A stretch of DNA of 64,000 nt from a virus. A program made the position numbers and the translations under genes. Each line of letters starts with the position of its first letter. Positions within the stretch are counted from its first letter, which is position 1. Shown here in pieces: positions 1 to 64,000 of the stretch. The notes beneath the pieces were generated by a model. That model saw only the letters and a list, made by a program, of their open reading frames with translations. It did no database searches and had not been told where the DNA came from. The stretch spans positions 1-64,000 of the IMG/VR virus record IMGVR_UViG_3300034417_000033; one strand, 5' to 3'.

Positions 1-43
1 TTTTGATTGGCACATTTGCCATTATCACATCGTAATTGCTCAT
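1..43 (-). CDS. 5' end of an unidentified phage gene, cut by the window edge
   Basis: An ATG at 43 opens a frame running off the left edge; the 14 visible residues begin MSNYDVIMANVPIK. A GGAG Shine-Dalgarno lies about 7 bases upstream, in the short gap after the next gene's stop codon at 46. The fragment is too short to identify. Confidence 0.6.
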   Translation of the reverse strand, partial: MSNYDVIMANVPIK

Positions 44-45
44 TA

Positions 46-360
46 CTACTCTCCAAATTTCTCTTTTAGTCGCATGTACTCTGCGCGGTCTCTGTCTGTC
101 CGCTCTTGTGCTTTACGCTGTATTTCAGCAAGAGCTTCTTCCCGCTCTTCGTCTGTTTCTTCCCGCTCCACTCTTAAATAAAAGATAGGGCTTGGTCCAG
201 AATCGTATTCTCGCCAATGGTCAGGATCCCAGTCGAGATAAGCATTGGGGCCGTGTTCTTTGATCCAGCCGTCGATCATTTTCTTGACATCGTCCAACGT
301 GCAATCAAAAGTGTGCGGCGACACTTCCTCTATTGTTTCTTGTATAATTCTCTTATTCAT
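46..360 (-). CDS. Conserved phage protein of unknown function, charged C-terminal helix
   Basis: This 104-residue protein starts MNKRIIQE. It has a central DCTLDDVKKMIDGWI stretch, an aromatic/acid patch (YLDWDPDHW) and a long charged C-terminal helix rich in E, R and K that looks like a coiled coil. I chose the ATG at 360 over an upstream one because it forms an ATGA overlap with the stop of the preceding gene, typical of translational coupling in this genome. The DCTLDDVKKMIDGW and YLDWDPDHW stretches resemble a small protein I recall from many tailed phages (family memory, not searched). No enzymatic motif is visible, so no function is assigned. Confidence 0.75.
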   Translation of the reverse strand: MNKRIIQETIEEVSPHTFDCTLDDVKKMIDGWIKEHGPNAYLDWDPDHWREYDSGPSPIFYLRVEREETDEEREEALAEIQRKAQERTDRDRAEYMRLKEKFGE

Positions 361-671
361 AGCTGCTCGTACTTCCATGCAAAAAATTGGTTTAAAAAGT
401 CCTCGAGTGGGTTTATCTGCCATGAGCCAAATGGGGCTGGCGATCCGTATTCCCACGGGAATCGAGAAGTCTGATCAAATACACGAAACTCTATATCACT
501 AAGCCATGATTCTGCCATATCTCGATATAGCACTTGTACGTTTTCTACAGAATAGGCCAGCCTTTTTACAAGCGTGTCTTTTTCGAACTCAGCCTTCATC
601 GCGCCGAAGCGTCTGTTTTTAGCAGTTGTTCTAAATTCGCTAAGGGTTAACTTCTTTTGTTTGCTGGCCAT
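357..671 (-). CDS. PWEY-motif small protein, paralogue 1 of a tandem array
   Basis: This 104-residue protein is the last (most downstream) member of a six-gene paralogue array. The family signature is an N-terminal helix of the form LVKRLxYSVExxxxxYRD, a variable middle, then an aromatic motif, here RFPWEYGSP. This member has a basic N-terminal extension (MASKQKKLTLSEF) that the others lack. I preferred ATG 671 to an in-frame TTG at 686 because a GAGGAG Shine-Dalgarno sits 8 bases upstream. Its stop overlaps the next gene by ATGA. A sigma70-like promoter lies at 699-727. No known domain is recognised; size and tandem duplication fit a phage accessory or host-interaction protein (inference). 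Confidence 0.75.
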   Translation of the reverse strand: MASKQKKLTLSEFRTTAKNRRFGAMKAEFEKDTLVKRLAYSVENVQVLYRDMAESWLSDIEFRVFDQTSRFPWEYGSPAPFGSWQINPLEDFLNQFFAWKYEQL

Positions 672-698
672 AGTTCCACTCCTCAAGTCCTAAGCAGT

Positions 699-727
699 AT
701 ATTAACATGGCCAAGCGGGCAAGTCAA
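699..727 (-). promoter_or_regulatory. Putative sigma70-type promoter
   Basis: On the minus strand TTGACT (722-727) is followed after 17 bases by TAATAT (699-704), upstream of the gene starting at 671. The -35 matches 5/6 consensus bases; the -10 is weaker. Confidence 0.45.
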
Positions 728-746
728 CCTTTTTATCAGATGTTAT

Positions 747-992
747 TCAGATGTTGCTATTGCTACAGTCCTTTAAAAATCTCTGCTTCCTGGCCTCATC
801 CCATCGAACATTAAAATATTCCCAGGGTGCGTATCCCATCCGATTAAAAATTCGCATCATTGCAATGTTGTATCCTAAAATACTAGGCGGATCCATGCTG
901 TCTGTTAATAGGGCATATTCATTTCTGGCATCACTGTGCGTATGTATCAGCCTTCGCATCAGATGATTTTCAGATCCCTGGAATGCAGACAT
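747..992 (-). CDS. PWEY-motif small protein, paralogue 2
   Basis: This 81-residue member of the array has the helix LMRRLIHTHSDARNEYAL, then MGYAPWEYFNVRWDE and a charged tail ending in FLKDC. The GYAPWEY block and following W-(D/S)-(D/E/K) closely match the paralogue at 1277-1549. ATG 992 has an AAGGA Shine-Dalgarno about 9 bases upstream and overlaps the preceding stop by 23 bases. The function is unknown. Confidence 0.72.
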   Translation of the reverse strand: MSAFQGSENHLMRRLIHTHSDARNEYALLTDSMDPPSILGYNIAMMRIFNRMGYAPWEYFNVRWDEARKQRFLKDCSNSNI

Positions 993-1290
993 ACGGGATT
1001 TCCTTTTTCTTCAGATACGATTCTAAATTGCACGTCTCTGCCGTTAAGACAGTTTGCCCATTACAATAATGTCGATATGCAGCGTGATACGCACCGTTGC
1101 CTCTCATACTTTTTGGTAGGAACAAAGACACATATTGAGTTTTGTTACTGTCCATATACCAAACACAGACGATGCCGTTTATGTTTATCTGGCCTGCTCT
1201 ACGATATCCGAATGGCAAGAACTGTGCGTCACGGATATTGTAATACGCGGCTATTTCCTCAAATGTTTCTGCATCATCAAAATTTTCCAT
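970..1290 (-). CDS. Hypothetical protein inserted within the PWEY array
   Basis: This 106-residue protein breaks the tandem array and is not a paralogue. It begins MENFDDAETFEEIAAYYNI and has a beta-rich middle (INGIVCVWYMDSNKTQYVSLFL), an LPKSMRGNGAYHAAY segment and a tail ending KKKEIPYVCIPGI. The RGNG segment recalls a glycine-containing loop, but I see no complete known motif. A GGAAGAG Shine-Dalgarno precedes ATG 1290. It overlaps both neighbours (14 and 23 bases), supporting co-translation. No function is assigned. Confidence 0.65.
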   Translation of the reverse strand: MENFDDAETFEEIAAYYNIRDAQFLPFGYRRAGQININGIVCVWYMDSNKTQYVSLFLPKSMRGNGAYHAAYRHYCNGQTVLTAETCNLESYLKKKEIPYVCIPGI

Positions 1291-1549
1291 TCTCTATCTC
1301 TTCCTTACTTAGGCCACAATCTATTAAAAAATCCATTTCCTCTTCATCGTCCCATGACATAATTAAATATTCCCAGGGTGCATAACCTGTTTTCAGAAAA
1401 ACCTCTATCTTTGTTGCATAACCACGATCAAACATTGTTGTGTGATTGTTGATCTTATCCCGATACATATTACGAATGTCTTCAACAGAATACTTCAATT
1501 TCTTAATGAGTTTATCTTCAGGAGTCACAGGAATGTCTTCTTGTACCAT
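1277..1549 (-). CDS. PWEY-motif small protein, paralogue 3
   Basis: This 90-residue protein shows the family architecture most clearly: KLIKKLKYSVEDIRNMYRD at the N-terminus, a variable linker, then KTGYAPWEYLIMSWDDEEE and FLIDCGLS. It overlaps the gene upstream by 25 bases and the gene downstream by 14, so all members appear co-translated. The acidic tail (EEEMDFLIDC) aligns with FLKDC in paralogue 2. The function is unknown. Confidence 0.75.
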   Translation of the reverse strand: MVQEDIPVTPEDKLIKKLKYSVEDIRNMYRDKINNHTTMFDRGYATKIEVFLKTGYAPWEYLIMSWDDEEEMDFLIDCGLSKEEIENGKF

Positions 1550-1773
1550 ATTGATTTTTTAATACGATTAATGAATTCTTCTTTCCTATCTGTGGACCAT
1601 ATTATTTCTTGATATTCCCATGGGAGATATCCTGTTTCCTTAAAAACATTAAACTGAATTCTAAATCCATTAGTTTTGATATTTGAGTGTATATACCGAT
1701 GCACCCACAATCCCCAGGCTTGACTCGGCGAGTGTTTTAATTTTTGTGCTACTTGGAATTCACTCAGTTTCAA
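1525..1773 (-). CDS. PWEY-motif small protein, paralogue 4 (TTG start)
   Basis: This 82-residue protein has KLSEFQVAQKLKHSPSQAW at the N-terminus, ETGYLPWEYQEIIWSTDRK in the middle and a basic tail. No ATG or GTG fits the frame; TTG at 1773, overlapping the upstream stop by 14 bases, is the only plausible start and has only a weak Shine-Dalgarno, so translation probably depends on coupling. The KLSEF start resembles the N-terminal extension of paralogue 1. Confidence 0.68.
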   Translation of the reverse strand: MKLSEFQVAQKLKHSPSQAWGLWVHRYIHSNIKTNGFRIQFNVFKETGYLPWEYQEIIWSTDRKEEFINRIKKSIWYKKTFL

Positions 1774-2050
1774 GAGGTATGCCTAATAAGTCTGCTATAT
1801 CTAAAATTCTGTCGTTTGTTTCAGCTGTCCAACCGTTCACTGTATGCGGGTTGACAGGCATGTATTCGTAAGGAAGATATCCAGTTTGAAGATAAACCTC
1901 AGCACCCATTTTATCCGTCGACAGTGGATGGTCTGAAAATCCTCTCTTAACCCAAGCTGAATTATATATTCGACGCGCCTCAGTTGGAGAGTACTTTAAT
2001 CTTTTAAAAAAGATATCCTCACGCATGTTTGACGCCCGTGCTTCATTCAT
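1760..2050 (-). CDS. PWEY-motif small protein, paralogue 5 (PYEY variant)
   Basis: This 96-residue member has IFFKRLKYSPTEARRIYNS at the N-terminus and QTGYLPYEYMPVNPHT instead of PWEY. A C-terminal segment ending DLLGIPLETE replaces the usual charged tail. The start at 2050 overlaps the upstream stop by 8 bases; M9 (2026) is an alternative. The Trp-to-Tyr change shows the motif tolerates aromatic exchange. Confidence 0.72.
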   Translation of the reverse strand: MNEARASNMREDIFFKRLKYSPTEARRIYNSAWVKRGFSDHPLSTDKMGAEVYLQTGYLPYEYMPVNPHTVNGWTAETNDRILDIADLLGIPLETE

Positions 2051-2303
2051 GATCTATTCTGTATCTCCAATCTAAACCATGGGTGTCAAACATCAGTGCT
2101 CTTTCAGCAGTTTTAATAAATGTTTCTTTTTCATGTTTTGACCAAGTATGAACAGAATATTCCCACGGACTGTATCCAGTAGCAATGTAGATTTCAATGC
2201 ACGCCTGACGAATTGGCGTATTAGCTTTCATACATGCAGACCACATCGCTATTGCTTCGTCAACAGTGTGCTGCAAACGCTTGACTAGCAATGATTCATT
2301 CAT
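2043..2303 (-). CDS. PWEY-motif small protein, paralogue 6
   Basis: This 86-residue protein is the first transcribed member of the array. It has SLLVKRLQHTVDEAIAMW, then ATGYSPWEYSVHTWSKHEK and FIKTAERAL, and a tail with GLDWRYRID. The start overlaps the upstream stop by ATGA. The function is unknown; pairwise divergence is high, so the array is old or fast-evolving. Confidence 0.74.
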   Translation of the reverse strand: MNESLLVKRLQHTVDEAIAMWSACMKANTPIRQACIEIYIATGYSPWEYSVHTWSKHEKETFIKTAERALMFDTHGLDWRYRIDHE

Positions 2304-2587
2304 AGCCAGGCGTGGGCAGTATAAGTGTTTGCGTAATTCATACTCTGTCTGGAGGCGTTCCCAAACTTCCTATTCTCGAACCTAGTCGCTGCTAAACGCC
2401 ATTTGGCGCGTACAGGCTGTGGGGCATGGGCACTTAAATAGTGAAGTTTGGAGAACACCATAACAGAAAACTGTTTGCATTTTTCAGCAGGGAAATTCTT
2501 ATAACGATTACACCAGTTATAATTAGGTTCCCTTCCATATCTGAAGTGAAAGTTTTTATCACCGGACGGACGAAACATTTTATTCAC
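2300..2587 (-). CDS. Basic hypothetical protein
   Basis: This 95-residue protein is rich in R, K, N, Y and H (MNKMFRPSGDKNFHFRYG; YNWCNRYKNFPAEKCKQF; RAKWRLAATRFENRKFG). The start is GTG at 2587 with an AGGAG Shine-Dalgarno 7 bases upstream; ATG at 2578 is an alternative. It overlaps the 44-residue membrane protein upstream by 8 bases and the next gene by ATGA. Its positive charge would allow nucleic-acid binding, but nothing specific supports that. Confidence 0.6.
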   Translation of the reverse strand: MNKMFRPSGDKNFHFRYGREPNYNWCNRYKNFPAEKCKQFSVMVFSKLHYLSAHAPQPVRAKWRLAATRFENRKFGNASRQSMNYANTYTAHAWL

Positions 2588-2714
2588 AGCGGTTCTCCTG
2601 CCGTGCTACTTTCCATTCATGTACTGCTTTTATTAAAAATACAGTTGGCACTACCAAAACAGATAGCGTGATTACAAAGCCGGCATAGAATGCTTTTTTC
2701 TCTGAAGTAATCAT
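2580..2714 (-). CDS. Small membrane protein, 44 residues
   Basis: A short frame fills the gap between two larger genes. It starts at ATG 2714 in an ATGA overlap with the upstream stop and ends at TAA 2580, overlapping the next gene by 8 bases. The protein has a short charged start (MITSEKKAFY), one hydrophobic segment of about 20 residues (GFVITLSVLVVPTVFLI) and a charged tail (HEWKVARQENRCE). That is a single-span membrane protein with Lys/Arg on both sides. Overlaps at both ends and the clean membrane profile make it likely to be real. Confidence 0.65.
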   Translation of the reverse strand: MITSEKKAFYAGFVITLSVLVVPTVFLIKAVHEWKVARQENRCE

Positions 2715-3190
2715 GCTAAGTACCACGTGCCGTCAGCGTTAGCAATATACTCGCCATGAACAAACTTAGTCAATTCTTTGTGCATCGGATTGTTCTGCGC
2801 ATTGTCATCGCGTTCAGCGTCAGTGTACGTTCTGACTTCAGAGCAGCGTAACACGCCGTTATCCAAGAAGAATTGGCGCCACTTGTTCATAAGCTCAAGC
2901 TGCTTATCAACTTCCACTTCATACGAAGTGTATCCAATTGTTTCAGATCCCGAACAACTAAAGTCATGCACGCCATACTCGGATTCAAGATCATCCAGCA
3001 TGATCGTGTATGGGTCGCTGTCGGACTCGCCAGTCATTGCAAGTTTAAAAAAGTTAGGCACAGCCATTGTGTCAATGTAGATCATGAATCCGTAATTAAC
3101 CCCGGCTCCCTTTAAGGGATCATCTTCATCAAGAAGATCATCAATCTCGTCATTGTAAAAGTTGAACATAAACGCTGCATCAACTAACAT
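2711..3190 (-). CDS. Acidic hypothetical protein
   Basis: This 159-residue strongly acidic protein has NDEIDDLLDEDDP near the N-terminus, alternating hydrophobic stretches (GFMIYIDTMAVPNFFKLAM) and a C-terminus ending in HGEYIANADGTWYLA. It has a good GGAG Shine-Dalgarno 7 bases before ATG 3190 and a near-consensus sigma70 promoter at 3217-3245. It heads the transcription unit that includes the small membrane protein and the PWEY array. I do not recognise a family. Confidence 0.7.
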   Translation of the reverse strand: MLVDAAFMFNFYNDEIDDLLDEDDPLKGAGVNYGFMIYIDTMAVPNFFKLAMTGESDSDPYTIMLDDLESEYGVHDFSCSGSETIGYTSYEVEVDKQLELMNKWRQFFLDNGVLRCSEVRTYTDAERDDNAQNNPMHKELTKFVHGEYIANADGTWYLA

Positions 3191-3216
3191 TTTTATCTCC
3201 AGTCTTGTATATAAGT

Positions 3217-3245
3217 ATTTTACACTAGCAAGACTGGGCCGTCAA
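3217..3245 (-). promoter_or_regulatory. Sigma70-type promoter for the 0-3.2 kb unit
   Basis: TTGACG (3240-3245), a 17-base spacer and TAAAAT (3217-3222) on the minus strand give 5/6 matches in both hexamers. The next gene starts at 3190 with a normal leader and Shine-Dalgarno. Confidence 0.65.
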
Positions 3246-3248
3246 GCA

Positions 3249-3638
3249 TTAACTGTTGTTCTTAGTATCTTCAATGATTTTCGGAATGTTCGGCTGGAAG
3301 AAGTTTGGCCCTTTCAGGATTTTACCATCTTCCCTGCGGATCGGCTTTCCTTGCTCATCAAGTTTCGACAAGTTAGAATTATGGATCTCTTGAAAGATTT
3401 CGTTAATTGGGATGCCATAGGAAACACATGTGCCGTAAATAATATACAGCATGTCGCCCAGGGCATCACATACTTCAACATAGTCGTTCTGTTCTTCTGC
3501 TTCTAGATACTCTTCCCATTCTTCACGCAACAGACCAATTCGCAAATCGCGAATCTCTTGTTTTGGAAAGCCAGGCTCAGCACCGATGTGACAGTCATAA
3601 ATCTCGTGGAACTTGTGCACCAATTCTTTCTTATTCAT
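3249..3638 (-). CDS. MazG-like all-alpha NTP pyrophosphohydrolase
   Basis: This 129-residue protein of the all-alpha NTP-PPase (MazG/phosphoribosyl-ATP pyrophosphohydrolase-like) superfamily hydrolyses nucleoside triphosphates or related nucleotides to monophosphate and pyrophosphate. The expected metal-binding acids are present: REEWEEYLEAEE (ExxE) and VCDALGDMLYIIYG (D..GD). The phage-type C-terminus SNLSKLDEQGKPIRREDGK is also present. The length is normal for phage versions. A GGAAA Shine-Dalgarno precedes ATG 3638. Next to dCMP deaminase and close to DHFR, it fits nucleotide-pool control; phage MazG proteins have also been proposed to act on (p)ppGpp, which the sequence cannot decide. 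Confidence 0.85.
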   Translation of the reverse strand: MNKKELVHKFHEIYDCHIGAEPGFPKQEIRDLRIGLLREEWEEYLEAEEQNDYVEVCDALGDMLYIIYGTCVSYGIPINEIFQEIHNSNLSKLDEQGKPIRREDGKILKGPNFFQPNIPKIIEDTKNNS

Positions 3639-3675
3639 ATTGTTTCCTTTTTATTATTATTTTATTTTGTAAAAA

Positions 3676-4602
3676 TTAATTCATAAATCCAAAACCTTTC
3701 TTATCTCCCTTAGAAGAAGATGGGTCGGAATCAATCATACGCTTAATTCTAGCTAGTGATTCATTAAAGTCATTACCTAAACATTCAACAGACACAATCA
3801 ATTCTTTCAAGTGTGCAACAGAGAACCCGTCTGTCGATTCAACCCATTTAGCAAGTTCGGTTTCATTTTCTAACAGTGCTGGGTTTTTAATTCTCAAGAA
3901 CTCACGTCTTGCATCGTCGCTCGGCATGCCAATGTAAATGACTTCGTCAAATCTGCTTGGGCGATTTGTGATACGCTTGTCTAGCAATTCCGGATAGTTT
4001 GTAGTTGCAACAAAGACTACGTTGTCTACTTGTAACTCGCCATCGAGCATTGCAAGGATTTCAGATTCCCCATATTGCTTAATGATTGAGTCGATGTCTT
4101 CGAGAATTACGACGATGGGTCTATTCGGTTCAATCTTGCGCAACATTCTAAGCCCTTCTGCATCGTGTGCAGGGTAGGTACTATAAATGGAAATGCCGCC
4201 CATGTCAATAATCTTTTTAGAAATTTGTTGCACAGTTGAAGTCTTACCGGAGCCAGGTGGGCCCCACAGCATTACACCACGTTTCCACAAGAATCCGAAG
4301 TCACGGAAGAATTGTTCTTTAGTCCAGAAGTTTTCGATTGAGTCAATTACTTTTGCACTGTTGTTATCTGGAAGAACAATCAAGTTGTCAAGACTAACAG
4401 TTTTTCTCACAAAGTAAAATCCCTGTGTGTCACTGTAGCGAACAAGATACTGCCCGGGTTCTAATTTGTCAACTGCCTTTTGGCAAGGGTAAAAGTTCTC
4501 ACCTGACACAGACCACATTTTACCATCTTCTCCAGCTCCTCGGAAATTGGAGGATGATGCTAATACTGGACGAAAATCTGGTGCTTCAATATCTTGCGCC
4601 AT
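3676..4602 (-). CDS. AAA+ ATPase, FtsH/Bcs1-like core without protease domain
   Basis: This 308-residue protein has one AAA+ module. Walker A is WGPPGSGKT, Walker B is VVILEDID, sensor 1 is FVATTNYP, and a second-region arginine finger lies in NRPSRFDEVIYIG. An N-terminal domain of about 110 residues has no clear match, and there is no HExxH protease motif. The core resembles phage and Bcs1-type AAA proteins that remodel other proteins. I chose ATG 4602 (GAAGGA Shine-Dalgarno 6 bases away) over a TTG at 4635 that would overlap the upstream gene. The substrate is unknown; it lies among nucleotide-metabolism genes. Confidence 0.82.
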   Translation of the reverse strand: MAQDIEAPDFRPVLASSSNFRGAGEDGKMWSVSGENFYPCQKAVDKLEPGQYLVRYSDTQGFYFVRKTVSLDNLIVLPDNNSAKVIDSIENFWTKEQFFRDFGFLWKRGVMLWGPPGSGKTSTVQQISKKIIDMGGISIYSTYPAHDAEGLRMLRKIEPNRPIVVILEDIDSIIKQYGESEILAMLDGELQVDNVVFVATTNYPELLDKRITNRPSRFDEVIYIGMPSDDARREFLRIKNPALLENETELAKWVESTDGFSVAHLKELIVSVECLGNDFNESLARIKRMIDSDPSSSKGDKKGFGFMN

Positions 4603-4618
4603 GCAAGTTCCTTCGTTA

Positions 4619-5080
4619 TCAACTTCTGTATTCAATTATTTTTACTCCTGTTGAGTTTAACATATCTAATGATGCTTCCATAGACTCTTGCCATCTTTCA
4701 CTAAACCCCGTGTTCTTACCGGGGCCGTGTTCTTCATCTATTACTATTGTGGTAATGCCGTTTTGAATAATTGCCCTAGTGCAATCAGCACATGGGAAAT
4801 GTGTACAAAACATAACTGCATCTTTTAAATTAACTTCTGCGTTATAAATTGCATTACGTTCAGCGTGTTCGTAATAATACAATTTTTTTGGACGTTCGTG
4901 GATGTCAGTTCTGCTGTCATCCATTTTTCTTACCGGACCGTTATAACCAAACGACAGCGGCTTTCCTGTTCTACTAAAAATGTAGGCACCTGTTTTAGTA
5001 GACGGGTCTTTAGAATACGTAGACACTTCTTTTGCAAGTTTCAAAAACCTGCCAAGCCAAATATCGGACTCAATGTCCAC
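4619..5080 (-). CDS. cd: dCMP deaminase (T4 Cd-like)
   Basis: The protein deaminates dCMP to dUMP, feeding thymidylate synthase. The zinc-dependent cytidine/deoxycytidylate deaminase signature is complete: HAERNAI (zinc His and catalytic Glu) and PCADC (two zinc Cys). The protein is about 153 residues from the chosen GTG at 5080, which has a GAGG Shine-Dalgarno 7 bases upstream and overlaps the upstream stop by 11 bases; an ATG at 5146 would give a much larger overlap. The GYNGPV and DDSRTDIHER segments fit the dCMP deaminase family. Together with DHFR, thymidylate synthase and NrdAB it completes a phage pyrimidine pathway. Confidence 0.88.
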   Translation of the reverse strand: MDIESDIWLGRFLKLAKEVSTYSKDPSTKTGAYIFSRTGKPLSFGYNGPVRKMDDSRTDIHERPKKLYYYEHAERNAIYNAEVNLKDAVMFCTHFPCADCTRAIIQNGITTIVIDEEHGPGKNTGFSERWQESMEASLDMLNSTGVKIIEYRS

Positions 5081-5489
5081 GATAAGCCTCAAGTATGACT
5101 TGCATTCTTTCTTTTGTTGTTTCAGACAACTCGTTACACCCTTCACTTACATAGAATGTTTCTGACCTGCTACCAAACGAAGTGTATGGCACTTCATCCT
5201 TAATTGTGACGTCGCAGCCATATACTACTATACTAGTGGTTACAATCTCGTTAGTATTCACATCTCGCTGCTTGCTTTTCTCAACTATTTGATTGTTGTT
5301 TTGCAAGATAGTGTATGTTTTATGCGAAATGCTTTTGTAATACACAAACGGAGACATCAGGAATATAAAGGAAAATGCAACAAACAGACCACCACCTAAA
5401 GCGGCATTCTGCATATCTTCAGATGAAAATATTGCGACCATGCCCACAATAAATAATATAGCTCCGAGAATTACTAAAATTACGTCCAC
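5070..5489 (-). CDS. Two-span membrane protein of unknown function
   Basis: This 139-residue protein has two N-terminal membrane segments (residues about 2-21 and 31-51) joined by a short acidic loop SSEDMQNAALG. A soluble C-terminal domain of about 85 residues follows, with SKQRDVNTNEIVTTSIVVYG and an acidic end. The start is GTG 5489 with a GGAG Shine-Dalgarno 6 bases away. No known domain is recognised; the layout resembles small DUF3592-like membrane proteins, but I cannot support that assignment. Confidence 0.65.
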   Translation of the reverse strand: MDVILVILGAILFIVGMVAIFSSEDMQNAALGGGLFVAFSFIFLMSPFVYYKSISHKTYTILQNNNQIVEKSKQRDVNTNEIVTTSIVVYGCDVTIKDEVPYTSFGSRSETFYVSEGCNELSETTKERMQVILEAYRGH

Positions 5490-5490
5490 G

Positions 5491-6639
5491 TTATGCTCCT
5501 ATGATGAAAGACGGCTGGGTGTTTGAAACATATTCCAAGATAAAATGTTTGCTGACGGTCGCCGCAGGAATATCCGCAGTTACCATTCTTTTGCTACTGC
5601 CATATCTGTAGCCGGAATCCTCTGTACAGAAAGAAACCCCACCTGAAGTTATTTCGCTAACACGACTTCCCTTCAACATGGATGGCGTGTGATGTTGGAT
5701 GGACCATGCAATAGCAACGTTATACAACAATGAGTCTTTTTCTACATACATTGTTCTTCCGCCGTGGCCGAGATTAACACAGTTAACCATAACCCTGTCA
5801 AATTCAGTAGCATCAACTTCTACTAAACGTGTCTCCAGTTTTTCTTTGGTACTTTCTAAAAAGTAAATGTAATCCAAACGACTATATGATCTAGGCGCAC
5901 TCTCCATTACATAGTCAGCAATAGAAGTTCTTGTATCTAATGCTGCTTGCAATTCTTTCCTAGCAACGTCCTTTGGAATTTCTTCATCAGCTACTTCGGA
6001 AATTCTAGAAACTTTCATTCCAGATGTGCTTAGGTAACAAGTGGCACCCGCTTTGTTTACATACTTAAACAAATATCGTCTCGCAGTTTTATCAAACACT
6101 GCACTGTCTGCGTATCTGTTTGATTCCATTATCACATTCCAGGAACCATAATAAATACCTTCGAACTTATCGTGCAATATTACTTTGTCGCCAATTTTGA
6201 CGTCCTTCAATGGAACAACTGTGCTAATGATATTAGTGTTCGTTTGTGCCAGTGCGTATGGATCAGAATTGACAGGAAGCAAAACATTTTCGGCTCCGTC
6301 ATATCCCCACACACAACGTTCTTGGATCAGTCCTTCAGAAATGGACGAACACGAAATAATCTGTTCTAAATTTTCCGAGGAGATTTCTGTAATAAATCCT
6401 CTGGGGTCAATAACTGTCCAGGATGTTTTTGTTCCGCTCCACGAACTTCGCCCAGGCTTAACAATAGTAAATCCTGGTAATGGAGTGTTAGTGTAATCCT
6501 GAACAAACTTCTGTTTTCTAACTCTTTCGAGTTTTACTTTCTTAGTCTTTGTATCCGGAACTAATTCTACATGAACAGCAGCAGTAGTCGGACCAGATCC
6601 GGCGCCAACAATAATCTTATCTGAAATATAAATAGCCAT
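5491..6639 (-). CDS. Hypothetical protein, 382 residues
   Basis: A large protein of unknown family starts MAIYISDKIIVGAGSGPTTA, has many short beta-like stretches and a middle segment VPLKDVKIGDKVILHDKFEG that resembles an SH3-like or KOW-like barrel. It has no signal peptide or membrane span. It lies upstream of the two-span membrane protein and downstream of a small conserved phage protein. Its size and beta content would suit a structural or host-binding protein, but this is only inference. Confidence 0.65.
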   Translation of the reverse strand: MAIYISDKIIVGAGSGPTTAAVHVELVPDTKTKKVKLERVRKQKFVQDYTNTPLPGFTIVKPGRSSWSGTKTSWTVIDPRGFITEISSENLEQIISCSSISEGLIQERCVWGYDGAENVLLPVNSDPYALAQTNTNIISTVVPLKDVKIGDKVILHDKFEGIYYGSWNVIMESNRYADSAVFDKTARRYLFKYVNKAGATCYLSTSGMKVSRISEVADEEIPKDVARKELQAALDTRTSIADYVMESAPRSYSRLDYIYFLESTKEKLETRLVEVDATEFDRVMVNCVNLGHGGRTMYVEKDSLLYNVAIAWSIQHHTPSMLKGSRVSEITSGGVSFCTEDSGYRYGSSKRMVTADIPAATVSKHFILEYVSNTQPSFIIGA

Positions 6640-6641
6640 TA

Positions 6642-6863
6642 TTAAAATCCAAAGTGTAGTTTAAAGCTCATGGCATCGCCACGGTCTTCAAAGCCGAATT
6701 TGTTTCCGCCCAACATGGTCCAGCGACCTGTTAGGTTTTCCTCACACCAAAGCACAATTCCACGGCCGGCAATTTGCTCATATGTTAGAGCTGGCAAAGT
6801 AGTGTACACCCAGTCTGTGGTTTTATCTCTAAACGCATCAGTCATTGGTATATAAGTTGACAT
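6642..6863 (-). CDS. Small conserved phage protein (RWTMLGGNKFGFED motif)
   Basis: This 73-residue protein has a compact motif, ENLTGRWTMLGGNKFGFED, followed by DAMSFKLHFGF at the very end. The terminal FKLHFGF belongs to a recurring hydrophobic-basic tail (LKLKYG-like) seen on several unrelated small proteins in this window. The start is a TAATG overlap with the upstream stop. I recall similar short proteins from T4-like marine phages (family memory); the function is unknown. Confidence 0.68.
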   Translation of the reverse strand: MSTYIPMTDAFRDKTTDWVYTTLPALTYEQIAGRGIVLWCEENLTGRWTMLGGNKFGFEDRGDAMSFKLHFGF

Positions 6864-7144
6864 TAGATAAAATACTCCCGATATTTAAGCATCATTAATA
6901 ATTTTATTTCAGGCGATGCAACCTTCATTTTCTTACTTCGAAGATCCGTAAAATTTAATAGTCCAAACTCAACTCTAATTTTTAGAGGCAGTATCAAGTC
7001 TTGACGTAAGTTCAGTGTTGTGTTCCATTTTTCCCAACAGGCGTTTTGATAATAGATTTTATCTACAACCGTTGGCGTGTCAGTACCAAATGCCTGTATC
7101 CGTTCATCTTCAGTACAAAACTTTTGCAGTACATTAGATATCAT
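6863..7144 (-). CDS. Hypothetical protein with LMMLKY tail
   Basis: This 93-residue protein has no recognised domain. Its C-terminus SPEIKLLMMLKYREYFI shares the recurring hydrophobic tail with its upstream neighbour, which has NKIKLMALMKYADYI. That similarity suggests the two are distant paralogues. It overlaps the upstream gene by 11 bases and joins the downstream gene by TAATG. Confidence 0.6.
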   Translation of the reverse strand: MISNVLQKFCTEDERIQAFGTDTPTVVDKIYYQNACWEKWNTTLNLRQDLILPLKIRVEFGLLNFTDLRSKKMKVASPEIKLLMMLKYREYFI

Positions 7145-7391
7145 GGTAGTCCGGCGTGTTCTCGATGTAGTCAGCGTATTTCATTAGCGCCATCAACTTA
7201 ATTTTGTTTGATGAAAACTTTAATCCCACATGTGCAGGCCCATCTCGCATTATGAAAAATGTGCCAGTCACATGACCTTCGTAATCCTTAAAGAATTGTT
7301 CTGGCAGGACTGCTAGTCGCCTTAGACGAACGGTGGAAGACCATAGTTTCCACCGTATCCGATCCGTTTCTCTTTGTCTAGATGTTGCCAT
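7134..7391 (-). CDS. Hypothetical protein with RDGPA and LMKY motifs
   Basis: This 85-residue protein, immediately downstream of clpP, starts in a TAATG overlap with the clpP stop. It carries FIMRDGPAHVGLKF, a single copy of the DGPA motif found as repeats in proteins at 23.5-26.5 kb, and an IKLMALMKYADYI segment before the end. The basic, Arg-rich N-terminus (TSRQRETDRIRWK) is distinctive. Its cotranslation with clpP could indicate a link to proteolysis, but no domain supports this. Confidence 0.6.
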   Translation of the reverse strand: MATSRQRETDRIRWKLWSSTVRLRRLAVLPEQFFKDYEGHVTGTFFIMRDGPAHVGLKFSSNKIKLMALMKYADYIENTPDYHDI

Positions 7392-8017
7392 TAAGTTGGG
7401 CGTTTCAGCAATACCTTATCAGCAAGCCCACTGTCAACTGCACCCTGTGCGGACAGGAACGTGTCGTAAGTCATTGTTGCAAACAGTTCCTCGTATGTTT
7501 TGCCGGAAGTGTTGTGATGCACATACAGTTCAGTCAAACGCTCGTTCAAGCGTTTTGCTTCGTCGATCGAACGTTTCGCATCTTCGAATTGCATTTCCTG
7601 AATGTGAATGGAGCCACGTGTGCCGCTGGTGCCCGAGCTAACACGGTGAATCATTGTGCGAGCTTCTGGCATAACAAAGCGTTTGCCTTTTGCGCCAGCT
7701 TGTGCAAGGAACGAACCCATCGACGCTGCTTGGCCCACGACCAAAGTGCTAACGTCTGGTTTGATGAATTCCATCGTGTTGTAAATTGCAAGACCGGCAG
7801 TTACTGAACCGCCGGGCGAGTTGATGTACATGTGGATGTCAGCGTCGGGATTCTCTGCTTCCAAGAACAGTAATTGGGCGACAATTAAGTCTGCCATCTG
7901 ATCATGGACTTCGCCGGTAAGAAAAACCACACGCTCTTTCAGCAAACGGGAAAAGATGTCATAAGAGCGTTCGCCCTTAGCTGTCTGTTCCACGACCATC
8001 GGTACTAAACTTGCCAT
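7391..8017 (-). CDS. clpP: ATP-dependent Clp protease proteolytic subunit ClpP
   Basis: This 208-residue serine peptidase (family S14) forms the degradation chamber used by ClpX-type unfoldases. The full catalytic triad is visible: Ser99 in GQAASMGSF, His124 in [11 protein letters not shown] and Asp185 in [11 protein letters not shown]. The oxyanion-strand motif YINSPGGSV is intact and the length equals bacterial ClpP, so it should be active. A sigma70 promoter at 8051-8079 and a GGAG Shine-Dalgarno precede ATG 8017. The matching unfoldase ClpX (31954-33180) and adaptor ClpS (20420-20722) are in the same window, although not adjacent. Confidence 0.96.
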
Positions 8018-8050
8018 TGTATTTCTCCAGTAATATTAATTAGTTTGTGT

Positions 8051-8079
8051 AGTGTAACAGTAACTTTGTCGCATGTCAA
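8051..8079 (-). promoter_or_regulatory. Sigma70-type promoter for clpP
   Basis: TTGACA (8074-8079), a 17-base spacer and TACACT (8051-8056) on the minus strand lie 34 bases upstream of the clpP start. It is divergent from the late-type promoter of the plus-strand gene at 8102. Confidence 0.7.
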
Positions 8080-8088
8080 TACAAAACA

Positions 8089-8096
8089 GATAAATA
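8089..8096 (+). promoter_or_regulatory. Late-type phage promoter GATAAATA
   Basis: GATAAATA on the plus strand is followed by five bases and the ATG at 8102. By T4 late promoter geometry (TATAAATA at -13 to -6) the transcript would start at the ATG itself, giving a leaderless mRNA. Confidence 0.6.
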
Positions 8097-8101
8097 ATAG
8101 T

Positions 8102-8446
8102 ATGAGACTTTCTGAACTAATATGTGAAAATTACGAATTTGGCCATTCTGGCAGCGACCTTGATTCTTGGTATAATCCTGAACTGGCAAAATACGCTGAT
8201 GATGAAAGAAGACGGACCGAAGAGGTGTGGGAACACGCAGATGGCGTTCCTGTTTTCACTAAGGACGTTCCTCACAGTAAATACGAGCTTATGAAAACTG
8301 AGCCCGGAAAGTACGAATACCAAAGTCCGGGCTATCGTGGTAGAGAAGAAGCTAAACAAAGAGCTGGGATGAAACATAAGCCTTATCAGCAGTTCGATCC
8401 CAACTTTATGAAAAAAGAAGAACCTAATCCAGCTTCGCCGAGATAA
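8102..8446 (+). CDS. Hypothetical plus-strand late gene
   Basis: This 114-residue hydrophilic protein begins MRLSELICENYEFG. It is one of only two plus-strand genes in the window and has its own GATAAATA late-type promoter 5 bases before the ATG. The body is rich in E, K, P, Y and D (SKYELMKTEPGKYEYQSPGYRG) with no hydrophobic core, suggesting a disordered or small structural protein. The N-terminal MRLSELI form resembles starts of some phage virion-associated proteins (inference). An upstream ATG at 8045 is rejected because it would precede the promoter. Its 3' end overlaps the convergent exonuclease gene by 23 bases. Confidence 0.7.
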   Translation: MRLSELICENYEFGHSGSDLDSWYNPELAKYADDERRRTEEVWEHADGVPVFTKDVPHSKYELMKTEPGKYEYQSPGYRGREEAKQRAGMKHKPYQQFDPNFMKKEEPNPASPR

Positions 8447-9209
8447 CTGCTGCAACTGATTCTGCAAAGTCCTTGTCGTAACCGTCTGCGTCTTCGTTTA
8501 ACGAATCGAAGTTGTTAAGTGCCCACATCCAATAATCTAATGGAACATCTTCTAATTTGGCACCTTTGTACTTGCCGAACGGCATAGTTGCCAATTTAAT
8601 TGGTTCAGTCAACCAATGTTCCAACTGTACCCTGTATGAAATTCCTTCTTCAAGAATCCCACGCTTAATTGTTTCATCAAGCAAATGCTCAACTAGCAAT
8701 GTTGTCACAAGAACATCAGCACCCGCTCTATGTGCAGAAGTATCTTCAGGAACTTGCAAATCAAAACGGTATCGCAAATATGGAAGGTTAAATTCTTCTA
8801 CAGTTGCGTCGCCCGCATATAATTTTTTAGCCCAGCGCATAGTACAAATCCATGGCGTATTTAAATCCACAAGCATGTACTTTTCTAATACTTTCGAATC
8901 ATAGAAAGCATTGTGTGCAACTCTAGATCCTTTGCCTACTAAAGATTGCAACACAGGGTTAATGTCTTCTTTGGCGCCGTTTTTAAACAGAGGGCGACCA
9001 TCAACCATTTTGTTAGTGATGTTAGTTATTGAGGAAACTTTATACGAAATTGGTTCCATTGGTGTGTACAAGTGACTCACTATTTCCCACCCATGTGGAA
9101 ATTTTAAGCCAAAACCAAATTCAATGACTTCTGCTATCTTAAATTCTAAGCTAGTTGTTTCTGTATCAATTACAATACAGTCTTCTAAAAATTCTTCTCT
9201 TCTATCCAT
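8424..9209 (-). CDS. DnaQ-family 3'-5' exonuclease (DexA/ExoX-like)
   Basis: This 261-residue exonuclease of the RNase H-like DEDD fold has Exo I IVIDTETTSLEF, Exo II RVAHNAFYDSKVL and Exo III SAHRAGADV, so the four metal-binding acids and the active-site His (DEDDh type) are present. The C-terminus MPFGKYKGAKLEDVPLDYWMWAL matches the short DUF3820-type module often attached to ExoX-like phage exonucleases. T4 DexA degrades ssDNA and contributes to host DNA turnover; the same role is likely. The gene lies just downstream of DHFR and ends in a convergent overlap with the plus-strand gene. Confidence 0.88.
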   Translation of the reverse strand: MDRREEFLEDCIVIDTETTSLEFKIAEVIEFGFGLKFPHGWEIVSHLYTPMEPISYKVSSITNITNKMVDGRPLFKNGAKEDINPVLQSLVGKGSRVAHNAFYDSKVLEKYMLVDLNTPWICTMRWAKKLYAGDATVEEFNLPYLRYRFDLQVPEDTSAHRAGADVLVTTLLVEHLLDETIKRGILEEGISYRVQLEHWLTEPIKLATMPFGKYKGAKLEDVPLDYWMWALNNFDSLNEDADGYDKDFAESVAAVISAKLD

Positions 9210-9766
9210 TATCTTATTTTCCTGAGTATATTGTTTGTGTCGAACCCGTCTATTATTTTTTTATTTTTTTCAAGCACATAATACTCTGCGTATACATCAG
9301 CAGTGGGGTCTGGAAGATCCCGGCTTATAATGTGGAAGTTATTTACAATACTGCACTGTGTTTCATGAGACAGTTTAATTCTATCGCCGGCTGGCAACAC
9401 TGCTCCCATTACTTTAGTAAAATATATTTTACTAGCGTAGAATAAACCATCAGCATAAATTTTGGAGCCACCAATGAAAAATATCTTTTCTTCATTCGAA
9501 ACCATATCCATTGCGTAATGTACTGAGTCTACAGTTTCAACGCCTTCGATATTTGCAAATTCATCTGGAGTGGATGTGACAATTATGTTTCTTCTGTTGG
9601 GAAGAGGCTTGCCCATAGAGTGGTATGTATTTTTCCCCATGATAACAGCAGAACCAGTGGTCAGTTGCTTGAACCGTTTCATATCATCTGGTAAGTGCCA
9701 CGGGATTGTATTGTTTACGCCGATAACGCCATCAATTGTGGCTGCGAAGATTAAAGCTATGTCCAT
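9209..9766 (-). CDS. frd: Dihydrofolate reductase
   Basis: This 185-residue DHFR reduces dihydrofolate with NADPH, regenerating the folate consumed by thymidylate synthase. Motifs: ALIFAATIDGVIGVNNTIPWHLPDD contains the Ile-Pro-Trp loop and catalytic Asp; IMGKNTYHSMGKPLPNR is the NADPH/substrate region; IFFIGGSKIYA is the FIGGG-like motif. ATG 9766 is chosen because a GGAGGA Shine-Dalgarno lies directly upstream; the upstream ATG at 9784 lies too near the promoter. A sigma70 promoter at 9788-9816 drives it. The C-terminus extends about 20 residues beyond minimal DHFRs (EKNKKIIDGFDTNNILRKIR). Confidence 0.93.
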   Translation of the reverse strand: MDIALIFAATIDGVIGVNNTIPWHLPDDMKRFKQLTTGSAVIMGKNTYHSMGKPLPNRRNIIVTSTPDEFANIEGVETVDSVHYAMDMVSNEEKIFFIGGSKIYADGLFYASKIYFTKVMGAVLPAGDRIKLSHETQCSIVNNFHIISRDLPDPTADVYAEYYVLEKNKKIIDGFDTNNILRKIR

Positions 9767-9787
9767 TGTTTCCTCCATATTCAACCA

Positions 9788-9816
9788 AGTGTAGCATCCT
9801 ATGGAGGAAAAGTCAA
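9788..9816 (-). promoter_or_regulatory. Sigma70-type promoter for dihydrofolate reductase
   Basis: TTGACT (9811-9816), 17 bases and TACACT (9788-9793) lie on the minus strand. The -35 overlaps the end of the upstream gene (stop at 9813). The leader to the ATG at 9766 is about 15 bases and contains GGAGGA. Confidence 0.65.
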
Positions 9817-10046
9817 CCTACAAGTTTTATCTTTGTTTTCTCTTCAGGCACTTCTACGAAGTCGGCAATTTTAAGCCCAATGTAAGTGTGATTCTTAGAT
9901 TGGAAAATTCCATGGCCGCGCATATTAGGAATCTCACCTAAAAACACGACGGCTTCGCCATCATATAATATTGCTGGGTACTGCAAAAGATCAAAGTCGG
10001 ACTTAAACTTGGTGTCAAGGACTACTAAGCTGTTTATTCTAATCAT
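9813..10046 (-). CDS. Small hypothetical protein
   Basis: This 77-residue protein has a beta-rich appearance (INSLVVLDTKFKSDF; PAILYDGEAVVFLGEI; HTYIGLKIADFVEV) and the signature NMRGHGIFQSKNHTYIGL. It has an AGGT Shine-Dalgarno before ATG 10046 and follows the SpoVR gene closely, so it may be co-transcribed with the SpoVR-YeaH-PrkA module. It is not recognised as part of any known PrkA operon. The function is unknown. Confidence 0.65.
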   Translation of the reverse strand: MIRINSLVVLDTKFKSDFDLLQYPAILYDGEAVVFLGEIPNMRGHGIFQSKNHTYIGLKIADFVEVPEEKTKIKLVG

Positions 10047-10052
10047 GTTTAC

Positions 10053-11522
10053 CTATACGATTTTATATTGTTTTATTTCTTTCCCGGCGGAGTTGTATGA
10101 CACTAACCACGGAGTAAAACCCCATAGTCTTTTAATGTGCGCTAGGCACTGTGTTGCTTCCTCATCTTCAAGAAGACATCCGTTAATTATATAGTGGTGC
10201 AATTCTAATGTTCTATCACTATTTAAATTTGCATTCACAATCTGAATATTAGGAATGAGGTTGTTTACTTCGTATCGTCTAGACAATGCACGCCGAATAT
10301 CTTTGTAGCCTCGATCATCGTGAATGTTCGAAACTTCGTAATAGTCGGCATCATGATCTTCGATCCTAAACATTTTGAATTTCTCAATTACGTTAGGGCC
10401 TAGAAATTGTAATACAAAACTATCATCTCTATAGTTTTCTACAATTTCTCTAATTACTTCCATATAATTTTTTCCACAGATATCAGGAAACCATTCCCGA
10501 TCCTGTTTTGTTGGATTCTCACATGCACGTCTAATATCTCGATACATGGAAAGTCCTAACGCATATGGATTAAAATTTCCATATGCTAATTGATTGAGCA
10601 CTCCAGCATTAGTTTTAATATACTCCAACATAGTGCCGTCGCCAATCAAATCTTTGTCATACAAACGATTCATAATGTAGTCATGAGTAAAGGATGCGAA
10701 CCCTTCGTTCATTACTTGCGTTTGCATTTGTGGATAAAAATACTGCGTGATCTTACGAACAATGCGTATGATCTCTCTTTGCCATGGAGCTAAGATTGGA
10801 GAATTTTTCTCAATGAACTTTAGGATGTTCTCCTGCGGTTCCGCTGGGAACTTGCTTTCTTTCTCTTTCTTAGTCTTCTCTGGGGATTGCCATAAGTAAC
10901 TGACATTTTTTTGTAAATACTCCTCTCGTTCTGCTTGCCGTCTTGACTCTTCAGCAAAGTTAATTTTTTTAGGATGCTTGTATCTATCTATACCTTGATA
11001 TTTTAGCGCGTGGCAACTATCAAGGATTTGTTCAACTGCGTCATACCCGTAATTTTCCTCGCACTTGGAAATATAGTTTTTAGCAAAATCTAAATAGTCT
11101 ATAATACTAGATGCGTCAGTCCACATTTTGTACAAGTAATTATTTTTAAAGAAATGGTTGTGTCCAAATGCAGCATGTGCAATTACAACTGCTTGCACTG
11201 TTGCTGTGTTGTTTTCCATTAGATAGTTTATGCAAGGGTTTGCGTTAATAACTAACTCATACGCAAGTCCAGATTCGCCCGATTTATAACTTCTATCTTG
11301 TTGTAAAAAGTGTTTGCCGAAACTCCAATGGTTATAATTTATTGGCATGCCCACAGATGTGTATGCAGTAACCATATGCTCTGACGAAACAATTTCTAAT
11401 TGATTAGGGTAAACATCTAAGCCCATTTCTTCTACAGCGATTGTTTGGCATTCAGCGTAGATGTTTTTTAATGTGTTGGTGTCCCAATCGACGCCATCAA
11501 ACAATCTTTTTTTAGACGCCAT
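10053..11522 (-). CDS. spoVR: SpoVR/YcgB family protein
   Basis: This 489-residue protein is close in length to E. coli YcgB (about 510). It is recognised from its family features: YPNQLEIVSSEHMVTAY, YNHWSFGKHFLQQDR, SGLAYELVINANPCINYL and the histidine pattern AVVIAHAAFGHNHFFKNN. The C-terminus contains the conserved NVIEKFKMFRIEDHD and LELHHYI segments. The molecular function of SpoVR is not established. In bacteria its gene is repeatedly found beside yeaG/prkA and yeaH, as here. ATG 11522 has an AGGGAA Shine-Dalgarno and overlaps the YeaH stop by 11 bases, so the three genes form one operon. Confidence 0.93.
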   Translation of the reverse strand: MASKKRLFDGVDWDTNTLKNIYAECQTIAVEEMGLDVYPNQLEIVSSEHMVTAYTSVGMPINYNHWSFGKHFLQQDRSYKSGESGLAYELVINANPCINYLMENNTATVQAVVIAHAAFGHNHFFKNNYLYKMWTDASSIIDYLDFAKNYISKCEENYGYDAVEQILDSCHALKYQGIDRYKHPKKINFAEESRRQAEREEYLQKNVSYLWQSPEKTKKEKESKFPAEPQENILKFIEKNSPILAPWQREIIRIVRKITQYFYPQMQTQVMNEGFASFTHDYIMNRLYDKDLIGDGTMLEYIKTNAGVLNQLAYGNFNPYALGLSMYRDIRRACENPTKQDREWFPDICGKNYMEVIREIVENYRDDSFVLQFLGPNVIEKFKMFRIEDHDADYYEVSNIHDDRGYKDIRRALSRRYEVNNLIPNIQIVNANLNSDRTLELHHYIINGCLLEDEEATQCLAHIKRLWGFTPWLVSYNSAGKEIKQYKIV

Positions 11523-12804
11523 ACTTTTCCCTCTTCTTTTCAAATAAGTTTTTAAACACAGCGTATATTTCTTGCTCGCTGCCTATTTCTCTTACTTGTA
11601 AATGTTTACATATCGAAGCCAACTTTGTGTATAGCTGCCACAAATTGCCTACAGCTTTTCCTGTACGGCTTCTTGGCGCTTTAGCGATTTCAATGTATGC
11701 AAAATATTGGCAAGTTGGTAATATTTCATCTGTAAGTATTTTCTCAACATGGCGATTGTCACTTTCGTAATTGTCGCCGTCTGTAGCTTGGGCATAATAT
11801 ATATTATAATCTGATGCAGGGTAACGTTCTTTCTGGATTTTTTCTGCAACAGCAAATGCTGAAGAAACTATTGTGCCGCCCGTCTCTTTGTCATAAAAGA
11901 ACTGTTCCTCTGTGCATTCTCTAGCATCAGCATGATGTCGAATAAAAACTAATTCAACCTTCTCATATTTTTTGTGCAAGAACCAATACAATAATGTAAA
12001 GAATTTCTTAGCAATCATTTTATGATATTCTTCCATACTTCCAGACACGTCCATTACACAAAACATCACTGCTTTGCTAACAGGCTTAGGAACTTTATCA
12101 AAGTTTTTGTATCTTAAATCTATAGGATCGATAAAAGAAATATAATTTAATTTATGTCGCAACTTTTCGATTTGCTCTACAATTAATTTGATTTCTTCTT
12201 CGTTGCCTTTCTTATTTTCTAACTCTTCTATTTTTGCAAGTAATGCAGCAATCTCTTTATCGGATGGCGACTTTAAAGCAATTCTTCTTCCCAGACTGTT
12301 CTTCATTGTTCTAACTAAATCTAATGACGCCGGTGTGCCGTTGCAAGTAAATCCTGCCCGTTGCATTTTATATTCCGTTATGTCTTGATCAGAAGTTTTA
12401 ACTAAATTAGGAAGTTCCATATCTTCAAACAATATGTCATAGAACTCATCTTTGGAAATCGTAAAAGTAAATTCATCGTCGCCCTCACCACTGTCAGATG
12501 CTTTGGGTTCGCCACCTTCTCCTCGTTGAGGCTTTTCAATCAAGTCACCTGGAATATAGTTTTTATTTCCAGGCAATACTCGATCGGTTTGTCCAGTCTG
12601 TGTGTCATTGTTAAACGTAGGTTCGCCAATGCCGCCAGTTGTTATTGTAATATTTTCGCTGTCGTCTGAGGTTATTGATCTTTTGGAGAATCCTTCCTGC
12701 ACCTTACGCTTTAATTGATCCTTAACTTTCTTAAGGAAGCGTTGGCGGTTGGAAGAATTCTTATCTCCAGATGTTCCTCTTCGATCTACAATGGTGTAAT
12801 CCAT
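11512..12804 (-). CDS. yeaH: YeaH-like DUF444 protein with von Willebrand A domain
   Basis: This 430-residue protein is practically the same length as E. coli YeaH (about 427). The N-terminus has the family features TIVDRRGTSGDKNSSNRQRF and a Gly/Glu-rich linker around residues 93-112. The C-terminal half is a von Willebrand A domain with the metal-ion site DVSGS at residues 252-256 and a threonine in TGGTIVSSAF. YeaH is thought to act with the kinase PrkA/YeaG. It sits between the PrkA and SpoVR genes and overlaps SpoVR. The module therefore appears complete and under one control. Confidence 0.93.
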   Translation of the reverse strand: MDYTIVDRRGTSGDKNSSNRQRFLKKVKDQLKRKVQEGFSKRSITSDDSENITITTGGIGEPTFNNDTQTGQTDRVLPGNKNYIPGDLIEKPQRGEGGEPKASDSGEGDDEFTFTISKDEFYDILFEDMELPNLVKTSDQDITEYKMQRAGFTCNGTPASLDLVRTMKNSLGRRIALKSPSDKEIAALLAKIEELENKKGNEEEIKLIVEQIEKLRHKLNYISFIDPIDLRYKNFDKVPKPVSKAVMFCVMDVSGSMEEYHKMIAKKFFTLLYWFLHKKYEKVELVFIRHHADARECTEEQFFYDKETGGTIVSSAFAVAEKIQKERYPASDYNIYYAQATDGDNYESDNRHVEKILTDEILPTCQYFAYIEIAKAPRSRTGKAVGNLWQLYTKLASICKHLQVREIGSEQEIYAVFKNLFEKKREKYGV

Positions 12805-12813
12805 TTGTACCTC

Positions 12814-14763
12814 TTAGGAAGATTTGCGGGCCCTTATGAACCACTCAGTTAAACGATTTATTTGACGTTCGCTGTAACCTTTGTCTTTCATCCTAGAAAC
12901 AAAATCGTTTCTTTTCTTTTCGTCGTCTTTGTTTGCTTTAGTGCCAAGACTAATAATAGGAAGCAAGTCTTCAGTTGAGGAAAAGATTTTCTTCTCAATG
13001 ACTTCTGCTAACTTCTCGTAACTGTTCCAACGAGGAGATGCGCCTCTATTTTTTGCTTTAGATCGTAATACAAAATTAACAACTTCAGAACGGAAGTCTT
13101 TTGGATTTGCAATTCCAGCAGGCTTTTCAATCTTTTCAAGTTCGTCATTAAGTATAGATCGGTCAAACATTTCGCCTGTGTTTGGATCGCGGTAGTCAAT
13201 GTCTTGCAACCACGAGTCAGCATAAGCGAGATATGTTTCAAATACATTTTGCCCATATTCGGAAAAAGACTCCACGTATGCACGTTGAATTTCTGTCCCA
13301 ATGAACTCTTTGTATTCCTCTGCCATGTAAGACTTAATAAACCCAATGTATAACTCTTCTTTCTCTGCGGAAAACTGCTCTTGCTTAATTGCGTTTTCAA
13401 GAACATACATTAGGTGTATTGGGTCAGCTGCAATTTCATCTTTGTCGAAGTTAAATGTCTGCGACAACACTTTAAACGCAAATCTAGTTGACGAGCCGGA
13501 CATGCCCTCGTTGACACCGGCAGCATCAGTATACTCTTGGTATGCTTTTACATTCGGGTCCTTGTTTTTAAGATTTTCACCGTTGTACACGCGCATTTTT
13601 GTCACAAGGTTTAAATTATTCTCATGAGTTTTCAATCTTGTTAAAACAGAAAAGTCTGCAAGCAACTCCAAAGTCTTTGGTGCGCATGGGTTATTTGCAA
13701 GCTGAGAATTTTCAAGCATCTTCTTGTAGATTTTAAGTTCTTCATCTCTACGCAAGCAGTATGGCACTTTAACAATGTAAATACGATCGATAAACGCCTC
13801 GTTATTTTTATTGTTTCTAAATGTTTGCCATTCTGATTCGTTGGAGTGAGCTAATACTACGCCTTGGAATGGAATAGCACCCAATCCGTCTTCTGTGCCT
13901 TTATAGTTGCCTTCCTGCGTAGCAGTTAGCAACGGGTGTAAAACTTTAATCGGGGCTTTGAACATTTCCACAAACTCAACAATGCCCTGGTTACCACGGC
14001 ATAATGCGCCATTGTATCCGTAAGCATCGGTATCATGCTGTGCGAAATATTCTAGTTTTCTAATTTCAATCTTACCAACCAAGGACGATATATCTTGGTT
14101 GTTTTCATCACCAGGTTCAGTTTTAATAATTGCAACTTGGTTAAGTTTGTTAGGCCAAATTTTAATTACTTTAAACTTTCTGATATCTTTTATTTCCGAC
14201 AAGCGTTTTACTGCCCACGGACTTGCAATTACCCCTTTTACATATCTTGAAGGAATATTGTATTCAGTTTCGAGTGCTGCTACAAGCTCAGGCTCTTCAG
14301 AGAACAAACCAAATGGAGACTCAAATACTGGGGAAATTTCATTCCCGTATTTAAGAACATAGATAGGCTCTTTCTGCATCAACTCTTTCAAACGTTCTGC
14401 AATACTAGACTTAGCAGATCCGACTGGGCCAAGCAAATACAGGATTTGCTTTTTCTCTTCGAGACCTTGTGCAGCGTGTCTGAAATAACCAACAATACGT
14501 TCAATTGTTTCTTCCATGCCATAGAAATCCTCAAAAGGCTTGTATCTTTTGATTGGCTTGTTTTGGAAGACTCTGGATAGCTTGGAGTCCGTAGATGTGT
14601 CTACTGTTTCAGGCTCGCCAATAGCAGCTATCATTCTTTCAGCTGCCGTTGCGTATACTGCGGGGGTTGTTTTACAGAGATTTAAGAATTCTTCTAACGT
14701 AAACTCTTCTTCTTTTCTCTCGTTTATGAGATTTGAATAAATACCGAATAAGTTACTAACCAC
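12814..14763 (-). CDS. prkA: PrkA/YeaG family serine protein kinase with AAA domain
   Basis: This 649-residue protein is full length relative to E. coli YeaG (about 644). The N-terminal AAA-like core has Walker A GPVGSAKS at residues 112-119; the family typically has GPVGGGKS, so one glycine is replaced. The characteristic PrkA segments FSEEPELVAALE, GVVLAHSNESEWQTF and DRIYIVKVPYCLR are all present. The C-terminal domain carries the kinase-like region. The start is GTG 14763, with an AGGAGG Shine-Dalgarno 5 bases upstream. In bacteria PrkA participates in stationary-phase, nitrogen-starvation or sporulation responses; a phage copy may redirect that response. Confidence 0.93.
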   Translation of the reverse strand: MVSNLFGIYSNLINERKEEEFTLEEFLNLCKTTPAVYATAAERMIAAIGEPETVDTSTDSKLSRVFQNKPIKRYKPFEDFYGMEETIERIVGYFRHAAQGLEEKKQILYLLGPVGSAKSSIAERLKELMQKEPIYVLKYGNEISPVFESPFGLFSEEPELVAALETEYNIPSRYVKGVIASPWAVKRLSEIKDIRKFKVIKIWPNKLNQVAIIKTEPGDENNQDISSLVGKIEIRKLEYFAQHDTDAYGYNGALCRGNQGIVEFVEMFKAPIKVLHPLLTATQEGNYKGTEDGLGAIPFQGVVLAHSNESEWQTFRNNKNNEAFIDRIYIVKVPYCLRRDEELKIYKKMLENSQLANNPCAPKTLELLADFSVLTRLKTHENNLNLVTKMRVYNGENLKNKDPNVKAYQEYTDAAGVNEGMSGSSTRFAFKVLSQTFNFDKDEIAADPIHLMYVLENAIKQEQFSAEKEELYIGFIKSYMAEEYKEFIGTEIQRAYVESFSEYGQNVFETYLAYADSWLQDIDYRDPNTGEMFDRSILNDELEKIEKPAGIANPKDFRSEVVNFVLRSKAKNRGASPRWNSYEKLAEVIEKKIFSSTEDLLPIISLGTKANKDDEKKRNDFVSRMKDKGYSERQINRLTEWFIRARKSS

Positions 14764-14840
14764 GGAACCTCCTTATTCTTTAGTTTTTTATTGTTATTAA
14801 TATTACTTATCTGTTTGTTCGAATAGAATATGGCTTTCCA

Positions 14841-14861
14841 GAAAGAAGGGCGTTTCCGCCC
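14841..14861 (-). terminator. Putative intrinsic terminator after DNA ligase
   Basis: On the minus strand GGGCG-GAAA-CGCCC (14848-14861) is followed by TTCTTTC. The stem is short but GC-pure with a GNRA loop. It lies just downstream of the ligase stop at 14871 and upstream of prkA, separating two units. Confidence 0.5.
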
Positions 14862-14870
14862 ATCGAACTG

Positions 14871-16208
14871 CTACTCTATTTTGGATGAATGGTCGGCGAT
14901 ACTTTTGTCATACCTCCGTTCTTCAAAACGCGGCAAGAACAACGAATCTACATTAGCTCGATTTGCACCTTTGCTTTTGATACGCTCGTTGTATTTTACA
15001 GTGACAATGCAACCAATCCAGTCATCAATGTCATCAGTAATTTCTTGACGCAGTGCATCTGAGAATCCGCTAATGCTAACTTCTACTCCGCCATCAGCAG
15101 ACTGACAAACTAGCGAACCGATCAGCTTTTCGTTTTTGGTTCCAGGAGTGCCCGGATTCCAACCAGTAACAACAAGCTCACATTCCTTTTCAGATTTCAT
15201 TTTTACTAAATCTTTGGAACGTTTGTCTTCCCAAATACCAGCTACGTTTTTAAGCATGGTGCCTTCTTCGCCTGCATTGAGCATTTCTTCAAAATGGTCA
15301 AGTGCTTCAGCTAAGTTATGCACAATGCGATTTTCAGTAACTGCAATCTTAGATGAACCAGATAACACTTTCACAAAATTATCAGTGCTATCACTTTTAA
15401 CAATGGAGCACAACGTTGCGTAGCGGGCATCGTACGCTGTTTTAAACACCTTCTTAACGAAGTCTGCATGTGGGATCCAATCCCACAACTTAATGCAAAC
15501 TCGGCTCGCTTCATCTTCAGAAATGGTTCCCTTAATCGCTTTGTTAAGGATACCATTGCCCTTTTTGCGAGACATTACAGTGCCGTCATGATTCAGAACA
15601 ACAAGTTCTCCATCAAATACGCACTTTCTGTTTCGGAAGGGTTCGAAAGCTGCTTCCAAATGCCCTAACGTGTCGATTGGCTTGCCCGACCGACCAAAAA
15701 TCAAAATGCTTTCCGGAGTACAGTGTACGTTAGCTCGCATCCCATCAGATTTTACTTGGGAAATTGCAGGATACACAATTGCCTTAATGCTTTTCTCGTC
15801 ATACCCTTTGCCTAGCAAGCAAGGATATGTTGGAACTAAATCATCCCACACTTTGTTTACTGTAGATTCTTGAATTCCGCAGCGCAAGTCTTTCTTAATG
15901 ATTCGCTCTGCAATTACTGCATCGCCAGATTCTAACTTAGACAACAAGTTAGACAAATGGTTTTGTGCTGCATGGCCTGTCACTTTACGCTGTGTCAAAT
16001 CCTTAATGCCTTCTAAGAATTCTACTAACGTAATTGTTTCAGTGTGGCGCGTGTATGCTGGGATCTTTTGAATGAAGTATTGTGTGTATGGATTAAGTGC
16101 TGCGTTGAAAATTGATTTTAAAAGTTCGTTGCTCTTGTTGTTTGATAAAATTTGAAGTTTGTCATTTCTGCCTGGAGTTGCTTCTAATGTATCAAATAAG
16201 TTCTTCAT
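14871..16208 (-). CDS. ATP-dependent DNA ligase (T4 gp30-like)
   Basis: This 445-residue nucleotidyltransferase seals nicks in DNA. The adenylation lysine is K153 in SQVKSDGMRANV (KxDG motif). Other ligase motifs visible are CVFDGELVVLNHDG (motif III/IIIa region), EEGTMLKNV (motif IV, EGxMLK-like) and LVKMKSEKECELVVTG (motif V, KMK). The N-terminal helical region of about 130 residues resembles the DNA-binding part of T4 ligase. The length is near that of T4 gp30 (487). It overlaps the upstream small gene by 17 bases and follows ftsH in the same unit. Confidence 0.93.
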   Translation of the reverse strand: MKNLFDTLEATPGRNDKLQILSNNKSNELLKSIFNAALNPYTQYFIQKIPAYTRHTETITLVEFLEGIKDLTQRKVTGHAAQNHLSNLLSKLESGDAVIAERIIKKDLRCGIQESTVNKVWDDLVPTYPCLLGKGYDEKSIKAIVYPAISQVKSDGMRANVHCTPESILIFGRSGKPIDTLGHLEAAFEPFRNRKCVFDGELVVLNHDGTVMSRKKGNGILNKAIKGTISEDEASRVCIKLWDWIPHADFVKKVFKTAYDARYATLCSIVKSDSTDNFVKVLSGSSKIAVTENRIVHNLAEALDHFEEMLNAGEEGTMLKNVAGIWEDKRSKDLVKMKSEKECELVVTGWNPGTPGTKNEKLIGSLVCQSADGGVEVSISGFSDALRQEITDDIDDWIGCIVTVKYNERIKSKGANRANVDSLFLPRFEERRYDKSIADHSSKIE

Positions 16209-16479
16209 CGGTCAGCTCAAAGTAGGTAGGTAAAAGTTTGTTGAGTGGAATTCCACTCTCTATTGAATCTATTAATTTCATTGTTTCTGAACGTGTAGCG
16301 CCTGCAAGTGGAACAACGTATATTTTACTGGGGTTGTTTAAAGTGGACGACAAATATGCACCGGCTACGTTAGTGTGGCAAAGGAACTTAGAAATTATAA
16401 AATAAGTTCCTGCTACACCAGGTTCAATATCACCGTTAACTAATAAGCAATCTTCAAAAAACGTAAACACTTTACTCAT
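16192..16479 (-). CDS. Hypothetical protein between ftsH and DNA ligase
   Basis: This 95-residue protein has no recognised domain. It reads as beta-rich at the N-terminus (VFTFFEDCLLVNGDIEPGVAGTYF) with IYVVPLAGATRSETMKLIDSI and an acidic end (FELTDEELI). It overlaps the ftsH stop by 8 bases and the ligase start by 17, so it is co-translated with both. The function is unknown. Confidence 0.65.
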   Translation of the reverse strand: MSKVFTFFEDCLLVNGDIEPGVAGTYFIISKFLCHTNVAGAYLSSTLNNPSKIYVVPLAGATRSETMKLIDSIESGIPLNKLLPTYFELTDEELI

Positions 16480-18277
16480 GTCGTCGCTCCAATAATTCTA
16501 TAACTTCTTCCCTGTTGATCGTTTCACGTTCCACCAATACATCTGCCATTTTTTCGAGTATGTCTTTGTTCTGGATTAACAACTCTATAGCAGTATTATA
16601 GCTCCTTCTTAGTATCATGTCAACTTCTTTATCAATTAAATTTCCCATAGCTTCAGAATAATCACGACGTCTGTCATAGTCGTGTGCAGTAAGACCCACG
16701 TCACTCAATCCCCACTTAGTCACCATGTTTCTACAGATGCTAGTTGCCCGAGTAAGGTCGTTTGACGCGCCGGTTGTCACAAACTCTTTTCCATAAACAA
16801 CTTCTTCCGCTGCGCGGCCTGCTAATAGGGTTGTTAAAATTCCGTCCAATTTTCTCTTAGAGTAATTGTGTGATTCCACATCTGGTAAAAACATAGTTAC
16901 ACCAAGGCTGCGCGAACGTGGAACAATACTGACTTTATACACCTCGTCGTGCTCTGGAGATAAATGTCCAACAATTGCATGGCCTGCTTCATGTATTGCA
17001 GTAAGTCTAATTTCCGATGGATTCATTTTCTTTGGACTTTCATGCCCCATCATTACTTTATCTTTGGCTCTGTCTAAATCATTTATTCCCACTACATCTC
17101 TGTGATCTCTGGCGGCAAAAATTGCACCTTCGTTAACTAGCTTTGCAATGTCAGCTCCGGAGAAGCCAGGTGTCCCTTTTGCTAAGAACAATGTGTTGCT
17201 TTCAGAAACGTCTGAGATAATTTTTGACAAATGGATATTAATAATTTTCATTCTAGAATCTAAATCCGGAAGACCAAGTGTAACAATCCTATCAAATCTG
17301 CCTGGGCGTAGCAAAGCAGGATCTAAAGATTCAATACGGTTAGTTGCACCAATAATAATTACTCCTCCTGATCCTTCAAAACCATCCATTTCAACCAATA
17401 GCTGGTTTAGTGTTTGTTCCTTAGAGTTTGATCCAGATCCATTACCACGGTGTCCTCCCACTGCGTCAATTTCGTCAATAAATATGATTGCTTGTGTTTC
17501 TTGTCTAGCTTCTTCGAACATGCTTCTTATTCTGCTTGCACCTGTACCCACAAGCATTTCTTCAAACTCTGATCCACTCGATGAATAGAATGGTATGCCA
17601 GCTTCTTTGGCAATAGCTTTGCACACTAATGTCTTTCCAGTGCCGGGAGGTCCTGACAGTAAAATACCTCTGGGAATTTTTGCTTTTACTTTAGCATATT
17701 GCTCTGCGTTTTTAAGGAAGTCTACAATCTCTTGGATTTCCTGCATATCTTCTTCAGACCCAGCAACATCTTTAAATGTTACGTCTATATCTTCTGGATC
17801 GATACGCCTAGCTCTAGACTTACCCATCTCTGATAAGTGGTCTCCTCTAGGCGTGGATTTTTTGGATAACCAAAACATTGCAATAATTAAAACAAACACT
17901 GGCAACAGTGCTATAAGAGATGTTAGGCCAATAGACGATGCTGTAGTATTAGTAGAGTCTGAGTTTGACACATATACAGGGATGCCTTTCTTTGTAAGTT
18001 TTTCTACAATGGGATCGATGTTACTAATAACAGTTGATGATTTGCGGGCTCGCTTGTTATCGACATAGGATACTTTTCTGCCAGTTACTTTAAGTTCAGT
18101 AATTTGGCCAGTAGTATAGTCGTTTATAAACTCGGTATAGCTAACTTCGTTAGGTACAGTAGTGTAAAGCGTATCTGCTACTTGGAGAAGTAGCAGTACG
18201 GAAATTACGAGTAACAGAGTAATTATGGTTTTAGATAAAAACGTCTTTTTGATGGGTGTTTCAGTCTTGGTTTGCAT
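16472..18277 (-). CDS. ftsH: FtsH-type membrane AAA+ zinc metalloprotease, full length
   Basis: This 601-residue protein has the full FtsH architecture: membrane spans at about residues 15-33 and 119-137 with a periplasmic region between, an AAA+ module (Walker A GPPGTGKT 209-216, Walker B FIDEID to 271, GATNR, LLRPGRFDR) and an M41 protease (HEAGH 429-433, third zinc ligand Asp507 in TTGASNDLT). It should degrade membrane and soluble proteins. One oddity: the pore loop reads MLVGTGAS, with Leu242 where bacterial FtsH has the substrate-gripping Phe of FVG. A GATAAATA late-type motif lies 4 bases before the ATG. Full-length FtsH is unusual in phages. Confidence 0.94.
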   Translation of the reverse strand: MQTKTETPIKKTFLSKTIITLLLVISVLLLLQVADTLYTTVPNEVSYTEFINDYTTGQITELKVTGRKVSYVDNKRARKSSTVISNIDPIVEKLTKKGIPVYVSNSDSTNTTASSIGLTSLIALLPVFVLIIAMFWLSKKSTPRGDHLSEMGKSRARRIDPEDIDVTFKDVAGSEEDMQEIQEIVDFLKNAEQYAKVKAKIPRGILLSGPPGTGKTLVCKAIAKEAGIPFYSSSGSEFEEMLVGTGASRIRSMFEEARQETQAIIFIDEIDAVGGHRGNGSGSNSKEQTLNQLLVEMDGFEGSGGVIIIGATNRIESLDPALLRPGRFDRIVTLGLPDLDSRMKIINIHLSKIISDVSESNTLFLAKGTPGFSGADIAKLVNEGAIFAARDHRDVVGINDLDRAKDKVMMGHESPKKMNPSEIRLTAIHEAGHAIVGHLSPEHDEVYKVSIVPRSRSLGVTMFLPDVESHNYSKRKLDGILTTLLAGRAAEEVVYGKEFVTTGASNDLTRATSICRNMVTKWGLSDVGLTAHDYDRRRDYSEAMGNLIDKEVDMILRRSYNTAIELLIQNKDILEKMADVLVERETINREEVIELLERRHE

Positions 18278-18281
18278 TGTG

Positions 18282-18289
18282 TATTTATC
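18282..18289 (-). promoter_or_regulatory. Late-type promoter motif directly before ftsH
   Basis: GATAAATA on the minus strand is followed by CACA and the ftsH ATG. By T4 geometry the transcript would start at or just inside the start codon, so either the start site is slightly shifted or translation is leaderless. Confidence 0.5.
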
Positions 18290-18307
18290 TACAAAACGCG
18301 ATCTATT

Positions 18308-18634
18308 TTACCACAGACTAAGTCCATCAGGAGGTAATATCTCAATGACTATTTTTTTGTTTCCTTCATTGATAGCCTGTGTTACTGCTTCCTGTAAATC
18401 GATGTCTTCTTGCTTTCTTGCATACCACGTCACGTTGTATGGGGACGACACAAAGCCTTGCATTGCTAATACGCACTCGGACATATACTCACTAAAATCT
18501 GGGAAATGATTAGTATCGTATTCCCCAAGGATTTCTAAAATTTGATCATACATAATGATTTGCATTTCGCTCTTCTTTCCAGAATCAGCTTGTATGATTT
18601 TATACACTTTACCAATCTCGTTTAGATCAATCAT
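18308..18634 (-). CDS. Hypothetical protein
   Basis: This 108-residue mixed alpha/beta protein contains IDLNEIGKVYKIIQADSGKK, a middle acidic/aromatic region (HFPDFSEYMSECVLAM) and KKIVIEILPPDGLSLW at the C-terminus. It has a GGAG Shine-Dalgarno and an exact TATAAATA late promoter at 18662-18669. The gene may therefore be late. No family is recognised. Confidence 0.65.
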   Translation of the reverse strand: MIDLNEIGKVYKIIQADSGKKSEMQIIMYDQILEILGEYDTNHFPDFSEYMSECVLAMQGFVSSPYNVTWYARKQEDIDLQEAVTQAINEGNKKIVIEILPPDGLSLW

Positions 18635-18661
18635 TTTATCTCCAAAAAGTTAATGACGTAG

Positions 18662-18669
18662 TATTTATA
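18662..18669 (-). promoter_or_regulatory. Exact T4-type late promoter TATAAATA
   Basis: TATAAATA followed by C on the minus strand lies in the short gap between genes at 18634 and 18679, leaving a leader of about 22 bases with a GGAG Shine-Dalgarno. Confidence 0.65.
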
Positions 18670-18678
18670 TTCGTTGTG

Positions 18679-18969
18679 TTACAGATCGTAAAAAAGTAGA
18701 GTACTGTCGTCATATATTGAATAACAAACGTTGTCTGGTAAGAAAAAGTATGTGTTTTCTATCCACCCTGCTGGTCCGTCTTTCCAAATTAATATGCTGT
18801 TGGCTTTGCCGAAGCCCCTTTCATAAACTTCTTTTTTTGCGTATACTTTTAAATTTTTAGTGTCGTAGCCCTCTTCTTTTGCGTATTCTTTTAGTTGAAA
18901 ATAAAGTTTTTGTGCGTGGTAATACGAATTCAGGGATTCGCATTCCTTCCAATGTGCGTTCGTTCTCAT
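18679..18969 (-). CDS. Hypothetical protein with WKDGPAGW motif
   Basis: This 96-residue Tyr-rich protein begins MRTNAHWKECESLNSYYHAQ. It has a basic alpha segment (AKEEGYDTKNLKVYAKKEVYE), then ILIWKDGPAGWIENTYFF. The KDGPA string resembles the DGPA repeats at 23.5-26.5 kb, but only one copy is present. An AGGA Shine-Dalgarno precedes ATG 18969. The function is unknown. Confidence 0.6.
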   Translation of the reverse strand: MRTNAHWKECESLNSYYHAQKLYFQLKEYAKEEGYDTKNLKVYAKKEVYERGFGKANSILIWKDGPAGWIENTYFFLPDNVCYSIYDDSTLLFYDL

Positions 18970-18989
18970 GGCAAGTCCTTTAGAAAGTT

Positions 18990-19280
18990 TTACATAAACA
19001 TATATTTTAGAATTACAGATGCTAAGTGGTTATTTCCCTCCTCTAGTGCTTTTTTAATTCGTAAGACATCATTCACAGAATGACTGAAGTCCCGCGACAG
19101 CTTAGTTATTACATTTTTAGTTCTTAGTTGGTCGATTTCTTCGCCAGACAAGTTGCATGCCTGTATATAAGACTGGAATATTTTAGATTTGTTAAAGTCT
19201 TCTTCATATAAAGAGACTATGTCCAATGGGCCGATCTTTCCACCCATTGCGTGCCACACTAGCAACTCCTTGCTAATCAT
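18990..19280 (-). CDS. Hypothetical helical protein
   Basis: This 96-residue mainly helical protein (MISKELLVWHAMGGKIGPLD; LSGEEIDQLRTKNVITKLS) ends with HLASVILKYMFM, a tail similar to the LKLKY endings of other small proteins here. The Shine-Dalgarno GGAG is embedded in the SOD stop region (GGAGTAA), so the two are coupled. No family is recognised. Confidence 0.62.
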   Translation of the reverse strand: MISKELLVWHAMGGKIGPLDIVSLYEEDFNKSKIFQSYIQACNLSGEEIDQLRTKNVITKLSRDFSHSVNDVLRIKKALEEGNNHLASVILKYMFM

Positions 19281-19283
19281 TTC

Positions 19284-19823
19284 TTACTCCAATCTAGAGT
19301 TTATACGATCCCAGTCCACGATTTTCCAAAAATTATTGATATACTTTTCTTTGTTTGCGCCATAGTCGCTGAGATAGGAGTGTTCCCACATATCTATGAT
19401 AAGAAGAATATCTTTTTTAGGTTCGTGATTTTTTATTATTTTTATTTTTCCGGTATCCGACAGATAACACCATCCAGATCCGTGTATTGCTAGTGCTGCT
19501 TCCGTAAATGAGTCTTTAAAAGAATCATAGGAGCCAAAAATAGAGGTGACGAAATCTTTTATTCTCCCTGTAGCAGATTTCCCCGATGGAGTTGTGAATT
19601 GCTCGAAGAATTTGTTATGGAGAACAACGCCGCCTACAAAAAAGTCATCTGTTTCGCCTGCGTTGACTTTCTCGACGTAGTTTTTGTGCAGAGTGTTATA
19701 ATGGAAATCTAAATTTTCTTTTGATAGGATAGGGGCCAAAGCATCGAGTTTATAAGACAGCTTTACTCGATATGCTTCAGTTTGCGATTCAACAAGTGTA
19801 ATATACTTTCTAAATTCGCTCAT
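19284..19823 (-). CDS. Fe/Mn superoxide dismutase-like protein
   Basis: This 179-residue protein matches the Fe/Mn superoxide dismutase family, which converts superoxide to hydrogen peroxide and oxygen. All four metal ligands are present: His41 (DFHYNTLHKNYV), His69 (GGVVLHNKFF), Asp144 and His148 (IDMWEHSYLSDYG). Family segments FGSYDSFKDSFTEAA and GSGWCYL are clear. It is slightly shorter than E. coli SodB and carries an N-terminal extension MSEFRKYITLVES typical of phage proteins rather than of SOD. A late-type promoter lies at 19854-19861. It may protect virion or host during infection, or may have been reused structurally. Confidence 0.88.
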   Translation of the reverse strand: MSEFRKYITLVESQTEAYRVKLSYKLDALAPILSKENLDFHYNTLHKNYVEKVNAGETDDFFVGGVVLHNKFFEQFTTPSGKSATGRIKDFVTSIFGSYDSFKDSFTEAALAIHGSGWCYLSDTGKIKIIKNHEPKKDILLIIDMWEHSYLSDYGANKEKYINNFWKIVDWDRINSRLE

Positions 19824-19853
19824 TATAAAAACCAATACTTTTTATTATAATAG

Positions 19854-19861
19854 TATTTATC
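19854..19861 (-). promoter_or_regulatory. Late-type promoter upstream of the SOD gene
   Basis: GATAAATA followed by CTATT on the minus strand, about 30 bases upstream of the SOD start, with a normal leader. Confidence 0.6.
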
Positions 19862-19885
19862 AGTTTTAATAAAACTTCGGATTTA

Positions 19886-20233
19886 CTAGTCGTCTTTTAC
19901 CATTTTATAAATGAATTGGTACTGTTCCCACGCTTCTTTTAAAGCAGGGAAACGTTTATGTAGGTCGTCATGCTTTTCCCTGTTTTCTTTATCAGCTATA
20001 AACTCATCAGGAGCTGACAGGAACGGCGGCAACTCAAAAAACTTCGAGTCTCTGGTCGGATTAATAAAATCAATTTCTCGACTTACTATCTGTGTAGCTA
20101 GAATAAATGCGTTTGCGTATCCATGATTATAACTGTCGTAGTTCCAGTTGCCGTCAACACACTGGATGTCGCGCATGTTTTCTAATTTAGTATAAAGGTC
20201 TTTTAGTGTAGTAAGTCGAGTTTCATCTGTCAT
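19886..20233 (-). CDS. Conserved phage-type hypothetical protein
   Basis: This 115-residue protein has VDGNWNYDSYNHGYANAFILATQIV, a pattern I recall from small phage proteins, and an acidic C-terminal helix (HDDLHKRFPALKEAWEQYQF). It overlaps the upstream gene by 11 bases and is the last gene of the clpS unit. No enzymatic motif is visible. Confidence 0.65.
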   Translation of the reverse strand: MTDETRLTTLKDLYTKLENMRDIQCVDGNWNYDSYNHGYANAFILATQIVSREIDFINPTRDSKFFELPPFLSAPDEFIADKENREKHDDLHKRFPALKEAWEQYQFIYKMVKDD

Positions 20234-20420
20234 TTACTGCATCTTCCTGGCGTCTACGTTTCTTCAACTCTCGGTAAAGCTCATAGTAGTCGAATGTTGT
20301 AACTTTCTTGCCGAGGTGAATTGCCCGATACAGTTCTTTCACTGTAAGATCAGACACTTCCTTATCAGCAAACGGTCTCTGCCGTTTCGAATGAAATATG
20401 CCCTTTAGTTTGGAGAGCAT
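20223..20420 (-). CDS. Small basic hypothetical protein downstream of clpS
   Basis: This 65-residue basic protein (SKLKGIFHSKRQRPFADKEV; ELYRELKKRRRQ) starts in a TAATG overlap with the clpS stop, with a GAGG Shine-Dalgarno inside the clpS end. Its tight coupling to clpS makes a functional link possible, but its sequence gives no domain. Confidence 0.65.
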   Translation of the reverse strand: MLSKLKGIFHSKRQRPFADKEVSDLTVKELYRAIHLGKKVTTFDYYELYRELKKRRRQEDAVNDR

Positions 20421-20722
20421 TACGCCTCCTCAAAAGTTGCCAGAAGTGGGTACCCGTTTGCAGCAGCAAGGTTTACTGTTTCGATAGCTTTTTGTTCTGC
20501 CAGTTCTTTGGAGTATATGCCAGCAATACCGCGCCCTTGATTGTGGATCATAATAGTAACTACTTCCGCTTCTGCTGAAGTTTTGTGGAAAATGTTTTCT
20601 AGAACATAAATCACAAAATCAAAAGTGGTCTTGTCGTCATTGTGGAGAAGAACTTTGTATTTCTTCGGAAGTTCGATTTTAGATTCTGTGTCAGTTTTGT
20701 CAGCAATAGCAGTGTTAGTCAT
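20420..20722 (-). CDS. clpS: ClpS adaptor protein (N-end rule recognin)
   Basis: This protein of about 100 residues has the ClpS signature: KYKVLLHNDDKTTFDFVIYVL with the conserved NDD, MIHNQGRGIAGIYSKELAEQKA and a PLLATFEE end. ClpS binds N-degron substrates and delivers them to ClpA-type unfoldases. No ClpA is visible here, so it may work with host ClpA or modify host degradation. I chose ATG 20722 because the sigma70 -10 at 20751-20756 places transcription start near 20745, excluding the upstream in-frame ATG codons. Phage-encoded ClpS beside phage ClpX and ClpP is striking. Confidence 0.92.
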   Translation of the reverse strand: MTNTAIADKTDTESKIELPKKYKVLLHNDDKTTFDFVIYVLENIFHKTSAEAEVVTIMIHNQGRGIAGIYSKELAEQKAIETVNLAAANGYPLLATFEEA

Positions 20723-20750
20723 AGTCAGGCTCTTAGTTGATAGTGCTTGC

Positions 20751-20779
20751 ATAGTACATGAGTTTTTGTAGCGTGTCAA
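20751..20779 (-). promoter_or_regulatory. Sigma70-type promoter for clpS
   Basis: TTGACA (20774-20779), 17 bases and TACTAT (20751-20756) lie on the minus strand. The -35 touches the stop of the upstream gene (20781). Confidence 0.68.
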
Positions 20780-20780
20780 C

Positions 20781-21032
20781 TTAAATACCATACTTTAATT
20801 TCATGATTAGTTTCTGTTTTTCATTAATGGAAAATCCTTCCCACCATTCTTTTTCTGTACATCTCATCCAAAGGTGCTGGCGCCTCTGTTTTTTCTTTCT
20901 TTTGTGGCCCAAATCTATAGAATAGTTAACTTCATCCTTGTAACTCCATGGTATGGGCACTTTTTCTTCCCTTAGGAGTTTCCCACATTTATCAAACGTG
21001 TATTCCGTACCGCAGGTTTTAGTTGCTTTCAT
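20781..21032 (-). CDS. Basic hypothetical protein with LKYGI tail
   Basis: This protein of about 83 residues has two cysteines (KTCGTEYTFDKCGK), a basic stretch (GHKRKKKQRRQHLW) and a C-terminus NEKQKLIMKLKYGI, the recurring tail of small proteins in this phage. I chose ATG 21032, which forms a TAATG overlap with the upstream stop, over ATG 21095, which would overlap by 64 bases. The function is unknown. Confidence 0.62.
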   Translation of the reverse strand: MKATKTCGTEYTFDKCGKLLREEKVPIPWSYKDEVNYSIDLGHKRKKKQRRQHLWMRCTEKEWWEGFSINEKQKLIMKLKYGI

Positions 21033-21265
21033 TATATCCCAAACTTCATCTTCATAAAAAATATATCTTCTTTCTTCATGTTGGTTAATGCCCAAAATAT
21101 ATTAGCGTCATATAGACACTCTATTGTGGCTAACACAATTATATACAGTGGCTGACCTGCCGTGGGAATATATTGGGACCGTATTCTCCCCTCGTATTCT
21201 ACTACGCCGTTGATATCAAATGCAATCTCTTTATTTGGATATAAAATTACTTTATACAATGCCAT
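21032..21265 (-). CDS. Small hypothetical protein with MKFGI tail
   Basis: This 77-residue beta-rich protein (ALYKVILYPNKEIAFDINGVVEYEG; PLYIIVLATIECLYD) ends KKEDIFFMKMKFGI, related to the tail of the next gene. The start ATG 21265 has a Shine-Dalgarno-like AAAGG directly adjacent, so the start is uncertain. No family is recognised. Confidence 0.58.
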   Translation of the reverse strand: MALYKVILYPNKEIAFDINGVVEYEGRIRSQYIPTAGQPLYIIVLATIECLYDANIFWALTNMKKEDIFFMKMKFGI

Positions 21266-21272
21266 CCTTTGG

Positions 21273-21881
21273 TTACTTAGTTCGTTCCTTGATCTTCTCC
21301 ATTAATTTACGTGCATATTCGTCGTTAGAATTTTTTGCTACATCTTTTTCTAGGTATTTTAGCAAATTTACTGACACTCGGTGCTTCTTACCGGATGATA
21401 AAAACTGTGTTGCAATATCCTTTGGTGAACTTTTAAGATCAACACAATCCATATTTTCTAAGAAGATACACTTGCGTCTTTTACCTTCTATTTGTGTTAT
21501 TGCTCTACCTAAACAGTCAAGATGGGAGTCTATTGTCCTGCTATTCAAATTTCTTCGATACGTAGTCGGAAGTCTTTCTACAAACTCCTTAATAACACAT
21601 CGAGACTGTCTGACCATATACCATTCTCGGACAATTACATACACAACCATAACAACAGCACAATACAAAAGTGTGTATATTCCGAATGAAAGCCAAGCAG
21701 CATAAGCAGTTGGGCTGTGAGCATCGCCGGAAAGTGCCACAGCTAACAACAGCGCCGGGAAATTAAAATATAACACTGTTGCTGAGTGTTTGACGAACGG
21801 TACTAGCCATAATATTGCTAGGATGGCGTTTGCTATTAAAAATGATGTTAGAAAAGTATTGCGTCTATGTATTGATCTCAT
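21273..21881 (-). CDS. Membrane protein with about three N-terminal spans
   Basis: This 202-residue protein has hydrophobic segments at about residues 12-30, 36-52 and 62-85, then a basic cytoplasmic-type C-terminal domain of about 110 residues with many R and K. It starts in an ATGA overlap with the stop of the phospholipase-like gene, so the two are co-translated. The pairing of an exported enzyme with a membrane protein could mean partnership (inference). No known domain is recognised. Confidence 0.65.
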   Translation of the reverse strand: MRSIHRRNTFLTSFLIANAILAILWLVPFVKHSATVLYFNFPALLLAVALSGDAHSPTAYAAWLSFGIYTLLYCAVVMVVYVIVREWYMVRQSRCVIKEFVERLPTTYRRNLNSRTIDSHLDCLGRAITQIEGKRRKCIFLENMDCVDLKSSPKDIATQFLSSGKKHRVSVNLLKYLEKDVAKNSNDEYARKLMEKIKERTK

Positions 21882-22540
21882 TTCACTGCCTCCATGTATT
21901 CAGAAGGCAACAGTATCATTCCAGATTTAGCGTCAAAGAATTCTGATGGCATACTGGTTTTTCCAATAAAAATGTCGTAAGCCCAGAGTGTAGCACCTTC
22001 TAATTTTTTCCTTTGTAATTCCCGTGTTGAGCCACCGTCGTCTGGATATGTGGCCTCCTTCAAAACATGTTGAGTCTTACTTATTAAACTCTCGTCATCG
22101 TGCCAGGGTTGAAATCCTTGATGCGCTGGGGAAGTAGAATCTTGCAAGGTGTGTATAGCTTTACCTAGCTGTTCCATTGATTCTGGAATGTTGCCTTGCT
22201 GTCTGAAATGCTTGGCTTCAGTTAACTTACTAATGACAAATGCGTTCGACCTTACAACAAACACTGGTTTCCGATCATCATACTTTTCTCCTGGTGCCAA
22301 ACCAGTCATAGCATGTTCCTGGGAGTATTTAATGCCCTTATCTTGGTCTACTACAAGTTGCTGTTCTTGAAGAATATCAATAAACTGTGCATCTACCATT
22401 CCACTTAGAACTTTCTCCACAGCCATTTGGTGCACAGCTTCGAATATCGGGATGTCGCCACGACTTGACCATGCAAAACTATAATTTGGAAAAATACTAA
22501 GTGCTAACGTCCCTGTTAGTACAAATATCCCTATTTTCAT
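21878..22540 (-). CDS. Secreted phospholipase C/S1-nuclease-fold zinc protein
   Basis: This 220-residue protein has a signal peptide (MKIGIFVLTGTLALSIFPNYSFA). The mature part resembles the zinc-dependent phospholipase C family: KAIHTLQDSTSPAHQGFQPWHDDE contains the HxxxD..(S)PxH metal-binding block, and further His residues lie in AVHQMAVEK and QEHAMTG. The family hydrolyses phospholipids or, in relatives, nucleic acid. Such a protein exported by an infected cell could act on membranes at lysis or on neighbouring material. A hairpin lies just upstream (22552-22570) and an AGGAG Shine-Dalgarno precedes ATG 22540. The assignment is moderate, as not every ligand can be placed with certainty. 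Confidence 0.62.
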   Translation of the reverse strand: MKIGIFVLTGTLALSIFPNYSFAWSSRGDIPIFEAVHQMAVEKVLSGMVDAQFIDILQEQQLVVDQDKGIKYSQEHAMTGLAPGEKYDDRKPVFVVRSNAFVISKLTEAKHFRQQGNIPESMEQLGKAIHTLQDSTSPAHQGFQPWHDDESLISKTQHVLKEATYPDDGGSTRELQRKKLEGATLWAYDIFIGKTSMPSEFFDAKSGMILLPSEYMEAVK

Positions 22541-22551
22541 TTTTACTCCTG

Positions 22552-22570
22552 GCTTAAATTCCTTTTAAGC
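22552..22570 (-). other. Intercistronic hairpin before the phospholipase-like gene
   Basis: GCTTAAA and TTTAAGC arms (7 bp) flank a 5-base loop in the gap between the lipoprotein gene ending at 22573 and the start at 22540. It has no following T tract, so an RNA-processing or translation-control role is more likely than termination. Confidence 0.5.
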
Positions 22571-22572
22571 AT

Positions 22573-22824
22573 TTAATTTCGTGTTCTATATTTCTCCAGT
22601 TGTTTGTCATCAACAATGTACATCTGACCATTTCGCATAACAGTTGCGTATTTCTTTCCGTTTACATCAGTGTGCCAAGTTAACTCTTCTGGCGATACTT
22701 TCTCGCCATCTTTTAAAACTGGATACTGATAATCTATTGCGGCCATAGTATAATCATATAAATCTGAATCAGACTCACATGCTGTAAAAGCAAGCATTAC
22801 TAACAGTTGAAGAAATTTCTTCAT
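22573..22824 (-). CDS. Small lipoprotein, paralogue of upstream neighbour
   Basis: This 83-residue protein has a lipoprotein signal (MKKFLQLLVMLAFTAC, lipobox FTAC). The mature part has LTWHTDVNGKKYATV and NGQMYIVDDKQL, which align with EWETNTDGMLYATT and AGQVFIVTRDK in the protein directly upstream. The two are therefore tandem duplicates. The start is an ATGA overlap. The function is unknown; it is expected in the outer or inner membrane facing the periplasm. Confidence 0.75.
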   Translation of the reverse strand: MKKFLQLLVMLAFTACESDSDLYDYTMAAIDYQYPVLKDGEKVSPEELTWHTDVNGKKYATVMRNGQMYIVDDKQLEKYRTRN

Positions 22825-23129
22825 TTACTCCTTTGTTTCTTCTCCCGCTCCTTCAAACACGTGAAGTTATTTTGTTGCAACGGCCCGGCCAAGTAGTAAT
22901 TGTCCGATTTGTCTCGAGTAACAATAAATACTTGCCCTGCAATCACAGTGGTTGCATACAGCATACCATCCGTGTTTGTTTCCCATTCCAGATCATTAGG
23001 ATGCTCTGGTTTGGACGATGTGACATACTTGTCTTCCCACAATATTGTTCGTGGGTATCCCTTATTGTCAACTGTCTGGCGGCAACTGGCCAAGACAAGT
23101 AACATCGACAGTAAGATAAACCTTTTCAT
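22821..23129 (-). CDS. Small lipoprotein, paralogue of downstream neighbour
   Basis: This 102-residue protein has signal MKRFILLSMLLVLASC with lipobox LASC. The shared domain is LEWETNTDGMLYATTVIAGQ followed by FIVTRD. Unlike its sister it has a basic C-terminal tail (CLKEREKKQRSK). A GGAG Shine-Dalgarno lies 10 bases before ATG 23129. The function is unknown. Confidence 0.75.
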   Translation of the reverse strand: MKRFILLSMLLVLASCRQTVDNKGYPRTILWEDKYVTSSKPEHPNDLEWETNTDGMLYATTVIAGQVFIVTRDKSDNYYLAGPLQQNNFTCLKEREKKQRSK

Positions 23130-23159
23130 TACAGAAATGCTCCAGAATATATTGCGCTG

Positions 23160-23405
23160 TTATTTTTCCAGTAATTGCTTTACACGCGAGTCCTGAATGT
23201 AACACTCAGCAACCATATGCAGCATTTGTGTGCGGAGGTTTTGAAAGGGTGGGTTGAGATAAAAGCGTAAAGTTGGGTGCATTTGCAACTTCCCTTTAAT
23301 ACCAAGGCAAAGCATTTCAAATGCTTCAAGATGTTCTGGATTGCGTGGATCAAAATCCACTGCTCGGTTAGCATGACGATCGAAATTGTGAACTTCATTC
23401 AACAT
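23160..23405 (-). CDS. Hypothetical protein
   Basis: This 81-residue protein (MLNEVHNFDRHANRAVDFDP; FEMLCLGIKGKLQMHPTLRF) has a His/Arg-rich helical character. The start is ATG 23405 because the promoter at 23441-23469 places the transcription start after the upstream in-frame ATG at 23450; a GAGG Shine-Dalgarno supports this. No family is recognised. Confidence 0.65.
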   Translation of the reverse strand: MLNEVHNFDRHANRAVDFDPRNPEHLEAFEMLCLGIKGKLQMHPTLRFYLNPPFQNLRTQMLHMVAECYIQDSRVKQLLEK

Positions 23406-23440
23406 TTCATTACCCTCAGTAGTGTCTACAATGTTTATAT

Positions 23441-23469
23441 AGTATAGCAAACACCTATATTAAAGTCAA
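23441..23469 (-). promoter_or_regulatory. Sigma70-type promoter
   Basis: TTGACT (23464-23469), 17 bases and TATACT (23441-23446) lie on the minus strand in the gap before the gene starting at 23405. Confidence 0.68.
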
Positions 23470-23478
23470 CCACTTACT

Positions 23479-23808
23479 TCAGATATTTACCTGATACGTT
23501 AGTTTTAGGATCAAGATATCCTCGTTTGATTGCATCGATAGTATGCACCATAACTCGAAAGTGTGTTCTATTCCTTCCCAGTACCAGTCGTATTTAACTG
23601 TGCCATCTGACATCACATGCTTATCCGAAGGGCCATCTGCTCTGTGGCGGAGGCCTTGCTTATACCAGTACTCTGATCCACATTGCATAATTCTAGCAGG
23701 GCCATCAGATCGGTGCACCTTTCCAGTCATGGAATCACGATAGGTGGTATTGCCGGTTTCAAGATCAACATGAATCCGCATGCAGTTGTTAACGTCTACA
23801 TATTCCAT
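23479..23808 (-). CDS. DGPA-repeat protein with FxxWC / LKLKY C-terminal module, copy 1
   Basis: This 109-residue protein has two repeats of the form HR(S/A)DGPA...(W/Y)Y..G: GKVHRSDGPARIMQCGSEYWY and GLRHRADGPSDKHVMSDG, related to MORN-like antitoxin-type repeats. It then has the module HTFELWCILSMQSNEDILILKL shared with three other genes nearby. The repeat builds a beta meander that could bind another protein; no enzymatic residues are visible. The start at 23808 has a poor Shine-Dalgarno and overlaps the next gene by 13 bases. Confidence 0.72.
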   Translation of the reverse strand: MEYVDVNNCMRIHVDLETGNTTYRDSMTGKVHRSDGPARIMQCGSEYWYKQGLRHRADGPSDKHVMSDGTVKYDWYWEGIEHTFELWCILSMQSNEDILILKLTYQVNI

Positions 23809-24044
23809 TTAGTGTTGTACTTCAGTTTAAGAAAGATTATTTCTTCATCAGTTTTGCCGGTTCTTTCACACCATTCCTCAAAAGTGACACGGACATTATC
23901 TAAATACCATATTGCCCAACCATCTAGAACGAAGGCAGGGCCTGACTCATCATGGAATTCAGCAATTCCATCCTTGTCAACCTTTATCTTGTCGTCCTTC
24001 ATCACATGGTTTAATATCTGTTCTACTAGCGTTGGCGTTTTCAT
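23796..24044 (-). CDS. DGPA/FxxWC/LKLKY module protein, copy 2
   Basis: This 82-residue protein has one degenerate repeat (AEFHDESGPAFVLDGWAIWY) followed by VRVTFEEWCERTGKTDEEIIFLKLKY, the shared C-terminal module. ATG 24044 is chosen for its GGATGG Shine-Dalgarno. It overlaps the zinc-ribbon-like gene upstream by about 68 bases in another frame, an unusually long overlap for this genome, so one of the two ends may be wrong. Confidence 0.65.
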   Translation of the reverse strand: MKTPTLVEQILNHVMKDDKIKVDKDGIAEFHDESGPAFVLDGWAIWYLDNVRVTFEEWCERTGKTDEEIIFLKLKYNTKWNM

Positions 24045-24168
24045 TTTCCATCCTAAATATTTCACGAAGTGCTCTATTAAGACTTTCTTTCTCTTCTTCA
24101 GTCCACGGAGTCATCGGGTATCCTGGGCAAGCGTGGAGGCCTGACAGCCCGCAAGTTGGGCAACTCAT
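23977..24168 (-). CDS. Small protein with N-terminal CxxC zinc-ribbon-like motif
   Basis: This 63-residue protein begins MSCPTCGLSGLHACPGYP, with CxxC and a further Cys that could form half of a zinc site. A helical segment (TPWTEEEKESLNRALREIF) follows. It starts at ATG 24168 in an ATGA overlap with the 23-residue protein upstream. The long overlap with the next gene (to 23977) makes its C-terminus uncertain. No family is known. Confidence 0.5.
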   Translation of the reverse strand: MSCPTCGLSGLHACPGYPMTPWTEEEKESLNRALREIFRMENENANASRTDIKPCDEGRQDKG

Positions 24169-24236
24169 TGCATACACCAATAAATTGCTGCAACTAATAC
24201 AACAACAGCAAACAATTGAAACGTTCTGTATCTCAC
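24165..24236 (-). CDS. Single-span membrane microprotein, 23 residues
   Basis: A GTG-initiated frame encodes RYRTFQLFAVVVLVAAIYW followed by CMQ: three basic or polar residues, then one membrane span. The GTG forms a GTGA overlap with the stop of the gene upstream, and its own TGA forms ATGA with the next gene. Such end-to-end overlaps on both sides are rarely accidental. It fills the only gap in an otherwise unbroken coupled chain from 25670 to 23479. Confidence 0.5.
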   Translation of the reverse strand: MRYRTFQLFAVVVLVAAIYWCMQ

Positions 24237-24478
24237 TTTATATCCTTATCTATGCCTCGCATAGAATCTAGTATTTTTGCCATGTAGTCACGCATCCGAG
24301 ACCAGTGTTCTCTCTGATACTCCTCTTGTGTCCACCCACCCTTCTCTAGAAGAAAGTTTTCCATCTCTGGGTCATCAGATTCAATATCATTCCAGATTCG
24401 TTTCTGCCCTGACATGATTCGGTCCATATCTTCATATGGTATTTTTCTTAACTTTCGAAAAAAATCATCTTCACTCAT
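24233..24478 (-). CDS. MSEDD-type small protein, paralogue A
   Basis: This 81-residue acidic protein begins MSEDDFFRKLRKIPYEDMDRI, with an aromatic-acid motif GGWTQEEYQREHW. It belongs to a three-gene array whose plan (N-terminal xRKLxxxPYEE helix, then GW(T)xxE(Y/F)) recalls the PWEY family at 0.3-2.3 kb, perhaps remote homologues. It overlaps the upstream gene by 8 bases. The function is unknown. Confidence 0.68.
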   Translation of the reverse strand: MSEDDFFRKLRKIPYEDMDRIMSGQKRIWNDIESDDPEMENFLLEKGGWTQEEYQREHWSRMRDYMAKILDSMRGIDKDIK

Positions 24479-24689
24479 ATTGATCTCTGAGCATCTGCTT
24501 GGCCATTTTCTTCACTTGTGCTTCTTGCATTTTGTGAAAAGCCTCTTCATATTCCGAAAAAGTCCAACCGTGTTCTTTCAGGGTAGCGCCGAGATCGTCA
24601 AACTCGGCGGCCCAGTATGCGTTATGGACAGTCTCGAACGTGGACTGTCGCAAACGTGTCACGAATTTGTCTTTCTCTTCTTCACTCAT
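24471..24689 (-). CDS. MSEEE-type small protein, paralogue B
   Basis: This 72-residue member begins MSEEEKDKFVTRLRQSTFE and has HGWTFSEYEEAFHKMQEAQ. It shares with its neighbours the N-terminal acidic start, the RL helix and the GWTxxEY block. ATG 24689 overlaps the preceding stop by ATGA. The function is unknown. Confidence 0.68.
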   Translation of the reverse strand: MSEEEKDKFVTRLRQSTFETVHNAYWAAEFDDLGATLKEHGWTFSEYEEAFHKMQEAQVKKMAKQMLRDQYE

Positions 24690-24871
24690 CCCAAATTCAC
24701 CACTATACTAAAACGTCGCTTGGATTCCTCACGAAATTCATCCATTGTCCAGCCAGCTTCGGATAATATTATGGAATAGTTTGGCCTCTCATAGATGTTT
24801 TCGTTGATGCGGGCATACAGTTCCTCGTACGGAATCCTAACCAACCGTCGAACAACATCGTCTTCACTCAT
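24686..24871 (-). CDS. MSEDD-type small protein, paralogue C
   Basis: This 61-residue protein begins MSEDDVVRRLVRIPYEELYARI, nearly identical in pattern to paralogue A, with AGWTMDEFREESKRRF. It overlaps the amidinohydrolase gene upstream by 8 bases. The function is unknown. Confidence 0.68.
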   Translation of the reverse strand: MSEDDVVRRLVRIPYEELYARINENIYERPNYSIILSEAGWTMDEFREESKRRFSIVVNLG

Positions 24872-25670
24872 GTCCTAATTCTAATACCAGACATTTACAT
24901 GCGCCGCCACTTTTTAGGAACTCACTCATGTTCAACTGTACAACATTGTGTCCAGTTACAGCTAACCGCTCAACCAAATAGTCGGAGCACTTTGGCATAA
25001 TTACTGTGTGCCCAATAGAAACTGCATTACATGCAAATTTCATTGCATCTTCATCGTCAACAACAATTAGTTTGCTGCCGATCGTCTGAACAATGTATTC
25101 CCATGACTTTTTCGTGAATGCGGACTGTGCTGCTAAGTAATACCCTGTATCTAAAGGACAGAAACATGTGTCCAAATGATACCAACGCGGATCAACTAGT
25201 CGAACTGTGTGAAGGTAATCCTCTAGGACTCTCCCTTCGATCTCAAAGATTGCTTCTTTGGCCGAACGTTGCCCATAACCAAGCCAGTATTCGCCATAAC
25301 GATCAACTAAACAGTCACCAGCACCTTCAAACGGAACTTCTGACACGTATGTTTCCCAATCGTTCTCGTCAAAGAACTTTGCATACACTTCAGTTTCGCC
25401 CTGTCGCTCTTTATGCTTGAACGAACTAATCAAAGCCACACCTGTTTCTGGATTAACAACAGCAGCGTTGGCAACAAACACCATATCTGGCAATCCTTCA
25501 ATTGGATCTAGGATTACCACAGTTGCGTGTTCTGCTACTGCATCGTACAAGTTTTCCCATTGTTCCTTGGCTTCTACAACATCAACATAGTTTATGTTTC
25601 CAACCATATGCGGGTTGATCTCATAAGCTACGTTAAAAAAATCAGGCGGACACATCAGGAAAGTCTTCAT
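24864..25670 (-). CDS. Amidinohydrolase/amidinotransferase of the pentein fold (DDAH-like)
   Basis: This 268-residue enzyme of the guanidino-group-modifying superfamily has catalytic residues in canonical order: acidic Glu115 (PFEGAGDCLV), His165 (WYHLDTCFCPLD) and nucleophile Cys260 (SGGACKCLVLEL). Cys258 is a second nearby cysteine. The N-terminus MCPPDFFNVAYEINPHM is typical of dimethylarginine dimethylaminohydrolase-like proteins. Members hydrolyse or transfer amidino groups of arginine derivatives. Its presence in a phage suggests manipulation of arginine metabolism or modified arginines. The gene is directly adjacent to the DGPA protein upstream (TAG|ATG) and overlaps the MSEDD array. 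Confidence 0.87.
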   Translation of the reverse strand: MKTFLMCPPDFFNVAYEINPHMVGNINYVDVVEAKEQWENLYDAVAEHATVVILDPIEGLPDMVFVANAAVVNPETGVALISSFKHKERQGETEVYAKFFDENDWETYVSEVPFEGAGDCLVDRYGEYWLGYGQRSAKEAIFEIEGRVLEDYLHTVRLVDPRWYHLDTCFCPLDTGYYLAAQSAFTKKSWEYIVQTIGSKLIVVDDEDAMKFACNAVSIGHTVIMPKCSDYLVERLAVTGHNVVQLNMSEFLKSGGACKCLVLELGHE

Positions 25671-26084
25671 CTACGCTTTTTCTCCAGTCTTAAGGTTATA
25701 TTTTAGTTTTAAAAAGATTCTGTCTTCGTTAGATTTCTCAGTTATATCACACCAAACTTTAAATGTGTACTCAGTGCCATGTATATAAAATTCATACTCC
25801 GTGTCGAGGCCAGGAATGTGTGTGACGCAGGCTGGACCTTCAGTGTTGTGATGCAGTCCGTATAAATACCACCATTCATCGCCATCGGCAAACACGACGG
25901 CTGGGCCGGTGTCGTTATGCATCTTGCCGCCGGCGACTGCTAAGTAGTTAATATCAATTATACACGATCCTACATTAATAGCAAACTCATTAATGTATTC
26001 GCCATCAGGAACTAGGGAATCACCACGTTCATCGTCATAGTATGCTTCTCCGTGTGATGATGGGAATATTAAGTGTGGCTTCAT
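25671..26084 (-). CDS. DGPA-repeat protein with FxxWC / LKLKY module, copy 3
   Basis: This 137-residue protein has repeats GKMHNDTGPAVVFADGDEWWY and GLHHNTEGPACVTHIPG, followed by TEYTFKVWCDITEKSNEDR and FLKLKYN. The C-terminus extends with a basic tail. An ATGA overlap couples it to copy 4 upstream, and its stop abuts the amidinohydrolase start. MORN-like architecture suggests protein binding; the function is unknown. Confidence 0.72.
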   Translation of the reverse strand: MKPHLIFPSSHGEAYYDDERGDSLVPDGEYINEFAINVGSCIIDINYLAVAGGKMHNDTGPAVVFADGDEWWYLYGLHHNTEGPACVTHIPGLDTEYEFYIHGTEYTFKVWCDITEKSNEDRIFLKLKYNLKTGEKA

Positions 26085-26485
26085 GTTCGATCTCTAGAAT
26101 CAGGGTGGTATTTTAGCTTTAAAAACAGTATTTCCTGTGGATCTTTTTTTAATTCTCTGCACCATGCATCAAACGTGAAATTCACACCATCAATACACCA
26201 CTCTTTGTATGGTATATCAGAAGGGAACTCTGGCCACCACACTGCGGGCCCATCTGTTCGATGCTTTTTCCCTTTTCGAAACCATGTTTGCCGACCGTTT
26301 GTCTCTACTGTAGCTGGAAGGCCGTCATCTCTGTGCATGAAGGTGTCATCAATTGTCATTTCAGTAAACATGCAGCCTAAAGCTGAAATGTTTTTGTATG
26401 TGCCGTAACGGAGATCCGGCGTGAAGATGCGTTTCTCCTCGTCGTGTCTAATTCTAATAGCATACACTCGTTCACGTTCAGTCAT
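26081..26485 (-). CDS. DGPA-repeat protein with FxxWC / LKLKY module, copy 4
   Basis: This 134-residue protein has FMHRDDGLPATVETNGRQTWF and KKHRTDGPAVWW repeats followed by VNFTFDAWCRELKKDPQ and ILFLKLKYH. ATG 26485 (GGAAAG Shine-Dalgarno) is chosen, since the upstream ATG at 26542 would overlap the 49-residue gene by 65 bases instead of 8. The N-terminal part (YAIRIRHDEEKRIFTPDLRY) is unique to this copy. Confidence 0.72.
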   Translation of the reverse strand: MTERERVYAIRIRHDEEKRIFTPDLRYGTYKNISALGCMFTEMTIDDTFMHRDDGLPATVETNGRQTWFRKGKKHRTDGPAVWWPEFPSDIPYKEWCIDGVNFTFDAWCRELKKDPQEILFLKLKYHPDSRDRT

Positions 26486-26627
26486 CTGTCTTTCCAGGAA
26501 ATGTGCCAAGGAATCGTCGCATTGTTTCTTCAAGTTCAGCAATTTCTTCCACTGTCCATTCCTCGATGGGAGTTGATAGTGGTGTCGGTTGCTGTTTCTT
26601 GAGCTTTGCTACTACTGCACTTAACAT
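26478..26627 (-). CDS. Small acidic helical protein, 49 residues
   Basis: A short frame in the gap between a lipoprotein gene and DGPA copy 4. It begins MLSAVVAKLKKQQPTPLS and continues with an acidic helix (TVEEIAELEETMRRFLG). It starts 6 bases after the lipoprotein stop and its stop overlaps the next start by 8 bases. Both junctions fit the coupled organisation here, so it is probably real. Confidence 0.58.
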   Translation of the reverse strand: MLSAVVAKLKKQQPTPLSTPIEEWTVEEIAELEETMRRFLGTFPGKTDD

Positions 26628-26632
26628 GCTCA

Positions 26633-26959
26633 CTATTTTTGATTGTCGTGTACTAAGAGCTGATTGAACGTTTCAATTCCTACTTCATTACACTCAGTTA
26701 AATAGATTCCGTACACGCTATCTGGAGAAAGTTCATTTTTGTAGACATCTTTTTTTACGTGTTTTATGGAAAACGGTGGGTGCTTTACAGTGATAAACTT
26801 ATCTAGGCCAGCCGGTGGAATACCTTGATCCCTAGCTTTAGCTGCACCTTTTGCAAATGCTGCGACCTTGCCGCAATCAGTGCTTGGGGTTGATGTACAC
26901 CCGCTAAGTAGGACAAATGCAGCAATTAATAAAAGGACTGTAGTGATACGCTGTGTCAT
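26633..26959 (-). CDS. Putative lipoprotein
   Basis: This 108-residue protein has a lipoprotein signal (TTVLLLIAAFVLLSGC, lipobox LSGC) and a mature part with KVAAFAKGAAKARDQGIPP, GIYLTECNEVGIETF and one further Cys. It is part of the exported-protein block and lies directly downstream of an L,D-transpeptidase-like gene, so the two probably act in the same periplasmic space. No family is recognised. Confidence 0.78.
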   Translation of the reverse strand: MTQRITTVLLLIAAFVLLSGCTSTPSTDCGKVAAFAKGAAKARDQGIPPAGLDKFITVKHPPFSIKHVKKDVYKNELSPDSVYGIYLTECNEVGIETFNQLLVHDNQK

Positions 26960-26966
26960 ATAGCAC

Positions 26967-27314
26967 CTAATCAGTAGTAATGGTTAGCTTTTCGTTAATA
27001 CAACATGTTTTCAACTGTTCGAACACTTCAGGCTGGACATTTACGCAACCCTTAGTGATAAATCTGTCCTTTACGTTCTTGCTCTGTATTCTTAAATCCC
27101 TATGTTGCTCTGGATTCAACAACCAAGTTCTGTGTATAGCGTATATTATAGTGTCTGTCTCGTGAAATTGCAAGACATTTCCACCATATCCGTATTTTTC
27201 TGTTAGTCTTTCCACAACATCGAACTCTCCAACCGGAGTGCTGTGCCCGACTAAAGCAGGATAGCATTGCATGGCAAAGCAGATTGTGGCAGTTTTTAGG
27301 CTTATTATTATCAT
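26967..27314 (-). CDS. Periplasmic L,D-transpeptidase-like (YkuD) protein, short form
   Basis: This 115-residue protein has an N-terminal hydrophobic export segment (MIIISLKTATICFAMQCYPA). The rest resembles a minimal YkuD catalytic domain: HSTPVGEFDVV, the histidine of IYAIHRTWLL (His61) and the cysteine motif ITKGCVNVQPEVF (Cys90). Such enzymes cross-link or modify peptidoglycan, or attach lipoproteins to it. It is shorter than bacterial YkuD proteins (about 130-160 for the domain), so substrate recognition may be reduced. A terminator-like hairpin lies directly upstream, with the candidate Shine-Dalgarno AAGGGG inside its arm. Confidence 0.78.
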   Translation of the reverse strand: MIIISLKTATICFAMQCYPALVGHSTPVGEFDVVERLTEKYGYGGNVLQFHETDTIIYAIHRTWLLNPEQHRDLRIQSKNVKDRFITKGCVNVQPEVFEQLKTCCINEKLTITTD

Positions 27315-27318
27315 CGTT

Positions 27319-27346
27319 AAAAAGCCCCTTGCGGGGCTTCCTTTTT
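27319..27346 (-). terminator. Strong intrinsic terminator that may also hide a Shine-Dalgarno
   Basis: GCCCC-GCAA-GGGGC followed by TTTTT on the minus strand, just after the stop at 27359. The AAGGGG in the 3' arm lies about 10 bases before the next ATG (27314), so the same hairpin could sequester that ribosome-binding site in read-through RNA. Confidence 0.8.
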
Positions 27347-27358
27347 ACTTACTTAGTG

Positions 27359-27730
27359 TTACTCGCCGATTGGCTTCTTTTGAACTTCAATGTAAACAGG
27401 CTTCGGAGCCTTGTGCATAACTGGTTGGAAATACAAGTATTCCCCACGTCCCATTTTCGGACTCCAGTTGTACCCTTCACATTTGATGTTGCTTGCATCA
27501 ATCTCTACACAATCAACTTGGACAACTCTTGGCCAAATTGTTGCTGCTGTTGGGAAACCAACCATGTATTGTGGCACATGGTAAGCTTCTTCATCACCGA
27601 AAACATTTAATGCTGCGTCTGTGGTTGTTCCCAAAAACACATTTTCGTTTGATGTACCAGCAAAAGTTTTTGATGCCACAAGCAATCCTAGAGCTATAAC
27701 AATTGCTACTACAAATTTAATGCGTGGCAT
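27359..27730 (-). CDS. Exported protein with KPIG(E) tail
   Basis: This 123-residue protein has a signal peptide (FVVAIVIALGLLVASKTFA). The mature part has two Cys (VDCVEIDASNIKCEG), likely a disulfide, and ends with a proline-rich tail KPVYIEVQKKPIGE resembling the ends of the proteins at 30604 and 30842. An AGGAGG Shine-Dalgarno precedes ATG 27730, suggesting strong expression. Its gene is followed by the strong terminator. The function is unknown. Confidence 0.75.
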   Translation of the reverse strand: MPRIKFVVAIVIALGLLVASKTFAGTSNENVFLGTTTDAALNVFGDEEAYHVPQYMVGFPTAATIWPRVVQVDCVEIDASNIKCEGYNWSPKMGRGEYLYFQPVMHKAPKPVYIEVQKKPIGE

Positions 27731-27745
27731 AATGTATACCTCCTA

Positions 27746-28228
27746 TTACTTGCGTTTGTGGGATGCGCGCTGCTCTGCAAAGTCCGGACATTTAACACCT
27801 GATACTTCCATTGCGTCACGGTTGTCGTCATCCATACACATACGAGCTACAGCCGCTGCACGAAGACCCATGTTCCACATTTCACGCGAGTTTTTCAACA
27901 TTACGCAATTGCTATCAGTCCAGGTTGTGCCTGCGCTGATTGAAATGCCATATGTTGATACGCCTGCAGAGCTGGAGCCCATACAAGTGTCGTTACTAGT
28001 GATCAGTTGTGGTCCAATTGCAGTGTTGGGTGCTGCACGTGGATTGTCAACTTCAGTGTTTGAAACAGGCGCATAATTCAAGTTGCCCATTGCGTTGCCA
28101 CTTACGGCAGCTCCAGCTTCAGACTGTGTGCCAACGTTTGTTTCTACGTTAGCATTTGCCTTTGCAACTTCTGCAAACGAGTGCGTTGCAAGCATGGTAG
28201 CGAATACAGCAAAAATTACCTTCTTCAT
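27746..28228 (-). CDS. Exported four-cysteine protein, paralogue of 30842-31555
   Basis: This 160-residue protein has signal MKKVIFAVFATMLATHSFA. It contains a domain shared with the protein at 30842: SNDTCMGSSSAG, GISISAGTTWTDSNCVMLKN and AAAVARMCMDD followed by a final Cys. All four Cys align, suggesting two disulfide bonds. ATG 28228 is chosen because a GGAG Shine-Dalgarno lies before it; the upstream ATG at 28264 would be inside the hairpin. The function is unknown. Confidence 0.78.
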   Translation of the reverse strand: MKKVIFAVFATMLATHSFAEVAKANANVETNVGTQSEAGAAVSGNAMGNLNYAPVSNTEVDNPRAAPNTAIGPQLITSNDTCMGSSSAGVSTYGISISAGTTWTDSNCVMLKNSREMWNMGLRAAAVARMCMDDDNRDAMEVSGVKCPDFAEQRASHKRK

Positions 28229-28255
28229 AATATTCTCCAAAAAGTTTAGTGGGTT

Positions 28256-28279
28256 GAGTGACATCGCAAGATGTCACTC
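28256..28279 (-). other. Perfect 10-bp intercistronic hairpin
   Basis: GAGTGACATC and its complement flank a tetraloop, GCAA on the plus strand. It lies between the stop at 28292 and the start at 28228, with no T tract, so an RNA-stability or processing element is likely. Confidence 0.65.
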
Positions 28280-28291
28280 ACTCGGGCTGTA

Positions 28292-29128
28292 TTACGGTTG
28301 GATGTCAATGCCGTTAACTGACACTTCGCCGCTTGCGCCGGCCAATGCACCTGCACCAGCTAAGCCACCGTTAATCACACCGCCGAACGCGCCAGTGTGG
28401 CCGGCTGGGATAGTGTTAACTTGTGTGCTGTTGCTGTAAGCTAGGGCCGAAGTACCTGCTACGCTGGTATCGGAAGTAGTAACAGTGCTGGTTGGACCAA
28501 CTGCAAATCCAAACAACGTGCCTTGTGTGGTAGTTGTTTTGGTTTCTTTGTCGGCAGATGCCGCTGCGTCGAAGCCGGATTCGTTTGTTCCAAGAACATA
28601 TCGACCTTGGTTTGTACCAGCAATAACAAGTGAGCCTGCGCCGGAAACTGAACCACCAGCTACTACGCCGCCAACATCATCATTGCCGATGATCGCGCCT
28701 ACGCCGCTAGCTTGTGCTACGCCCAAACCACCTGCCGCTGCGCCGCCGAAGCCAGAACCAGTCGAAGTATTAACTGCGATAGTTTCAGTGCTAGTTGCAG
28801 TGTTGCCAGAAACATGTACGTCAGTGTCAACAGTGTTAGTACGGTCAGTAGTACGCAGTCCAATTGGCCCAAAGATCGGAGTATTGGTTACGTCGGTGAT
28901 TGCCGAGGTTTTGTCGTATTTTGCATCAGCTGCTACATCAACATGTGCTGCGGTGATGTTTGCACCATACGATGTGCTAGTGCCATTGCCTGCCGATGCC
29001 GCGAGTGCTGCGCTGCCGCTAATTGCGGAGTCAGTACCCGATGCCGTTGCAACTGCAACGCCTGCTGCCATTGCGCCAGTTGAAAACATTGCTGCTGCAA
29101 TTGCAGCGGATAAAAGAACTTTTTTCAT
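28292..29128 (-). CDS. Secreted Gly/Ala/Ser/Thr-rich protein
   Basis: This 278-residue protein has signal MKKVLLSAAIAAAMFSTGAMA. The mature chain is dominated by A, G, S, T and V (for example GFGGAAAGGLGVAQASGVGA and GGVINGGLAGAGALAGAS), with almost no aromatic residues, no Cys and a few acidic patches. Composition and base content are GC-richer than in neighbouring genes. Low-complexity glycine/alanine chains resemble passenger domains or adhesin-like surface proteins. A duplicated sigma70 promoter drives it and a GGAG Shine-Dalgarno precedes ATG 29128, so high expression is likely. Function unknown; a surface or secreted role is inferred. Confidence 0.72.
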   Translation of the reverse strand: MKKVLLSAAIAAAMFSTGAMAAGVAVATASGTDSAISGSAALAASAGNGTSTSYGANITAAHVDVAADAKYDKTSAITDVTNTPIFGPIGLRTTDRTNTVDTDVHVSGNTATSTETIAVNTSTGSGFGGAAAGGLGVAQASGVGAIIGNDDVGGVVAGGSVSGAGSLVIAGTNQGRYVLGTNESGFDAAASADKETKTTTTQGTLFGFAVGPTSTVTTSDTSVAGTSALAYSNSTQVNTIPAGHTGAFGGVINGGLAGAGALAGASGEVSVNGIDIQP

Positions 29129-29259
29129 TTATTTAAATCTCCAAAATTTTTGGGTTGTGTTGAGAGCCTTGTAAACCATTTCACAAGAATCCATTTCTGC
29201 TTTGGTTTCCTTACTACTACATTTAAATTGATCGCCTAAAGCTACAATTTACATAACAA

Positions 29260-29288
29260 AGTATACACTACATCATACACGCTGTCAA
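29260..29288 (-). promoter_or_regulatory. Proximal sigma70 promoter of a duplicated pair
   Basis: TTGACA (29283-29288), 17 bases and TATACT (29260-29265) on the minus strand, followed by TGTAAATTGTAGCTT (29239-29253). It is about 130 bases upstream of the gene at 29128. Confidence 0.75.
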
Positions 29289-29327
29289 CCACTGTTTTGT
29301 TACTTGAAGCTACAATTTACAAAAGAC

Positions 29328-29356
29328 ATAATACAGTATTTCTACGTACATGTCAA
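29328..29356 (-). promoter_or_regulatory. Distal sigma70 promoter of a duplicated pair
   Basis: TTGACA (29351-29356), 17 bases and TATTAT (29328-29333) on the minus strand; each hexamer is perfect or one base off consensus. Confidence 0.75.
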
Positions 29357-29366
29357 CATCTTTTTA

Positions 29367-29792
29367 CTATTTTTTTATACAAATGTCCGGAAAATCTGCT
29401 TTTTCACCTATTTCCAGAAATTTAACGGATGATACATAGCCACTTGGAGGAACTAAAAGGACAAACTCCTTAAATTCCCACGGTTTTTGTGCAAAGGTAC
29501 CCACGTATGTTGTTTCATATGGTCCCAATGCAACAAAATCGTCATAAGTTCTGTTTTCTAAGTCCACCAATCTCCATTGTGGTTGAACACACCAGGATAA
29601 TGGACTGTAGTTCACATACCTAACATCATACTGTTGTAACGTAATTCCATTTACGACAACTTCTGATTCTCTAACTTGTATTTCTACTTTATGTTCTTCA
29701 CTTACTATTTGCCAACCACCGTCGCGGTAGGTTCTTGTCGATGCGCATCCTGCTATTAATACAACTGACATAACCAAAGAGAATAATCTCAT
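29367..29792 (-). CDS. Putative lipoprotein
   Basis: This 141-residue protein has a lipoprotein signal MRLFSLVMSVVLIAGC (lipobox IAGC). The mature part is beta-rich (HKVEIQVRESEVVVNGITL; PPSGYVSSVKFLEIGEK) with two further Cys (SWCVQPQW and DICIKK). It is coupled by ATGA to the L,D-transpeptidase-like gene upstream. The function is unknown; it could be a partner or anchor of that enzyme. Confidence 0.8.
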   Translation of the reverse strand: MRLFSLVMSVVLIAGCASTRTYRDGGWQIVSEEHKVEIQVRESEVVVNGITLQQYDVRYVNYSPLSWCVQPQWRLVDLENRTYDDFVALGPYETTYVGTFAQKPWEFKEFVLLVPPSGYVSSVKFLEIGEKADFPDICIKK

Positions 29793-30316
29793 TGATTTTC
29801 CGCCGTATCGTAAGGGACAATATACAGCGGCGTTCCATTAGGAAGGTTCAGCATATAGTCATAAAAGAATTTTGTTGGTACGTTTATGCAGCCATTAGTG
29901 ATGTTGTTATCATCAGGAGTTGGGCTGTCTAATCTTTCTTGGCGTTTTTGTTCTGGGTAGCCTAGCCATACAGGGTGCATAGCTAGTAAGGTTTTGTTTC
30001 CTTCTACAAACGCAATTACAGGTTCCTTTAATGTAGCACTGTAATAATGCTTTGTATTGAACACGCCGGCTGGTGTTACATATCCTGCTACACCATCGGG
30101 CAAAGAATCTATATCTATTGTATCTAGTTTCTTTTTGCCGTAAAGAGCAGGAGCGGTATACTCTTTGTCGTCAATAATAACTGACAGAGTTCCGTTAGGT
30201 TTGTCTGCAATAATTTTACTATCAGCGTGTGACATTTCTGCCACACACATTAATAAACTACTTGCAAACAGTTGTATGATAATACTGTTGCGAGTAAAGT
30301 GGATCGTTCGAGTCAT
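29789..30316 (-). CDS. Exported L,D-transpeptidase-like (YkuD) protein
   Basis: This 175-residue protein has a signal segment (about residues 11-31, ending MSHA). The YkuD catalytic region is well formed: AMHPVWLG with His114, ERLDSPTPDDNN and NITNGCINVPTKFFYDY with Cys143. That order is typical of proteobacterial L,D-transpeptidases, which join peptidoglycan stems or release cross-links. The start ATG 30316 has AGGTG upstream; GTG 30325 is an alternative. It is the second such enzyme in 4 kb. It may remodel the wall during infection or block superinfection. Confidence 0.85.
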   Translation of the reverse strand: MTRTIHFTRNSIIIQLFASSLLMCVAEMSHADSKIIADKPNGTLSVIIDDKEYTAPALYGKKKLDTIDIDSLPDGVAGYVTPAGVFNTKHYYSATLKEPVIAFVEGNKTLLAMHPVWLGYPEQKRQERLDSPTPDDNNITNGCINVPTKFFYDYMLNLPNGTPLYIVPYDTAENQ

Positions 30317-30557
30317 GTGTATCACCTGACCTAAAAGTAAAAAGTTTGCTGTGCGGCATAATTTTACAAGCTAACTTGGTTCGTATGTCATCCATTTTAT
30401 CAGAAGCACGATCTTTATATTCGTAAATCTTCTCTTTTATTTCACCAGAATGATCATGTTCGCCAGGTAAGTAATCGTCGTCATCAGCATACGAAAATCC
30501 AGTAAGAACGATAGCACCTATCAAAACAACAGCTTTGTATATGTGTGTATTATTCAT
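30258..30557 (-). CDS. Small exported acidic/basic protein
   Basis: This 99-residue protein has signal MNNTHIYKAVVLIGAIVLTGFSYA. A DDDDYLPGEHDHSGEI stretch after it looks metal-binding. A charged helical region (KEKIYEYKDRASDKMDDIR) and two Cys (KLACKI and the end TVCK) follow. ATG 30557 has a GGAG Shine-Dalgarno. Its end overlaps the next gene by about 60 bases in another frame, so the C-terminus is less certain. The function is unknown. Confidence 0.65.
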   Translation of the reverse strand: MNNTHIYKAVVLIGAIVLTGFSYADDDDYLPGEHDHSGEIKEKIYEYKDRASDKMDDIRTKLACKIMPHSKLFTFRSGDTHDSNDPLYSQQYYHTTVCK

Positions 30558-30569
30558 TTGTATCTCCAT

Positions 30570-30595
30570 AGTGAAAGGTCTTTCGACCTTTCACT
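30570..30595 (-). other. Perfect 11-bp intercistronic hairpin
   Basis: AGTGAAAGGTC and its complement enclose GAAA, a GNRA-type tetraloop on the minus-strand RNA. It lies between the stop at 30604 and the ATG at 30557, directly before the GGAG ribosome-binding site. It has no T tract. Confidence 0.65.
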
Positions 30596-30603
30596 GTTAC
30601 AGA

Positions 30604-30798
30604 TTAACCATTAACTGGTTTCGGCGTAGTTGGTGCTTCATGTGGTGCTGGAACTGGTTTAACCATCTCAACACGATCACACTTAATTAAGCCCATTTTT
30701 TCTTCAAGACGTAAAATACCATATCTTGCAGTAAAAATAACTAAAAGTACCATTACAAAAAAACGCCAGTGACTACCTAAAAAATAAAAAAATTTCAT
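30604..30798 (-). CDS. Single-span membrane protein with KPVNG tail
   Basis: This 64-residue protein starts MKFFYFLGSHWRFFVMVLLV, one span with short basic flanks. It has a charged middle (EEKMGLIKCDRVEMVK) and a proline tail ending APTTPKPVNG, close to the KPIGG end of the protein at 30842. ATG 30798 has a GGAGG Shine-Dalgarno. A hairpin precedes it. The function is unknown. Confidence 0.7.
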   Translation of the reverse strand: MKFFYFLGSHWRFFVMVLLVIFTARYGILRLEEKMGLIKCDRVEMVKPVPAPHEAPTTPKPVNG

Positions 30799-30809
30799 AA
30801 ATCCTCCGT

Positions 30810-30834
30810 GCAAGAATATCAATCATATTCTTGC
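30810..30834 (-). other. 10-bp intercistronic hairpin
   Basis: GCAAGAATAT and ATATTCTTGC flank a 5-base loop between the stop at 30842 and the ATG at 30798. It is adjacent to the GGAGG ribosome-binding site; AT-rich and without a T tract. Confidence 0.6.
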
Positions 30835-30841
30835 TGTTTAA

Positions 30842-31555
30842 TTAACCGCCTATTGGTTTCGATGTTGTCGGAGTTGGCACAGGAACTGCAACTGGTGGAA
30901 GTGTAACTGCGATTCCACATGCAATTTTTTCTGCGTCAGATCCGGCGGTTGCTACCGCTTCCATAATCGACTTTTTGTCTTTGCATAAGTAAGACAATGC
31001 AACATTTTGGTGACCTGCGCTGTGTAAGAAACGAGCGTCCTTACGAACTACGCAGTCGTGGTCTTTCCATGTTGTACCGAAGCTTAAACCGAAGGTAACT
31101 CCTTGTCCGCCAGCCGTAGTGGAACCCATACATGTATCTTCCGATGCTGTAAGGTTCGGTGCAAATGCTGTGTTAACAGGAATTCTTGCTTCTTTTTCTA
31201 TGTGTACGCTATTATCAGTTTCGCCTTCAACGTATAGCGACGCTTTGCTTTCGTTATCGTTCTTGCTGCTATTGCTTTGGTGTTGGTAAGCATCGCCGCC
31301 TTTTCCGCCTTTACCACCATCTGCATATGCAGAGGAGTAAGAATCGGAATTGCCGCTGTTCTTCACCTCTCCACCCCTTGCGGATGAATAAGAGTCAGAG
31401 CTAGTGATGCCAACGTTAGTGTTAGAACTTCTAACATCAACATCAGATATCGCTGCTTGACCTTGAGCTTGACCTTGTACTTGGTCTGGCCCAAATGCGA
31501 ATGCAGAAGATGTAACCATCACTGCGAGACCCGCAGCGAAAATTATATTTTTCAT
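30842..31555 (-). CDS. Exported four-cysteine protein with low-complexity N-terminus
   Basis: This 237-residue protein has signal MKNIIFAAGLAVMVTSSAFA. Then come Q/S/G-rich low-complexity segments (QVQGQAQGQAA; SSARGGEVKNSGNSDSYSS; GGKGGKGGDAYQHQ), and a C-terminal domain shared with 27746: SEDTCMGSTTAGG, SFGTTWKDHDCVVRKD, LSYLCKDKK and a fourth Cys. It ends PTPTTSKPIGG. ATG 31555 has a GGAG Shine-Dalgarno. The design suggests an extracellular or periplasmic scaffold with a disulfide-stabilised head; the function is unknown. Confidence 0.76.
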   Translation of the reverse strand: MKNIIFAAGLAVMVTSSAFAFGPDQVQGQAQGQAAISDVDVRSSNTNVGITSSDSYSSARGGEVKNSGNSDSYSSAYADGGKGGKGGDAYQHQSNSSKNDNESKASLYVEGETDNSVHIEKEARIPVNTAFAPNLTASEDTCMGSTTAGGQGVTFGLSFGTTWKDHDCVVRKDARFLHSAGHQNVALSYLCKDKKSIMEAVATAGSDAEKIACGIAVTLPPVAVPVPTPTTSKPIGG

Positions 31556-31583
31556 ATTGTATATCTCCATGTTACTGTTTACA

Positions 31584-31613
31584 GGAAATCCGTGTGGTTT
31601 TTTACAAGGATTT
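31584..31613 (-). other. Short hairpin in the 147-bp gap
   Basis: GAAATCC and GGATTTC (7 bp) with a 16-base loop lie between the bS21 gene (stop 31718) and the exported gene. A TAAATA string at about 31650 resembles a weak late promoter. I see no other feature in this gap. Confidence 0.35.
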
Positions 31614-31717
31614 CTCGGGTAAAACCAGTTCTCGGGCTGGCTTCACCAATGGTATTTAGCGAATTTAGACTAAAGTACCCTAATATACCGGAGATATACG
31701 TCAGAAAATGGAGGGTT

Positions 31718-31957
31718 TTAGAACTCTTGACGCAGTGCCGAGTCACGTCTGCGTTGCTGTTCTACTTTAACAGCAATTTTAGAAGCTCGGGTTTTCTTAA
31801 CAGATGGCTTTTCATAAAAGTCACGCTCTCTGAGATCCTTAAGGATACCAGACGTTTGAACTTTCTTAGTGAAGATTTTGAAAGCACGGTCGAAGTTGTC
31901 GTTTTTAACTTCTACAGTGATGCCGTAGGTCTGTTTGTAACTATTGTATCTTTTCAT
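31718..31957 (-). CDS. rpsU: bS21-like ribosomal protein
   Basis: This 79-residue protein matches small ribosomal subunit protein bS21: VEVKNDNFDRAFKIFTKKVQ, SGILKDLRERDFYEKP and a basic C-terminal helix (KKTRASKIAVKVEQQRRRD). Bacterial bS21 is about 71 residues and helps select mRNA at the Shine-Dalgarno/anti-Shine-Dalgarno site. Phage bS21 copies are known in several large phages and are thought to bias host ribosomes. Here it follows clpX with an ATGA overlap, so both are co-translated. An N-terminal RYNSYKQTYG extension replaces the bacterial start. Confidence 0.92.
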   Translation of the reverse strand: MKRYNSYKQTYGITVEVKNDNFDRAFKIFTKKVQTSGILKDLRERDFYEKPSVKKTRASKIAVKVEQQRRRDSALRQEF

Positions 31958-33180
31958 ATGTCTGCCTTTTGGGGTTGTGGTTGTTTTTCCGTAGTATATA
32001 CTGCTGTGCCGTTTTTGTCAATAAAAATATTAATCACGCCTTCCTTTCTTAATCGCGGTAAAACAAACTGCACCTTACCTAACGACTTTTCCATCAACGT
32101 GCGCAATCCTCTTGCACCTGTTTTATTCTTGATGCTTTTTACTGCAACATCACGAACAAAATCTTTATCAAACTCTAATTCAACATCGTCAATTTTAAAC
32201 AGAACTTTATATTGATCAATTAAGTTATTTTTAGGTTCAGTCAATACACGAACCATCATATCTTCATCAAGTGCTTGGAAAGTAACAGTAACAGGGAAGC
32301 GGCCAATAAACTCTCTAATGAAACCATATTGGTGCAAATCTTCCGACTCTACTAAATTTAAAACACTTTCCTTTTTATCTCTTGCTTCAACTTTAGCAGA
32401 GAAGCCAATGCTTGTGCCTAAAGACAACCGCTTGCGTATAATTTCTTCGAGGCCAACAAACGCTCCACCAACAATAAACAAAACATCTTTTGTATTAAAG
32501 TCGATTGTTTCTTCTCTGTGACTGCCTGGCTTTTGTATCTGAACTTTATCGCCATCTACTGCACGAAGCAATGCTTGCTGTACACCTTCACCGGAAACAT
32601 CTTTGGCGCCTACGCCATCTACCTTTTTTGTCTTCTTATCGATCTCATCAATAAACACAATACCTTTCTGTGCTTTATTGATATCGTTGCCTGCTACTTT
32701 CAGCAGTCTTTCAAAAATGGATTCGATGTTGCCACCTACATAACCTGCTTCAGTTAATGTAGTTGCATCAGCAGTAACAAATGGGATATCTAACAGTTTA
32801 GCAATTGTGGAAGCAACTAATGTTTTTCCACAGCCGGATGGACCCATCATCATTACGTTTGCTTTTTGTAATTCAGTTTCGTCCACTACTGGATTAGAAA
32901 TTCTCTTGTAGTGATTATACAGTGCAACCGCAAGTGTTTCTTTTGCATCGTCCTGGCCAACAACATATGTGTCGAGATATTCTTTTATTTCTTCTGGAGT
33001 TTTACGGACTGCAACGACAGTGTCGTCTACAGTTGTTGCATTCCCTGCAATCAGGCCGAAACTCAGCGTAATACACTCGTCGCATATGTACGGAGTGTCA
33101 GCTCCTTTGTCAGGACCTTCGATTAATTTTTTTACGCTGCTTCTACTTTTGTTGCAAAAGGAACATTTTAAATCTGACAT
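31954..33180 (-). CDS. clpX: ATP-dependent unfoldase ClpX
   Basis: This 408-residue protein has complete ClpX architecture: zinc-binding domain with Cys6, Cys9, Cys33 and Cys36; Walker A GPSGCGKT (113-120); pore loop GYVG (146-149); Walker B FIDEID (176-181); the ClpP-binding tripeptide IGF (258-260); and RFPVTVTF plus GARGLRTLMEKSLG towards the C-terminus. It should therefore dock with ClpP. One change stands out: where bacterial ClpX has RKH, this protein has GSHREE (219-224), so substrate choice may differ. A sigma70 promoter lies at 33204-33232. It is translationally coupled to bS21. Confidence 0.95.
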   Translation of the reverse strand: MSDLKCSFCNKSRSSVKKLIEGPDKGADTPYICDECITLSFGLIAGNATTVDDTVVAVRKTPEEIKEYLDTYVVGQDDAKETLAVALYNHYKRISNPVVDETELQKANVMMMGPSGCGKTLVASTIAKLLDIPFVTADATTLTEAGYVGGNIESIFERLLKVAGNDINKAQKGIVFIDEIDKKTKKVDGVGAKDVSGEGVQQALLRAVDGDKVQIQKPGSHREETIDFNTKDVLFIVGGAFVGLEEIIRKRLSLGTSIGFSAKVEARDKKESVLNLVESEDLHQYGFIREFIGRFPVTVTFQALDEDMMVRVLTEPKNNLIDQYKVLFKIDDVELEFDKDFVRDVAVKSIKNKTGARGLRTLMEKSLGKVQFVLPRLRKEGVINIFIDKNGTAVYTTEKQPQPQKADI

Positions 33181-33203
33181 TTACTATCCTCTTATTGTAG
33201 TTA

Positions 33204-33232
33204 ACAATAACATCAAAGGCTGTTTGTGTCAA
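33204..33232 (-). promoter_or_regulatory. Sigma70-type promoter for clpX-bS21
   Basis: TTGACA (33227-33232), 17 bases and TATTGT (33204-33209) lie on the minus strand; an AGAGGA Shine-Dalgarno precedes the clpX ATG at 33180. Confidence 0.62.
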
Positions 33233-33240
33233 TGACGGTA

Positions 33241-34326
33241 TTATCTGTTTTTTGGACTGGTCCACAACTCAGCGTGGTGCTGGTTTGTGGATTCTGTAAC
33301 GTTGGGGGCATCTTTGACAAGATTACTTTCTTCATTGCCTTGATGAACAGGTGCTGTCGTTCGGTCAGGCGTGCTTTCTTTTGTCTTAGATTTTCTCTTC
33401 GGTATCCGGGGAGGTTTTCCATCCACGACGGGAACATGCTTGGTGTCAGGAAGGTTATTAGCATTCTTGTTGCGTTCATTTTTCTGGTGACTTTTTTTGG
33501 TGTTGCCAACAGGTTTGCTGTCTCTAGGTAGTGTTTTACTCCTACCACGTACGACTGGCGGCCCCATCGGATTCTCTTTTTTCTCACGGTTCATCCTTTG
33601 TGTGTGATTAGCTGCAATTAACAACAATATTGCAAGTGGATCAAACACTAGCACAATAATCAATATTAAAATACGAACTGCTTTATCTAACTCTTTTTCG
33701 GAGTCGCCATAAAGCATCTGTGCCAAATATTTGATTGGCCCAATTTCCATTTCTACTTTTTTTAACTCTGACGACAATTTCGATCTTTGTTCTACATAAA
33801 CATCAATATTCTTTTGTGCATCTGTTATTGTGTTACTTAGTTCTTTTCGCTCTGTCTTCTGTCCGTTACGTAAAGAAATAGACCCATTCTTTCCTCGGAT
33901 CCTTTCTGCCGCAACAAGGCCATCAACCTGCTTGTCTAACTGGCCAATTACGTTCTGTGCATCAGCAATGTCTCTTTTTTCACTTGCAATCTTATCGTCT
34001 AAGACTTGTATTTGATCAGCGTTGTTTGCAACAGGTGCGCCCTGTTCCAAATGTGCTTTAGAAAGATACCCGAAGATTCCCATACTTGTCAAAAGTATAA
34101 GAACCCCAGTGATTATAAACAGCGGTATTTTTAAAGTTCTAGGTGCATCATTCCAATGCCGGTATAGCCAACTTGCACAAACAAGTTTACCAAGTTCTAA
34201 CGCAGAGCTAAAGCTCATTGCTGCAATTGGGGCGCCAGCAAATACTGCTGCCATACCCGTAACGGAGAACCATCCCGATATGCACGAAATTAATAAAGCT
34301 GACAAGTATACAATAAATAAGAACAT
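33241..34326 (-). CDS. Multi-span membrane protein with coiled coil
   Basis: This 361-residue protein has about four N-terminal spans (residues 3-35, 48-60, 70-88), a central charged coiled coil (about 105-205: EKRDIADAQNVIGQLDKQ), another span near 220-240, and a long basic, proline-rich cytoplasmic tail (RGRSKTLPRDSKPVGNTKK). The arrangement FSVTGMAAVFAGAP, ALELGKLVCASWLYRHW and TSMGIFGYLSKAH matches a membrane protein I recall from T4-like marine phages. Its function is unknown. A GATAAATA late motif lies 5 bases before the ATG, suggesting a leaderless late transcript. Confidence 0.75.
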   Translation of the reverse strand: MFLFIVYLSALLISCISGWFSVTGMAAVFAGAPIAAMSFSSALELGKLVCASWLYRHWNDAPRTLKIPLFIITGVLILLTSMGIFGYLSKAHLEQGAPVANNADQIQVLDDKIASEKRDIADAQNVIGQLDKQVDGLVAAERIRGKNGSISLRNGQKTERKELSNTITDAQKNIDVYVEQRSKLSSELKKVEMEIGPIKYLAQMLYGDSEKELDKAVRILILIIVLVFDPLAILLLIAANHTQRMNREKKENPMGPPVVRGRSKTLPRDSKPVGNTKKSHQKNERNKNANNLPDTKHVPVVDGKPPRIPKRKSKTKESTPDRTTAPVHQGNEESNLVKDAPNVTESTNQHHAELWTSPKNR

Positions 34327-34331
34327 ATAGT

Positions 34332-34339
34332 TATTTATC
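34332..34339 (-). promoter_or_regulatory. Late-type promoter before the 361-residue membrane protein
   Basis: GATAAATA, then five bases, then ATG at 34326; T4 geometry gives a transcript starting at the start codon. Confidence 0.58.
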
Positions 34340-34342
34340 TGC

Positions 34343-34579
34343 TTATCGGCTATCGTCTTGAAACGCCTCGCCAGCTAATACTGCTGCACATGCTTCTACT
34401 TTTGAAATCTTGAAAAACTTGATACCTTCTACTGCAACAATAACAGTTACACCTGGCAATTTCTCTCTTGTGGTGTCATATATCTTTCGCATTTGAGACT
34501 GGCTGACATTAGGCACTGTAATAACTAATGCTTCATTAGGACCGATGGATAATGTTTCTATACTTTTAATGTCTATCAT
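34343..34579 (-). CDS. Hypothetical protein
   Basis: This 78-residue protein has a beta-alpha pattern (IETLSIGPNEALVITVPNV; RKIYDTTREKLPGVTVIVAVEG) that could be a small nucleotide- or protein-binding fold. It starts with an ATGA overlap with the gene upstream. No family is recognised. Confidence 0.62.
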   Translation of the reverse strand: MIDIKSIETLSIGPNEALVITVPNVSQSQMRKIYDTTREKLPGVTVIVAVEGIKFFKISKVEACAAVLAGEAFQDDSR

Positions 34580-34776
34580 TTGCTAAAATCGAACTCCCAT
34601 AGGTCGCCACGTAGTAGTAACAGTAGTTTATCTTCTGGCGAAGGTTCTGGTGCCACTGTTATTTTTGGACCGTGGCCTTCTTTAAAAATTATGAAAAAGT
34701 TATTGGCAAATAACTCTCCCCTGAATATGTTTCTCAAATCACGTTTATGTTCTGTGTCAGCAAAATAATATTTCAT
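34576..34776 (-). CDS. Small hypothetical protein, pair member 1
   Basis: This 66-residue protein begins MKYYFADTEHKRDLRNIF and shows EPSPEDKLLLLLRGDLW near its end. The neighbouring upstream gene ends DELSPEEEMLLKFNN, so the pair shares an (P)SPE(D/E)(K/E)xLL motif and is coupled by ATGA. The function is unknown. Confidence 0.62.
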   Translation of the reverse strand: MKYYFADTEHKRDLRNIFRGELFANNFFIIFKEGHGPKITVAPEPSPEDKLLLLLRGDLWEFDFSK

Positions 34777-35000
34777 AATTTAAAATTCGACTGGTATTGA
34801 TTGTTGAACTTTAGTAACATTTCTTCTTCAGGAGAAAGCTCATCTTCAACGACGATTGTGTTAACATCAACATACACATCATAAATCGCAATCCACCAAC
34901 GCTTGTGATTCATCTCAAGATAATTAAAGACTTCACCTACAGCAGTGCCAGGGTTTACTCTGATTATGTTGATGCTACGCTTATTCAAACTCTTTATCAC
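34773..35000 (-). CDS. Small hypothetical protein, pair member 2
   Basis: This 75-residue protein has NPGTAVGEVFNYLEMNHKRWW and an acidic LSPEEEMLL motif shared with the next gene. The annotated GTG at 35000 is directly adjacent to a GGAG, so an internal TTG near 34988 may be the true start. It overlaps the QueD-like gene by 20 bases. Confidence 0.55.
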   Translation of the reverse strand: MIKSLNKRSINIIRVNPGTAVGEVFNYLEMNHKRWWIAIYDVYVDVNTIVVEDELSPEEEMLLKFNNQYQSNFKL

Positions 35001-35457
35001 TCCTGTGACCTACACGTTTTGCCATATTTGCATCAGTTTCACGGACTTCAACTTTGCAGCACCAAACACGTTCTGCTTCGCCTGATCCAAACGATGGAAG
35101 GAAAATAGTATTAACATATTCATAAATGAAGTCTGCAATACCTTCACAACCTGTTTTCTCAACTTCAGTAATCTTTGCAAGACCAATTTTACCAAGGTGC
35201 AATAAATCTTCACGCTTAGGATCATCTTGTGCTACTAACAGAGTATGATCAAACCAATCTTCAAGCAAGCCTTTTAATGGCTTAAGACTGCCGAAATCCA
35301 CCACCCAGTTCCGTGCATCAAGCGTATCACTTTCAAACTCTATGTGAAACGACAATGCGTAACCGTGGATCAGATTGCAATGCGAATCTGCTCTCCACTG
35401 TCTGTATGCTACAGGACCAAGTTGCTTATACGTCTTGGTGGAAATATATTTCGCCAT
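34981..35457 (-). CDS. queD: 6-pyruvoyl-tetrahydropterin synthase/QueD-like enzyme
   Basis: This 158-residue protein of the T-fold 6-carboxytetrahydropterin synthase family converts dihydroneopterin triphosphate to 6-carboxy-5,6,7,8-tetrahydropterin in 7-deazaguanine synthesis. The zinc-binding histidines lie in RADSHCNLIHGYALSFHIEF; the DFGSLKPL, WFDHTLLV and CKVEVRETDANMA segments are typical. It is coupled by TAATG to FolE, which makes its substrate. The pair forms the first two steps of the queuosine/archaeosine route; QueE and QueC are not in this window, so DNA or tRNA modification cannot be settled here. Confidence 0.86.
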   Translation of the reverse strand: MAKYISTKTYKQLGPVAYRQWRADSHCNLIHGYALSFHIEFESDTLDARNWVVDFGSLKPLKGLLEDWFDHTLLVAQDDPKREDLLHLGKIGLAKITEVEKTGCEGIADFIYEYVNTIFLPSFGSGEAERVWCCKVEVRETDANMAKRVGHRSDKEFE

Positions 35458-36170
35458 TACGAACCTAACCTTGCGATGGACATAAACTCTGCTTTTGTGG
35501 AAGCATCGTCTTTGAAAGCGCCGCTAATTCTGCTTGTTACAGTTCTGGAGTTAACGTCTTGTACGCCACGCGATTTAACACAGAAGTGTTGTGCATCAAC
35601 AAGAACTGCCACGTTATCTGTTTCAAGGATAAAGCAAAGTGCAGCATGAATCTGCATAGTTAAGCGTTCTTGTACTTGTGGGCGTTTTGCAAAGTATTCT
35701 ACAATCCGATTCAGTTTGGACAATCCCAATACTTTCTTATTTGGAATATACGCAACTGTTGCATAACCATCAATAGTGATTAAGTGATGCTCGCACGATG
35801 ATTGAACGTTTACATTACGCTCAACAATCATTTCGTCAGAGTTGAATTTGTTTTCAATTGCAGTACATTTTGGGAACGTCTCGGCATCTAAGCCATAGAA
35901 GATTTCCGAAACATACATCTTAGCAACACGGGTTGGGGTGTCGATTAAACTGTCGTCAGTTAAATCCATACCTAGTGTTTCTAAAATTTCTTTTACATTT
36001 CTTTCAATAATGTCAATTTTTTCCTTAACGGTGTAGGCTCTATATTCGCCAACTGTGCCGCTGATTGGAACTTGATCGTTATTGAGTGGTGTTTCTAATC
36101 CAAGTTCAATTAAATGTTGTCTAACTCTTGCACCTAATTCTGGATCGCACTTACGTTTATCTAAAGACAT
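35457..36170 (-). CDS. folE: GTP cyclohydrolase I FolE
   Basis: This 237-residue enzyme converts GTP to dihydroneopterin triphosphate. The zinc site is complete: SSCEHHLITIDG and HFCVKSRGVQD. Further family segments are TPTRVAKMYVSEIFYG, ATVAYIPNKKVLGLSKLNRI and RPQVQERLTMQI. The length and spacing are normal. The leader contains a strong hairpin (36204-36224) and a late-type promoter (36230-36237), and a GGGAGG Shine-Dalgarno lies before ATG 36170. With QueD next door, the likely purpose is pterin or 7-deazaguanine synthesis. Confidence 0.93.
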   Translation of the reverse strand: MSLDKRKCDPELGARVRQHLIELGLETPLNNDQVPISGTVGEYRAYTVKEKIDIIERNVKEILETLGMDLTDDSLIDTPTRVAKMYVSEIFYGLDAETFPKCTAIENKFNSDEMIVERNVNVQSSCEHHLITIDGYATVAYIPNKKVLGLSKLNRIVEYFAKRPQVQERLTMQIHAALCFILETDNVAVLVDAQHFCVKSRGVQDVNSRTVTSRISGAFKDDASTKAEFMSIARLGS

Positions 36171-36203
36171 GACTACCTCCCGTAGTTGTTATTTTTATGG
36201 GGC

Positions 36204-36224
36204 GTATACGCCGCTTGCGTATAC
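36204..36224 (-). other. Leader hairpin of the folE-queD unit
   Basis: GTATACGC and GCGTATAC (8 bp) surround a 5-base loop directly after the late-type promoter, in the folE leader. It could regulate translation or stabilise the transcript. I see no queuosine/preQ1-riboswitch consensus. Confidence 0.5.
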
Positions 36225-36229
36225 ATGTT

Positions 36230-36237
36230 TATTTATC
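36230..36237 (-). promoter_or_regulatory. Late-type promoter for folE-queD
   Basis: GATAAATA on the minus strand, about 60 bases upstream of the folE ATG; it overlaps the end of the upstream gene (stop 36236). Confidence 0.58.
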
Positions 36238-36610
36238 AGTAAAGCTGTTTACACTGGTAAATTATTTGACTTAATTCATAGTCATACGTCGATGCTGTTG
36301 AAGCAGTCATCATCCTGGAGTTTTTTTCCGCTTCCATAACCGTCATATATCTACGAAGCAAGTCTTTCATTTTGTAAATATCATTTCGCAGCGACATGTT
36401 GTCATTGTACAAACTCACAATATTGTCGTTCATTGCTTGCAGTATGTTTTTGTTAAATTCTGGCTCTTCTGTTTTTGCAACATTGGTTGCAAGTTTTTCC
36501 GCCAGCCTATCTTGGTGTAATTTATGATACAGCTCTGGAGTCACATACTGGAATATGTATTCATCTATTCGACTTAAATAGTCTTTCTCTACATTATTGA
36601 GATATTTCAT
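36236..36610 (-). CDS. Coiled-coil hypothetical protein
   Basis: This 124-residue, largely helical protein has NNVEKDYLSRIDEYIFQYVT and a long central helix (QAMNDNIVSLYNDNMSLRND; KMKDLLRRYMTVMEAEK) typical of coiled-coil oligomers. It overlaps the upstream gene by ATGA. Its function is unknown; it could be a structural or chaperone-like protein. Confidence 0.65.
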   Translation of the reverse strand: MKYLNNVEKDYLSRIDEYIFQYVTPELYHKLHQDRLAEKLATNVAKTEEPEFNKNILQAMNDNIVSLYNDNMSLRNDIYKMKDLLRRYMTVMEAEKNSRMMTASTASTYDYELSQIIYQCKQLY

Positions 36611-36789
36611 TTTCCCATCCTTTTTAATTTTTCTACTAATTCATCCTTAATATATACTTCAATCCGTGCAATCATCGCAATTGCATCTGCTTTCGTTCTA
36701 GCGGAATACACCAGTTTCTTTTCTGGGCATTTCCAATACCAAGGTGTGGATAATCCGCCAATAAACGGGTTCCACCGTGGATCGTTCAT
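36607..36789 (-). CDS. Small hypothetical protein
   Basis: This 60-residue protein, MNDPRWNPFIGGLSTPWYW with a basic C-terminal helix (IEVYIKDELVEKLKRMGK), has an aromatic N-terminus. It overlaps both neighbours by ATGA. No family is recognised. Confidence 0.6.
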   Translation of the reverse strand: MNDPRWNPFIGGLSTPWYWKCPEKKLVYSARTKADAIAMIARIEVYIKDELVEKLKRMGK

Positions 36790-36998
36790 CCTCGCACTAC
36801 CTTAATGTTTGTAACACATGCTTCTGCGTATTTCAAAGCGTCGGCTTCATTGGAAAACAAACGGTCACGATACGATTCTGAATAGTCGTTTTTTATCTGT
36901 GCAATAGATGTCCACCAAAGTAAATATCGGCGCTGTCTAATCACCACATAATATTTTGCTTGTTTGTGACAATATCTTACCCAAGCTGCTGTAATCAC
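36786..36998 (-). CDS. Basic small hypothetical protein (start uncertain)
   Basis: A protein of about 70-87 residues contains RYCHKQAKYYVVIRQRRYL and an end with DALKYAEACVTNIKVVRG. The start is unclear: GTG 36998 follows a GGAG but with a long spacer, and ATG 37049 has a GAGG yet overlaps the upstream gene by 44 bases. The folded part begins after either. The function is unknown. Confidence 0.5.
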   Translation of the reverse strand: MITAAWVRYCHKQAKYYVVIRQRRYLLWWTSIAQIKNDYSESYRDRLFSNEADALKYAEACVTNIKVVRG

Positions 36999-37005
36999 TT
37001 TAATT

Positions 37006-37227
37006 TTATCTCCAGCCGTAGCCGTGTTCTTCGGGGCCGTAGGTGCCATCTGCCATTACCTCTTTCCAACGCCAATGATTAGATATTCCATATGTTCCCC
37101 AGTACTGACCTTCGGTAATTTCTACAGTTCTGCCAGACGGGTGAGTCACAACGTCTCCGATTTTAAAAGGGGAACTGCCGAGCACACTCGACACCATATC
37201 TTGAATACTTTTGGAAACGTGCGTCAT
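37006..37227 (-). CDS. Conserved small phage protein (HPSGRTVEITEGQYWG motif)
   Basis: This 73-residue protein is carried by the compact motif FKIGDVVTHPSGRTVEI, then GQYWGTYGISNHWRWKEV and GYGWR. I recall this arrangement, an SH3-like barrel start plus WG(E/T)YG, from small conserved phage proteins of unknown role. ATG 37227 has an AGGTG Shine-Dalgarno 6 bases away and follows the upstream stop directly; GTG at 37236 is the alternative. Confidence 0.7.
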   Translation of the reverse strand: MTHVSKSIQDMVSSVLGSSPFKIGDVVTHPSGRTVEITEGQYWGTYGISNHWRWKEVMADGTYGPEEHGYGWR

Positions 37228-37228
37228 G

Positions 37229-37471
37229 TTAGTCACCTTGATAAAAATCCGATACTCTAACGTACCCTTTTATTTTAATAATGCGTTCTCTAACCCAACA
37301 ACCTATTATAACACAGACAATGAACGAAAAGCAAGCAATTGATCCATGCATCGTTTTCGGTTGATCAGAAATATAATATTCATACAGTGCAAGTAATGGA
37401 AAGAAAGTAAACAATGATGTGATAGGAATTGTAATTGGTCCTGACACATAAGTAAATTTCTCACCTTGCAT
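37229..37471 (-). CDS. Small membrane protein near thymidylate synthase
   Basis: This 80-residue protein has two spans (PITIPITSLFTFFPLLALYEY and ACFSFIVCVIIGCWV) and a basic end (RERIIKIKGYVRVSD). ATG 37471 is 23 bases after the upstream stop; a weak Shine-Dalgarno makes the start uncertain. It is near the array of small paralogous membrane proteins but lacks their VKTG/LxGE signatures. Confidence 0.58.
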   Translation of the reverse strand: MQGEKFTYVSGPITIPITSLFTFFPLLALYEYYISDQPKTMHGSIACFSFIVCVIIGCWVRERIIKIKGYVRVSDFYQGD

Positions 37472-37493
37472 GGTACGAATTAATATTTCGTTC

Positions 37494-37760
37494 TTATGCA
37501 ATATCTTTGACACTGCGATCCCTGAAATAGTTAACAGTGCGATACACTGCAATCAAAACTGCCAGAGCACCAATAAACCAAAGCTCATATGGTGTGCCCG
37601 GTTCTTTAAGTGCTTGCCTAAAAGCATATGCAAACAATGCTAATGGAGAACCAACAAGTGCAAGTTTATACAGACCTGCAATGTTTCCAGGATTTTCATA
37701 TAAGACTGTGCCCTGCAATTTTGCTAGGACTCGGTCTTTTTCTGTGCGTGTTACCCTCAC
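37494..37760 (-). CDS. Two-span membrane protein with N-terminal KLQG segment
   Basis: This 88-residue protein starts with a GTG overlapping the thymidylate synthase stop (GTGA). A basic N-terminus (TRTEKDRVLAKLQG) precedes two spans at about residues 30-48 and 60-75 and a charged end. The VLAKLQG string recalls the C-terminal tails of the neighbouring membrane paralogues, but at the opposite end. The function is unknown. Confidence 0.62.
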   Translation of the reverse strand: MRVTRTEKDRVLAKLQGTVLYENPGNIAGLYKLALVGSPLALFAYAFRQALKEPGTPYELWFIGALAVLIAVYRTVNYFRDRSVKDIA

Positions 37761-38608
37761 ACTGCCATCCCAGGTTTGTTTTCAATATCTGGAAGTGGAT
37801 CGTAACCAAACAATTCTAAATCTGTAAACTCTAAAGCCAGAATGTCATCCAGCGAATTTAGTTCTTTGTTAATAACTAGCTTCGGCAATTGTCTTGGAAT
37901 CCTAGTCATTTGTTCTTCAACCATTGCTAGTTGGTTTTGGTATATGTGTACATCATTACCGAAGTATACTAATTCACCAGGTTCTAATTTCAACATTTTT
38001 GCAAATGCCATATTCAAGAATGCGTATCCCATAATGTTATACGGTAAGCCAAACGGGACGTCGTTTGATCTCAATATAAAAGAACTATTGAGTGAACCAC
38101 CAGAAACAATATATTGATGATACAAGTGGCATGGCGGCAGTGGGGTTCCAGATAGCTGCTGCGGATTCCAGGCGCTGACGATGTGGCGTCTCCCGTTTGG
38201 GTCCTGTTGCAGTCCAGCTAAAAGACCTTCAATTTGGTCTATGCCACTGTTGGCTGCGCCTAATGTTCCGCCGAAGTTTCGCCACTGATGGGAGTAACCT
38301 GTTCCTAAACTTCCTTCTGGCAAATGGTGAAGGCCTCGTGCGTCTAAAAACTCTCGAGTCGTATTTCCTTTCCATATGTTAATTCTCTTTTCTTCCAACA
38401 GCTTAGTGTCTGTTTCCCCACGAAGAAAGAACATCGTTTCTTCAAATGCAATCCTTAGTGCAACTCTTCGAGTAGTTAGGATTGGGAAGCCTTCTGCCAA
38501 ATTCCAACGCAGGGTTCTTCCAAAAACTGAACGAGTGTTACCGGCTCTAGATTCTTTGTCGATGCCATTTGCATAGACATCTTGTAGTAACGCAATATAA
38601 TTTTTCAT
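37757..38608 (-). CDS. td: Thymidylate synthase (ThyA type)
   Basis: This 283-residue enzyme methylates dUMP to dTMP using methylenetetrahydrofolate. The family features are GRTLRWNLAEGFPILTTRRV, NIWKGNTTREFLDARGL, the active-site Cys in PLPPCHLYHQYIV, RSNDVPFGLPYNIMGYA and HIYQNQL with LPKL. It begins at ATG 38608 with an AAGGA Shine-Dalgarno and ends in a GTGA overlap. The gene sits inside an array of small membrane proteins, an unusual position for td, and there is no sign of an intron. With dCMP deaminase and DHFR it forms a thymidylate pathway. Confidence 0.95.
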   Translation of the reverse strand: MKNYIALLQDVYANGIDKESRAGNTRSVFGRTLRWNLAEGFPILTTRRVALRIAFEETMFFLRGETDTKLLEEKRINIWKGNTTREFLDARGLHHLPEGSLGTGYSHQWRNFGGTLGAANSGIDQIEGLLAGLQQDPNGRRHIVSAWNPQQLSGTPLPPCHLYHQYIVSGGSLNSSFILRSNDVPFGLPYNIMGYAFLNMAFAKMLKLEPGELVYFGNDVHIYQNQLAMVEEQMTRIPRQLPKLVINKELNSLDDILALEFTDLELFGYDPLPDIENKPGMAV

Positions 38609-38976
38609 TATTCTCCTTGTAATTTTTGTACTAGGGCAGCTCGGTTTCTTTGGTATTTTGCGATAACATACATCAATATCAGAGGAGAAGAAATTAGTCC
38701 AACAACAATAAAGAAAGTAGAGTTAATCGTAGGAACAACATAATACAGTATTGTTCCAAACGCTAAACTTGAGAAAGCCGTTAGGAATAATAAACATGTT
38801 TGTAAAATAACAACAGGCCCATTGACGCTGTCTATAGGTCCTGGTAGAGGGACAAGAATCTGATCAGATGTCCAGTTGCCGGTCTTCACAAAGTTCCTAG
38901 TCGAAAGGTATGCTTTATAATTAAGGAACAGAAATATCACAATAGAAGAAAGCACAATAGCTAAGCCTGGACCCAC
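38608..38976 (-). CDS. Small membrane protein, VKTG/LxGE paralogue 1
   Basis: This 122-residue protein has an N-terminal span, the motif RNFVKTGNWTSDQ, two further spans, then NRAALVQKLQGE at the end. The VKTG motif plus the L(K/Q)GE tail define a family of five consecutive genes. The start is GTG 38976. Topology and tandem expansion suggest a membrane complex or host-envelope modifier (inference). Confidence 0.72.
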   Translation of the reverse strand: MGPGLAIVLSSIVIFLFLNYKAYLSTRNFVKTGNWTSDQILVPLPGPIDSVNGPVVILQTCLLFLTAFSSLAFGTILYYVVPTINSTFFIVVGLISSPLILMYVIAKYQRNRAALVQKLQGE

Positions 38977-38977
38977 G

Positions 38978-39337
38978 TTATTCCCCTTTTAATTTTTCTA
39001 CAAATGCGTATGGTTTGCGTAAACGTTTTGCTGTAAAGTATACAACTGCCATAAATATTAATGCCGATACAAAAGAAATTGCAATCGGATTTTTATCAAG
39101 AATGAAATTAATCACGTTCAGTACTATTTCACAAACAAAAAATGCACCCATTGCAATACAACATGCAACAACCGGAATCTCAGATATGTGTGTGTTTTCT
39201 ATTGAGCCAGGTATAAGCGCATAGTTTCCAGTCTTAACATATCGATATGCTGCAACCAATATGACTACAGCAAAGGAAAGCCCTGATAAAATAAAACTGG
39301 CAACAGCCATATTCTCATCTGTTAGTAGCATACTCAT
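38978..39337 (-). CDS. Small membrane protein, VKTG/LxGE paralogue 2
   Basis: This 119-residue protein has about four spans, with RYVKTGNYALIPGSIEN after the first and RKPYAFVEKLKGE at the C-terminus. It overlaps the gene upstream by 4 bases. The signature places it in the same family as its neighbours. The function is unknown. Confidence 0.72.
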   Translation of the reverse strand: MSMLLTDENMAVASFILSGLSFAVVILVAAYRYVKTGNYALIPGSIENTHISEIPVVACCIAMGAFFVCEIVLNVINFILDKNPIAISFVSALIFMAVVYFTAKRLRKPYAFVEKLKGE

Positions 39338-39675
39338 TTTCCCGTTAATCGGTTAATAAACTTTTCCTTTTCTCGAAAGTGACTAGCTATAGCAATAGTC
39401 GCAATAGTAAATATTAACAGAAGTAAGAAAAGGTAAACTACAGGATTATAGAGTGCAAGCTGTTTGCATATTACAAAAAATCCTTCAATAAGTAACGCAA
39501 TTATTCCTCCAGATACAGATGCAATAGTTATTGTGGTTAGCCAACCCTCAAGAACTCCGCCAGTTGGAGTCATAGGCAGTATTCCAGTTTTTACAAACTT
39601 AACTGCGGCAGTTATCATCACTGTGCCAAAAACCAACAGTGCTGAACAAACAGCAATTTTATCAACTACAGTCAC
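39334..39675 (-). CDS. Small membrane protein, VKTG/LxGE paralogue 3
   Basis: This 113-residue protein has the motif KFVKTGILPMTPTGGVLEGW, two or three spans and the tail SHFREKEKFINRLTGK. It starts with a GTG in an ATGA-type overlap. The segment VLEGWL(T/S) is also found in paralogue 4, so 3 and 4 are the closest pair. Confidence 0.72.
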   Translation of the reverse strand: MTVVDKIAVCSALLVFGTVMITAAVKFVKTGILPMTPTGGVLEGWLTTITIASVSGGIIALLIEGFFVICKQLALYNPVVYLFLLLLIFTIATIAIASHFREKEKFINRLTGK

Positions 39676-40016
39676 CCTTCTTCTCCTCTTAATCTTTCAA
39701 CAAATCTTTCTTTTCTTCGCATTCGCCTTGCAACAAAAACTGTTATAGAAACAAATACCATGGCTCCAGCAAATGCGTACATAATTGGGTTATGGTTCAG
39801 TAGTTGTTTGCCTATCTCTAGCACTCCCCTTACCACTAAGATACCAAGCAAACTTACGCACAGCCCAGCGAGAAAACTTAGCAACCATCCCTCAAGTTCG
39901 GTGGAGGCAGGAAAGAAAAAAGTTCCAGATCGAACATACTTCACCGATGTCCACAATATAAATGCAGTAAATGTAACGATGGGTGATGACATTGCAATTA
40001 CATCAATGGGCGGCAC
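39672..40016 (-). CDS. Small membrane protein, VKTG/LxGE paralogue 4
   Basis: This 114-residue protein has KYVRSGTFFFPASTELEGWLLS and ends RRMRRKERFVERLRGEEG. Three or four spans are likely. It overlaps the upstream gene by 14 bases. The function is unknown. Confidence 0.72.
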   Translation of the reverse strand: MPPIDVIAMSSPIVTFTAFILWTSVKYVRSGTFFFPASTELEGWLLSFLAGLCVSLLGILVVRGVLEIGKQLLNHNPIMYAFAGAMVFVSITVFVARRMRRKERFVERLRGEEG

Positions 40017-40365
40017 GTCCGTCTCCTTTTAATCCATCAATTAGCACTGCTTGGGCACGAAGCCTCTTAGCTCGGCGCACCATCACTATAATAGCAAATA
40101 TAACAATTGGGATTGTCCCTGTTACTATATTCCATTTCCAGAAACATAAAGAAAGAGTAGTTGCTACAACACCGCAAAGTTGTATTAGCACAAATGGAAA
40201 AAAGACAGTTTTTAAATTAAACAAGCCGTCATTAGTATCAAGCTGGAGCCACTTTCCAGTAACAATGTGAAAGTCCACAAGATACCACACCTTAACAAGA
40301 ATAAAAGCCATAGCTATATAAAATACAGCATATGGCGTAAATACTTCTACACTAGGCATTTCCAT
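40003..40365 (-). CDS. Small membrane protein, VKTG/LxGE paralogue 5
   Basis: This 120-residue protein has four spans, the degenerate motif DFHIVTGKWLQLDTNDG and the tail QAVLIDGLKGDGRAAH. It overlaps the KTSC gene upstream by 14 bases. It is the most divergent member of the array. Confidence 0.68.
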   Translation of the reverse strand: MEMPSVEVFTPYAVFYIAMAFILVKVWYLVDFHIVTGKWLQLDTNDGLFNLKTVFFPFVLIQLCGVVATTLSLCFWKWNIVTGTIPIVIFAIIVMVRRAKRLRAQAVLIDGLKGDGRAAH

Positions 40366-40570
40366 CTTTTAGGATCTCCGCTTTATGCAGCCTTTTTATA
40401 TTCGCAATATAAAACTTGCCAATTGACTCTGCTGCAAGCAATTCTTCAAACAAATGATGTGGCACATCCTTATACTGGTATTTAGAGCCAGTTAAGAATT
40501 CCACATACACATCGCCTTCAAAATATGCAACTGCTTTAAGATTGCTGCTTTTTACATTATGCCAATTCAT
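40352..40570 (-). CDS. KTSC-domain protein
   Basis: This 72-residue protein consists of a KTSC domain: NVKSSNLKAVAYFEGDVYVEF, TGSKYQYKDVPHHLFEELL and AAESIGKFYIANIK. The domain is common in phages and in lysyl-tRNA-synthetase-associated proteins; its function is not settled. A GGGGTAAT Shine-Dalgarno region precedes ATG 40570. Confidence 0.85.
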   Translation of the reverse strand: MNWHNVKSSNLKAVAYFEGDVYVEFLTGSKYQYKDVPHHLFEELLAAESIGKFYIANIKRLHKAEILKDGNA

Positions 40571-40571
40571 A

Positions 40572-40985
40572 TTACCCCGCCAATTTTTCTGCCAAAAGTT
40601 TCATTTTGTGTCTCTTACTAAAGAACACGTACCTAATTAAATACAGTATTGCTATGGGCCATGCCACAAAAAATACACAAAGCATTACGAGCGATGAGAA
40701 AAGACTAGCAAACCAAACATCTATACTATTACACCGAAGTGTAAAAATAGTATCAGCAATAATCTCGAAGCCTACTAATTTGTTTAGATATTTCTTCCAA
40801 TCCTGATATTTAAGTGAGAGGGTGTCTTCCTTCAATTGGAACCAGTCGTAATTGTACAACATGAAATCGTAAAGCGCAAATATTAATTTTGCAATTGCAG
40901 CTAATACAACAGCAGCAATAATCATTATAGAAACAATGACGCTGACTGCCAGATACTGCGTGTACAAATTATGCAATGTTTCCAT
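40572..40985 (-). CDS. Membrane protein with LAEKLAG tail
   Basis: This 137-residue protein has spans at about residues 13-38 and 90-120 and a charged middle (NYDWFQLKEDTLSLKYQDW). It ends KMKLLAEKLAG, similar to the paralogue tails nearby, but without VKTG. It may be a distant member of the array. An AAGGG Shine-Dalgarno precedes ATG 40985. Confidence 0.65.
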   Translation of the reverse strand: METLHNLYTQYLAVSVIVSIMIIAAVVLAAIAKLIFALYDFMLYNYDWFQLKEDTLSLKYQDWKKYLNKLVGFEIIADTIFTLRCNSIDVWFASLFSSLVMLCVFFVAWPIAILYLIRYVFFSKRHKMKLLAEKLAG

Positions 40986-40986
40986 T

Positions 40987-41811
40987 TTATACCCTTATTA
41001 AAAGTTCAGAGTTCCAACCTGGGTTAAGTTCGTTCGGTTGATATCCACGTGGGTTGCAAATTACCCGTGTGTTTCCAATCATGTAATCGGAGCTATCGTG
41101 CATATGACCATGGAACCAAAAGTCTGGCTCATACTTTAGAACCAGTTCATCCAAGTTGCTGTAATATGCTGAGTTATATTGATCACCATGAAACTTAGTG
41201 TGAACGGATTTAAAAGATGGGGCGTGATGTGTTATTACCACTGCCTTTTCATCCTTCTTCAGTTTCACTTCTATTAACTGAGATTCAATAAACGCAACTG
41301 CATCCAAGTGCCTAACATACGCATCGCCCGGAAGAAATTTACGCAAGTATGGTTCAGACATAGTTCCGGTGCGGATCGTTTTGTGATCATACACACCCAT
41401 CTGTGCAGTAATCATATCACTATGATTAGCGTTGTTGTAATTCGTCCACATTGTAGAGCCAATAAATGTTACATCATCTATTTTAACAGAATCGTTCTGC
41501 AGGAAAAATACGCCAGTGTGCTGCGCCAATTCCCGAAACTTTCCGTATGCTGTAGTAATGCTTGCGCCATACAGTTCGTGATTTCCCGGAACATATATTA
41601 CCGCTTTAAATCTAGGGCACACTTCTTCCAAAAACGGAATAATTGTGTATGGCCTGTCTATCACGCCAATGTCGCCAGCTAGAATTAACACAGTCTCGTG
41701 ATCGAACGGAAGTTTCGGAAGAGAGAAGTAGTAATCAGGCAGAGCCCGTACCCCGTTCTTATACCGTTCAAATTCAAGATGTATGTCGCTTGCTTCGCGA
41801 ACTAAAAGCAT
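40987..41811 (-). CDS. Calcineurin-like metallophosphoesterase
   Basis: This 274-residue protein has the five metallophosphoesterase blocks: SDIHLEF, LAGDIGVID, PGNHELYG, VITHHAPSF and FHGHMHDS. The dinuclear metal-binding residues are all present, so it should be active. Phage members of this family include phosphatases and nucleases; the substrate here is unknown. A sigma70 promoter with a perfect TATAAT -10 lies at 41838-41865. The Shine-Dalgarno is weak (AGAG, about 10 bases from ATG 41811). Confidence 0.9.
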   Translation of the reverse strand: MLLVREASDIHLEFERYKNGVRALPDYYFSLPKLPFDHETVLILAGDIGVIDRPYTIIPFLEEVCPRFKAVIYVPGNHELYGASITTAYGKFRELAQHTGVFFLQNDSVKIDDVTFIGSTMWTNYNNANHSDMITAQMGVYDHKTIRTGTMSEPYLRKFLPGDAYVRHLDAVAFIESQLIEVKLKKDEKAVVITHHAPSFKSVHTKFHGDQYNSAYYSNLDELVLKYEPDFWFHGHMHDSSDYMIGNTRVICNPRGYQPNELNPGWNSELLIRV

Positions 41812-41837
41812 GATAATAAACTCTGTTGTGTTTTGCT

Positions 41838-41865
41838 ATTATAACAAAAACAACGTAAATGTCAA
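41838..41865 (-). promoter_or_regulatory. Sigma70-type promoter for the metallophosphoesterase
   Basis: TTGACA (41860-41865), 16 bases and a perfect TATAAT (41838-41843) lie on the minus strand. Confidence 0.75.
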
Positions 41866-41866
41866 G

Positions 41867-42241
41867 TTATTTTTTAACTGGAACTGTAATGTTAACTTGG
41901 GAAACTGGAGCGGCGATTCTAATCTGGGCAACTAGTGGTTTCATTTCTCTCCACCTTTTAGAATTTACTACGTCAGCACTGTTTTGCTTCCGAATGTCAC
42001 CAAATTTGTACCACGGTGTTTCTATCCACTCTCCTCTTTCTTCATCCCAGACGCCGCCAATCGCATTACTTGGCAATTTAGGTTTAGGGAATTTGCCAGC
42101 TAGGCGTAAAGCACAGTCGTACTGGTCTCTAAGATACGCTCGGCGTCCAACCGTAGCTCGCCATAATTTCTGCAACACGTCTATTAACAATCCCCTCAGT
42201 CGTCGAGCAGTACCAATCCATGTAACTTTCATTTTTACCAT
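41867..42241 (-). CDS. Hypothetical protein (start uncertain)
   Basis: A protein of up to 125 residues contains GRRAYLRDQYDCALRLAGKF, IGGVWDEERGEWIETPWYKFG and a beta-rich end (QIRIAAPVSQVNITVPVKK). ATG 42241 overlaps the upstream gene by more than 100 bases. A GTG near 42178 would cut this to about 50 and may be the true start. No family is recognised; the segment WDEERGEWIETPWYKFGD looks conserved in type. Confidence 0.58.
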   Translation of the reverse strand: MVKMKVTWIGTARRLRGLLIDVLQKLWRATVGRRAYLRDQYDCALRLAGKFPKPKLPSNAIGGVWDEERGEWIETPWYKFGDIRKQNSADVVNSKRWREMKPLVAQIRIAAPVSQVNITVPVKK

Positions 42242-42533
42242 GATGCTTATTCCTAATAGTTGCAATTAAACCAGAAGCATACCGAAAAGATCCAGACCAG
42301 GTGTAAATATTTCCCCTCAGTGCATCCATTAGATTGTCTTCTGTTACATCTAATTTCTTATACCAGGTAGTGTTCGTTAGGGCAGAGTATAGCATCTTTG
42401 CGCCGTACTCTCTTTTAACAAGATTTGTAATTTCAGGAGATTCAAGCAAAATAGTTTCAAACTCTGCCCTATAACGATCGCTTTCTTCTTGTTGTCTTAT
42501 ATAATTAATCTTTTCATGTTCGTTTATGTCCAT
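42129..42533 (-). CDS. Hypothetical protein
   Basis: This 134-residue, mainly helical protein contains INEHEKINYIRQQEESDRYR, SALTNTTWYKKLDVTEDNLM and GKNESYMDWYCSTTEGIVNRR. It overlaps the upstream gene by 10 bases. No family is recognised; coding is continuous through the region shared with the downstream gene. Confidence 0.65.
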   Translation of the reverse strand: MDINEHEKINYIRQQEESDRYRAEFETILLESPEITNLVKREYGAKMLYSALTNTTWYKKLDVTEDNLMDALRGNIYTWSGSFRYASGLIATIRNKHHGKNESYMDWYCSTTEGIVNRRVAEIMASYGWTPSVS

Positions 42534-43249
42534 AGCTGACCCCTGATTGTTGCCAATCTCAAAAACATTTCTTCCTGTTCTTTTTCAAACAATTCTCGCT
42601 TCGCGTTGAATTCGTCCATTGCTAACGCATATGCTGCATATTCAGGTGTCTTTCTGTACGATGGATTAAATTGTTTTCTAAAATCAATGTCTGGCACAGA
42701 ATCATAACTTGGCTCTAAGGATTCTTTATTTTTCCACCACTTGTACAAACACAGAACTTCTCTTGCTAACACTGCCTGCTCAGGGTAATAACATGCTGGA
42801 TCCAAGTCCAGCGATGCTTCCCACTCTAAATACTTAATTCCCTGTTCAGGATATCTCTGTTTCCCAAACTTTCTAGAAAACCAACCAGGGTACATTTCGT
42901 CGGGGCCAGTTGACAGTTGGCGCCAACCTTTACTTATTTCTACAAAGTCAACTAGGATAGAAAACATTGCGTTAAGCATCACAACTGGCGGCTCATAATA
43001 CCCAGGCTTTAGCTGTATGTCGACTAAGTGATATCGATGTCTAGGAATGATGCGATACATAAGCCAACGGGCCATTTTTTCACTTCTGATAGACACTGGT
43101 AGAAAAATACGCTTCCTTAAAGTCTTTGTTAAAAAATACCTAAAAGGAGCTTCAGCTCGAAATCGTGCATCAAATTTTTCCCAGCCTTCCATTGTGGTTG
43201 TGACAGGATTAAATTTTAGCCATTGTATAAAATCTTCAGTAAATAACAT
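42524..43249 (-). CDS. Conserved phage hypothetical protein
   Basis: This 241-residue protein begins MLFTEDFIQWLKFNPVTTT and contains HLVDIQLKPGYYEPPVVMLN and AMFSILVDFVEISKGWRQL. That pattern, a (K)PGYYE turn followed by a helix ending DFVE, resembles a conserved hypothetical protein of many myoviruses. The C-terminus is helical and charged. ATG 43249 is chosen for its GGAG Shine-Dalgarno, because the sigma70 promoter at 43272-43300 would lie inside a longer frame starting at 43300. Confidence 0.72.
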   Translation of the reverse strand: MLFTEDFIQWLKFNPVTTTMEGWEKFDARFRAEAPFRYFLTKTLRKRIFLPVSIRSEKMARWLMYRIIPRHRYHLVDIQLKPGYYEPPVVMLNAMFSILVDFVEISKGWRQLSTGPDEMYPGWFSRKFGKQRYPEQGIKYLEWEASLDLDPACYYPEQAVLAREVLCLYKWWKNKESLEPSYDSVPDIDFRKQFNPSYRKTPEYAAYALAMDEFNAKRELFEKEQEEMFLRLATIRGQLWT

Positions 43250-43271
43250 TATGTCTCCGTATAGAACTAAG

Positions 43272-43300
43272 ACTATAGCATCAGTATACTTAAATGTCAA
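43272..43300 (-). promoter_or_regulatory. Sigma70-type promoter
   Basis: TTGACA (43295-43300), 17 bases and TATAGT (43272-43277) lie on the minus strand. The -35 overlaps the stop codon region of the PAAR gene. Confidence 0.7.
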
Positions 43301-44403
43301 GCCATGCGTATTAAGCCGGGCCTGTAAGAATTAGGGGCAATTTGAGTTAAGACCATATGTCTGTGCCCTGATTTGTTGGACGATATGTGGAACCACGGAT
43401 TTCTTCCGCCGTATTCCAATATCATTTGATCGCAGTTGATGTCAGCTTTTATTTCCTGTGCTCTGTCCCAAATTTGTTGGGCATTAAATCCGGGGAATTG
43501 TATATCGCTTGCTTGTCCCTTGTTGTGCTGACTAGATCCAGATTTTTGGCGATAGCACGAAGTGATTAAAAAGTTTCCGTATTTTGCTCTTACTGCCTCT
43601 AATACAACATTTGCATGATAACATAAATTACTAAGCAATTGCTTTTGCGTTAGTCCTACGATTGCAACAGTGTCACCAAACTCGTATGTACTAACTGCGG
43701 TTTTTATTGTTAGGTCAGCTAAGGTATAATTTGTAGATAACTGAAACGAATTTGCAAATTGTGAAAAACTTGCGTATGGTTGCCCAGTACCTGGGTTAAC
43801 TGCTGCTTGCCACGTAAAGTTATCTGGCAAGGCGTCAACGTCTGCGCAAGTGTGTGGCGGAGCAGGCGGTTGTTCTGGAGGTGCATCATCTTTCTCTATG
43901 GGCTCAGGAACTTCTACACTGCCAGGTGGAGTAACTGGAGGATCAGATGGATCTTCTGCGCTAGTCTCTTCATCGTCGTGCATTGTAGTGTGGTATTCAA
44001 ACTCAGTAGTCTGCATTGTTGCGCCAGGTGGAGGAATAACTAAAGGTGTGCTACTAACAGGACTAACAAATGCAGAATATTTGGGCGTGTTGTCTACCAT
44101 GTAAGATGTACCGCCTCCGCTGTTCACAAAAACATTTGGCGAGCCTGCCAAAGCAAACGAGCCATCTGTTTCTGGACAACTAGTGTAACTAGCACCTAAG
44201 TAATTAACAAACACATTACTAGAACCTTTCTGTAAGGTACTATCGTGACAACTTTGTCCCTTACAGTGTGTGGGCCATAAATCTGTTTCTCGATGTACGC
44301 CAATGTTATTTGCAAAGACGTTCGAGCTGGCTTGCACGTTTCCACGAGCTGGCCAACCGTCATGTTCTGTATCTACATCGCCGAGTCGAGTAATTTTTGG
44401 CAA
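43297..44403 (-). CDS. PAAR-like spike protein fused to a peptidase M15-type domain
   Basis: The 368-residue protein has an N-terminal PAAR-like region (residues 1-100) with repeated SSNVF(V/A)N and metal-type His/Cys (TEHDGWPARGN; THCKGQSCHD), expected to cap the tail spike. A Pro/Glu/Asp-rich linker follows (about 110-190). The C-terminal domain (about 250-368) matches D-Ala-D-Ala carboxypeptidase/peptidase M15: SCYRQKSGSSQHNKGQASDI with zinc ligands His293 and Asp300, and NPWFHIS with His339. This would be a tail-tip enzyme that cuts peptidoglycan during entry. The start is TTG 44403, overlapping the upstream stop; the MPKITRLGD start fits PAAR proteins. Confidence 0.83.
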   Translation of the reverse strand: MPKITRLGDVDTEHDGWPARGNVQASSNVFANNIGVHRETDLWPTHCKGQSCHDSTLQKGSSNVFVNYLGASYTSCPETDGSFALAGSPNVFVNSGGGTSYMVDNTPKYSAFVSPVSSTPLVIPPPGATMQTTEFEYHTTMHDDEETSAEDPSDPPVTPPGSVEVPEPIEKDDAPPEQPPAPPHTCADVDALPDNFTWQAAVNPGTGQPYASFSQFANSFQLSTNYTLADLTIKTAVSTYEFGDTVAIVGLTQKQLLSNLCYHANVVLEAVRAKYGNFLITSCYRQKSGSSQHNKGQASDIQFPGFNAQQIWDRAQEIKADINCDQMILEYGGRNPWFHISSNKSGHRHMVLTQIAPNSYRPGLIRMA

Positions 44404-44721
44404 TTAAGTGATAATTCCTGGTTTAGTAACAAGTACAATTTTAGAAATGCTGCGCTCGTAATCAGCTTGCAATTCTTTTGGCAGCAAGAAGTATGTAACA
44501 ATGCTTGATCTACTAATAGGTAAATCTGCTTCGCCAGCACTAAACAATGGCCAGTGGCCTAATTGTATTCCTGCTTCACCTTGCATTAAAGTCTTAGGGC
44601 TTTGTAAAATTAAGTCTGTTCTATCAACAGAAACAATCTTTGCAAAAATTTCATCGCCAGTAAATAACTTGAATCCGAAAATTTTGCCTTCTTCTAACAT
44701 CATATTTTTATCTTGCAGCAT
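44404..44721 (-). CDS. Conserved T4-type phage small protein
   Basis: This 105-residue protein has an SH3/Lsm-like barrel pattern (GFKLFTGDEIFAKIVSVDRTDLILQSP) followed by GIQLGHWPLFS and ISRSSIVTYFLLPKELQADY. I recall the sequence type from T4-like phages; its function is unknown. It is coupled by TAATG to glutaredoxin upstream. Confidence 0.7.
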   Translation of the reverse strand: MLQDKNMMLEEGKIFGFKLFTGDEIFAKIVSVDRTDLILQSPKTLMQGEAGIQLGHWPLFSAGEADLPISRSSIVTYFLLPKELQADYERSISKIVLVTKPGIIT

Positions 44722-44945
44722 TACATATTTACCTTTTTAACAAGTTCGGGATATCCACCAACGTATTCATCATTTATAAAAATTTGTGGAACTGATCGAA
44801 CTGGAACTGGACAAATATCCATTAACTGCTCTCTTGTAAGATCAACCCCTACTTTTTTATATTGAAAGGAGACACCTTTCATTTCACATAATTTTTTTGC
44901 TTGTTCGCAAAACGTACAATTATCTTTACCATAAATTACTACCAT
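44721..44945 (-). CDS. nrdC: Glutaredoxin
   Basis: This 74-residue protein has the thioredoxin fold. The active site CTFC is at residues 10-13, followed by cis-proline SVPQIFI and GGYPEL, both glutaredoxin features. It supplies electrons to ribonucleotide reductase, whose genes are just upstream. The order NrdA-NrdB-(small gene)-glutaredoxin is a typical phage RNR group. Confidence 0.92.
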   Translation of the reverse strand: MVVIYGKDNCTFCEQAKKLCEMKGVSFQYKKVGVDLTREQLMDICPVPVRSVPQIFINDEYVGGYPELVKKVNM

Positions 44946-44956
44946 TAATTTTCTCC

Positions 44957-45175
44957 TTATACATTTCTAAATTTTACGGGTGTTACGTGGCACATTTTTA
45001 TCTGACCAGCTTCAAACATTGCTTGCGATGCTGTCATTTCAGCATCAGAAACACAAAACTGCCAAGTGTTAGATACTGGTTGATGCACAAATGTTAAACA
45101 TAAAACTTGCCCATCAGATAAAGGCAACAATATTTGTTTTGACGGTTTAATATTCCCACGGTTATGTTCTTCCAT
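44957..45175 (-). CDS. Small hypothetical protein in the RNR group
   Basis: This 72-residue beta-rich protein (KQILLPLSDGQVLCLTFVHQ; NTWQFCVSDAEMTAS) has an AGGAGG Shine-Dalgarno. Lying between NrdB and glutaredoxin, it may be linked to RNR function (inference), but no motif supports this. Confidence 0.65.
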   Translation of the reverse strand: MEEHNRGNIKPSKQILLPLSDGQVLCLTFVHQPVSNTWQFCVSDAEMTASQAMFEAGQIKMCHVTPVKFRNV

Positions 45176-45184
45176 ACTACCTCC

Positions 45185-46285
45185 TCAGAGATCAGGTAAT
45201 TCATCAGAGTCGATGTCCCCTGACATAACTCCTATTACATAGTTTGTAGATTCACTTTCTTGTAACGCGGTTTGTTTTTTATTAATATTTAAATGTCTGT
45301 TAAACCAAGGGATAGGCGATGTTTTGGGATGATCATTTAAATACTTGATGCCAATGTCTTTTAGTTTTGTAAACGCAGTCCAATCGACAAAGTCACGCAA
45401 AATGTTTTCATTCAATCCAATCACAACACCTTTTTGGAACAAATAGTTTGCCCAAGATTTTTCTTCTTCAATTACAGACAAGTACATTTGGTATACTTCT
45501 TCCGCACACTCTTTTTCTAAGTTAGCAAAGTCAGCATCGTCTTTAGTAACGTTATTTATAAGCCAAGCAGTCCATTCAGTGTGTAATAGCTCATCTTGTA
45601 AGATCAAACTAATGATATTACCGTTACCAATAAAGATTTTGTTTTCTACCATAGCAAGGCTTGTCGCAAACGAAACCATAAAACGCAATGCTTCAAGAGC
45701 ATAGCTTGCATGTAATGCTAACCAAATTGCTTTCTTATGTTCGTATGTATCTACAGCAATACCTACTTCTACTTTACAGTTAAGCAAATGCAAAGCATCG
45801 TAATACTCACCGATGTTTGCTGCCATCGACACAATTTCTTGTGTGTCGTGGATAGAATCAAACACATCTTTTGGCACGCCATAAATATTTCTAATAATGT
45901 GACTGTACGACTTAGAGTGAATGTTGCTTTCAAACATTGACCAGATAGAAACAAGTGATTCTAATTCTGGAACTGAACAAACAGGTGTAAATATTTGTGA
46001 TGGTGCTTTACCTTGCACAGAATCCAATGCTGTTTGTCTTAACAAGTTAGCAGTGAACATGTGCTTGATTGCGTCTGATGCTTCTTTAAAATCAATTTTA
46101 TCTTTTGTTAAACTAACTTCTTCTGGAACCCAAAAGAAGCCACGTTGCATTTCTTCAAACCTTGCAAGTTTAGGATAACGATATTCTTCGAAACGCTGAA
46201 CCGTTACCGGTCCGGCTGGATCTAGAAACATTTTCCTATTCAAGTAGTTTGTTGGTGTAGCTAAATTATATTGGTACTTACTCAT
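45185..46285 (-). CDS. nrdB: Ribonucleotide reductase class Ia, small subunit NrdB
   Basis: This 366-residue protein holds the diiron-tyrosyl radical site. Family features: FKEASDAIKHMFTANLLRQT, the second iron-binding helices around IHDTQEIVSMAANIGEYYD and ILQDELLHTEWTAWLI, and a C-terminal tail ending DSDELPDL that docks to NrdA. ATG 46285 forms an ATGA overlap with nrdA. The length is normal. It provides deoxynucleotides for phage DNA synthesis. Confidence 0.95.
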   Translation of the reverse strand: MSKYQYNLATPTNYLNRKMFLDPAGPVTVQRFEEYRYPKLARFEEMQRGFFWVPEEVSLTKDKIDFKEASDAIKHMFTANLLRQTALDSVQGKAPSQIFTPVCSVPELESLVSIWSMFESNIHSKSYSHIIRNIYGVPKDVFDSIHDTQEIVSMAANIGEYYDALHLLNCKVEVGIAVDTYEHKKAIWLALHASYALEALRFMVSFATSLAMVENKIFIGNGNIISLILQDELLHTEWTAWLINNVTKDDADFANLEKECAEEVYQMYLSVIEEEKSWANYLFQKGVVIGLNENILRDFVDWTAFTKLKDIGIKYLNDHPKTSPIPWFNRHLNINKKQTALQESESTNYVIGVMSGDIDSDELPDL

Positions 46286-48588
46286 AAAACACACGCCTCA
46301 CATTGTTCTTCATCTTCAAATTGTTCTAACACTGTGCTTACTACTGCATCAGCTTCTTTTGCCCCTGACTTGTTAATTAAAGAATAGTACATTGTCTTTA
46401 ATCCCCACTTGTGTGCCAACATCAAGTTCTTAGCAATAAGTGTTGCTGGAACTTTTCTTTCTGGGAAGAAAGCAGGGTTGTAAAATGTATTAGTGCTCAA
46501 GCTCTGATCTACATACGCTGCAATTACTGCTGCTGTTTTTAAATAACTAGAGCAGTCCATTTGTTCCCACATAAGTTGATAACGGTTTTTCAAACGTCTA
46601 TACTCTGGAACAACTTGTACAAAACTACCTGCTTTAGATTCTTTAACGGAAATCAATTCCATTGGCATCTCAATTCCGTTTGTAGAATTTAATACCACTG
46701 ACGAACTTTCAACTGGAGCAACAGCCATCAATGTTGCATTACGGATACCATACGTTAACAACATTTTACGCAAGGGTTCCCAATCCATCGACGGTGTAAA
46801 GTCAGCAAGTTCATTAACACCTTTGGATCTACGTTCCCATGGGAACACACCTTTGCCATAATACGTGTCTGCGCTGTTTTTACATGCGCCACGTTCTTTA
46901 GCAAGTTCGACACTCATTTCTGTTAAGTAGTATGCTTGGTGTTCCATCCATTTCTTAACTTCTGCCAAACTGTCTTTTTCGCCATATTTAAAATTACGAC
47001 GTGCATGCCAGTATGCAAGGTTTGTGATACCGATGCCAAGCGGCTCAAATTCCAAATTAGCCAATTGGCTTTGCACTGACAAGAAGTCCTGATAGCTAAG
47101 TAAGTTACTCAGGCTACGCACAAGGATACGACATGCTTTACGCATTTCTGCTGGATTACGGAACGAACCCCAGTTAATAGAACCAAGTGTACACAGTGCA
47201 ATTCTTCCTTTAATATCTTCAATACGTTGGAAGGGAATTGTTGGCAACAGGATTTCTTGGCACAGGTTAGATTGATAAATTGGGTTAACCATTGTATCAA
47301 ACGGTCCTTGATTAATAACGTTATCTACGTTAACAAGATAAATTCTGCCTGTGTCAGTTCGTTCTTTAAGAATTCCTTGTTTGAAGATTTCTTCTGCAGG
47401 AATAACTTTTTTCTTAATGCCTTTCTTGTGTTCGTACTCTTCATACAATTTGTCAAACTGTTCTGTGTTGCGATAGAACGCTTCGTACAAATCTGGAACT
47501 TCGCTTGGATCAAACAAAGTGATGTTTTCTTTGTTTTTAAATCTGCGCCAAAAGAACGCGCTAAGTACAACAGAATAATCCATTTGTCTTACACGAGTTT
47601 CTTCTGTACCCTGGTTGTTCTTTAAAACAATCAAGTCTTCAAACTGTAAGTGCCAAATAGGGAACGTAACTGTACAGCTTGCGTTACGAATACCGCCTTG
47701 CGAGCACGAACGTAAATCACCAAACCATTTCTTTAAGAACGGAATGAGACCTGTGTGTTTAATTTCGCCATTTCTAATAGGAGATCCAACTGGACGAATG
47801 CGACCAATCTCAAGACCAATACCAGCACGTTTAGAAGCATACTTAGCCATCATCTCGCCAGAAGCAAAGATGGAATCAAGTGTGTCATCAGACGAAATTA
47901 ATACGCAAGACGAAAACTGCTTAGTTGTTGTTCCAAGGCCTGCCAATACTGGTGTTGCAAGTGTAAACTGGCCTGCGCTTGCGCATTCATAATACTCTTT
48001 TACTAATTTTAATCTCAGGTCTTTAGATTCATTGTGAAACGCTGTTGCTGCCGCTAGTGCATAACGAACTTGTGGCGTTTCATAAATTTGACCAGTTGCT
48101 CTATTTTGCACAAGATATTTTTCTGCAAACTGTGCAATAGCAGCGTATGTGTAATCTTCATCTTTAGAGTGATCAATAAAGAGATCAATTATTCCCCATT
48201 CGTCTTCTGTGTACCAATCTAACAATTCTGATGTATATACACCAGCAGCCACATTCGTGTTTACAATGTCAAATAGTTTTGGGGGCGTGTACGTCCCATA
48301 CACTTCTTTTCTGAGCATAGACACTTTTTGTCTGCCAGCCACATACTGGTAGTTAGTGTTGTTTATTTCTGGATTTTCTGTCTCGTCAATCAAATCAACC
48401 ATCGCCTTTAACAAAAGCTCATCGATAGTTTTTGTGCTCATCCCTGTATGGATTTCGATTTGTGATTTAATTTCAATCATTGAAGGACTTACACCTTCAA
48501 TACCTCGACAAGCGTTTGCTACTTGACGTTGTATTTTAGAAATATCGAGAGGTACCCGTTCACCGTTTCTTTTAACGACTGTAATCAT
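46282..48588 (-). CDS. nrdA: Ribonucleotide reductase class Ia, large subunit NrdA
   Basis: This 768-residue protein is full length. It has an N-terminal ATP cone (MITVVKRNGERVPLDISKI), active-site segments FSSCVLISSDDTLDS, the radical-site region NLCQEILLPT and a C-terminal redox pair CEAC at DEEQCEACVL, which accepts electrons from the glutaredoxin. No intron or inserted endonuclease is present. The N-terminal cone suggests the usual ATP/dATP control. It is the first gene of the RNR group; no clear promoter is visible just upstream. Confidence 0.96.
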   Translation of the reverse strand: MITVVKRNGERVPLDISKIQRQVANACRGIEGVSPSMIEIKSQIEIHTGMSTKTIDELLLKAMVDLIDETENPEINNTNYQYVAGRQKVSMLRKEVYGTYTPPKLFDIVNTNVAAGVYTSELLDWYTEDEWGIIDLFIDHSKDEDYTYAAIAQFAEKYLVQNRATGQIYETPQVRYALAAATAFHNESKDLRLKLVKEYYECASAGQFTLATPVLAGLGTTTKQFSSCVLISSDDTLDSIFASGEMMAKYASKRAGIGLEIGRIRPVGSPIRNGEIKHTGLIPFLKKWFGDLRSCSQGGIRNASCTVTFPIWHLQFEDLIVLKNNQGTEETRVRQMDYSVVLSAFFWRRFKNKENITLFDPSEVPDLYEAFYRNTEQFDKLYEEYEHKKGIKKKVIPAEEIFKQGILKERTDTGRIYLVNVDNVINQGPFDTMVNPIYQSNLCQEILLPTIPFQRIEDIKGRIALCTLGSINWGSFRNPAEMRKACRILVRSLSNLLSYQDFLSVQSQLANLEFEPLGIGITNLAYWHARRNFKYGEKDSLAEVKKWMEHQAYYLTEMSVELAKERGACKNSADTYYGKGVFPWERRSKGVNELADFTPSMDWEPLRKMLLTYGIRNATLMAVAPVESSSVVLNSTNGIEMPMELISVKESKAGSFVQVVPEYRRLKNRYQLMWEQMDCSSYLKTAAVIAAYVDQSLSTNTFYNPAFFPERKVPATLIAKNLMLAHKWGLKTMYYSLINKSGAKEADAVVSTVLEQFEDEEQCEACVL

Positions 48589-48616
48589 GTATTGTTTACC
48601 TTATTATTATTATATG

Positions 48617-49066
48617 TTAGACTATTTTGGTAACTTCTTTTGTAAAAATTTCCACAGTCTTAATATCTTTTTTGATTTTTTCTAAAGTGGCGATGTCGCC
48701 ATGATAGTAATTGATAACGTATTTATTATCAAAAACTACAACCAGATAGCGATCCTGGTTATCATCTATCAAGTGAAGATGCAGCTTTTCTCTCTCCACA
48801 TCTGCTAAAATTACATACAGTGTATGGAAGATTAGTAGTGCCGCAGTGTTCTTACAGAACAAACTATCTATTAAAATTTCCCAAGGCGTAGGCCAAGTTT
48901 GCGGAGTATAAAAATCTATAGACCTTGCCCCCATCGGGAAAGATCTAAAGAAATTTGCGGTTTGTTGTAATTGGTCTATCTGTGGGAGATTAGAAAGTTC
49001 TTTTCTTAGGTCTCTCCATAATACTATTCTTTTATCTACAGGAGTATTATTCCAATCAATTATCAT
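48617..49066 (-). CDS. Hypothetical phage protein
   Basis: This 149-residue protein has DWNNTPVDKRIVLWRDLRKEL, FFRSFPMGARSIDFYTPQTWP and TPWEILIDSLFCKN near the N-terminus. These Trp/Pro-rich blocks include a PWEI segment that could be compared with the PWEY family. It overlaps the tail-fibre gene upstream by 11 bases, so it may be virion-linked. The function is unknown. Confidence 0.65.
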   Translation of the reverse strand: MIIDWNNTPVDKRIVLWRDLRKELSNLPQIDQLQQTANFFRSFPMGARSIDFYTPQTWPTPWEILIDSLFCKNTAALLIFHTLYVILADVEREKLHLHLIDDNQDRYLVVVFDNKYVINYYHGDIATLEKIKKDIKTVEIFTKEVTKIV

Positions 49067-50924
49067 CGAAACTTTTCCATCTGCGAGCGATGACTTTCAT
49101 AATTACAGGAGCGCCAAACTGATGTCTGTACATTACTGATACTACTTTAGTCACAGCATCGTATGAAGTTGAAAATTCAACATCAGGAGCAGTTGGACTA
49201 TCTGTGTTTAACACAGTGTTGTTTCTAATTTCAACTGACTGATCCGACAACGTAGACTCTGACCCAACAATTAACGGGTTACAAACAACAGTCAACTTTC
49301 CAGCTTGTTGGAAATCTGGGCCGGAGTGCAAGCTGTATTCCATAAACTGTATGTCCGAAACAATTATTGAATATTCTAATGGTAAAGAACTAGAGTCTGA
49401 CTGTGCAGGATTTTGAACTTTTGTAAATATTGCCGATGCTGGCAGTTCATAAGTATACACTGCGTCATACAGTGTGTCTGGAGATACACCAGCAGTTGTT
49501 AATTCAGTAATAATCTCTACGTTTTGCTTTGTTGTAACATACCCTTTGTCGTAATTACTCAAGGAGTTAATTAATGCAGCAACGTTGGACGATTGTCTAG
49601 GTGTTGTTAAGAATAAAAACCCATTAATCATTTTGTTTCCGAACGGATTCAAATTGAAGTTATCTGGATTCCCTAAAGTTCCAGAACCAAAACTGTCAAG
49701 TTTAGGGTTTGTTATAGTATCAGCGCCTGACAATGCCGCTGTGTTCATATAGTTAATAAGGAATTCAAGTCTACCATCTATTGCAGCAGAAGTGTCATCC
49801 GGGCCAGACAGCGATGTGTTACTTTCAGGATATTGTGATCCGCCAACACTGTCGCCCAAACCAACATCATATATAAAAGAATACAACGAGTTCGATAGTG
49901 GTGCTTGTATTACAACTGTTGCAGTTGTATACCCAGACCCAGTGTTTACAGGTGTAAATCCAGTTACAAACCCAGTGTTTAAATCTACTATCGCAGTAAA
50001 TTTTGCGTTGATGCCGTTGCCCACAATAGTAACTTCTGGAGAGCCGCCATAATATGCGCCTGGCGTCAATAGTGTTATGGATTGAATTGATCCAGAAACA
50101 ATGTTAGCCGTTGCAGTTGCAGTTATAGCAGACTGGGTTGGAGCAGTCAACTCCACCACAGTATTAATGTCGTATCCAGTACCAGGATTATTGATTGTGA
50201 ATCCAATTACGCGACCTTCACCATCAGATGAAATAATTGCTGTTGCAGATGCACCTGACCCTGGAATTGGGCCGCCGCCATAGTTAGAAATAGTAACGCT
50301 AGGAGGAACAAGATATCCCAACCCAGCGTTGTCAATAATAAACCCTGTAATAGCGCCGGCCGTTACAACTGGAGTTACCTCTGCTTGTGTTTCAACAGTT
50401 TCTGTCCAATCGTATGTTATTAGCGTGCCTGGTCTAAAATCTTCGTAGGCTGAAGTTCCGTGACGAGCGCCATACTCAACAGATGCTAACACTACGTCGT
50501 TTAAATCTCTAAGAATAGTAATGTTTTGCTCTAATGCTGTTACCACATCTCTATTCTGTGGGTCAACAAACACAGAAGATGGAATTAAACCTAATTGCTG
50601 AAGAAGATCAGATTCGTTTGCTTTGGTGTTCACGTCTTGAATAAGTTGCACTGCATTGTACAGACGTCTTTTCTTAGTAACGAACTGGAGTATTTTGTAG
50701 TTGATAATGCCCTGAACAATGTTCTGTCCATTAAGAACTTGTCCCTGGAATAATTCAATACCAGAGATTGCATCTTGTGCATCAAGACCGATGAAGAGTT
50801 GCTTAGTATCAAGACACCAGCCAAGTTCACCTGGCTCTAAAGGTTGTGGGAGATTTACTCTATTACCACGACGGTTTTGTATTCTTGCTACGACAATTTT
50901 ACTAGAAGAAAAATCAGTTGCCAT
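49056..50924 (-). CDS. Tail-fibre or baseplate-type structural protein
   Basis: This 622-residue protein begins with a segment resembling the Mtd/tail-fibre N-terminal module: QNRRGNRVNLPQPLEPGELG followed by WCLDTKQLFIG. Four tandem repeats at about residues 185-340 have the form GxVxGFxxxNxGxGYxxxPxVxI (VTAGAITGFIIDNAGLGYLV; GRVIGFTINNPGTGYDINT; and two more), a beta-stranded repeat common in T4-like virion proteins. It starts at ATG 50924 with an AGGGAC Shine-Dalgarno and a late-type promoter at 50950-50957, consistent with a late structural gene. The exact position in the virion is not decided by sequence. Confidence 0.8.
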   Translation of the reverse strand: MATDFSSSKIVVARIQNRRGNRVNLPQPLEPGELGWCLDTKQLFIGLDAQDAISGIELFQGQVLNGQNIVQGIINYKILQFVTKKRRLYNAVQLIQDVNTKANESDLLQQLGLIPSSVFVDPQNRDVVTALEQNITILRDLNDVVLASVEYGARHGTSAYEDFRPGTLITYDWTETVETQAEVTPVVTAGAITGFIIDNAGLGYLVPPSVTISNYGGGPIPGSGASATAIISSDGEGRVIGFTINNPGTGYDINTVVELTAPTQSAITATATANIVSGSIQSITLLTPGAYYGGSPEVTIVGNGINAKFTAIVDLNTGFVTGFTPVNTGSGYTTATVVIQAPLSNSLYSFIYDVGLGDSVGGSQYPESNTSLSGPDDTSAAIDGRLEFLINYMNTAALSGADTITNPKLDSFGSGTLGNPDNFNLNPFGNKMINGFLFLTTPRQSSNVAALINSLSNYDKGYVTTKQNVEIITELTTAGVSPDTLYDAVYTYELPASAIFTKVQNPAQSDSSSLPLEYSIIVSDIQFMEYSLHSGPDFQQAGKLTVVCNPLIVGSESTLSDQSVEIRNNTVLNTDSPTAPDVEFSTSYDAVTKVVSVMYRHQFGAPVIMKVIARRWKSFDDN

Positions 50925-50949
50925 TTAAATGTCCCTGTGTTGTATCTTA

Positions 50950-50957
50950 TATTTATG
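50950..50957 (-). promoter_or_regulatory. Late-type promoter before the tail-fibre-type gene
   Basis: CATAAATA on the minus strand, about 25 bases upstream of the ATG at 50924, with a normal leader and AGGGAC Shine-Dalgarno. It matches the NATAAATA form known for T4-like cyanophages. Confidence 0.62.
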
Positions 50958-50961
50958 ACTT

Positions 50962-51627
50962 TTATAAGGTGTTTTTATAATAATTGTAAACTCTTTCAAG
51001 CCACATATCTTTATACTTGTGGTATTCCGAGCCCTCAATGACAAATTCCTGGTATGCTCCTTCTCGGGACATCATCAAGATTACGCCAGTTTCAATGTTT
51101 GTGCCAAACAGCGCATTATGTGCTTCGCCATATGCACAAAGTTGCAGCTTGTAATCTTCAACCCACTCATCTTTTTTGGCGCGGCGGGCGTTTTTATAAT
51201 CTATAATGGCAGGCTTATGTTTCCATTTGCCAACCAAGTCAGTTGTACCTGCGAAAAGCTGGGGATAGTAGACTGTTGCCTCAATCCCCCAAATTTCCGT
51301 CACATGCTTAAGACCCTTTCGGATAATAGTATCAGCAAACATCTTCGATATTAACGGTCCAGTTCTCTCTGGTTTATCAAGCAAAAAGTTTTCTAAATTA
51401 GAATGAAGATGCGTTCCGATGTTTTGGGCTTCTTCTGTAATTCTTTTTGCTTCATCGTCGCCTACACGTTCCCTCCATTGGTCAAGAAAAGAAGTGTCTT
51501 TTCCATAAGAAAGAATTGTAGTGACTGAAGGTAATTTATATCCGTCTTGTGTATCGTAAAAGCGAATGCCGTTGTTCTCTATTCGCTCTAATTTTTTATA
51601 ATTGTATAAGTTGAGCATCTTATTCAT
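50962..51627 (-). CDS. PD-(D/E)XK exonuclease (MGME1/RecB-like)
   Basis: This 221-residue protein has the PD-(D/E)XK nuclease core: a basic YKLPSVTTILSYGKDT start, GTHLHSNLENFL, then GTTDLVGKWKHKPAIIDYKN with catalytic Asp and DYK, and the helix DYKLQLCAYGEA. This is the arrangement of MGME1-like and phage RecB-type exonucleases. It probably trims or recombines DNA. The sigma70 promoter at 51633-51661 places transcription at the start codon, so the mRNA is probably leaderless. Confidence 0.82.
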   Translation of the reverse strand: MNKMLNLYNYKKLERIENNGIRFYDTQDGYKLPSVTTILSYGKDTSFLDQWRERVGDDEAKRITEEAQNIGTHLHSNLENFLLDKPERTGPLISKMFADTIIRKGLKHVTEIWGIEATVYYPQLFAGTTDLVGKWKHKPAIIDYKNARRAKKDEWVEDYKLQLCAYGEAHNALFGTNIETGVILMMSREGAYQEFVIEGSEYHKYKDMWLERVYNYYKNTL

Positions 51628-51632
51628 ACCGT

Positions 51633-51661
51633 AGTATAGCTTAAGATGCTGGGTATGTCAA
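51633..51661 (-). promoter_or_regulatory. Sigma70-type promoter, leaderless arrangement
   Basis: TTGACA (51656-51661), 17 bases and TATACT (51633-51638) lie on the minus strand; only five bases separate the -10 from the ATG at 51627. Confidence 0.72.
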
Positions 51662-51673
51662 GTGTTTTCTACA

Positions 51674-52564
51674 TTACCACTTAACAGTCCACTGAAGTGT
51701 GGTTCCTGTCGATGGGTTTTCTGCAAGTGTAATGCTGTATCCCAAGTCAGTGAAATGCTTTTTAACATAATCTATTTGGTCTTGGATGATAGGGTCTTTA
51801 GAAGTCCCTGCAACAACATCGTAATAAGGATACGAATCAGGCTTAGCATCGTTGTTAAGATCCTGAGGTGTTGTCATTGGAGTATTTACGTCAACTGTTA
51901 CAGGAGATGTGTTTGTGTACAATTTTGTATACAACAAGCCAGTTTCAGTCGATAACACAATTCCCCAAAGTAATGGATCCATACCAAGGTCAACATCAGT
52001 GGATTGTACTACCCATCCAGTGTTTGCTTGAGTTCCCTCTGTTACATACACTGCTGCGTTCGGAACGTCAGTGTCGAGATTAAAATCAACTACTCTTGCC
52101 CAACCAAACTCACTAGCAGCGAAAAGGCCGTTTTGTTCAGGACGTGTTTGGTTCTTAACTAACACTCTATCCTGATCGACAGTTTGAATTCCGTCAATTA
52201 CAAGTAACCCGCCAGTTATAATATCTATATCAGCGGTAGTTGCAAGACGAACAGGAGTATGCCATGTAATGCCGGATGGTGACGGGGAAACCCAAACATC
52301 GCCTGCATTAGGATTAGCAGGAGATATTGTCTGAACATATACTGTCCCATTAACATTTGTTTTAGGAACTGCAACAGCAACCCAAGCATATGTAGCTGGT
52401 GTTGACGATGTCATATGTGGAACTAAAGTAGAACGCTTATGCAAGTCTATTTGCACTAAAATTGATTGTTGAATCGCACAAATCTCTTTAAAGATTACAG
52501 CATAATCTCTAGAGCTAATCTTAGCATCTGATGCGGGTAAAAAAGAACTTGAGTCGCAGGTCAT
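51674..52564 (-). CDS. Virion structural protein (tail/fibre type)
   Basis: This 296-residue protein has a block seen in phage fibre proteins: VRLATTADIDIITGGLLVID, then GIQTVDQDRVLVKNQTRPEQ and NGLFAAS. After that come VYVTEGTQANTGWVV and a C-terminal part with KKHFTDLGYSITLAE. It starts at ATG 52564 with a GGAAGA Shine-Dalgarno. It lies within the virion-gene block, so a tail-fibre or appendage protein is likely. The exact role is not determined. Confidence 0.75.
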   Translation of the reverse strand: MTCDSSSFLPASDAKISSRDYAVIFKEICAIQQSILVQIDLHKRSTLVPHMTSSTPATYAWVAVAVPKTNVNGTVYVQTISPANPNAGDVWVSPSPSGITWHTPVRLATTADIDIITGGLLVIDGIQTVDQDRVLVKNQTRPEQNGLFAASEFGWARVVDFNLDTDVPNAAVYVTEGTQANTGWVVQSTDVDLGMDPLLWGIVLSTETGLLYTKLYTNTSPVTVDVNTPMTTPQDLNNDAKPDSYPYYDVVAGTSKDPIIQDQIDYVKKHFTDLGYSITLAENPSTGTTLQWTVKW

Positions 52565-52575
52565 TTATATCTTCC

Positions 52576-52905
52576 TCAATTAACTGCTTTTTGGGCTAAA
52601 TCCGAAACCATATCACTGCTGCTTTGGCCATCGCCACCATTATCGCCGCCCATCGAAGAATCTTCTTTAGCTCCCAACGTAACAGACTTTTCATTTGCAT
52701 CTGAAACAAATGGGCTGCTTTGTAAAACAGGAATCAAAGATTCTGCGTCTGCATTAAAGCCCATTTGATTAAGTTGCTGACAAAGTTTACTTGTGTCTAT
52801 TTCAGAAATGCCATTTGCTTTTAATGTTGCAAGCAGGTCAGCCAGGGCTGACTCTACTTTATTAGTATAGTCATTCCCTTCCTGTAATATTTCGTGTGCT
52901 CGCAT
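52576..52905 (-). CDS. Small virion-associated type protein (MRAHEIL start)
   Basis: This 109-residue protein starts MRAHEILQEGNDYTNKVES, a beginning I associate with small late proteins of T4-like marine phages. It has a helical middle and a disordered Gly/Asp/Ser end (SMGGDNGGDGQSSSDMV). ATG 52905 directly follows the upstream stop. It may be a head or neck component (inference). Confidence 0.62.
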   Translation of the reverse strand: MRAHEILQEGNDYTNKVESALADLLATLKANGISEIDTSKLCQQLNQMGFNADAESLIPVLQSSPFVSDANEKSVTLGAKEDSSMGGDNGGDGQSSSDMVSDLAQKAVN

Positions 52906-52906
52906 C

Positions 52907-54205
52907 TTATTTTCTAGACTTAAGACGTTTAGCTTGTGCAATAAGATTTTTTGTTTCTAAAATTTTACGCTTTAAATCAGCTTCCTTGGATTCTTTTGTT
53001 GCACGTCCCAATGGCTCTTCTTCAGGACCAGCAGCAGCAATGTCGCCACCGAAAGCGTCACCTGCTAAGTCTTCAACATCGTTGCCCAGCTCGTCGTCAA
53101 CACCCATATCGCCCATATCGTTAAAATCTTCACCGCCGCCGATCTCGGCGTCCATATCTGTTTCAGCATCCATTCCACCACCAGTGGAAATGCTTGTTAC
53201 AGATGCATCAATTTTATCTTTAGTAGAACGCAGATTTCCAAGAACGTTTTCAAGTTCGCTTTGCATTGTAGTTTGAAACGATGCCGCAACGTCTTGACCG
53301 TATGCTTGACGCATTTGATCGGAAACTGGAGGAAGATCTTCGTTCATAAGTCTGCCTACTTTTTCGATCATATCTTGCAATTCTTGACTGAAGCCTTTAG
53401 CAGCAATAATAACTTCTGCTTGCTCAACTTCGCTTTCTAGAAGAGCACGTAATTGTTTTACAAAATTTTCTTTCATTTGTGTGGTCCCTTTTTTTCTAAG
53501 AAGTGCTTGTTTGCCATGTGGGTATGATACTTTTCCGTCATGGTCGTGATTATGGTTATTTTGTGGGGAGTCAACTGTGATGTTGTCCCAATCTATTCCT
53601 GAGCTGCTTTTAGGGCCCGCTTTAATGAATTGGGATGCTCTTTCTCTAGCTGCTGGATCAGCAATATCACGCCCTGTTTTATCTAAATTGGCGTTGTATG
53701 CTTCATCTACTTCTGGCTCAAGCAATTGATTGCCAATGTTCGGCAACAGTTCTTGCACTTTGTTTTTCAAATCATATTCGATTTCGTAATCTGGGAATCT
53801 ATACTTGCTGGAACGGTAATGTTTCATGGCATGTTTGATTGCCTCTTCTTCATCATCGCCAACTTCTACATTCTGCACAACAAAGTTAGCCAAGTTATCA
53901 ATAACTTTAGTATATACTCTGCTTGCTGGGCCTACGCTTCCAGATTCGTTTAATTGCTTCTTGCCGGATATAAGAAGATTTACACCTTCCAGCATAAGCA
54001 ATTGCTTAACAAGCTCCGGATCTTTTGGAGACATGTTTTCCTTAATTTTTAAGGTCATGACATTTTTCTTAATGTCACTTTTAATGTTGTTAAGATCTTC
54101 AACAGAAACTTCAGAATCAAGTGTAAACCCAAAGTTCTCTCTCAAAAACGAGTTGATTTTACCCAACTTAGTGTCTCTGTTAAAATCAAAATCCTGTAAA
54201 AGCAT
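52907..54205 (-). CDS. Virion structural or scaffolding-like protein
   Basis: This 432-residue protein has an N-terminal helical region, a His/Asn/Asp linker (NNHNHDHDG), a region with ALLESEVEQAEVIIAAKGFS and MRQAYGQDVAASFQTTMQSE, and a strongly acidic C-terminal stretch (about 345-395, many D, G and M) ending in a basic helix. The combination resembles prohead-core or structural proteins of T4-like phages; I cannot assign it firmly. A late-type promoter lies at 54235-54242 and an AAAGGA Shine-Dalgarno before ATG 54205, consistent with a late gene. Confidence 0.7.
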   Translation of the reverse strand: MLLQDFDFNRDTKLGKINSFLRENFGFTLDSEVSVEDLNNIKSDIKKNVMTLKIKENMSPKDPELVKQLLMLEGVNLLISGKKQLNESGSVGPASRVYTKVIDNLANFVVQNVEVGDDEEEAIKHAMKHYRSSKYRFPDYEIEYDLKNKVQELLPNIGNQLLEPEVDEAYNANLDKTGRDIADPAARERASQFIKAGPKSSSGIDWDNITVDSPQNNHNHDHDGKVSYPHGKQALLRKKGTTQMKENFVKQLRALLESEVEQAEVIIAAKGFSQELQDMIEKVGRLMNEDLPPVSDQMRQAYGQDVAASFQTTMQSELENVLGNLRSTKDKIDASVTSISTGGGMDAETDMDAEIGGGEDFNDMGDMGVDDELGNDVEDLAGDAFGGDIAAAGPEEEPLGRATKESKEADLKRKILETKNLIAQAKRLKSRK

Positions 54206-54234
54206 AGTTAAAATTCCTTTAAATTCTTTCTATT

Positions 54235-54242
54235 ATTTATCA
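54235..54242 (-). promoter_or_regulatory. Late-type promoter for the structural gene
   Basis: GATAAATA on the minus strand about 30 bases upstream of the ATG at 54205, in the gap after the next gene's stop (54254). Confidence 0.65.
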
Positions 54243-54253
54243 TATTTCTGTAG

Positions 54254-54697
54254 TTAAACAGAAATTTTCTTCGACTGTATTTTTCGACGCAATCTTTCCA
54301 TTGCATCCATTGCAACTAGTATCCTATCTTCTAACACAAGGTATCTTTCTACATCCTTTTTATCCAATGCAAACGACGCATTGTGTTTATAGAACTTTAA
54401 ATCTTCCTTATGCTTTGCAAACTGTGTATCTAACTCCAACAATGCTGGGATATCAAAATATTTCTTTTTAATCACTCTACCATATATCATAAGTGCTGAA
54501 TCATATAGAAAAATATCAGAATACAATATCTTTCCAGAAACAACACTGTATAAGCCAGTGGTTCGACGTATTAATGAACATGTTCCAGATTGTTGGAGAA
54601 TTTCATCTACTAATGCTGCGGCGTTTATTTTTTTAGCAGCAAGTTCTACGGCCTTCTCTAATGTGTCTATAGCTTTCTTTCTTTTATTTTTATTCAT
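54254..54697 (-). CDS. Helical hypothetical protein in the virion block
   Basis: This 147-residue basic protein begins MNKNKRKKAIDTLEKAVELA, has an aliphatic middle and a helical C-terminal half (TQFAKHKEDLKFYKHNASFA). It overlaps the upstream gene by 8 bases. It may be structural or assembly-related by context. No family is recognised. Confidence 0.62.
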   Translation of the reverse strand: MNKNKRKKAIDTLEKAVELAAKKINAAALVDEILQQSGTCSLIRRTTGLYSVVSGKILYSDIFLYDSALMIYGRVIKKKYFDIPALLELDTQFAKHKEDLKFYKHNASFALDKKDVERYLVLEDRILVAMDAMERLRRKIQSKKISV

Positions 54698-55388
54698 GTC
54701 TGGGCTTTGGGCCCGGTTTTTTATTTGGTTTCAGTTTTCGTAGCTTATTCTTTAATTCATTTTTTGGCATAACTGCGCCAGCAATGGATGCAGAATGTAA
54801 TACACCAAATGTAGATTCTTCAACTCCCAAAGGAGATGATTTATCTTCTATGCCTGCGAGCTGTTTAATTCTCTGTATTTCTTTTTCAGCAGCAGCTTTA
54901 TTTGGTACTTGAGGTGTATTAGTGGCAACAATTTGTTCGGGCCCATTCGTTCTGTAAGTTGTTGCTCCAGCTATATTGTTAACGTTTTTGACGGTAACTT
55001 CCTTTGATTGACCTTTATTTTGTTTTGGTATTCTAACTTTGTCGCCAGCATGTAACTTAGTTAAATCTATTTCTTGGTTACCAGGAGTTGTTGGATTGGC
55101 TGGCTTGCTGGCAGCGTTTAGTGACGCATTTCCAGATTGTGCAGCAGGATCAGGCTGCATAGATTGTTGTGCAGTTGCATACGAGTTTGCACCTTCCTCT
55201 GTTTTTCTAGGAATGTCTGATACTCCTAAAATGTTTGCAACAGTCTGAAGGTCATCAGCATTTATTGCTTTTTCAACATTTACATAGTCACTAAAACTCA
55301 ACTGACGTACTAGTTCCTTTGCTACATCAGTGTCCATTCCTAATCTAGACGACAGTGTATATTCTAACCCTTCTGACAATTTTCTCAT
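54690..55388 (-). CDS. Hypothetical protein of the virion block with basic tail
   Basis: This 232-residue protein has a helical N-terminus (LSEGLEYTLSSRLGMDTDVA), a Ser/Ala/Pro-rich middle (AQQSMQPDPAAQSGNASLNA), a beta-like stretch AGDKVRIPKQNKGQSKEVTV and a very basic end (LKPNKKPGPKPRHE). The basic tail could bind DNA or an acidic partner. It overlaps its upstream neighbour by ATGA. A late-type promoter at 55432-55439 is inside that neighbour. Confidence 0.62.
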   Translation of the reverse strand: MRKLSEGLEYTLSSRLGMDTDVAKELVRQLSFSDYVNVEKAINADDLQTVANILGVSDIPRKTEEGANSYATAQQSMQPDPAAQSGNASLNAASKPANPTTPGNQEIDLTKLHAGDKVRIPKQNKGQSKEVTVKNVNNIAGATTYRTNGPEQIVATNTPQVPNKAAAEKEIQRIKQLAGIEDKSSPLGVEESTFGVLHSASIAGAVMPKNELKNKLRKLKPNKKPGPKPRHE

Positions 55389-55834
55389 TTATTAACCTTT
55401 ATAAACTCCACGTTTTTGTTTTCACCCACTGTATTTATCACAGATCCGTTTGGCAAAACAATCCCATGAAGTTCTTTGATTAACAGCCCTACTGGGTCTG
55501 AATCATCTTCAAAAGAGTATTCGTCCTCTACTGCAAACTCCCATATGAACCCCTCACCATCTAGTGTGGGAGAACCCATTAGTTTTAAATCCACAGTCAC
55601 TTTAGGCTCCATCATTACATATGGCATAGACCTAAGAGCAATACTTTGCAACAGTAGTTCAAAGTTTTTTTGACTCTCGTCCTGTATGCTGCCAGTTGTC
55701 AGAATATAGATCCCAGTTGCATCTTCCGGGTATGTTACTGCTTTGGGTGACGAAGCATACATTTTAAAATGCCCAAGACTTTCCACTGATGAGTTGAATT
55801 GAGCTTTTGCGCTTCCGTTAATTCTGTCAGGCAT
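55385..55834 (-). CDS. Hypothetical protein, possible tail component
   Basis: This 149-residue beta-rich protein (INGSAKAQFNSSVESLGHFK; TVDLKLMGSPTLDGEGFIWE; AVEDEYSFEDDSDPVGLL) resembles small tail or baseplate proteins in composition. An AAGGA-type Shine-Dalgarno precedes ATG 55834. I cannot assign a specific T4 counterpart. Confidence 0.6.
   Translation of the reverse strand: MPDRINGSAKAQFNSSVESLGHFKMYASSPKAVTYPEDATGIYILTTGSIQDESQKNFELLLQSIALRSMPYVMMEPKVTVDLKLMGSPTLDGEGFIWEFAVEDEYSFEDDSDPVGLLIKELHGIVLPNGSVINTVGENKNVEFIKVNK
55432..55439 (-). promoter_or_regulatory. Internal late-type promoter
   Basis: GATAAATA followed by C on the minus strand, inside the 3' end of the upstream gene and about 44 bases before the ATG at 55388. 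Confidence 0.55.
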
Positions 55835-55843
55835 TGCCTATCC

Positions 55844-57238
55844 TTATTTTTCTAATTTCTTTAAAATGCTTTGTAAGTCACTGCCTCTACTCAGCACACT
55901 TTTTTCTTCTTTCTTTTTCTCTGGACTCACAACACTTTTTTGTTTCAAAGTATTTAGAATATTGGAAGTTTGTGCACCAATTGATGTTTCTTCACCCTCT
56001 TCCAAATCTAAGATCCTTAAGGACTTTGTGTTAAACTTCAAGTCTACTTTAGATCCAACACCAGAAGACGACCGCGTTTTCATAAACTGTATTTGGTATC
56101 TTCCTTGTTCTTTCATAGACGAAGTAACAAAAATACCAATAACATTATCCGCTGTGTTGATTTTGGAAATACCACCAGAGATGTGTGAGTGATCAAATTC
56201 TACTTCTTCATGAGACGATCTGTTTAACTGCGATGCTGTTACAAACAATACATTTAGATCTACTGCTAGGTCACGCAAGTTCTCACTTACATACTTATCT
56301 TTGACGAACAGGTCACTCGGTGAAACTTTGACATTCGTTGGCATACATAAGTCCAAATAGTCGAGTAGGATTGCATCTACCTTAACGCCTGTTTGGATTT
56401 CATATTCTTTAATGTAGGCCTTAATGTCGTTTGCTGTACAACCGTTTTTAAGCTGTTTAATACGCAACGAGCCTTTATTTTTCTTTGCCGCGACTCTGAT
56501 CTTGAAATCAACATCAGTTCTATTCTTCATTACTTCTTGTGTTGCATACCCAGTGAACATGGCGTCGATACGCATGGCACAAAGGACTTCACTTAATTCC
56601 AAACTAAGGTAAACTACGTTCAGACCCATATCAGACCAGTTAACTGCAAAATTCTGCAAGAACAAAGATTTACCAGCACCTGACTGTCCGCAGAAGATTG
56701 TCAATTCCCCTCTGTTCAATCCACCATATAGCTTTTGGTCAATTGATTTATATCCGGTGCTAATTGTATTTTTACTGTTGGCCATTTTATCCAAACGACC
56801 TAACGGATCAGCAAAATAGTCTGTACCTAAATCTTTAACAAGACCAATAGAAACAGCGTCTTTAACTTGCTTTTCAACTTCCCCGTATCTCCCTTCCATT
56901 AACAAGTCTGGAGATTTATAAATCACATGTTCTAATTGCCGGTACCTTGCAAACTCTTCGTATTCCTTTAAAAACCAATCCTTATGTCCGTCGTTTACGC
57001 TATCTAATATTGATACTTCTTTTCCTGTGGTTGCTTTTATCTGCTGTATTAGCGGCAGTGTTCCAAACTCGTTTGCATGTTCTAGAATAAACGCAACTGC
57101 TTTTTTATTTTTATTATCATGAAAGTGGCTTGGGTCAATTACCCCCATACACCTAACAAATAACTCCGGTTCTGTTACGAAGAAGTTTACAAACACATCC
57201 TCGATTTCCTTCGTATACTCTTTTATATCATTGCTCAT
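55844..57238 (-). CDS. Replicative DNA helicase (T4 gp41/DnaB-like)
   Basis: This 464-residue hexameric helicase has a RecA-type core: Walker A FCGQSGAGKSLFLQN, a Walker B region ILLDYLDLCMP, the segment LNVLFVTASQLNRSSHEEV and the C-terminal arginine-containing KTRSSSGVG. The N-terminal helical domain (residues 1-150) matches gp41-type helicases. The length is close to T4 gp41 (475). It overlaps the primase gene upstream by 11 bases; the two act together in the primosome. Confidence 0.93.
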   Translation of the reverse strand: MSNDIKEYTKEIEDVFVNFFVTEPELFVRCMGVIDPSHFHDNKNKKAVAFILEHANEFGTLPLIQQIKATTGKEVSILDSVNDGHKDWFLKEYEEFARYRQLEHVIYKSPDLLMEGRYGEVEKQVKDAVSIGLVKDLGTDYFADPLGRLDKMANSKNTISTGYKSIDQKLYGGLNRGELTIFCGQSGAGKSLFLQNFAVNWSDMGLNVVYLSLELSEVLCAMRIDAMFTGYATQEVMKNRTDVDFKIRVAAKKNKGSLRIKQLKNGCTANDIKAYIKEYEIQTGVKVDAILLDYLDLCMPTNVKVSPSDLFVKDKYVSENLRDLAVDLNVLFVTASQLNRSSHEEVEFDHSHISGGISKINTADNVIGIFVTSSMKEQGRYQIQFMKTRSSSGVGSKVDLKFNTKSLRILDLEEGEETSIGAQTSNILNTLKQKSVVSPEKKKEEKSVLSRGSDLQSILKKLEK

Positions 57239-58241
57239 TATAGTTGTCCATTTTCCTTAGAATATTTATTTTTAATGGATTTGTCTCTATCGACGACAAG
57301 ATGGAATGCAATGTAATCAGTCTGCCATACACCTGGCATGCCTGTCCAGCGTCTTTAATATTATTCGCCCATTTTGGAAAAGCGACTGCCCATTTATTTT
57401 CTATTGCAACTGCAACTAGTGGGTCGCCATCCTTATCCCTGTCCGGACATACAACAATTTGTTTATTTAGAGAATTTATAATATCTATTTGGGTTTTATT
57501 TATAGTTCCTAAACTAGAAACCCCATCTGTTAAGTATGCGTCTAACACACCTTCATTTACAATGCAGTATTTTCTGTCATCCTTCTGCTTGTCTAAATTA
57601 TAAACATAATTGTCCGGCATCGTATTTATGTACCGGCGTATGGTTTTATTATGAACATCCTTATAATATCTACCAGTGTTGCCTACAAGTTTGCCATTAT
57701 AATAAAACGGTATTATTATTCGTTTGCATTGCTGCAATTCTTTTTTAGGACTCCAGTAGATATCACCTAAGGACAAATGTCTCTCGTTTGCATATTTCAC
57801 AGCCTGCAAATAATCCATATCTGTGCATCCTTCCCAGCTAGACAAAGGCAGAGAATCCTCCGGAAGTTCAATCTCTTTCCATTTGTCAAATACATTTCCG
57901 GCTAAGACAGGAGAAGCAAATATTTGGCCTGCTTCCTTTTCCCTAAAAGATTGGAATTTTAATTTGTTTACATCAGCCTTTGGCATGCCGATCGCAGTAA
58001 GGAACCAACAGAAATCTTTACTCAGTTCTGTTCCCACTGTCCACAGTGCATGAAATTGGCAATTGAAACAATTTATTCCTATGCCGTCGGGCGACAGCTT
58101 GACTCCGAATCTGCCCTTCTTATCCTGAGTGTAGCCACGCTGGACACAAAGTGGGCAGTTTCTAGTTTTCCAACCTTTTCTGGAGTTCTTTAAATTAGGA
58201 AGATAATTTGTTATTGTTTGTTCTAATACTTCCGCTAACAT
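57228..58241 (-). CDS. DNA primase (T4 gp61-like)
   Basis: This 337-residue primase has an N-terminal zinc ribbon (CPLCVQRG and INCFNCQF) and a TOPRIM core with CIVNEGVLDAYLTDG and VVCPDRDKDGDPLV, whose acids bind the metal. It makes RNA primers for lagging-strand synthesis. The start ATG 58241 lies only 6 bases after a perfect -10 box, so the mRNA is leaderless. The length is that of gp61 (about 340). Confidence 0.93.
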   Translation of the reverse strand: MLAEVLEQTITNYLPNLKNSRKGWKTRNCPLCVQRGYTQDKKGRFGVKLSPDGIGINCFNCQFHALWTVGTELSKDFCWFLTAIGMPKADVNKLKFQSFREKEAGQIFASPVLAGNVFDKWKEIELPEDSLPLSSWEGCTDMDYLQAVKYANERHLSLGDIYWSPKKELQQCKRIIIPFYYNGKLVGNTGRYYKDVHNKTIRRYINTMPDNYVYNLDKQKDDRKYCIVNEGVLDAYLTDGVSSLGTINKTQIDIINSLNKQIVVCPDRDKDGDPLVAVAIENKWAVAFPKWANNIKDAGQACQVYGRLITLHSILSSIETNPLKINILRKMDNYNEQ

Positions 58242-58247
58242 GTTGCA

Positions 58248-58276
58248 ATTATAGCAAATTGTTATATAATTGTCAA
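58248..58276 (-). promoter_or_regulatory. Consensus sigma70 promoter for primase
   Basis: A perfect TTGACA (58271-58276), 17 bases and perfect TATAAT (58248-58253) lie on the minus strand. The TGA stop codon of the upstream gene lies inside the -35 box. Confidence 0.82.
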
Positions 58277-59154
58277 GCCCTTAAATAAACTTTTACAATT
58301 GGCGTGTTATCTTCTTTTAATGATGATGGACGCTCGTAAGCATTAAGAATAGGTGAATCTGGTCTCCAAGAAAATTTAAGCCATCTGACATTAGCACTAA
58401 AAGTATAATACTTAAATGAAGTCTCGTGTACAAAAGGATGCTCTACGCCATCGCCCATATAATCAATCTTAAAAAATTCATTCGGATCGACAGGAGCCAC
58501 GGTTTCTAAACTTCCCATTAAATAAAACTTGCCAGAGAAGTCACGCATATTCACAGCAAAAGTGTGGGAAGCATGAATGTTGTTTTTTATTCTGTTTGCT
58601 TGGAATGCAGAACTGTAATACACATTAGCTGGCATGTCATCCCAAATTTCCATCTGGGAAACCCAATCGCTGTACCCAACTTCTTTTGTTGGTGCGGGAG
58701 TCATATCTACTGCGGGCATTATTTCCACTGTCATGGATATATGTGCAGACAAGTCTGTGTATAGTGGAGTTGTTGGAGTATCGTATTCATCCGAAGTATT
58801 TCCAGCAACAAAGAAGTTGTAAAAGCCAGGGGCAATGTCGGCAATCTCACGCTCAAGAATATCTAAAGAAAATAATCCCTTAGTTGATGTCGTGAGTTTT
58901 GCTTTTTTCTGCAATACTCGCTCTTGATTTTCGACAGACACCATAGTAGCAACAAGATTGAATTGGTCTATCTTTGTTTTCTTTCGATCGGAGTCATACA
59001 CAATAAAATTAATTTTATTATCAACACCTTTGTAAATGCGTATAGTATTATCGTTCATAGGCCTGTTGTCGGTTGTATTACAAGAGCAGGTTATCACATC
59101 ATCCTCTAAAAGAAGGGTGATTAGCTGATTGTAAAGGTATAGTGTGTGAATCAT
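58273..59154 (-). CDS. Virion structural-type protein
   Basis: A protein of up to 293 residues contains RPMNDNTIRIYKGVDNKINF, a KGVDN block I recall from structural proteins of T4-like marine phages, then a beta-rich body (TTPLYTDLSAHISMTVEIMP; FKYYTFSANVRWLKFSWRPD). The first 32 residues are hydrophobic with two Cys and may be real or may precede an internal ATG at 59058. I keep the longer form because the conserved block begins before that ATG. The role is uncertain but probably structural. Confidence 0.65.
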   Translation of the reverse strand: MIHTLYLYNQLITLLLEDDVITCSCNTTDNRPMNDNTIRIYKGVDNKINFIVYDSDRKKTKIDQFNLVATMVSVENQERVLQKKAKLTTSTKGLFSLDILEREIADIAPGFYNFFVAGNTSDEYDTPTTPLYTDLSAHISMTVEIMPAVDMTPAPTKEVGYSDWVSQMEIWDDMPANVYYSSAFQANRIKNNIHASHTFAVNMRDFSGKFYLMGSLETVAPVDPNEFFKIDYMGDGVEHPFVHETSFKYYTFSANVRWLKFSWRPDSPILNAYERPSSLKEDNTPIVKVYLRA

Positions 59155-59196
59155 ACCAGTATTTACCTTTTTTTAATCAACAAATCATTTTCATCT

Positions 59197-59204
59197 GATA
59201 AATA
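59197..59204 (+). promoter_or_regulatory. Late-type phage promoter GATAAATA
   Basis: GATAAATA on the plus strand, seven bases before ATG 59212. T4-type geometry would give a leader of about two bases. Confidence 0.6.
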
Positions 59205-59211
59205 AAAAGCC

Positions 59212-59580
59212 ATGGATGAAAATGATATCAAACAAAATTTTCCGTTCCTCACTATTCTGAAACATCAGATAAAGGAGTACATCTGTATCGTTCAGAATTC
59301 AGATGAAAACATAATCAGCTTCTATGATTTTAATTCTATTAAAACTCAAGCAGAAAAAGAAATATTCCTACAACTAGGGGATACTTGGTGGTGGGAGTCT
59401 AATAGGATGTTACCTATATCAGTATTCCTCCCAAATCAAATGAAGACCTTCCAATACTGCTTAAAAACCATTCTTAGAAAAGATGCAGAAGTAGTAGTTG
59501 GGCCTTGCACTTCACTTCAAAACATTATACAGAAAAGAATCAAGCGTCGGCAGATATCTTTAATCAGGAAGATCGTTTAG
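59212..59580 (+). CDS. Conserved plus-strand phage protein
   Basis: This 122-residue protein has MDENDIKQNFPFLTILKHQI, EKEIFLQLGDTWWWESNRML and SLQNIIQKRIKRRQISLIRK at the C-terminus. I recall close relatives of this arrangement in T4-like marine phages, where the function is unknown. It is one of two plus-strand genes and has its own late-type promoter. The basic end could bind nucleic acid. It overlaps the convergent gene by 21 bases. Confidence 0.75.
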   Translation: MDENDIKQNFPFLTILKHQIKEYICIVQNSDENIISFYDFNSIKTQAEKEIFLQLGDTWWWESNRMLPISVFLPNQMKTFQYCLKTILRKDAEVVVGPCTSLQNIIQKRIKRRQISLIRKIV

Positions 59581-60150
59581 AAGATTAAGATGCACGCCTA
59601 CCAAGTGTGCATACGAAATCGAATGCGCCATTTTGAAATAGTAGCTTCCGTCTGTCGGTTTATCCCAAACAGTTTTGGCAACTTCGTCCCACTTCTTACC
59701 AACTAAATGCCTTTTGCCTGGCCTAATTACAGCAAGAAACATTGCGACCTTTTCAAACGTATCAACTGCTTCTGGCATTTCTAACAATAAATCATAGTGG
59801 TTTGCAATATGAACTAACTGTTCGCATACTGCCCTATCATAAATCAATGCCCAATTGGGCTCTACCATGAGAGCATCGAGGTGCTCTTCATCACGAACTA
59901 GCTCATATACTGAGTTGTTTAGTATATCTATTTTAAAATAGCCTAAGTTCGGAGATTCCTTATAATCAATGGTAGCGATATTTGTAAATGGGTTAACAGG
60001 TATATTTTGAAGATATATCCCAGTGTTGTGCTTAACTATTTCTTCGTTACGGTGCATCATAGCAAGCGTATGTGGTAACTTAGAAAGAACCAAGTCTCTG
60101 TTTGCTACGTCGATATCAATATCAGTGTCAAAATTTATTCTTGTGTCCAT
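59560..60150 (-). CDS. Conserved phage protein resembling a DNA polymerase III alpha fragment
   Basis: This 196-residue protein has FDTDIDIDVANRDLVLSKL, EIVKHNTGIYLQNIPVNPF, SPNLGYFKIDILNNSVYEL and DGSYYFKMAHSISYAHLVG. The DIDID...RD start and the HNTGIY/GYFKID segments recall parts of bacterial DnaE-like polymerases, but the catalytic palm is not complete. It has relatives in T4-like phages. The function is unknown; it may be a replication accessory. Confidence 0.55.
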   Translation of the reverse strand: MDTRINFDTDIDIDVANRDLVLSKLPHTLAMMHRNEEIVKHNTGIYLQNIPVNPFTNIATIDYKESPNLGYFKIDILNNSVYELVRDEEHLDALMVEPNWALIYDRAVCEQLVHIANHYDLLLEMPEAVDTFEKVAMFLAVIRPGKRHLVGKKWDEVAKTVWDKPTDGSYYFKMAHSISYAHLVGVHLNLLNDLPD

Positions 60151-60437
60151 TTCCTAAATTCGCTCGTGAAATATTCGCCAGTGTATTTTAATTTAAAAGC
60201 CAGCTCATCTTGTTTGTTGTGAAAATCCACCATACTCAGGAAGTGCAAGTTGCGGACAAAATATTGTGGTATCATAATATCCTCGTCAACAACGGTGTCA
60301 GACCATCGACGGCAAAAGTCCTCAACTTTATCAGCATTGGCATCGCATGGAAAGCCTAGTATGGTAGTAAAAATGCAAAGATTCGTAATAAGGCTCAACA
60401 TACTCCTGCTTCGAAAAGCTAAATCTTGATCACCCAT
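60135..60437 (-). CDS. Small exported protein
   Basis: This 100-residue protein has an N-terminal 12-residue basic region and signal segment (MLSLITNLCIFTTILGFPCDANA). The mature part begins DKVEDFCRRWSDTVVDED and includes DELAFKLKYTGEYF, related to the LKLKY motif. TAATG couples it to the gene upstream, with an AGGAG Shine-Dalgarno. The function is unknown. Confidence 0.62.
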   Translation of the reverse strand: MGDQDLAFRSRSMLSLITNLCIFTTILGFPCDANADKVEDFCRRWSDTVVDEDIMIPQYFVRNLHFLSMVDFHNKQDELAFKLKYTGEYFTSEFRKWTQE

Positions 60438-61144
60438 TATACTCCTGCGGCAGCTAAAATTTCCTTAACAAACTTAGCATCGTCCTGATTCTGTAGGATT
60501 TTATTTCCCCAAAACTCTGGGTTAATAGCACTCTCAATTATAGTCCCTTGTTCTTCGTTCATTCTACCTAGCAATTGCGGGCCAGTGCTGGACAAATACA
60601 ACACCCACGGACTTATCTTTCCTGATTTTATGAGGTGTGTTGCTTCCACTGGATGGCACGCCACAAAGAAATCAGTAAATTCACGCTGATGTGCTGTTGC
60701 CCATAATTGCATTTCAACAATTGTTCGCTCAACTGCTTTTTCAACCGGCTCTCTTTTGACAAGTTCCGATAGATACGCCTCATACACAATATCGTTACAC
60801 CACTTATCTAGTGGGATGCCCTGTTTAAGAACAAAATCAACAAATTGCTCTGGCATAATTGGATTTAAACCAATCAAATGTCTGCCAAATTTAACAAACG
60901 CCGAATAAAATTGACTATTGATAAAATCCATTTCATTTTTCGGCGTTTTAGACGTAGTAGTTATTTCATAAAACTTTTGAAACACCCTAAAACCAAATCT
61001 AGCTCCAGGTGTGTCCTTATCAGTGTATCTTCTTTTCTTAACGCACATGTGCGCAGACAATGTCTTCTCTGAAGAAAAGCCTTTCTCACAAAATTTGCAA
61101 ATGTGATCTCTATTTGAAAATAACTTTGATTGTTTCTTCGTCAT
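60437..61144 (-). CDS. Conserved phage protein with N-terminal zinc finger
   Basis: This 235-residue protein begins with a C2H2/C2HC-type finger: HICKFCEKGFSSEKTLSAHM followed by C. The C-terminal part is helical with VFQKFYEITTTS, SAFVKFGRHLIGLNP and SGKISPWVLYLSS. I recall this architecture from T4-like marine phages. It may bind nucleic acid. The start at 61144 avoids a longer overlap with the upstream gene. Confidence 0.7.
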   Translation of the reverse strand: MTKKQSKLFSNRDHICKFCEKGFSSEKTLSAHMCVKKRRYTDKDTPGARFGFRVFQKFYEITTTSKTPKNEMDFINSQFYSAFVKFGRHLIGLNPIMPEQFVDFVLKQGIPLDKWCNDIVYEAYLSELVKREPVEKAVERTIVEMQLWATAHQREFTDFFVACHPVEATHLIKSGKISPWVLYLSSTGPQLLGRMNEEQGTIIESAINPEFWGNKILQNQDDAKFVKEILAAAGV

Positions 61145-61571
61145 ACCCATACGTTCGCGCCAGAGTTTTCAAATCATCAGGTGTGTTTACTGCAATGAAT
61201 GCGTCAATATCATCCAACTTCATTTGCGGATAAAGATCAGACACAAATTCCTGCAATTTGTTTTTCTTCTTGCCCTTTGGAGGCTTCATGAATCTACGGC
61301 GTGTGTTACGTTCCCCGCATATTGCAATTGTCATCCATGTTAGTTCTGGATGATTCTTTAAATCAGAAAAGTTCTTATTAACGACTGCATTAACTAATGG
61401 CACAAAGTATTCATTATACTCATTAAGTTCACACGATGTTGCCCAGCGCATAGTTAACCAAGGCGAGAACTCTTTCTTCTGCTCTGGTGTTAACTTGCGA
61501 TAAAACAGTTTGTCTTTTCTATCTATTGCATTTAACAAATCTTTTAAATCAATTAATGTTTCTTTAGCCAT
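61110..61571 (-). CDS. Conserved phage hypothetical protein
   Basis: This 153-residue protein has IDLKDLLNAIDRKDKLFYRK, a conserved-looking block EFSPWLTMRWATSCELNEYN, HPELTWMTIAICGERNTRRR and a basic KPPKGKKKNKLQEF patch. The first part resembles the small clamp-loader subunit family of T4-like phages, but no clear match can be claimed. It lies in the replication region next to the uvsW group. Confidence 0.5.
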   Translation of the reverse strand: MAKETLIDLKDLLNAIDRKDKLFYRKLTPEQKKEFSPWLTMRWATSCELNEYNEYFVPLVNAVVNKNFSDLKNHPELTWMTIAICGERNTRRRFMKPPKGKKKNKLQEFVSDLYPQMKLDDIDAFIAVNTPDDLKTLARTYGYDEETIKVIFK

Positions 61572-61788
61572 GTTCGTGCCCAGTCCAAGGTATACTTAGT
61601 TTATTACAAATACTTTCTTCGCCCAGTAATTTTAATACCATCATATCTGCATTATTGAGAAGGACAAAATAAAGTTTGTCCCCATCTATGCCTACTGCTA
61701 ACACGCCTGGCAAATTACCCATATATTTTTTAGCTTGCTTGTACCAGCGAAACGATATATTTGTAGTCAGGCGCGTTCTTTTTGCCAT
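61564..61788 (-). CDS. Small basic hypothetical protein
   Basis: This 74-residue protein has a basic N-terminus (MAKRTRLTTNISFRWYKQAKKY) and a beta-rich middle (GVLAVGIDGDKLYFVLLNNA). TAATG couples it to the gene upstream, and it overlaps the next one by 8 bases. The function is unknown. Confidence 0.62.
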   Translation of the reverse strand: MAKRTRLTTNISFRWYKQAKKYMGNLPGVLAVGIDGDKLYFVLLNNADMMVLKLLGEESICNKLSIPWTGHEHG

Positions 61789-62291
61789 TACTGAAACAGT
61801 GTTGCGATGTCGATTGGTGTTTGAATCTTAGCACCTTCTTTTACAAACAATGCACACAAGGGTTTTTCTCCGCCTTCGACTGGAACAACAAGAATGTTGC
61901 CATTTTTCAATTTTGGGAAATACCACTTAACATCTGCATATACGTTGGAAATAGTAATTTCTTTGGATGCCGGTACCATATGCTCTAATGGATTAAATAG
62001 CAGTGAGTGAAATCCCCTGTCGTTTAACTTTGTTAGCGGCATAATTTCTAAATCGCCATAATCTTCATCACACACAACAATCGACCAATCTAGTGGCATC
62101 TTAATTGTGTGCTTACCAATCTCTAACACAATCGCTGGAGAATGGAACGACTCCAAGAATATCAAAGGAAGGAAGTAAAAGTCTATGTTGTGTTTATCGG
62201 AACAATCAAGCACACAATATCTTATGTCTTCAATTTCCTCTGGAATGCTATCCAGCTCGTATGGGTTATTTTCTACTGTGAGTATTCTCAA
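61788..62291 (-). CDS. Conserved phage protein near uvsW (TTG start)
   Basis: This 167-residue protein has FYFLPLIFLESFHSPAIVLE, IKMPLDWSIVVCDEDYG, LTKLNDRGFHSLLFNPLEHM and VKWYFPKLKNGNILVVPV. The whole pattern is familiar from T4-like marine phages, where it also lies near replication genes. The function is unknown. The start TTG 62291 has an AGGA Shine-Dalgarno 9 bases away; no ATG fits. Confidence 0.7.
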   Translation of the reverse strand: MRILTVENNPYELDSIPEEIEDIRYCVLDCSDKHNIDFYFLPLIFLESFHSPAIVLEIGKHTIKMPLDWSIVVCDEDYGDLEIMPLTKLNDRGFHSLLFNPLEHMVPASKEITISNVYADVKWYFPKLKNGNILVVPVEGGEKPLCALFVKEGAKIQTPIDIATLFQ

Positions 62292-62311
62292 AATTTGTCC
62301 TATTGTTATTA

Positions 62312-62575
62312 TTATTTTGCAATTTGATTTACCTTTCTATTCTCAAATGGTTGTATAACATCTCTAAATAACTTAATATCTAGTTCACCTGCTAAACAGC
62401 CCAATAAAAAAGTTTCTTTATCCGCACACCTAAACACAACATCGAGAAAATACTTACCTCCGCGCTGCTGTCTAACAAGGTCTGCATACGGAATTCTATT
62501 TTTTCTTAACTGCATTTTTAATGCACTTATTGGAAAATCAAAACTGTATGGAATATTCGTTTCGTGTATATACAT
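62312..62575 (-). CDS. Small hypothetical protein downstream of uvsW
   Basis: This 87-residue protein begins MYIHETNIPYSFDFPISALK and has a basic, aromatic core (RKNRIPYADLVRQQRGGKYF). It has an AAGGA Shine-Dalgarno 9 bases before ATG 62575. A perfect sigma70 -10 box overlaps this ATG, so if transcribed only from that promoter the start would have to lie further on. The function is unknown. Confidence 0.6.
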   Translation of the reverse strand: MYIHETNIPYSFDFPISALKMQLRKNRIPYADLVRQQRGGKYFLDVVFRCADKETFLLGCLAGELDIKLFRDVIQPFENRKVNQIAK

Positions 62576-62602
62576 TATAGCAGTTCCTTATAAAGATGTC
62601 AA
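62574..62602 (-). promoter_or_regulatory. Consensus sigma70 promoter overlapping a start codon
   Basis: A perfect TTGACA (62597-62602), 17 bases and perfect TATAAT (62574-62579) lie on the minus strand. The TGA stop of uvsW lies in the -35 box, and the ATG at 62575 overlaps the -10 box. Confidence 0.6.
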
Positions 62603-64000
62603 CGATCTAGTTTTACCACTTTAAATGGGTACTGCTCTTGTTTATAATATTTCTTACGTTCGGTTAGATGGCGTTTAGAATATTTAGAAGAGGAACACAA
62701 ATCGTATACGTTTGCAAAGTCTTTATCTTCTGCTTTCCGTATGCTTCTGCCGATTGATTGAATAACTCGAATAAAGCTCTTGCCTGGTTCTAACATGAAC
62801 AGATTAAAAATTCTTGGAACGTCAATGCCCACGGCCGCGACACCATAAGTAGCAATGATTGTGTTATTGTCTGAAGTTTGGATCTTTTTATATTCTTCTT
62901 TTCTTTCGTCACTGTCAACTGTCCCGTTAATAAAAACTGAGCCTGGAATAAGCTCTTGTAATATTTTACCTGTCTCAATTCTATCAATTAAGATAAGTGC
63001 GTTGCCACCGTCTGCATGTGTAGTAATGTAGTTTGCAAGAAACTTTAGTCGATCCTTGTCTGTTACTAGATATTTTAGCTCAGTTGCATAGCTTGCAAAC
63101 TTATAATCATAATCTTGTATCTGTGCGACAGTAATGTGCAAGTTACTTAATATGCCTTTGTCTTGCAATTCTTTTGCAGTAACAGAATTAATAAGAGGGC
63201 CAATTGAACAAAGCAATGACATCTTGTCATAATCTTCTAAAGGAATAGTGCCAGTCATCCCCCAACGTATTGGCACATTTGCAAAAGTAGATGTCAGATG
63301 TTTTCGAAGTACCTTTGCATCTGCTCCGTGACATTCGTCCACAATAACAGTTGCAATGCCTTCGACAAAATCATCAAGATCCAATTCCAGATCGTATTTT
63401 TTGCTTTTCTTATCTAGAGCTTCAATACTTTGCCATGTACAAATAATATGTTGGTGCCCAGGCTCTTTTCTATCACCAAAGTAAACACCCACATCAAGAC
63501 CAAGTAATTTGAAATCTCGTTCTGTCTGTGTTACCAGATCCTTACTTGGAACGATAGTTATTGTTCTTCCATACTTTTCTGTCTTGTGTGCAAGTATGGC
63601 CGTGATTAAAGTTTTTCCTGCTCCAGTTGATACTTTTTGTATAGACTGAGTATTTGCAAGATATTCGTTAACTACTTCAACTTGGTGCTCTCGAACCATA
63701 ATTGATTCGCCTGCTTTTACGTGGCCTTCTGGCCAAACAATATGGGCATACGAATCTTCACTAACTGCATCAAATTCAAAAGTGTTATGTACGCGGGCAT
63801 CATCAATCGAAATTAAATATCCTGCCTCTTGTACAATTGGCAACAGCCTATCTAACAAATTAATATTTGTTCTGCCGCCCACATCACAAAACGCTTCTTT
63901 TCCATTCCAACGGCCTAACTTAAAGGCAGGTGAGAACTTAGCCCAAGGCATGAAGAATTCTGTTGCTTGAACTAATTTTCGTCTTGTGCCGGCATCGAGC
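62599..64000 (-). CDS. uvsW: DNA helicase UvsW, N-terminus cut by the window edge
   Basis: This superfamily 2 helicase unwinds branched DNA and R-loops and supports recombination-dependent replication in T4. Motifs: Q-like region EHQVEVVNEYLANTQS, Walker A STGAGKT, DECHGAD (motif II), TGTIPLEDYDK (motif III-like), LIDRIETGK and AAVGIDVPRIF, QSIGRSIRKAE (motif VI). The ATG at 63951 is not the true start: the frame stays open to the right edge with RRKLVQATEFFMPWAKFSPA, which fits the N-terminal DNA-binding domain. The real start is upstream of this window. Confidence 0.93.
   Translation of the reverse strand, partial: LDAGTRRKLVQATEFFMPWAKFSPAFKLGRWNGKEAFCDVGGRTNINLLDRLLPIVQEAGYLISIDDARVHNTFEFDAVSEDSYAHIVWPEGHVKAGESIMVREHQVEVVNEYLANTQSIQKVSTGAGKTLITAILAHKTEKYGRTITIVPSKDLVTQTERDFKLLGLDVGVYFGDRKEPGHQHIICTWQSIEALDKKSKKYDLELDLDDFVEGIATVIVDECHGADAKVLRKHLTSTFANVPIRWGMTGTIPLEDYDKMSLLCSIGPLINSVTAKELQDKGILSNLHITVAQIQDYDYKFASYATELKYLVTDKDRLKFLANYITTHADGGNALILIDRIETGKILQELIPGSVFINGTVDSDERKEEYKKIQTSDNNTIIATYGVAAVGIDVPRIFNLFMLEPGKSFIRVIQSIGRSIRKAEDKDFANVYDLCSSSKYSKRHLTERKKYYKQEQYPFKVVKLDR

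Follow-up and report, generated by a model that had tools for sequence, protein, structure and literature searches.

Does a bacterial stress and sporulation module, when carried by a phage, persist there as a working unit, and what might its products do in the infected cell? The locus that raises this question lies in the window analysed here, a stretch of 64 kb that forms the first part of a linear virus record of 106,907 bases (106.9 kb), probably a piece of some larger genome. The preliminary description had taken the carrier for a phage, and the gene content of the record bears this out: a large terminase, a contractile tail sheath, a UvsX-like recombinase and RIIA are encoded outside the window on the same record, while replication genes and their like within the window code for a DnaB-like helicase, a primase, a class I RNR, thymidylate synthase and a helicase. 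The carrier is a lytic-type myovirus.

The trio is tightly packed head to tail on the minus strand, starting with prkA (yeaG-type; 12814-14763), whose GTG start opens a reading frame for a 649-aa AAA+ ATPase with a PrkA C-terminal domain, followed by yeaH (DUF444; 11512-12804), which encodes a vWA/MIDAS protein of 430 aa, and by spoVR (10053-11543; 496 aa counted from the first TTG). A strong Shine-Dalgarno sequence, AAGGAGG (14768-14774, minus strand), precedes the GTG of prkA, by the coordinates 9 bases separate prkA from yeaH, and the true start of spoVR is more likely an ATG at 11522 (489 aa), which lies behind GAGG and would give an overlap of 11 nt with the end of yeaH. The Shine-Dalgarno sequence, the short gap and the overlap together suggest that the three genes form one co-translated unit. 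An ATP-dependent DNA ligase gene (14871-16208) flanks the unit on one side, and a 77-aa ORF followed by a DHFR gene (9209-9784) on the other. A tentative sigma-70-type promoter, a perfect TTGACA-N17-TATAAT match at 16595-16623 (minus strand), is located upstream of a 95-aa ORF, the ligase gene and the trio; it is the sole 12/12 match, in a region where the overall count of promoter-like sites is at chance level, and a hairpin at 14861-14848 may cut prkA off from it. The match falls within the 3' part of ftsH (16472-18277, minus strand), which lies directly upstream of the 95-aa ORF and the ligase gene and encodes a full-length FtsH with FtsH_ext, AAA and M41 (HEAGH) regions that exceeds the FtsH cut-off of NCBIfam; of 29 viral records with the trio, only that of locus L042 also encodes FtsH.

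All three products exceed the cut-offs of their NCBIfam equivalogs (PrkA, PRK15455, 1091 bits versus 576; YeaH, PRK05325, 548 bits versus 396; SpoVR, PRK11767, 705 bits versus 679), in agreement with the earlier claim of three adjacent full-length genes at 10053-14763, and thus match at equivalog level the families of the bacterial yeaG-yeaH-(ycgB) or prkA-yhbH-spoVR stress and sporulation module. The genes are also adjacent on one strand in the order prkA-yeaH-spoVR of Vibrio, Saccharophagus and other Pseudomonadota, as had been proposed. Unlike the bacterial module, however, the window trio resides in a lytic-type myovirus, in the interval from ligase to DHFR, and its SpoVR groups with viral copies (see below).

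The residues expected of each family are in place. PrkA has both the AAA_PrkA domain (534 bits in Pfam) and the PrkA C-terminal domain (218 bits), and the Walker A motif GPVGSAKS, noted previously together with the length of 649 residues, is intact at residues 112-119. In an alignment of 126 PrkA sequences the Walker A lysine K118 and the pair D326-R327 are invariant, and aromatic residues occupy the pore-loop position. Mutation of K116, R232 or K426 abolishes function of E. coli YeaG (PMC4664914), and the equivalents in the window copy (K118, R235 and K431, mapped through Enterobacter YeaG) are all kept. YeaH is a full-length DUF444 protein (505 bits) whose MIDAS site (DxSxS...T...D), likewise recognised in the preliminary description, comprises D252, S254, S256, T311 and D342, five residues that are identical in 146/146 sequences. 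Its predicted fold contains a vWA domain that matches NorD of the NorQD complex, the MIDAS domain of Rea1/MDN1 and many other vWA domains.

SpoVR comprises the SpoVR domain (526 bits) and SpoVR_C (58 bits) and retains the conserved His pattern ascribed to it earlier, with H123/H128 and, in the NEG motif, E280/H287. G127, H128, F132, W254, E280 and G281 are identical in 145/145 sequences, H123 and E96 are kept in 144 of them and H287 in 143. In a confident AlphaFold model (pLDDT 86, pTM 0.84) the invariant His and Glu residues sit on two helices (114-134 and 276-296), where H123, H128, E280 and H287, possibly joined by E96, would make up a probable metal site; from sequence and helix placement alone we infer that SpoVR may be a metalloenzyme. 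Its sequence had no match in the PDB, and the model matched no PDB fold at E<0.001 and none below E=0.1. The top fold matches, small tRNA-splicing-endonuclease domains, were set aside as a lead only (query TM ~0.1, E not below 0.1). The B. subtilis SpoVR cross-links RNA in vivo (PMC12456014).

The preliminary description implied that the trio was unique to this phage, which did not hold when viral databases were searched for it. Scans of viral contigs gave 45 loci, with contiguous prkA-yeaH-spoVR in 40 further IMG/VR records (same-contig loci removed; several are near-duplicates) in addition to annotated phages, although the INPHARED and IMG/VR scans may miss close kin of the window. A terminase was detected at E<1e-20 in 12 viral records besides the window, with the trio linked in 11 and unlinked in one. 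Three ~600-kb phages (LR745206, LR756504 and LR756511) have the linked trio in the window order, a fourth huge phage (LR756502) has SpoVR ~243 kb away from prkA-yeaH, and SpoVR is likewise present and unlinked from prkA-yeaH in IMGVR_3300044959_000237. The copies of LR745206, LR756502 and LR756504 resemble those of the window (60-62% identity for PrkA, 46-50% for SpoVR; same order when linked), whereas these genomes, like that of the Ralstonia jumbo phage RsoM2USA, are much larger. For RsoM2USA, compared by its published table only, SpoVR is ORF28 and PrkA is ORF30, two ORFs apart, and the gap of ~1.35 kb between them would fit a putative yeaH (PMC8504454). The Thermus phages phiYS40, phiLo, MN1 and Lalka8 also encode the vWA protein, SpoVR and PrkA together, and PrkA and SpoVR of phiYS40 are already annotated. 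The Thermus-phage trio differs from that of the window in its order, yeaH-spoVR-prkA, and its copies, together with those of LR756511, are distant (~22-31% identity to the window type) and represent a second type.

The spoVR gene was found in every checked record in which prkA-yeaH lies well inside the ends, with the exception of Enterobacter phage LAU1 (MN688132, locus L012), which encodes YeaG and YeaH and lacks SpoVR. As this record starts at base 1 of YeaG, its YeaG/YeaH pair, probably host chromosome joined to a prophage, was not counted among phage genes and was excluded from the trees. As dozens of other viruses also carry the trio, we regard it as recurrent viral equipment and not as a one-off; our literature search found no paper that presents it as a recurrent phage module. 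The finding in the window is real and, judged by sequence, the trio appears functionally maintained, yet the module is an established one that had already been annotated in phages.

Are the viral copies inherited together, or are they recent gains from hosts? The SpoVR tree places the window copy with the viral loci L042 and L016, at SH-aLRT values of 96 (full set) and 94 (reduced set). The PrkA tree has the same nearest rows, but the placement of the window is not resolved there. Pseudomonadota copies nest within viral diversity, with bacterial sampling skewed to the nearest relatives of the window, and an all-viral SpoVR clade was rejected (AU test, p=0.005), so that phages and bacteria must have exchanged the genes more than once and we do not claim a single viral origin. 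The idea that phage copies cluster together thus stood for the affinity of SpoVR to viral copies and failed for a single viral clade, with PrkA undecided. Across 41 viral loci the distances of PrkA, YeaH and SpoVR correlate strongly (Mantel r=0.87-0.97; none of 999 permutations reached such values), and dN/dS (omega) of ~0.05-0.13 between close viral pairs indicates strong purifying selection. As dS of the window copy is saturated, selection on it is deduced from its kin and its intact motifs.

A recent non-functional gain from a host could draw on the Pseudomonadota operon with its identical gene order and on a closest bacterial PrkA with 67% identity to the window copy, and would leave copies that cluster with one host lineage each and carry inactivating changes. 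Instead, SpoVR sides with L016 and L042 (SH-aLRT 94-96), the motifs are intact with no inactivating change found, related viral pairs show the low omega values given above, and many viral lineages carry the trio, which makes such a gain very improbable. Co-divergence and purifying selection in close pairs led us to reject it and to favour retention of the whole complex, in line with the selection for a complete module that had been postulated from intactness and is now backed by co-inheritance and by omega in viral kin. The co-divergence and the retention of unlinked SpoVR genes are also observations that bear on joint action in a pathway or complex. We read the locus as an orthologous virus-resident copy of the bacterial module that is inherited as a unit and, to judge from kin and motifs, functional.

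Insertions in related phage copies point to the segments that may matter for catalysis. An intein that matches Intein_splicing and LAGLIDADG in Pfam interrupts the Walker A motif (GPVGTAK/SS) of PrkA in L040, and L039 and L041 read alike. Phage SpoVR proteins have five insertion sites in the surroundings of HAxxGH and MNEGxAxxxH (L010, L034, L038, L040, L056 and L057). Pfam support for an intein is above cut-off in L057 and weak in L010, the insertion in L034 has LAGLIDADG above cut-off with a sub-threshold splicing match, and those in L038, L040 and L056 have intein-like ends (Cys first; Asn before Cys or Ser last) and no Pfam intein match. The places concerned are L040:8420-11605, L040:12917-15325, L034:13280-16048, L057:9995-13063, L056:9926-12337, L038:4534-6942 and L010:14444-16348; window PrkA, YeaH and SpoVR contain no inteins. 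Inteins prefer catalytic motifs, and the insertion sites therefore mark the likely active centre, flagging probable active-site segments of SpoVR for which neither a solved structure nor a fold match was found. No paper pairing 'intein' with 'SpoVR' emerged from the literature search.

The most economical reading of the trio is that of a motor, an adaptor and a client. PrkA would be a ring-forming AAA+ motor, to judge from its Walker A motif, the invariant D326-R327 and the pore-loop aromatics; YeaH would act as its substrate adaptor, with the vWA/MIDAS site binding an acidic ligand as in NorD for NorQ or in the Rea1 MIDAS domain; and SpoVR, which binds RNA and has a probable metal site on two helices, would serve as client or effector, its activity perhaps switched through ATP-driven remodelling. 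The pairing of an AAA+ motor with a vWA/MIDAS protein is shared with NorQ-NorD, MoxR-vWA and Rea1/MDN1, whereas PrkA has a C-terminal domain of its own and no known client of these systems is related to SpoVR, the third partner. YeaG and YeaH cooperate as a metabolic brake that quiesces metabolism in nitrogen starvation (PMC10954441), and a phage might use the trio to subject the host to its own version of this brake or stress setting, for instance to dampen the induction of toxin-antitoxin systems and to keep a starved cell in a condition that suits a long infection. We hold with middling confidence that the trio is such a motor-adaptor-client module, with SpoVR switching used by the phage to control quiescence or stress in its host; any benefit to the phage, such control included, is speculative.

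The label "stress kinase" used in the preliminary description leads to a different reading, in which PrkA, assisted by YeaH and SpoVR, is a true protein kinase whose host targets would lie among regulators or in translation or metabolism. Kinase activity was reported for recombinant YeaG, the K426A variant of E. coli YeaG is non-functional in vivo (PMC4664914), and the equivalent K431 is retained in the window. Yet all five Thermus-type/LR756511 copies have Asp in place of this lysine, whereas Walker A and D326-R327 are universal, and the B. anthracis PrkA, which has clade III AAA+ architecture and is without a kinase P-loop, displayed no detectable kinase, autophosphorylation or protease activity (PMC13001217). 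With a putative kinase lysine that some copies lack and an orthologue devoid of detectable kinase activity, the label is doubtful and a kinase role appears improbable. Conversely, earlier work (discussed in PMC13001217) has described PrkA as a kinase and, weakly, as a protease, which speaks against a firm motor-only reading.

The trio might instead serve counter-defence, silencing stress-triggered abortive infection (e.g. by toxin-antitoxin systems) or superinfecting phages, since YeaG represses mqsRA and dinJ-yafQ (PMC4664914) and the carriers are large lytic phages that bring a wide range of takeover genes. That repression, however, is indirect and was observed under nitrogen starvation, none of the three proteins matched a described defence protein in PADLOC, and no known anti-defence gene was identified among the neighbours, leaving counter-defence an unlikely explanation, if one to be reckoned with. 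A chaperone for virion assembly or proteostasis, in which the AAA+/vWA machine remodels phage proteins, could be envisaged from the virion-assembly role proposed for MoxR-vWA pairs of other jumbo phages (PMC7824862), from the ClpX, ClpP and FtsH encoded on the same contig and from the trio's location near the terminase in Thermus phages Lalka8 and phiYS40 (near the portal too in Lalka8). As the window trio sits amid ligase, DHFR and exonuclease genes rather than structural genes, a virion counterpart of SpoVR is absent and the same trio serves stress in bacteria without phages, we judge this role quite improbable. More broadly than the motor-adaptor-client reading that we prefer, and only tentatively, the trio could be an effector machine of general use, driven by its AAA+/MIDAS parts and dependent on RNA or metal, which large phages repeatedly maintain for takeover and have adopted separately in two distant versions, one Pseudomonadota-like (window) and one of the Thermus/LR756511 type. 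If so, phages would tell more about its core function than bacterial starvation phenotypes do.

To our knowledge, the only phenotypes described for PrkA-YeaH-SpoVR are starvation, osmotic-stress and sporulation defects. The interest of the locus lies in the recurrence of the trio in phages: wide, selected retention of the whole trio implies that the module works outside its native regulon, and phages offer a compact new test setting for a module whose biochemical role remains unsettled after ~30 years.

Other genes on the contig are also of note. A full ClpX (31954-33180, minus strand) features a C4 zinc finger, Walker A and an IGF loop (NCBIfam clpX, 425 bits), and a ClpP-like protease (7391-8017, minus strand) with catalytic Ser and His motifs scores 253 bits, above the PRK00277 cut-off; the trio-bearing viral records of L016, L030 and L042 have a ClpX zinc finger and a strong ClpP match too. 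Another AAA ATPase of 319 aa is encoded near the left end of the window (3676-4635, minus strand), and the product of 24864-25670 (minus strand) has a dimethylarginine dimethylaminohydrolase-like match (DDAH_eukar, 41.7 bits) that is unusual in a phage.
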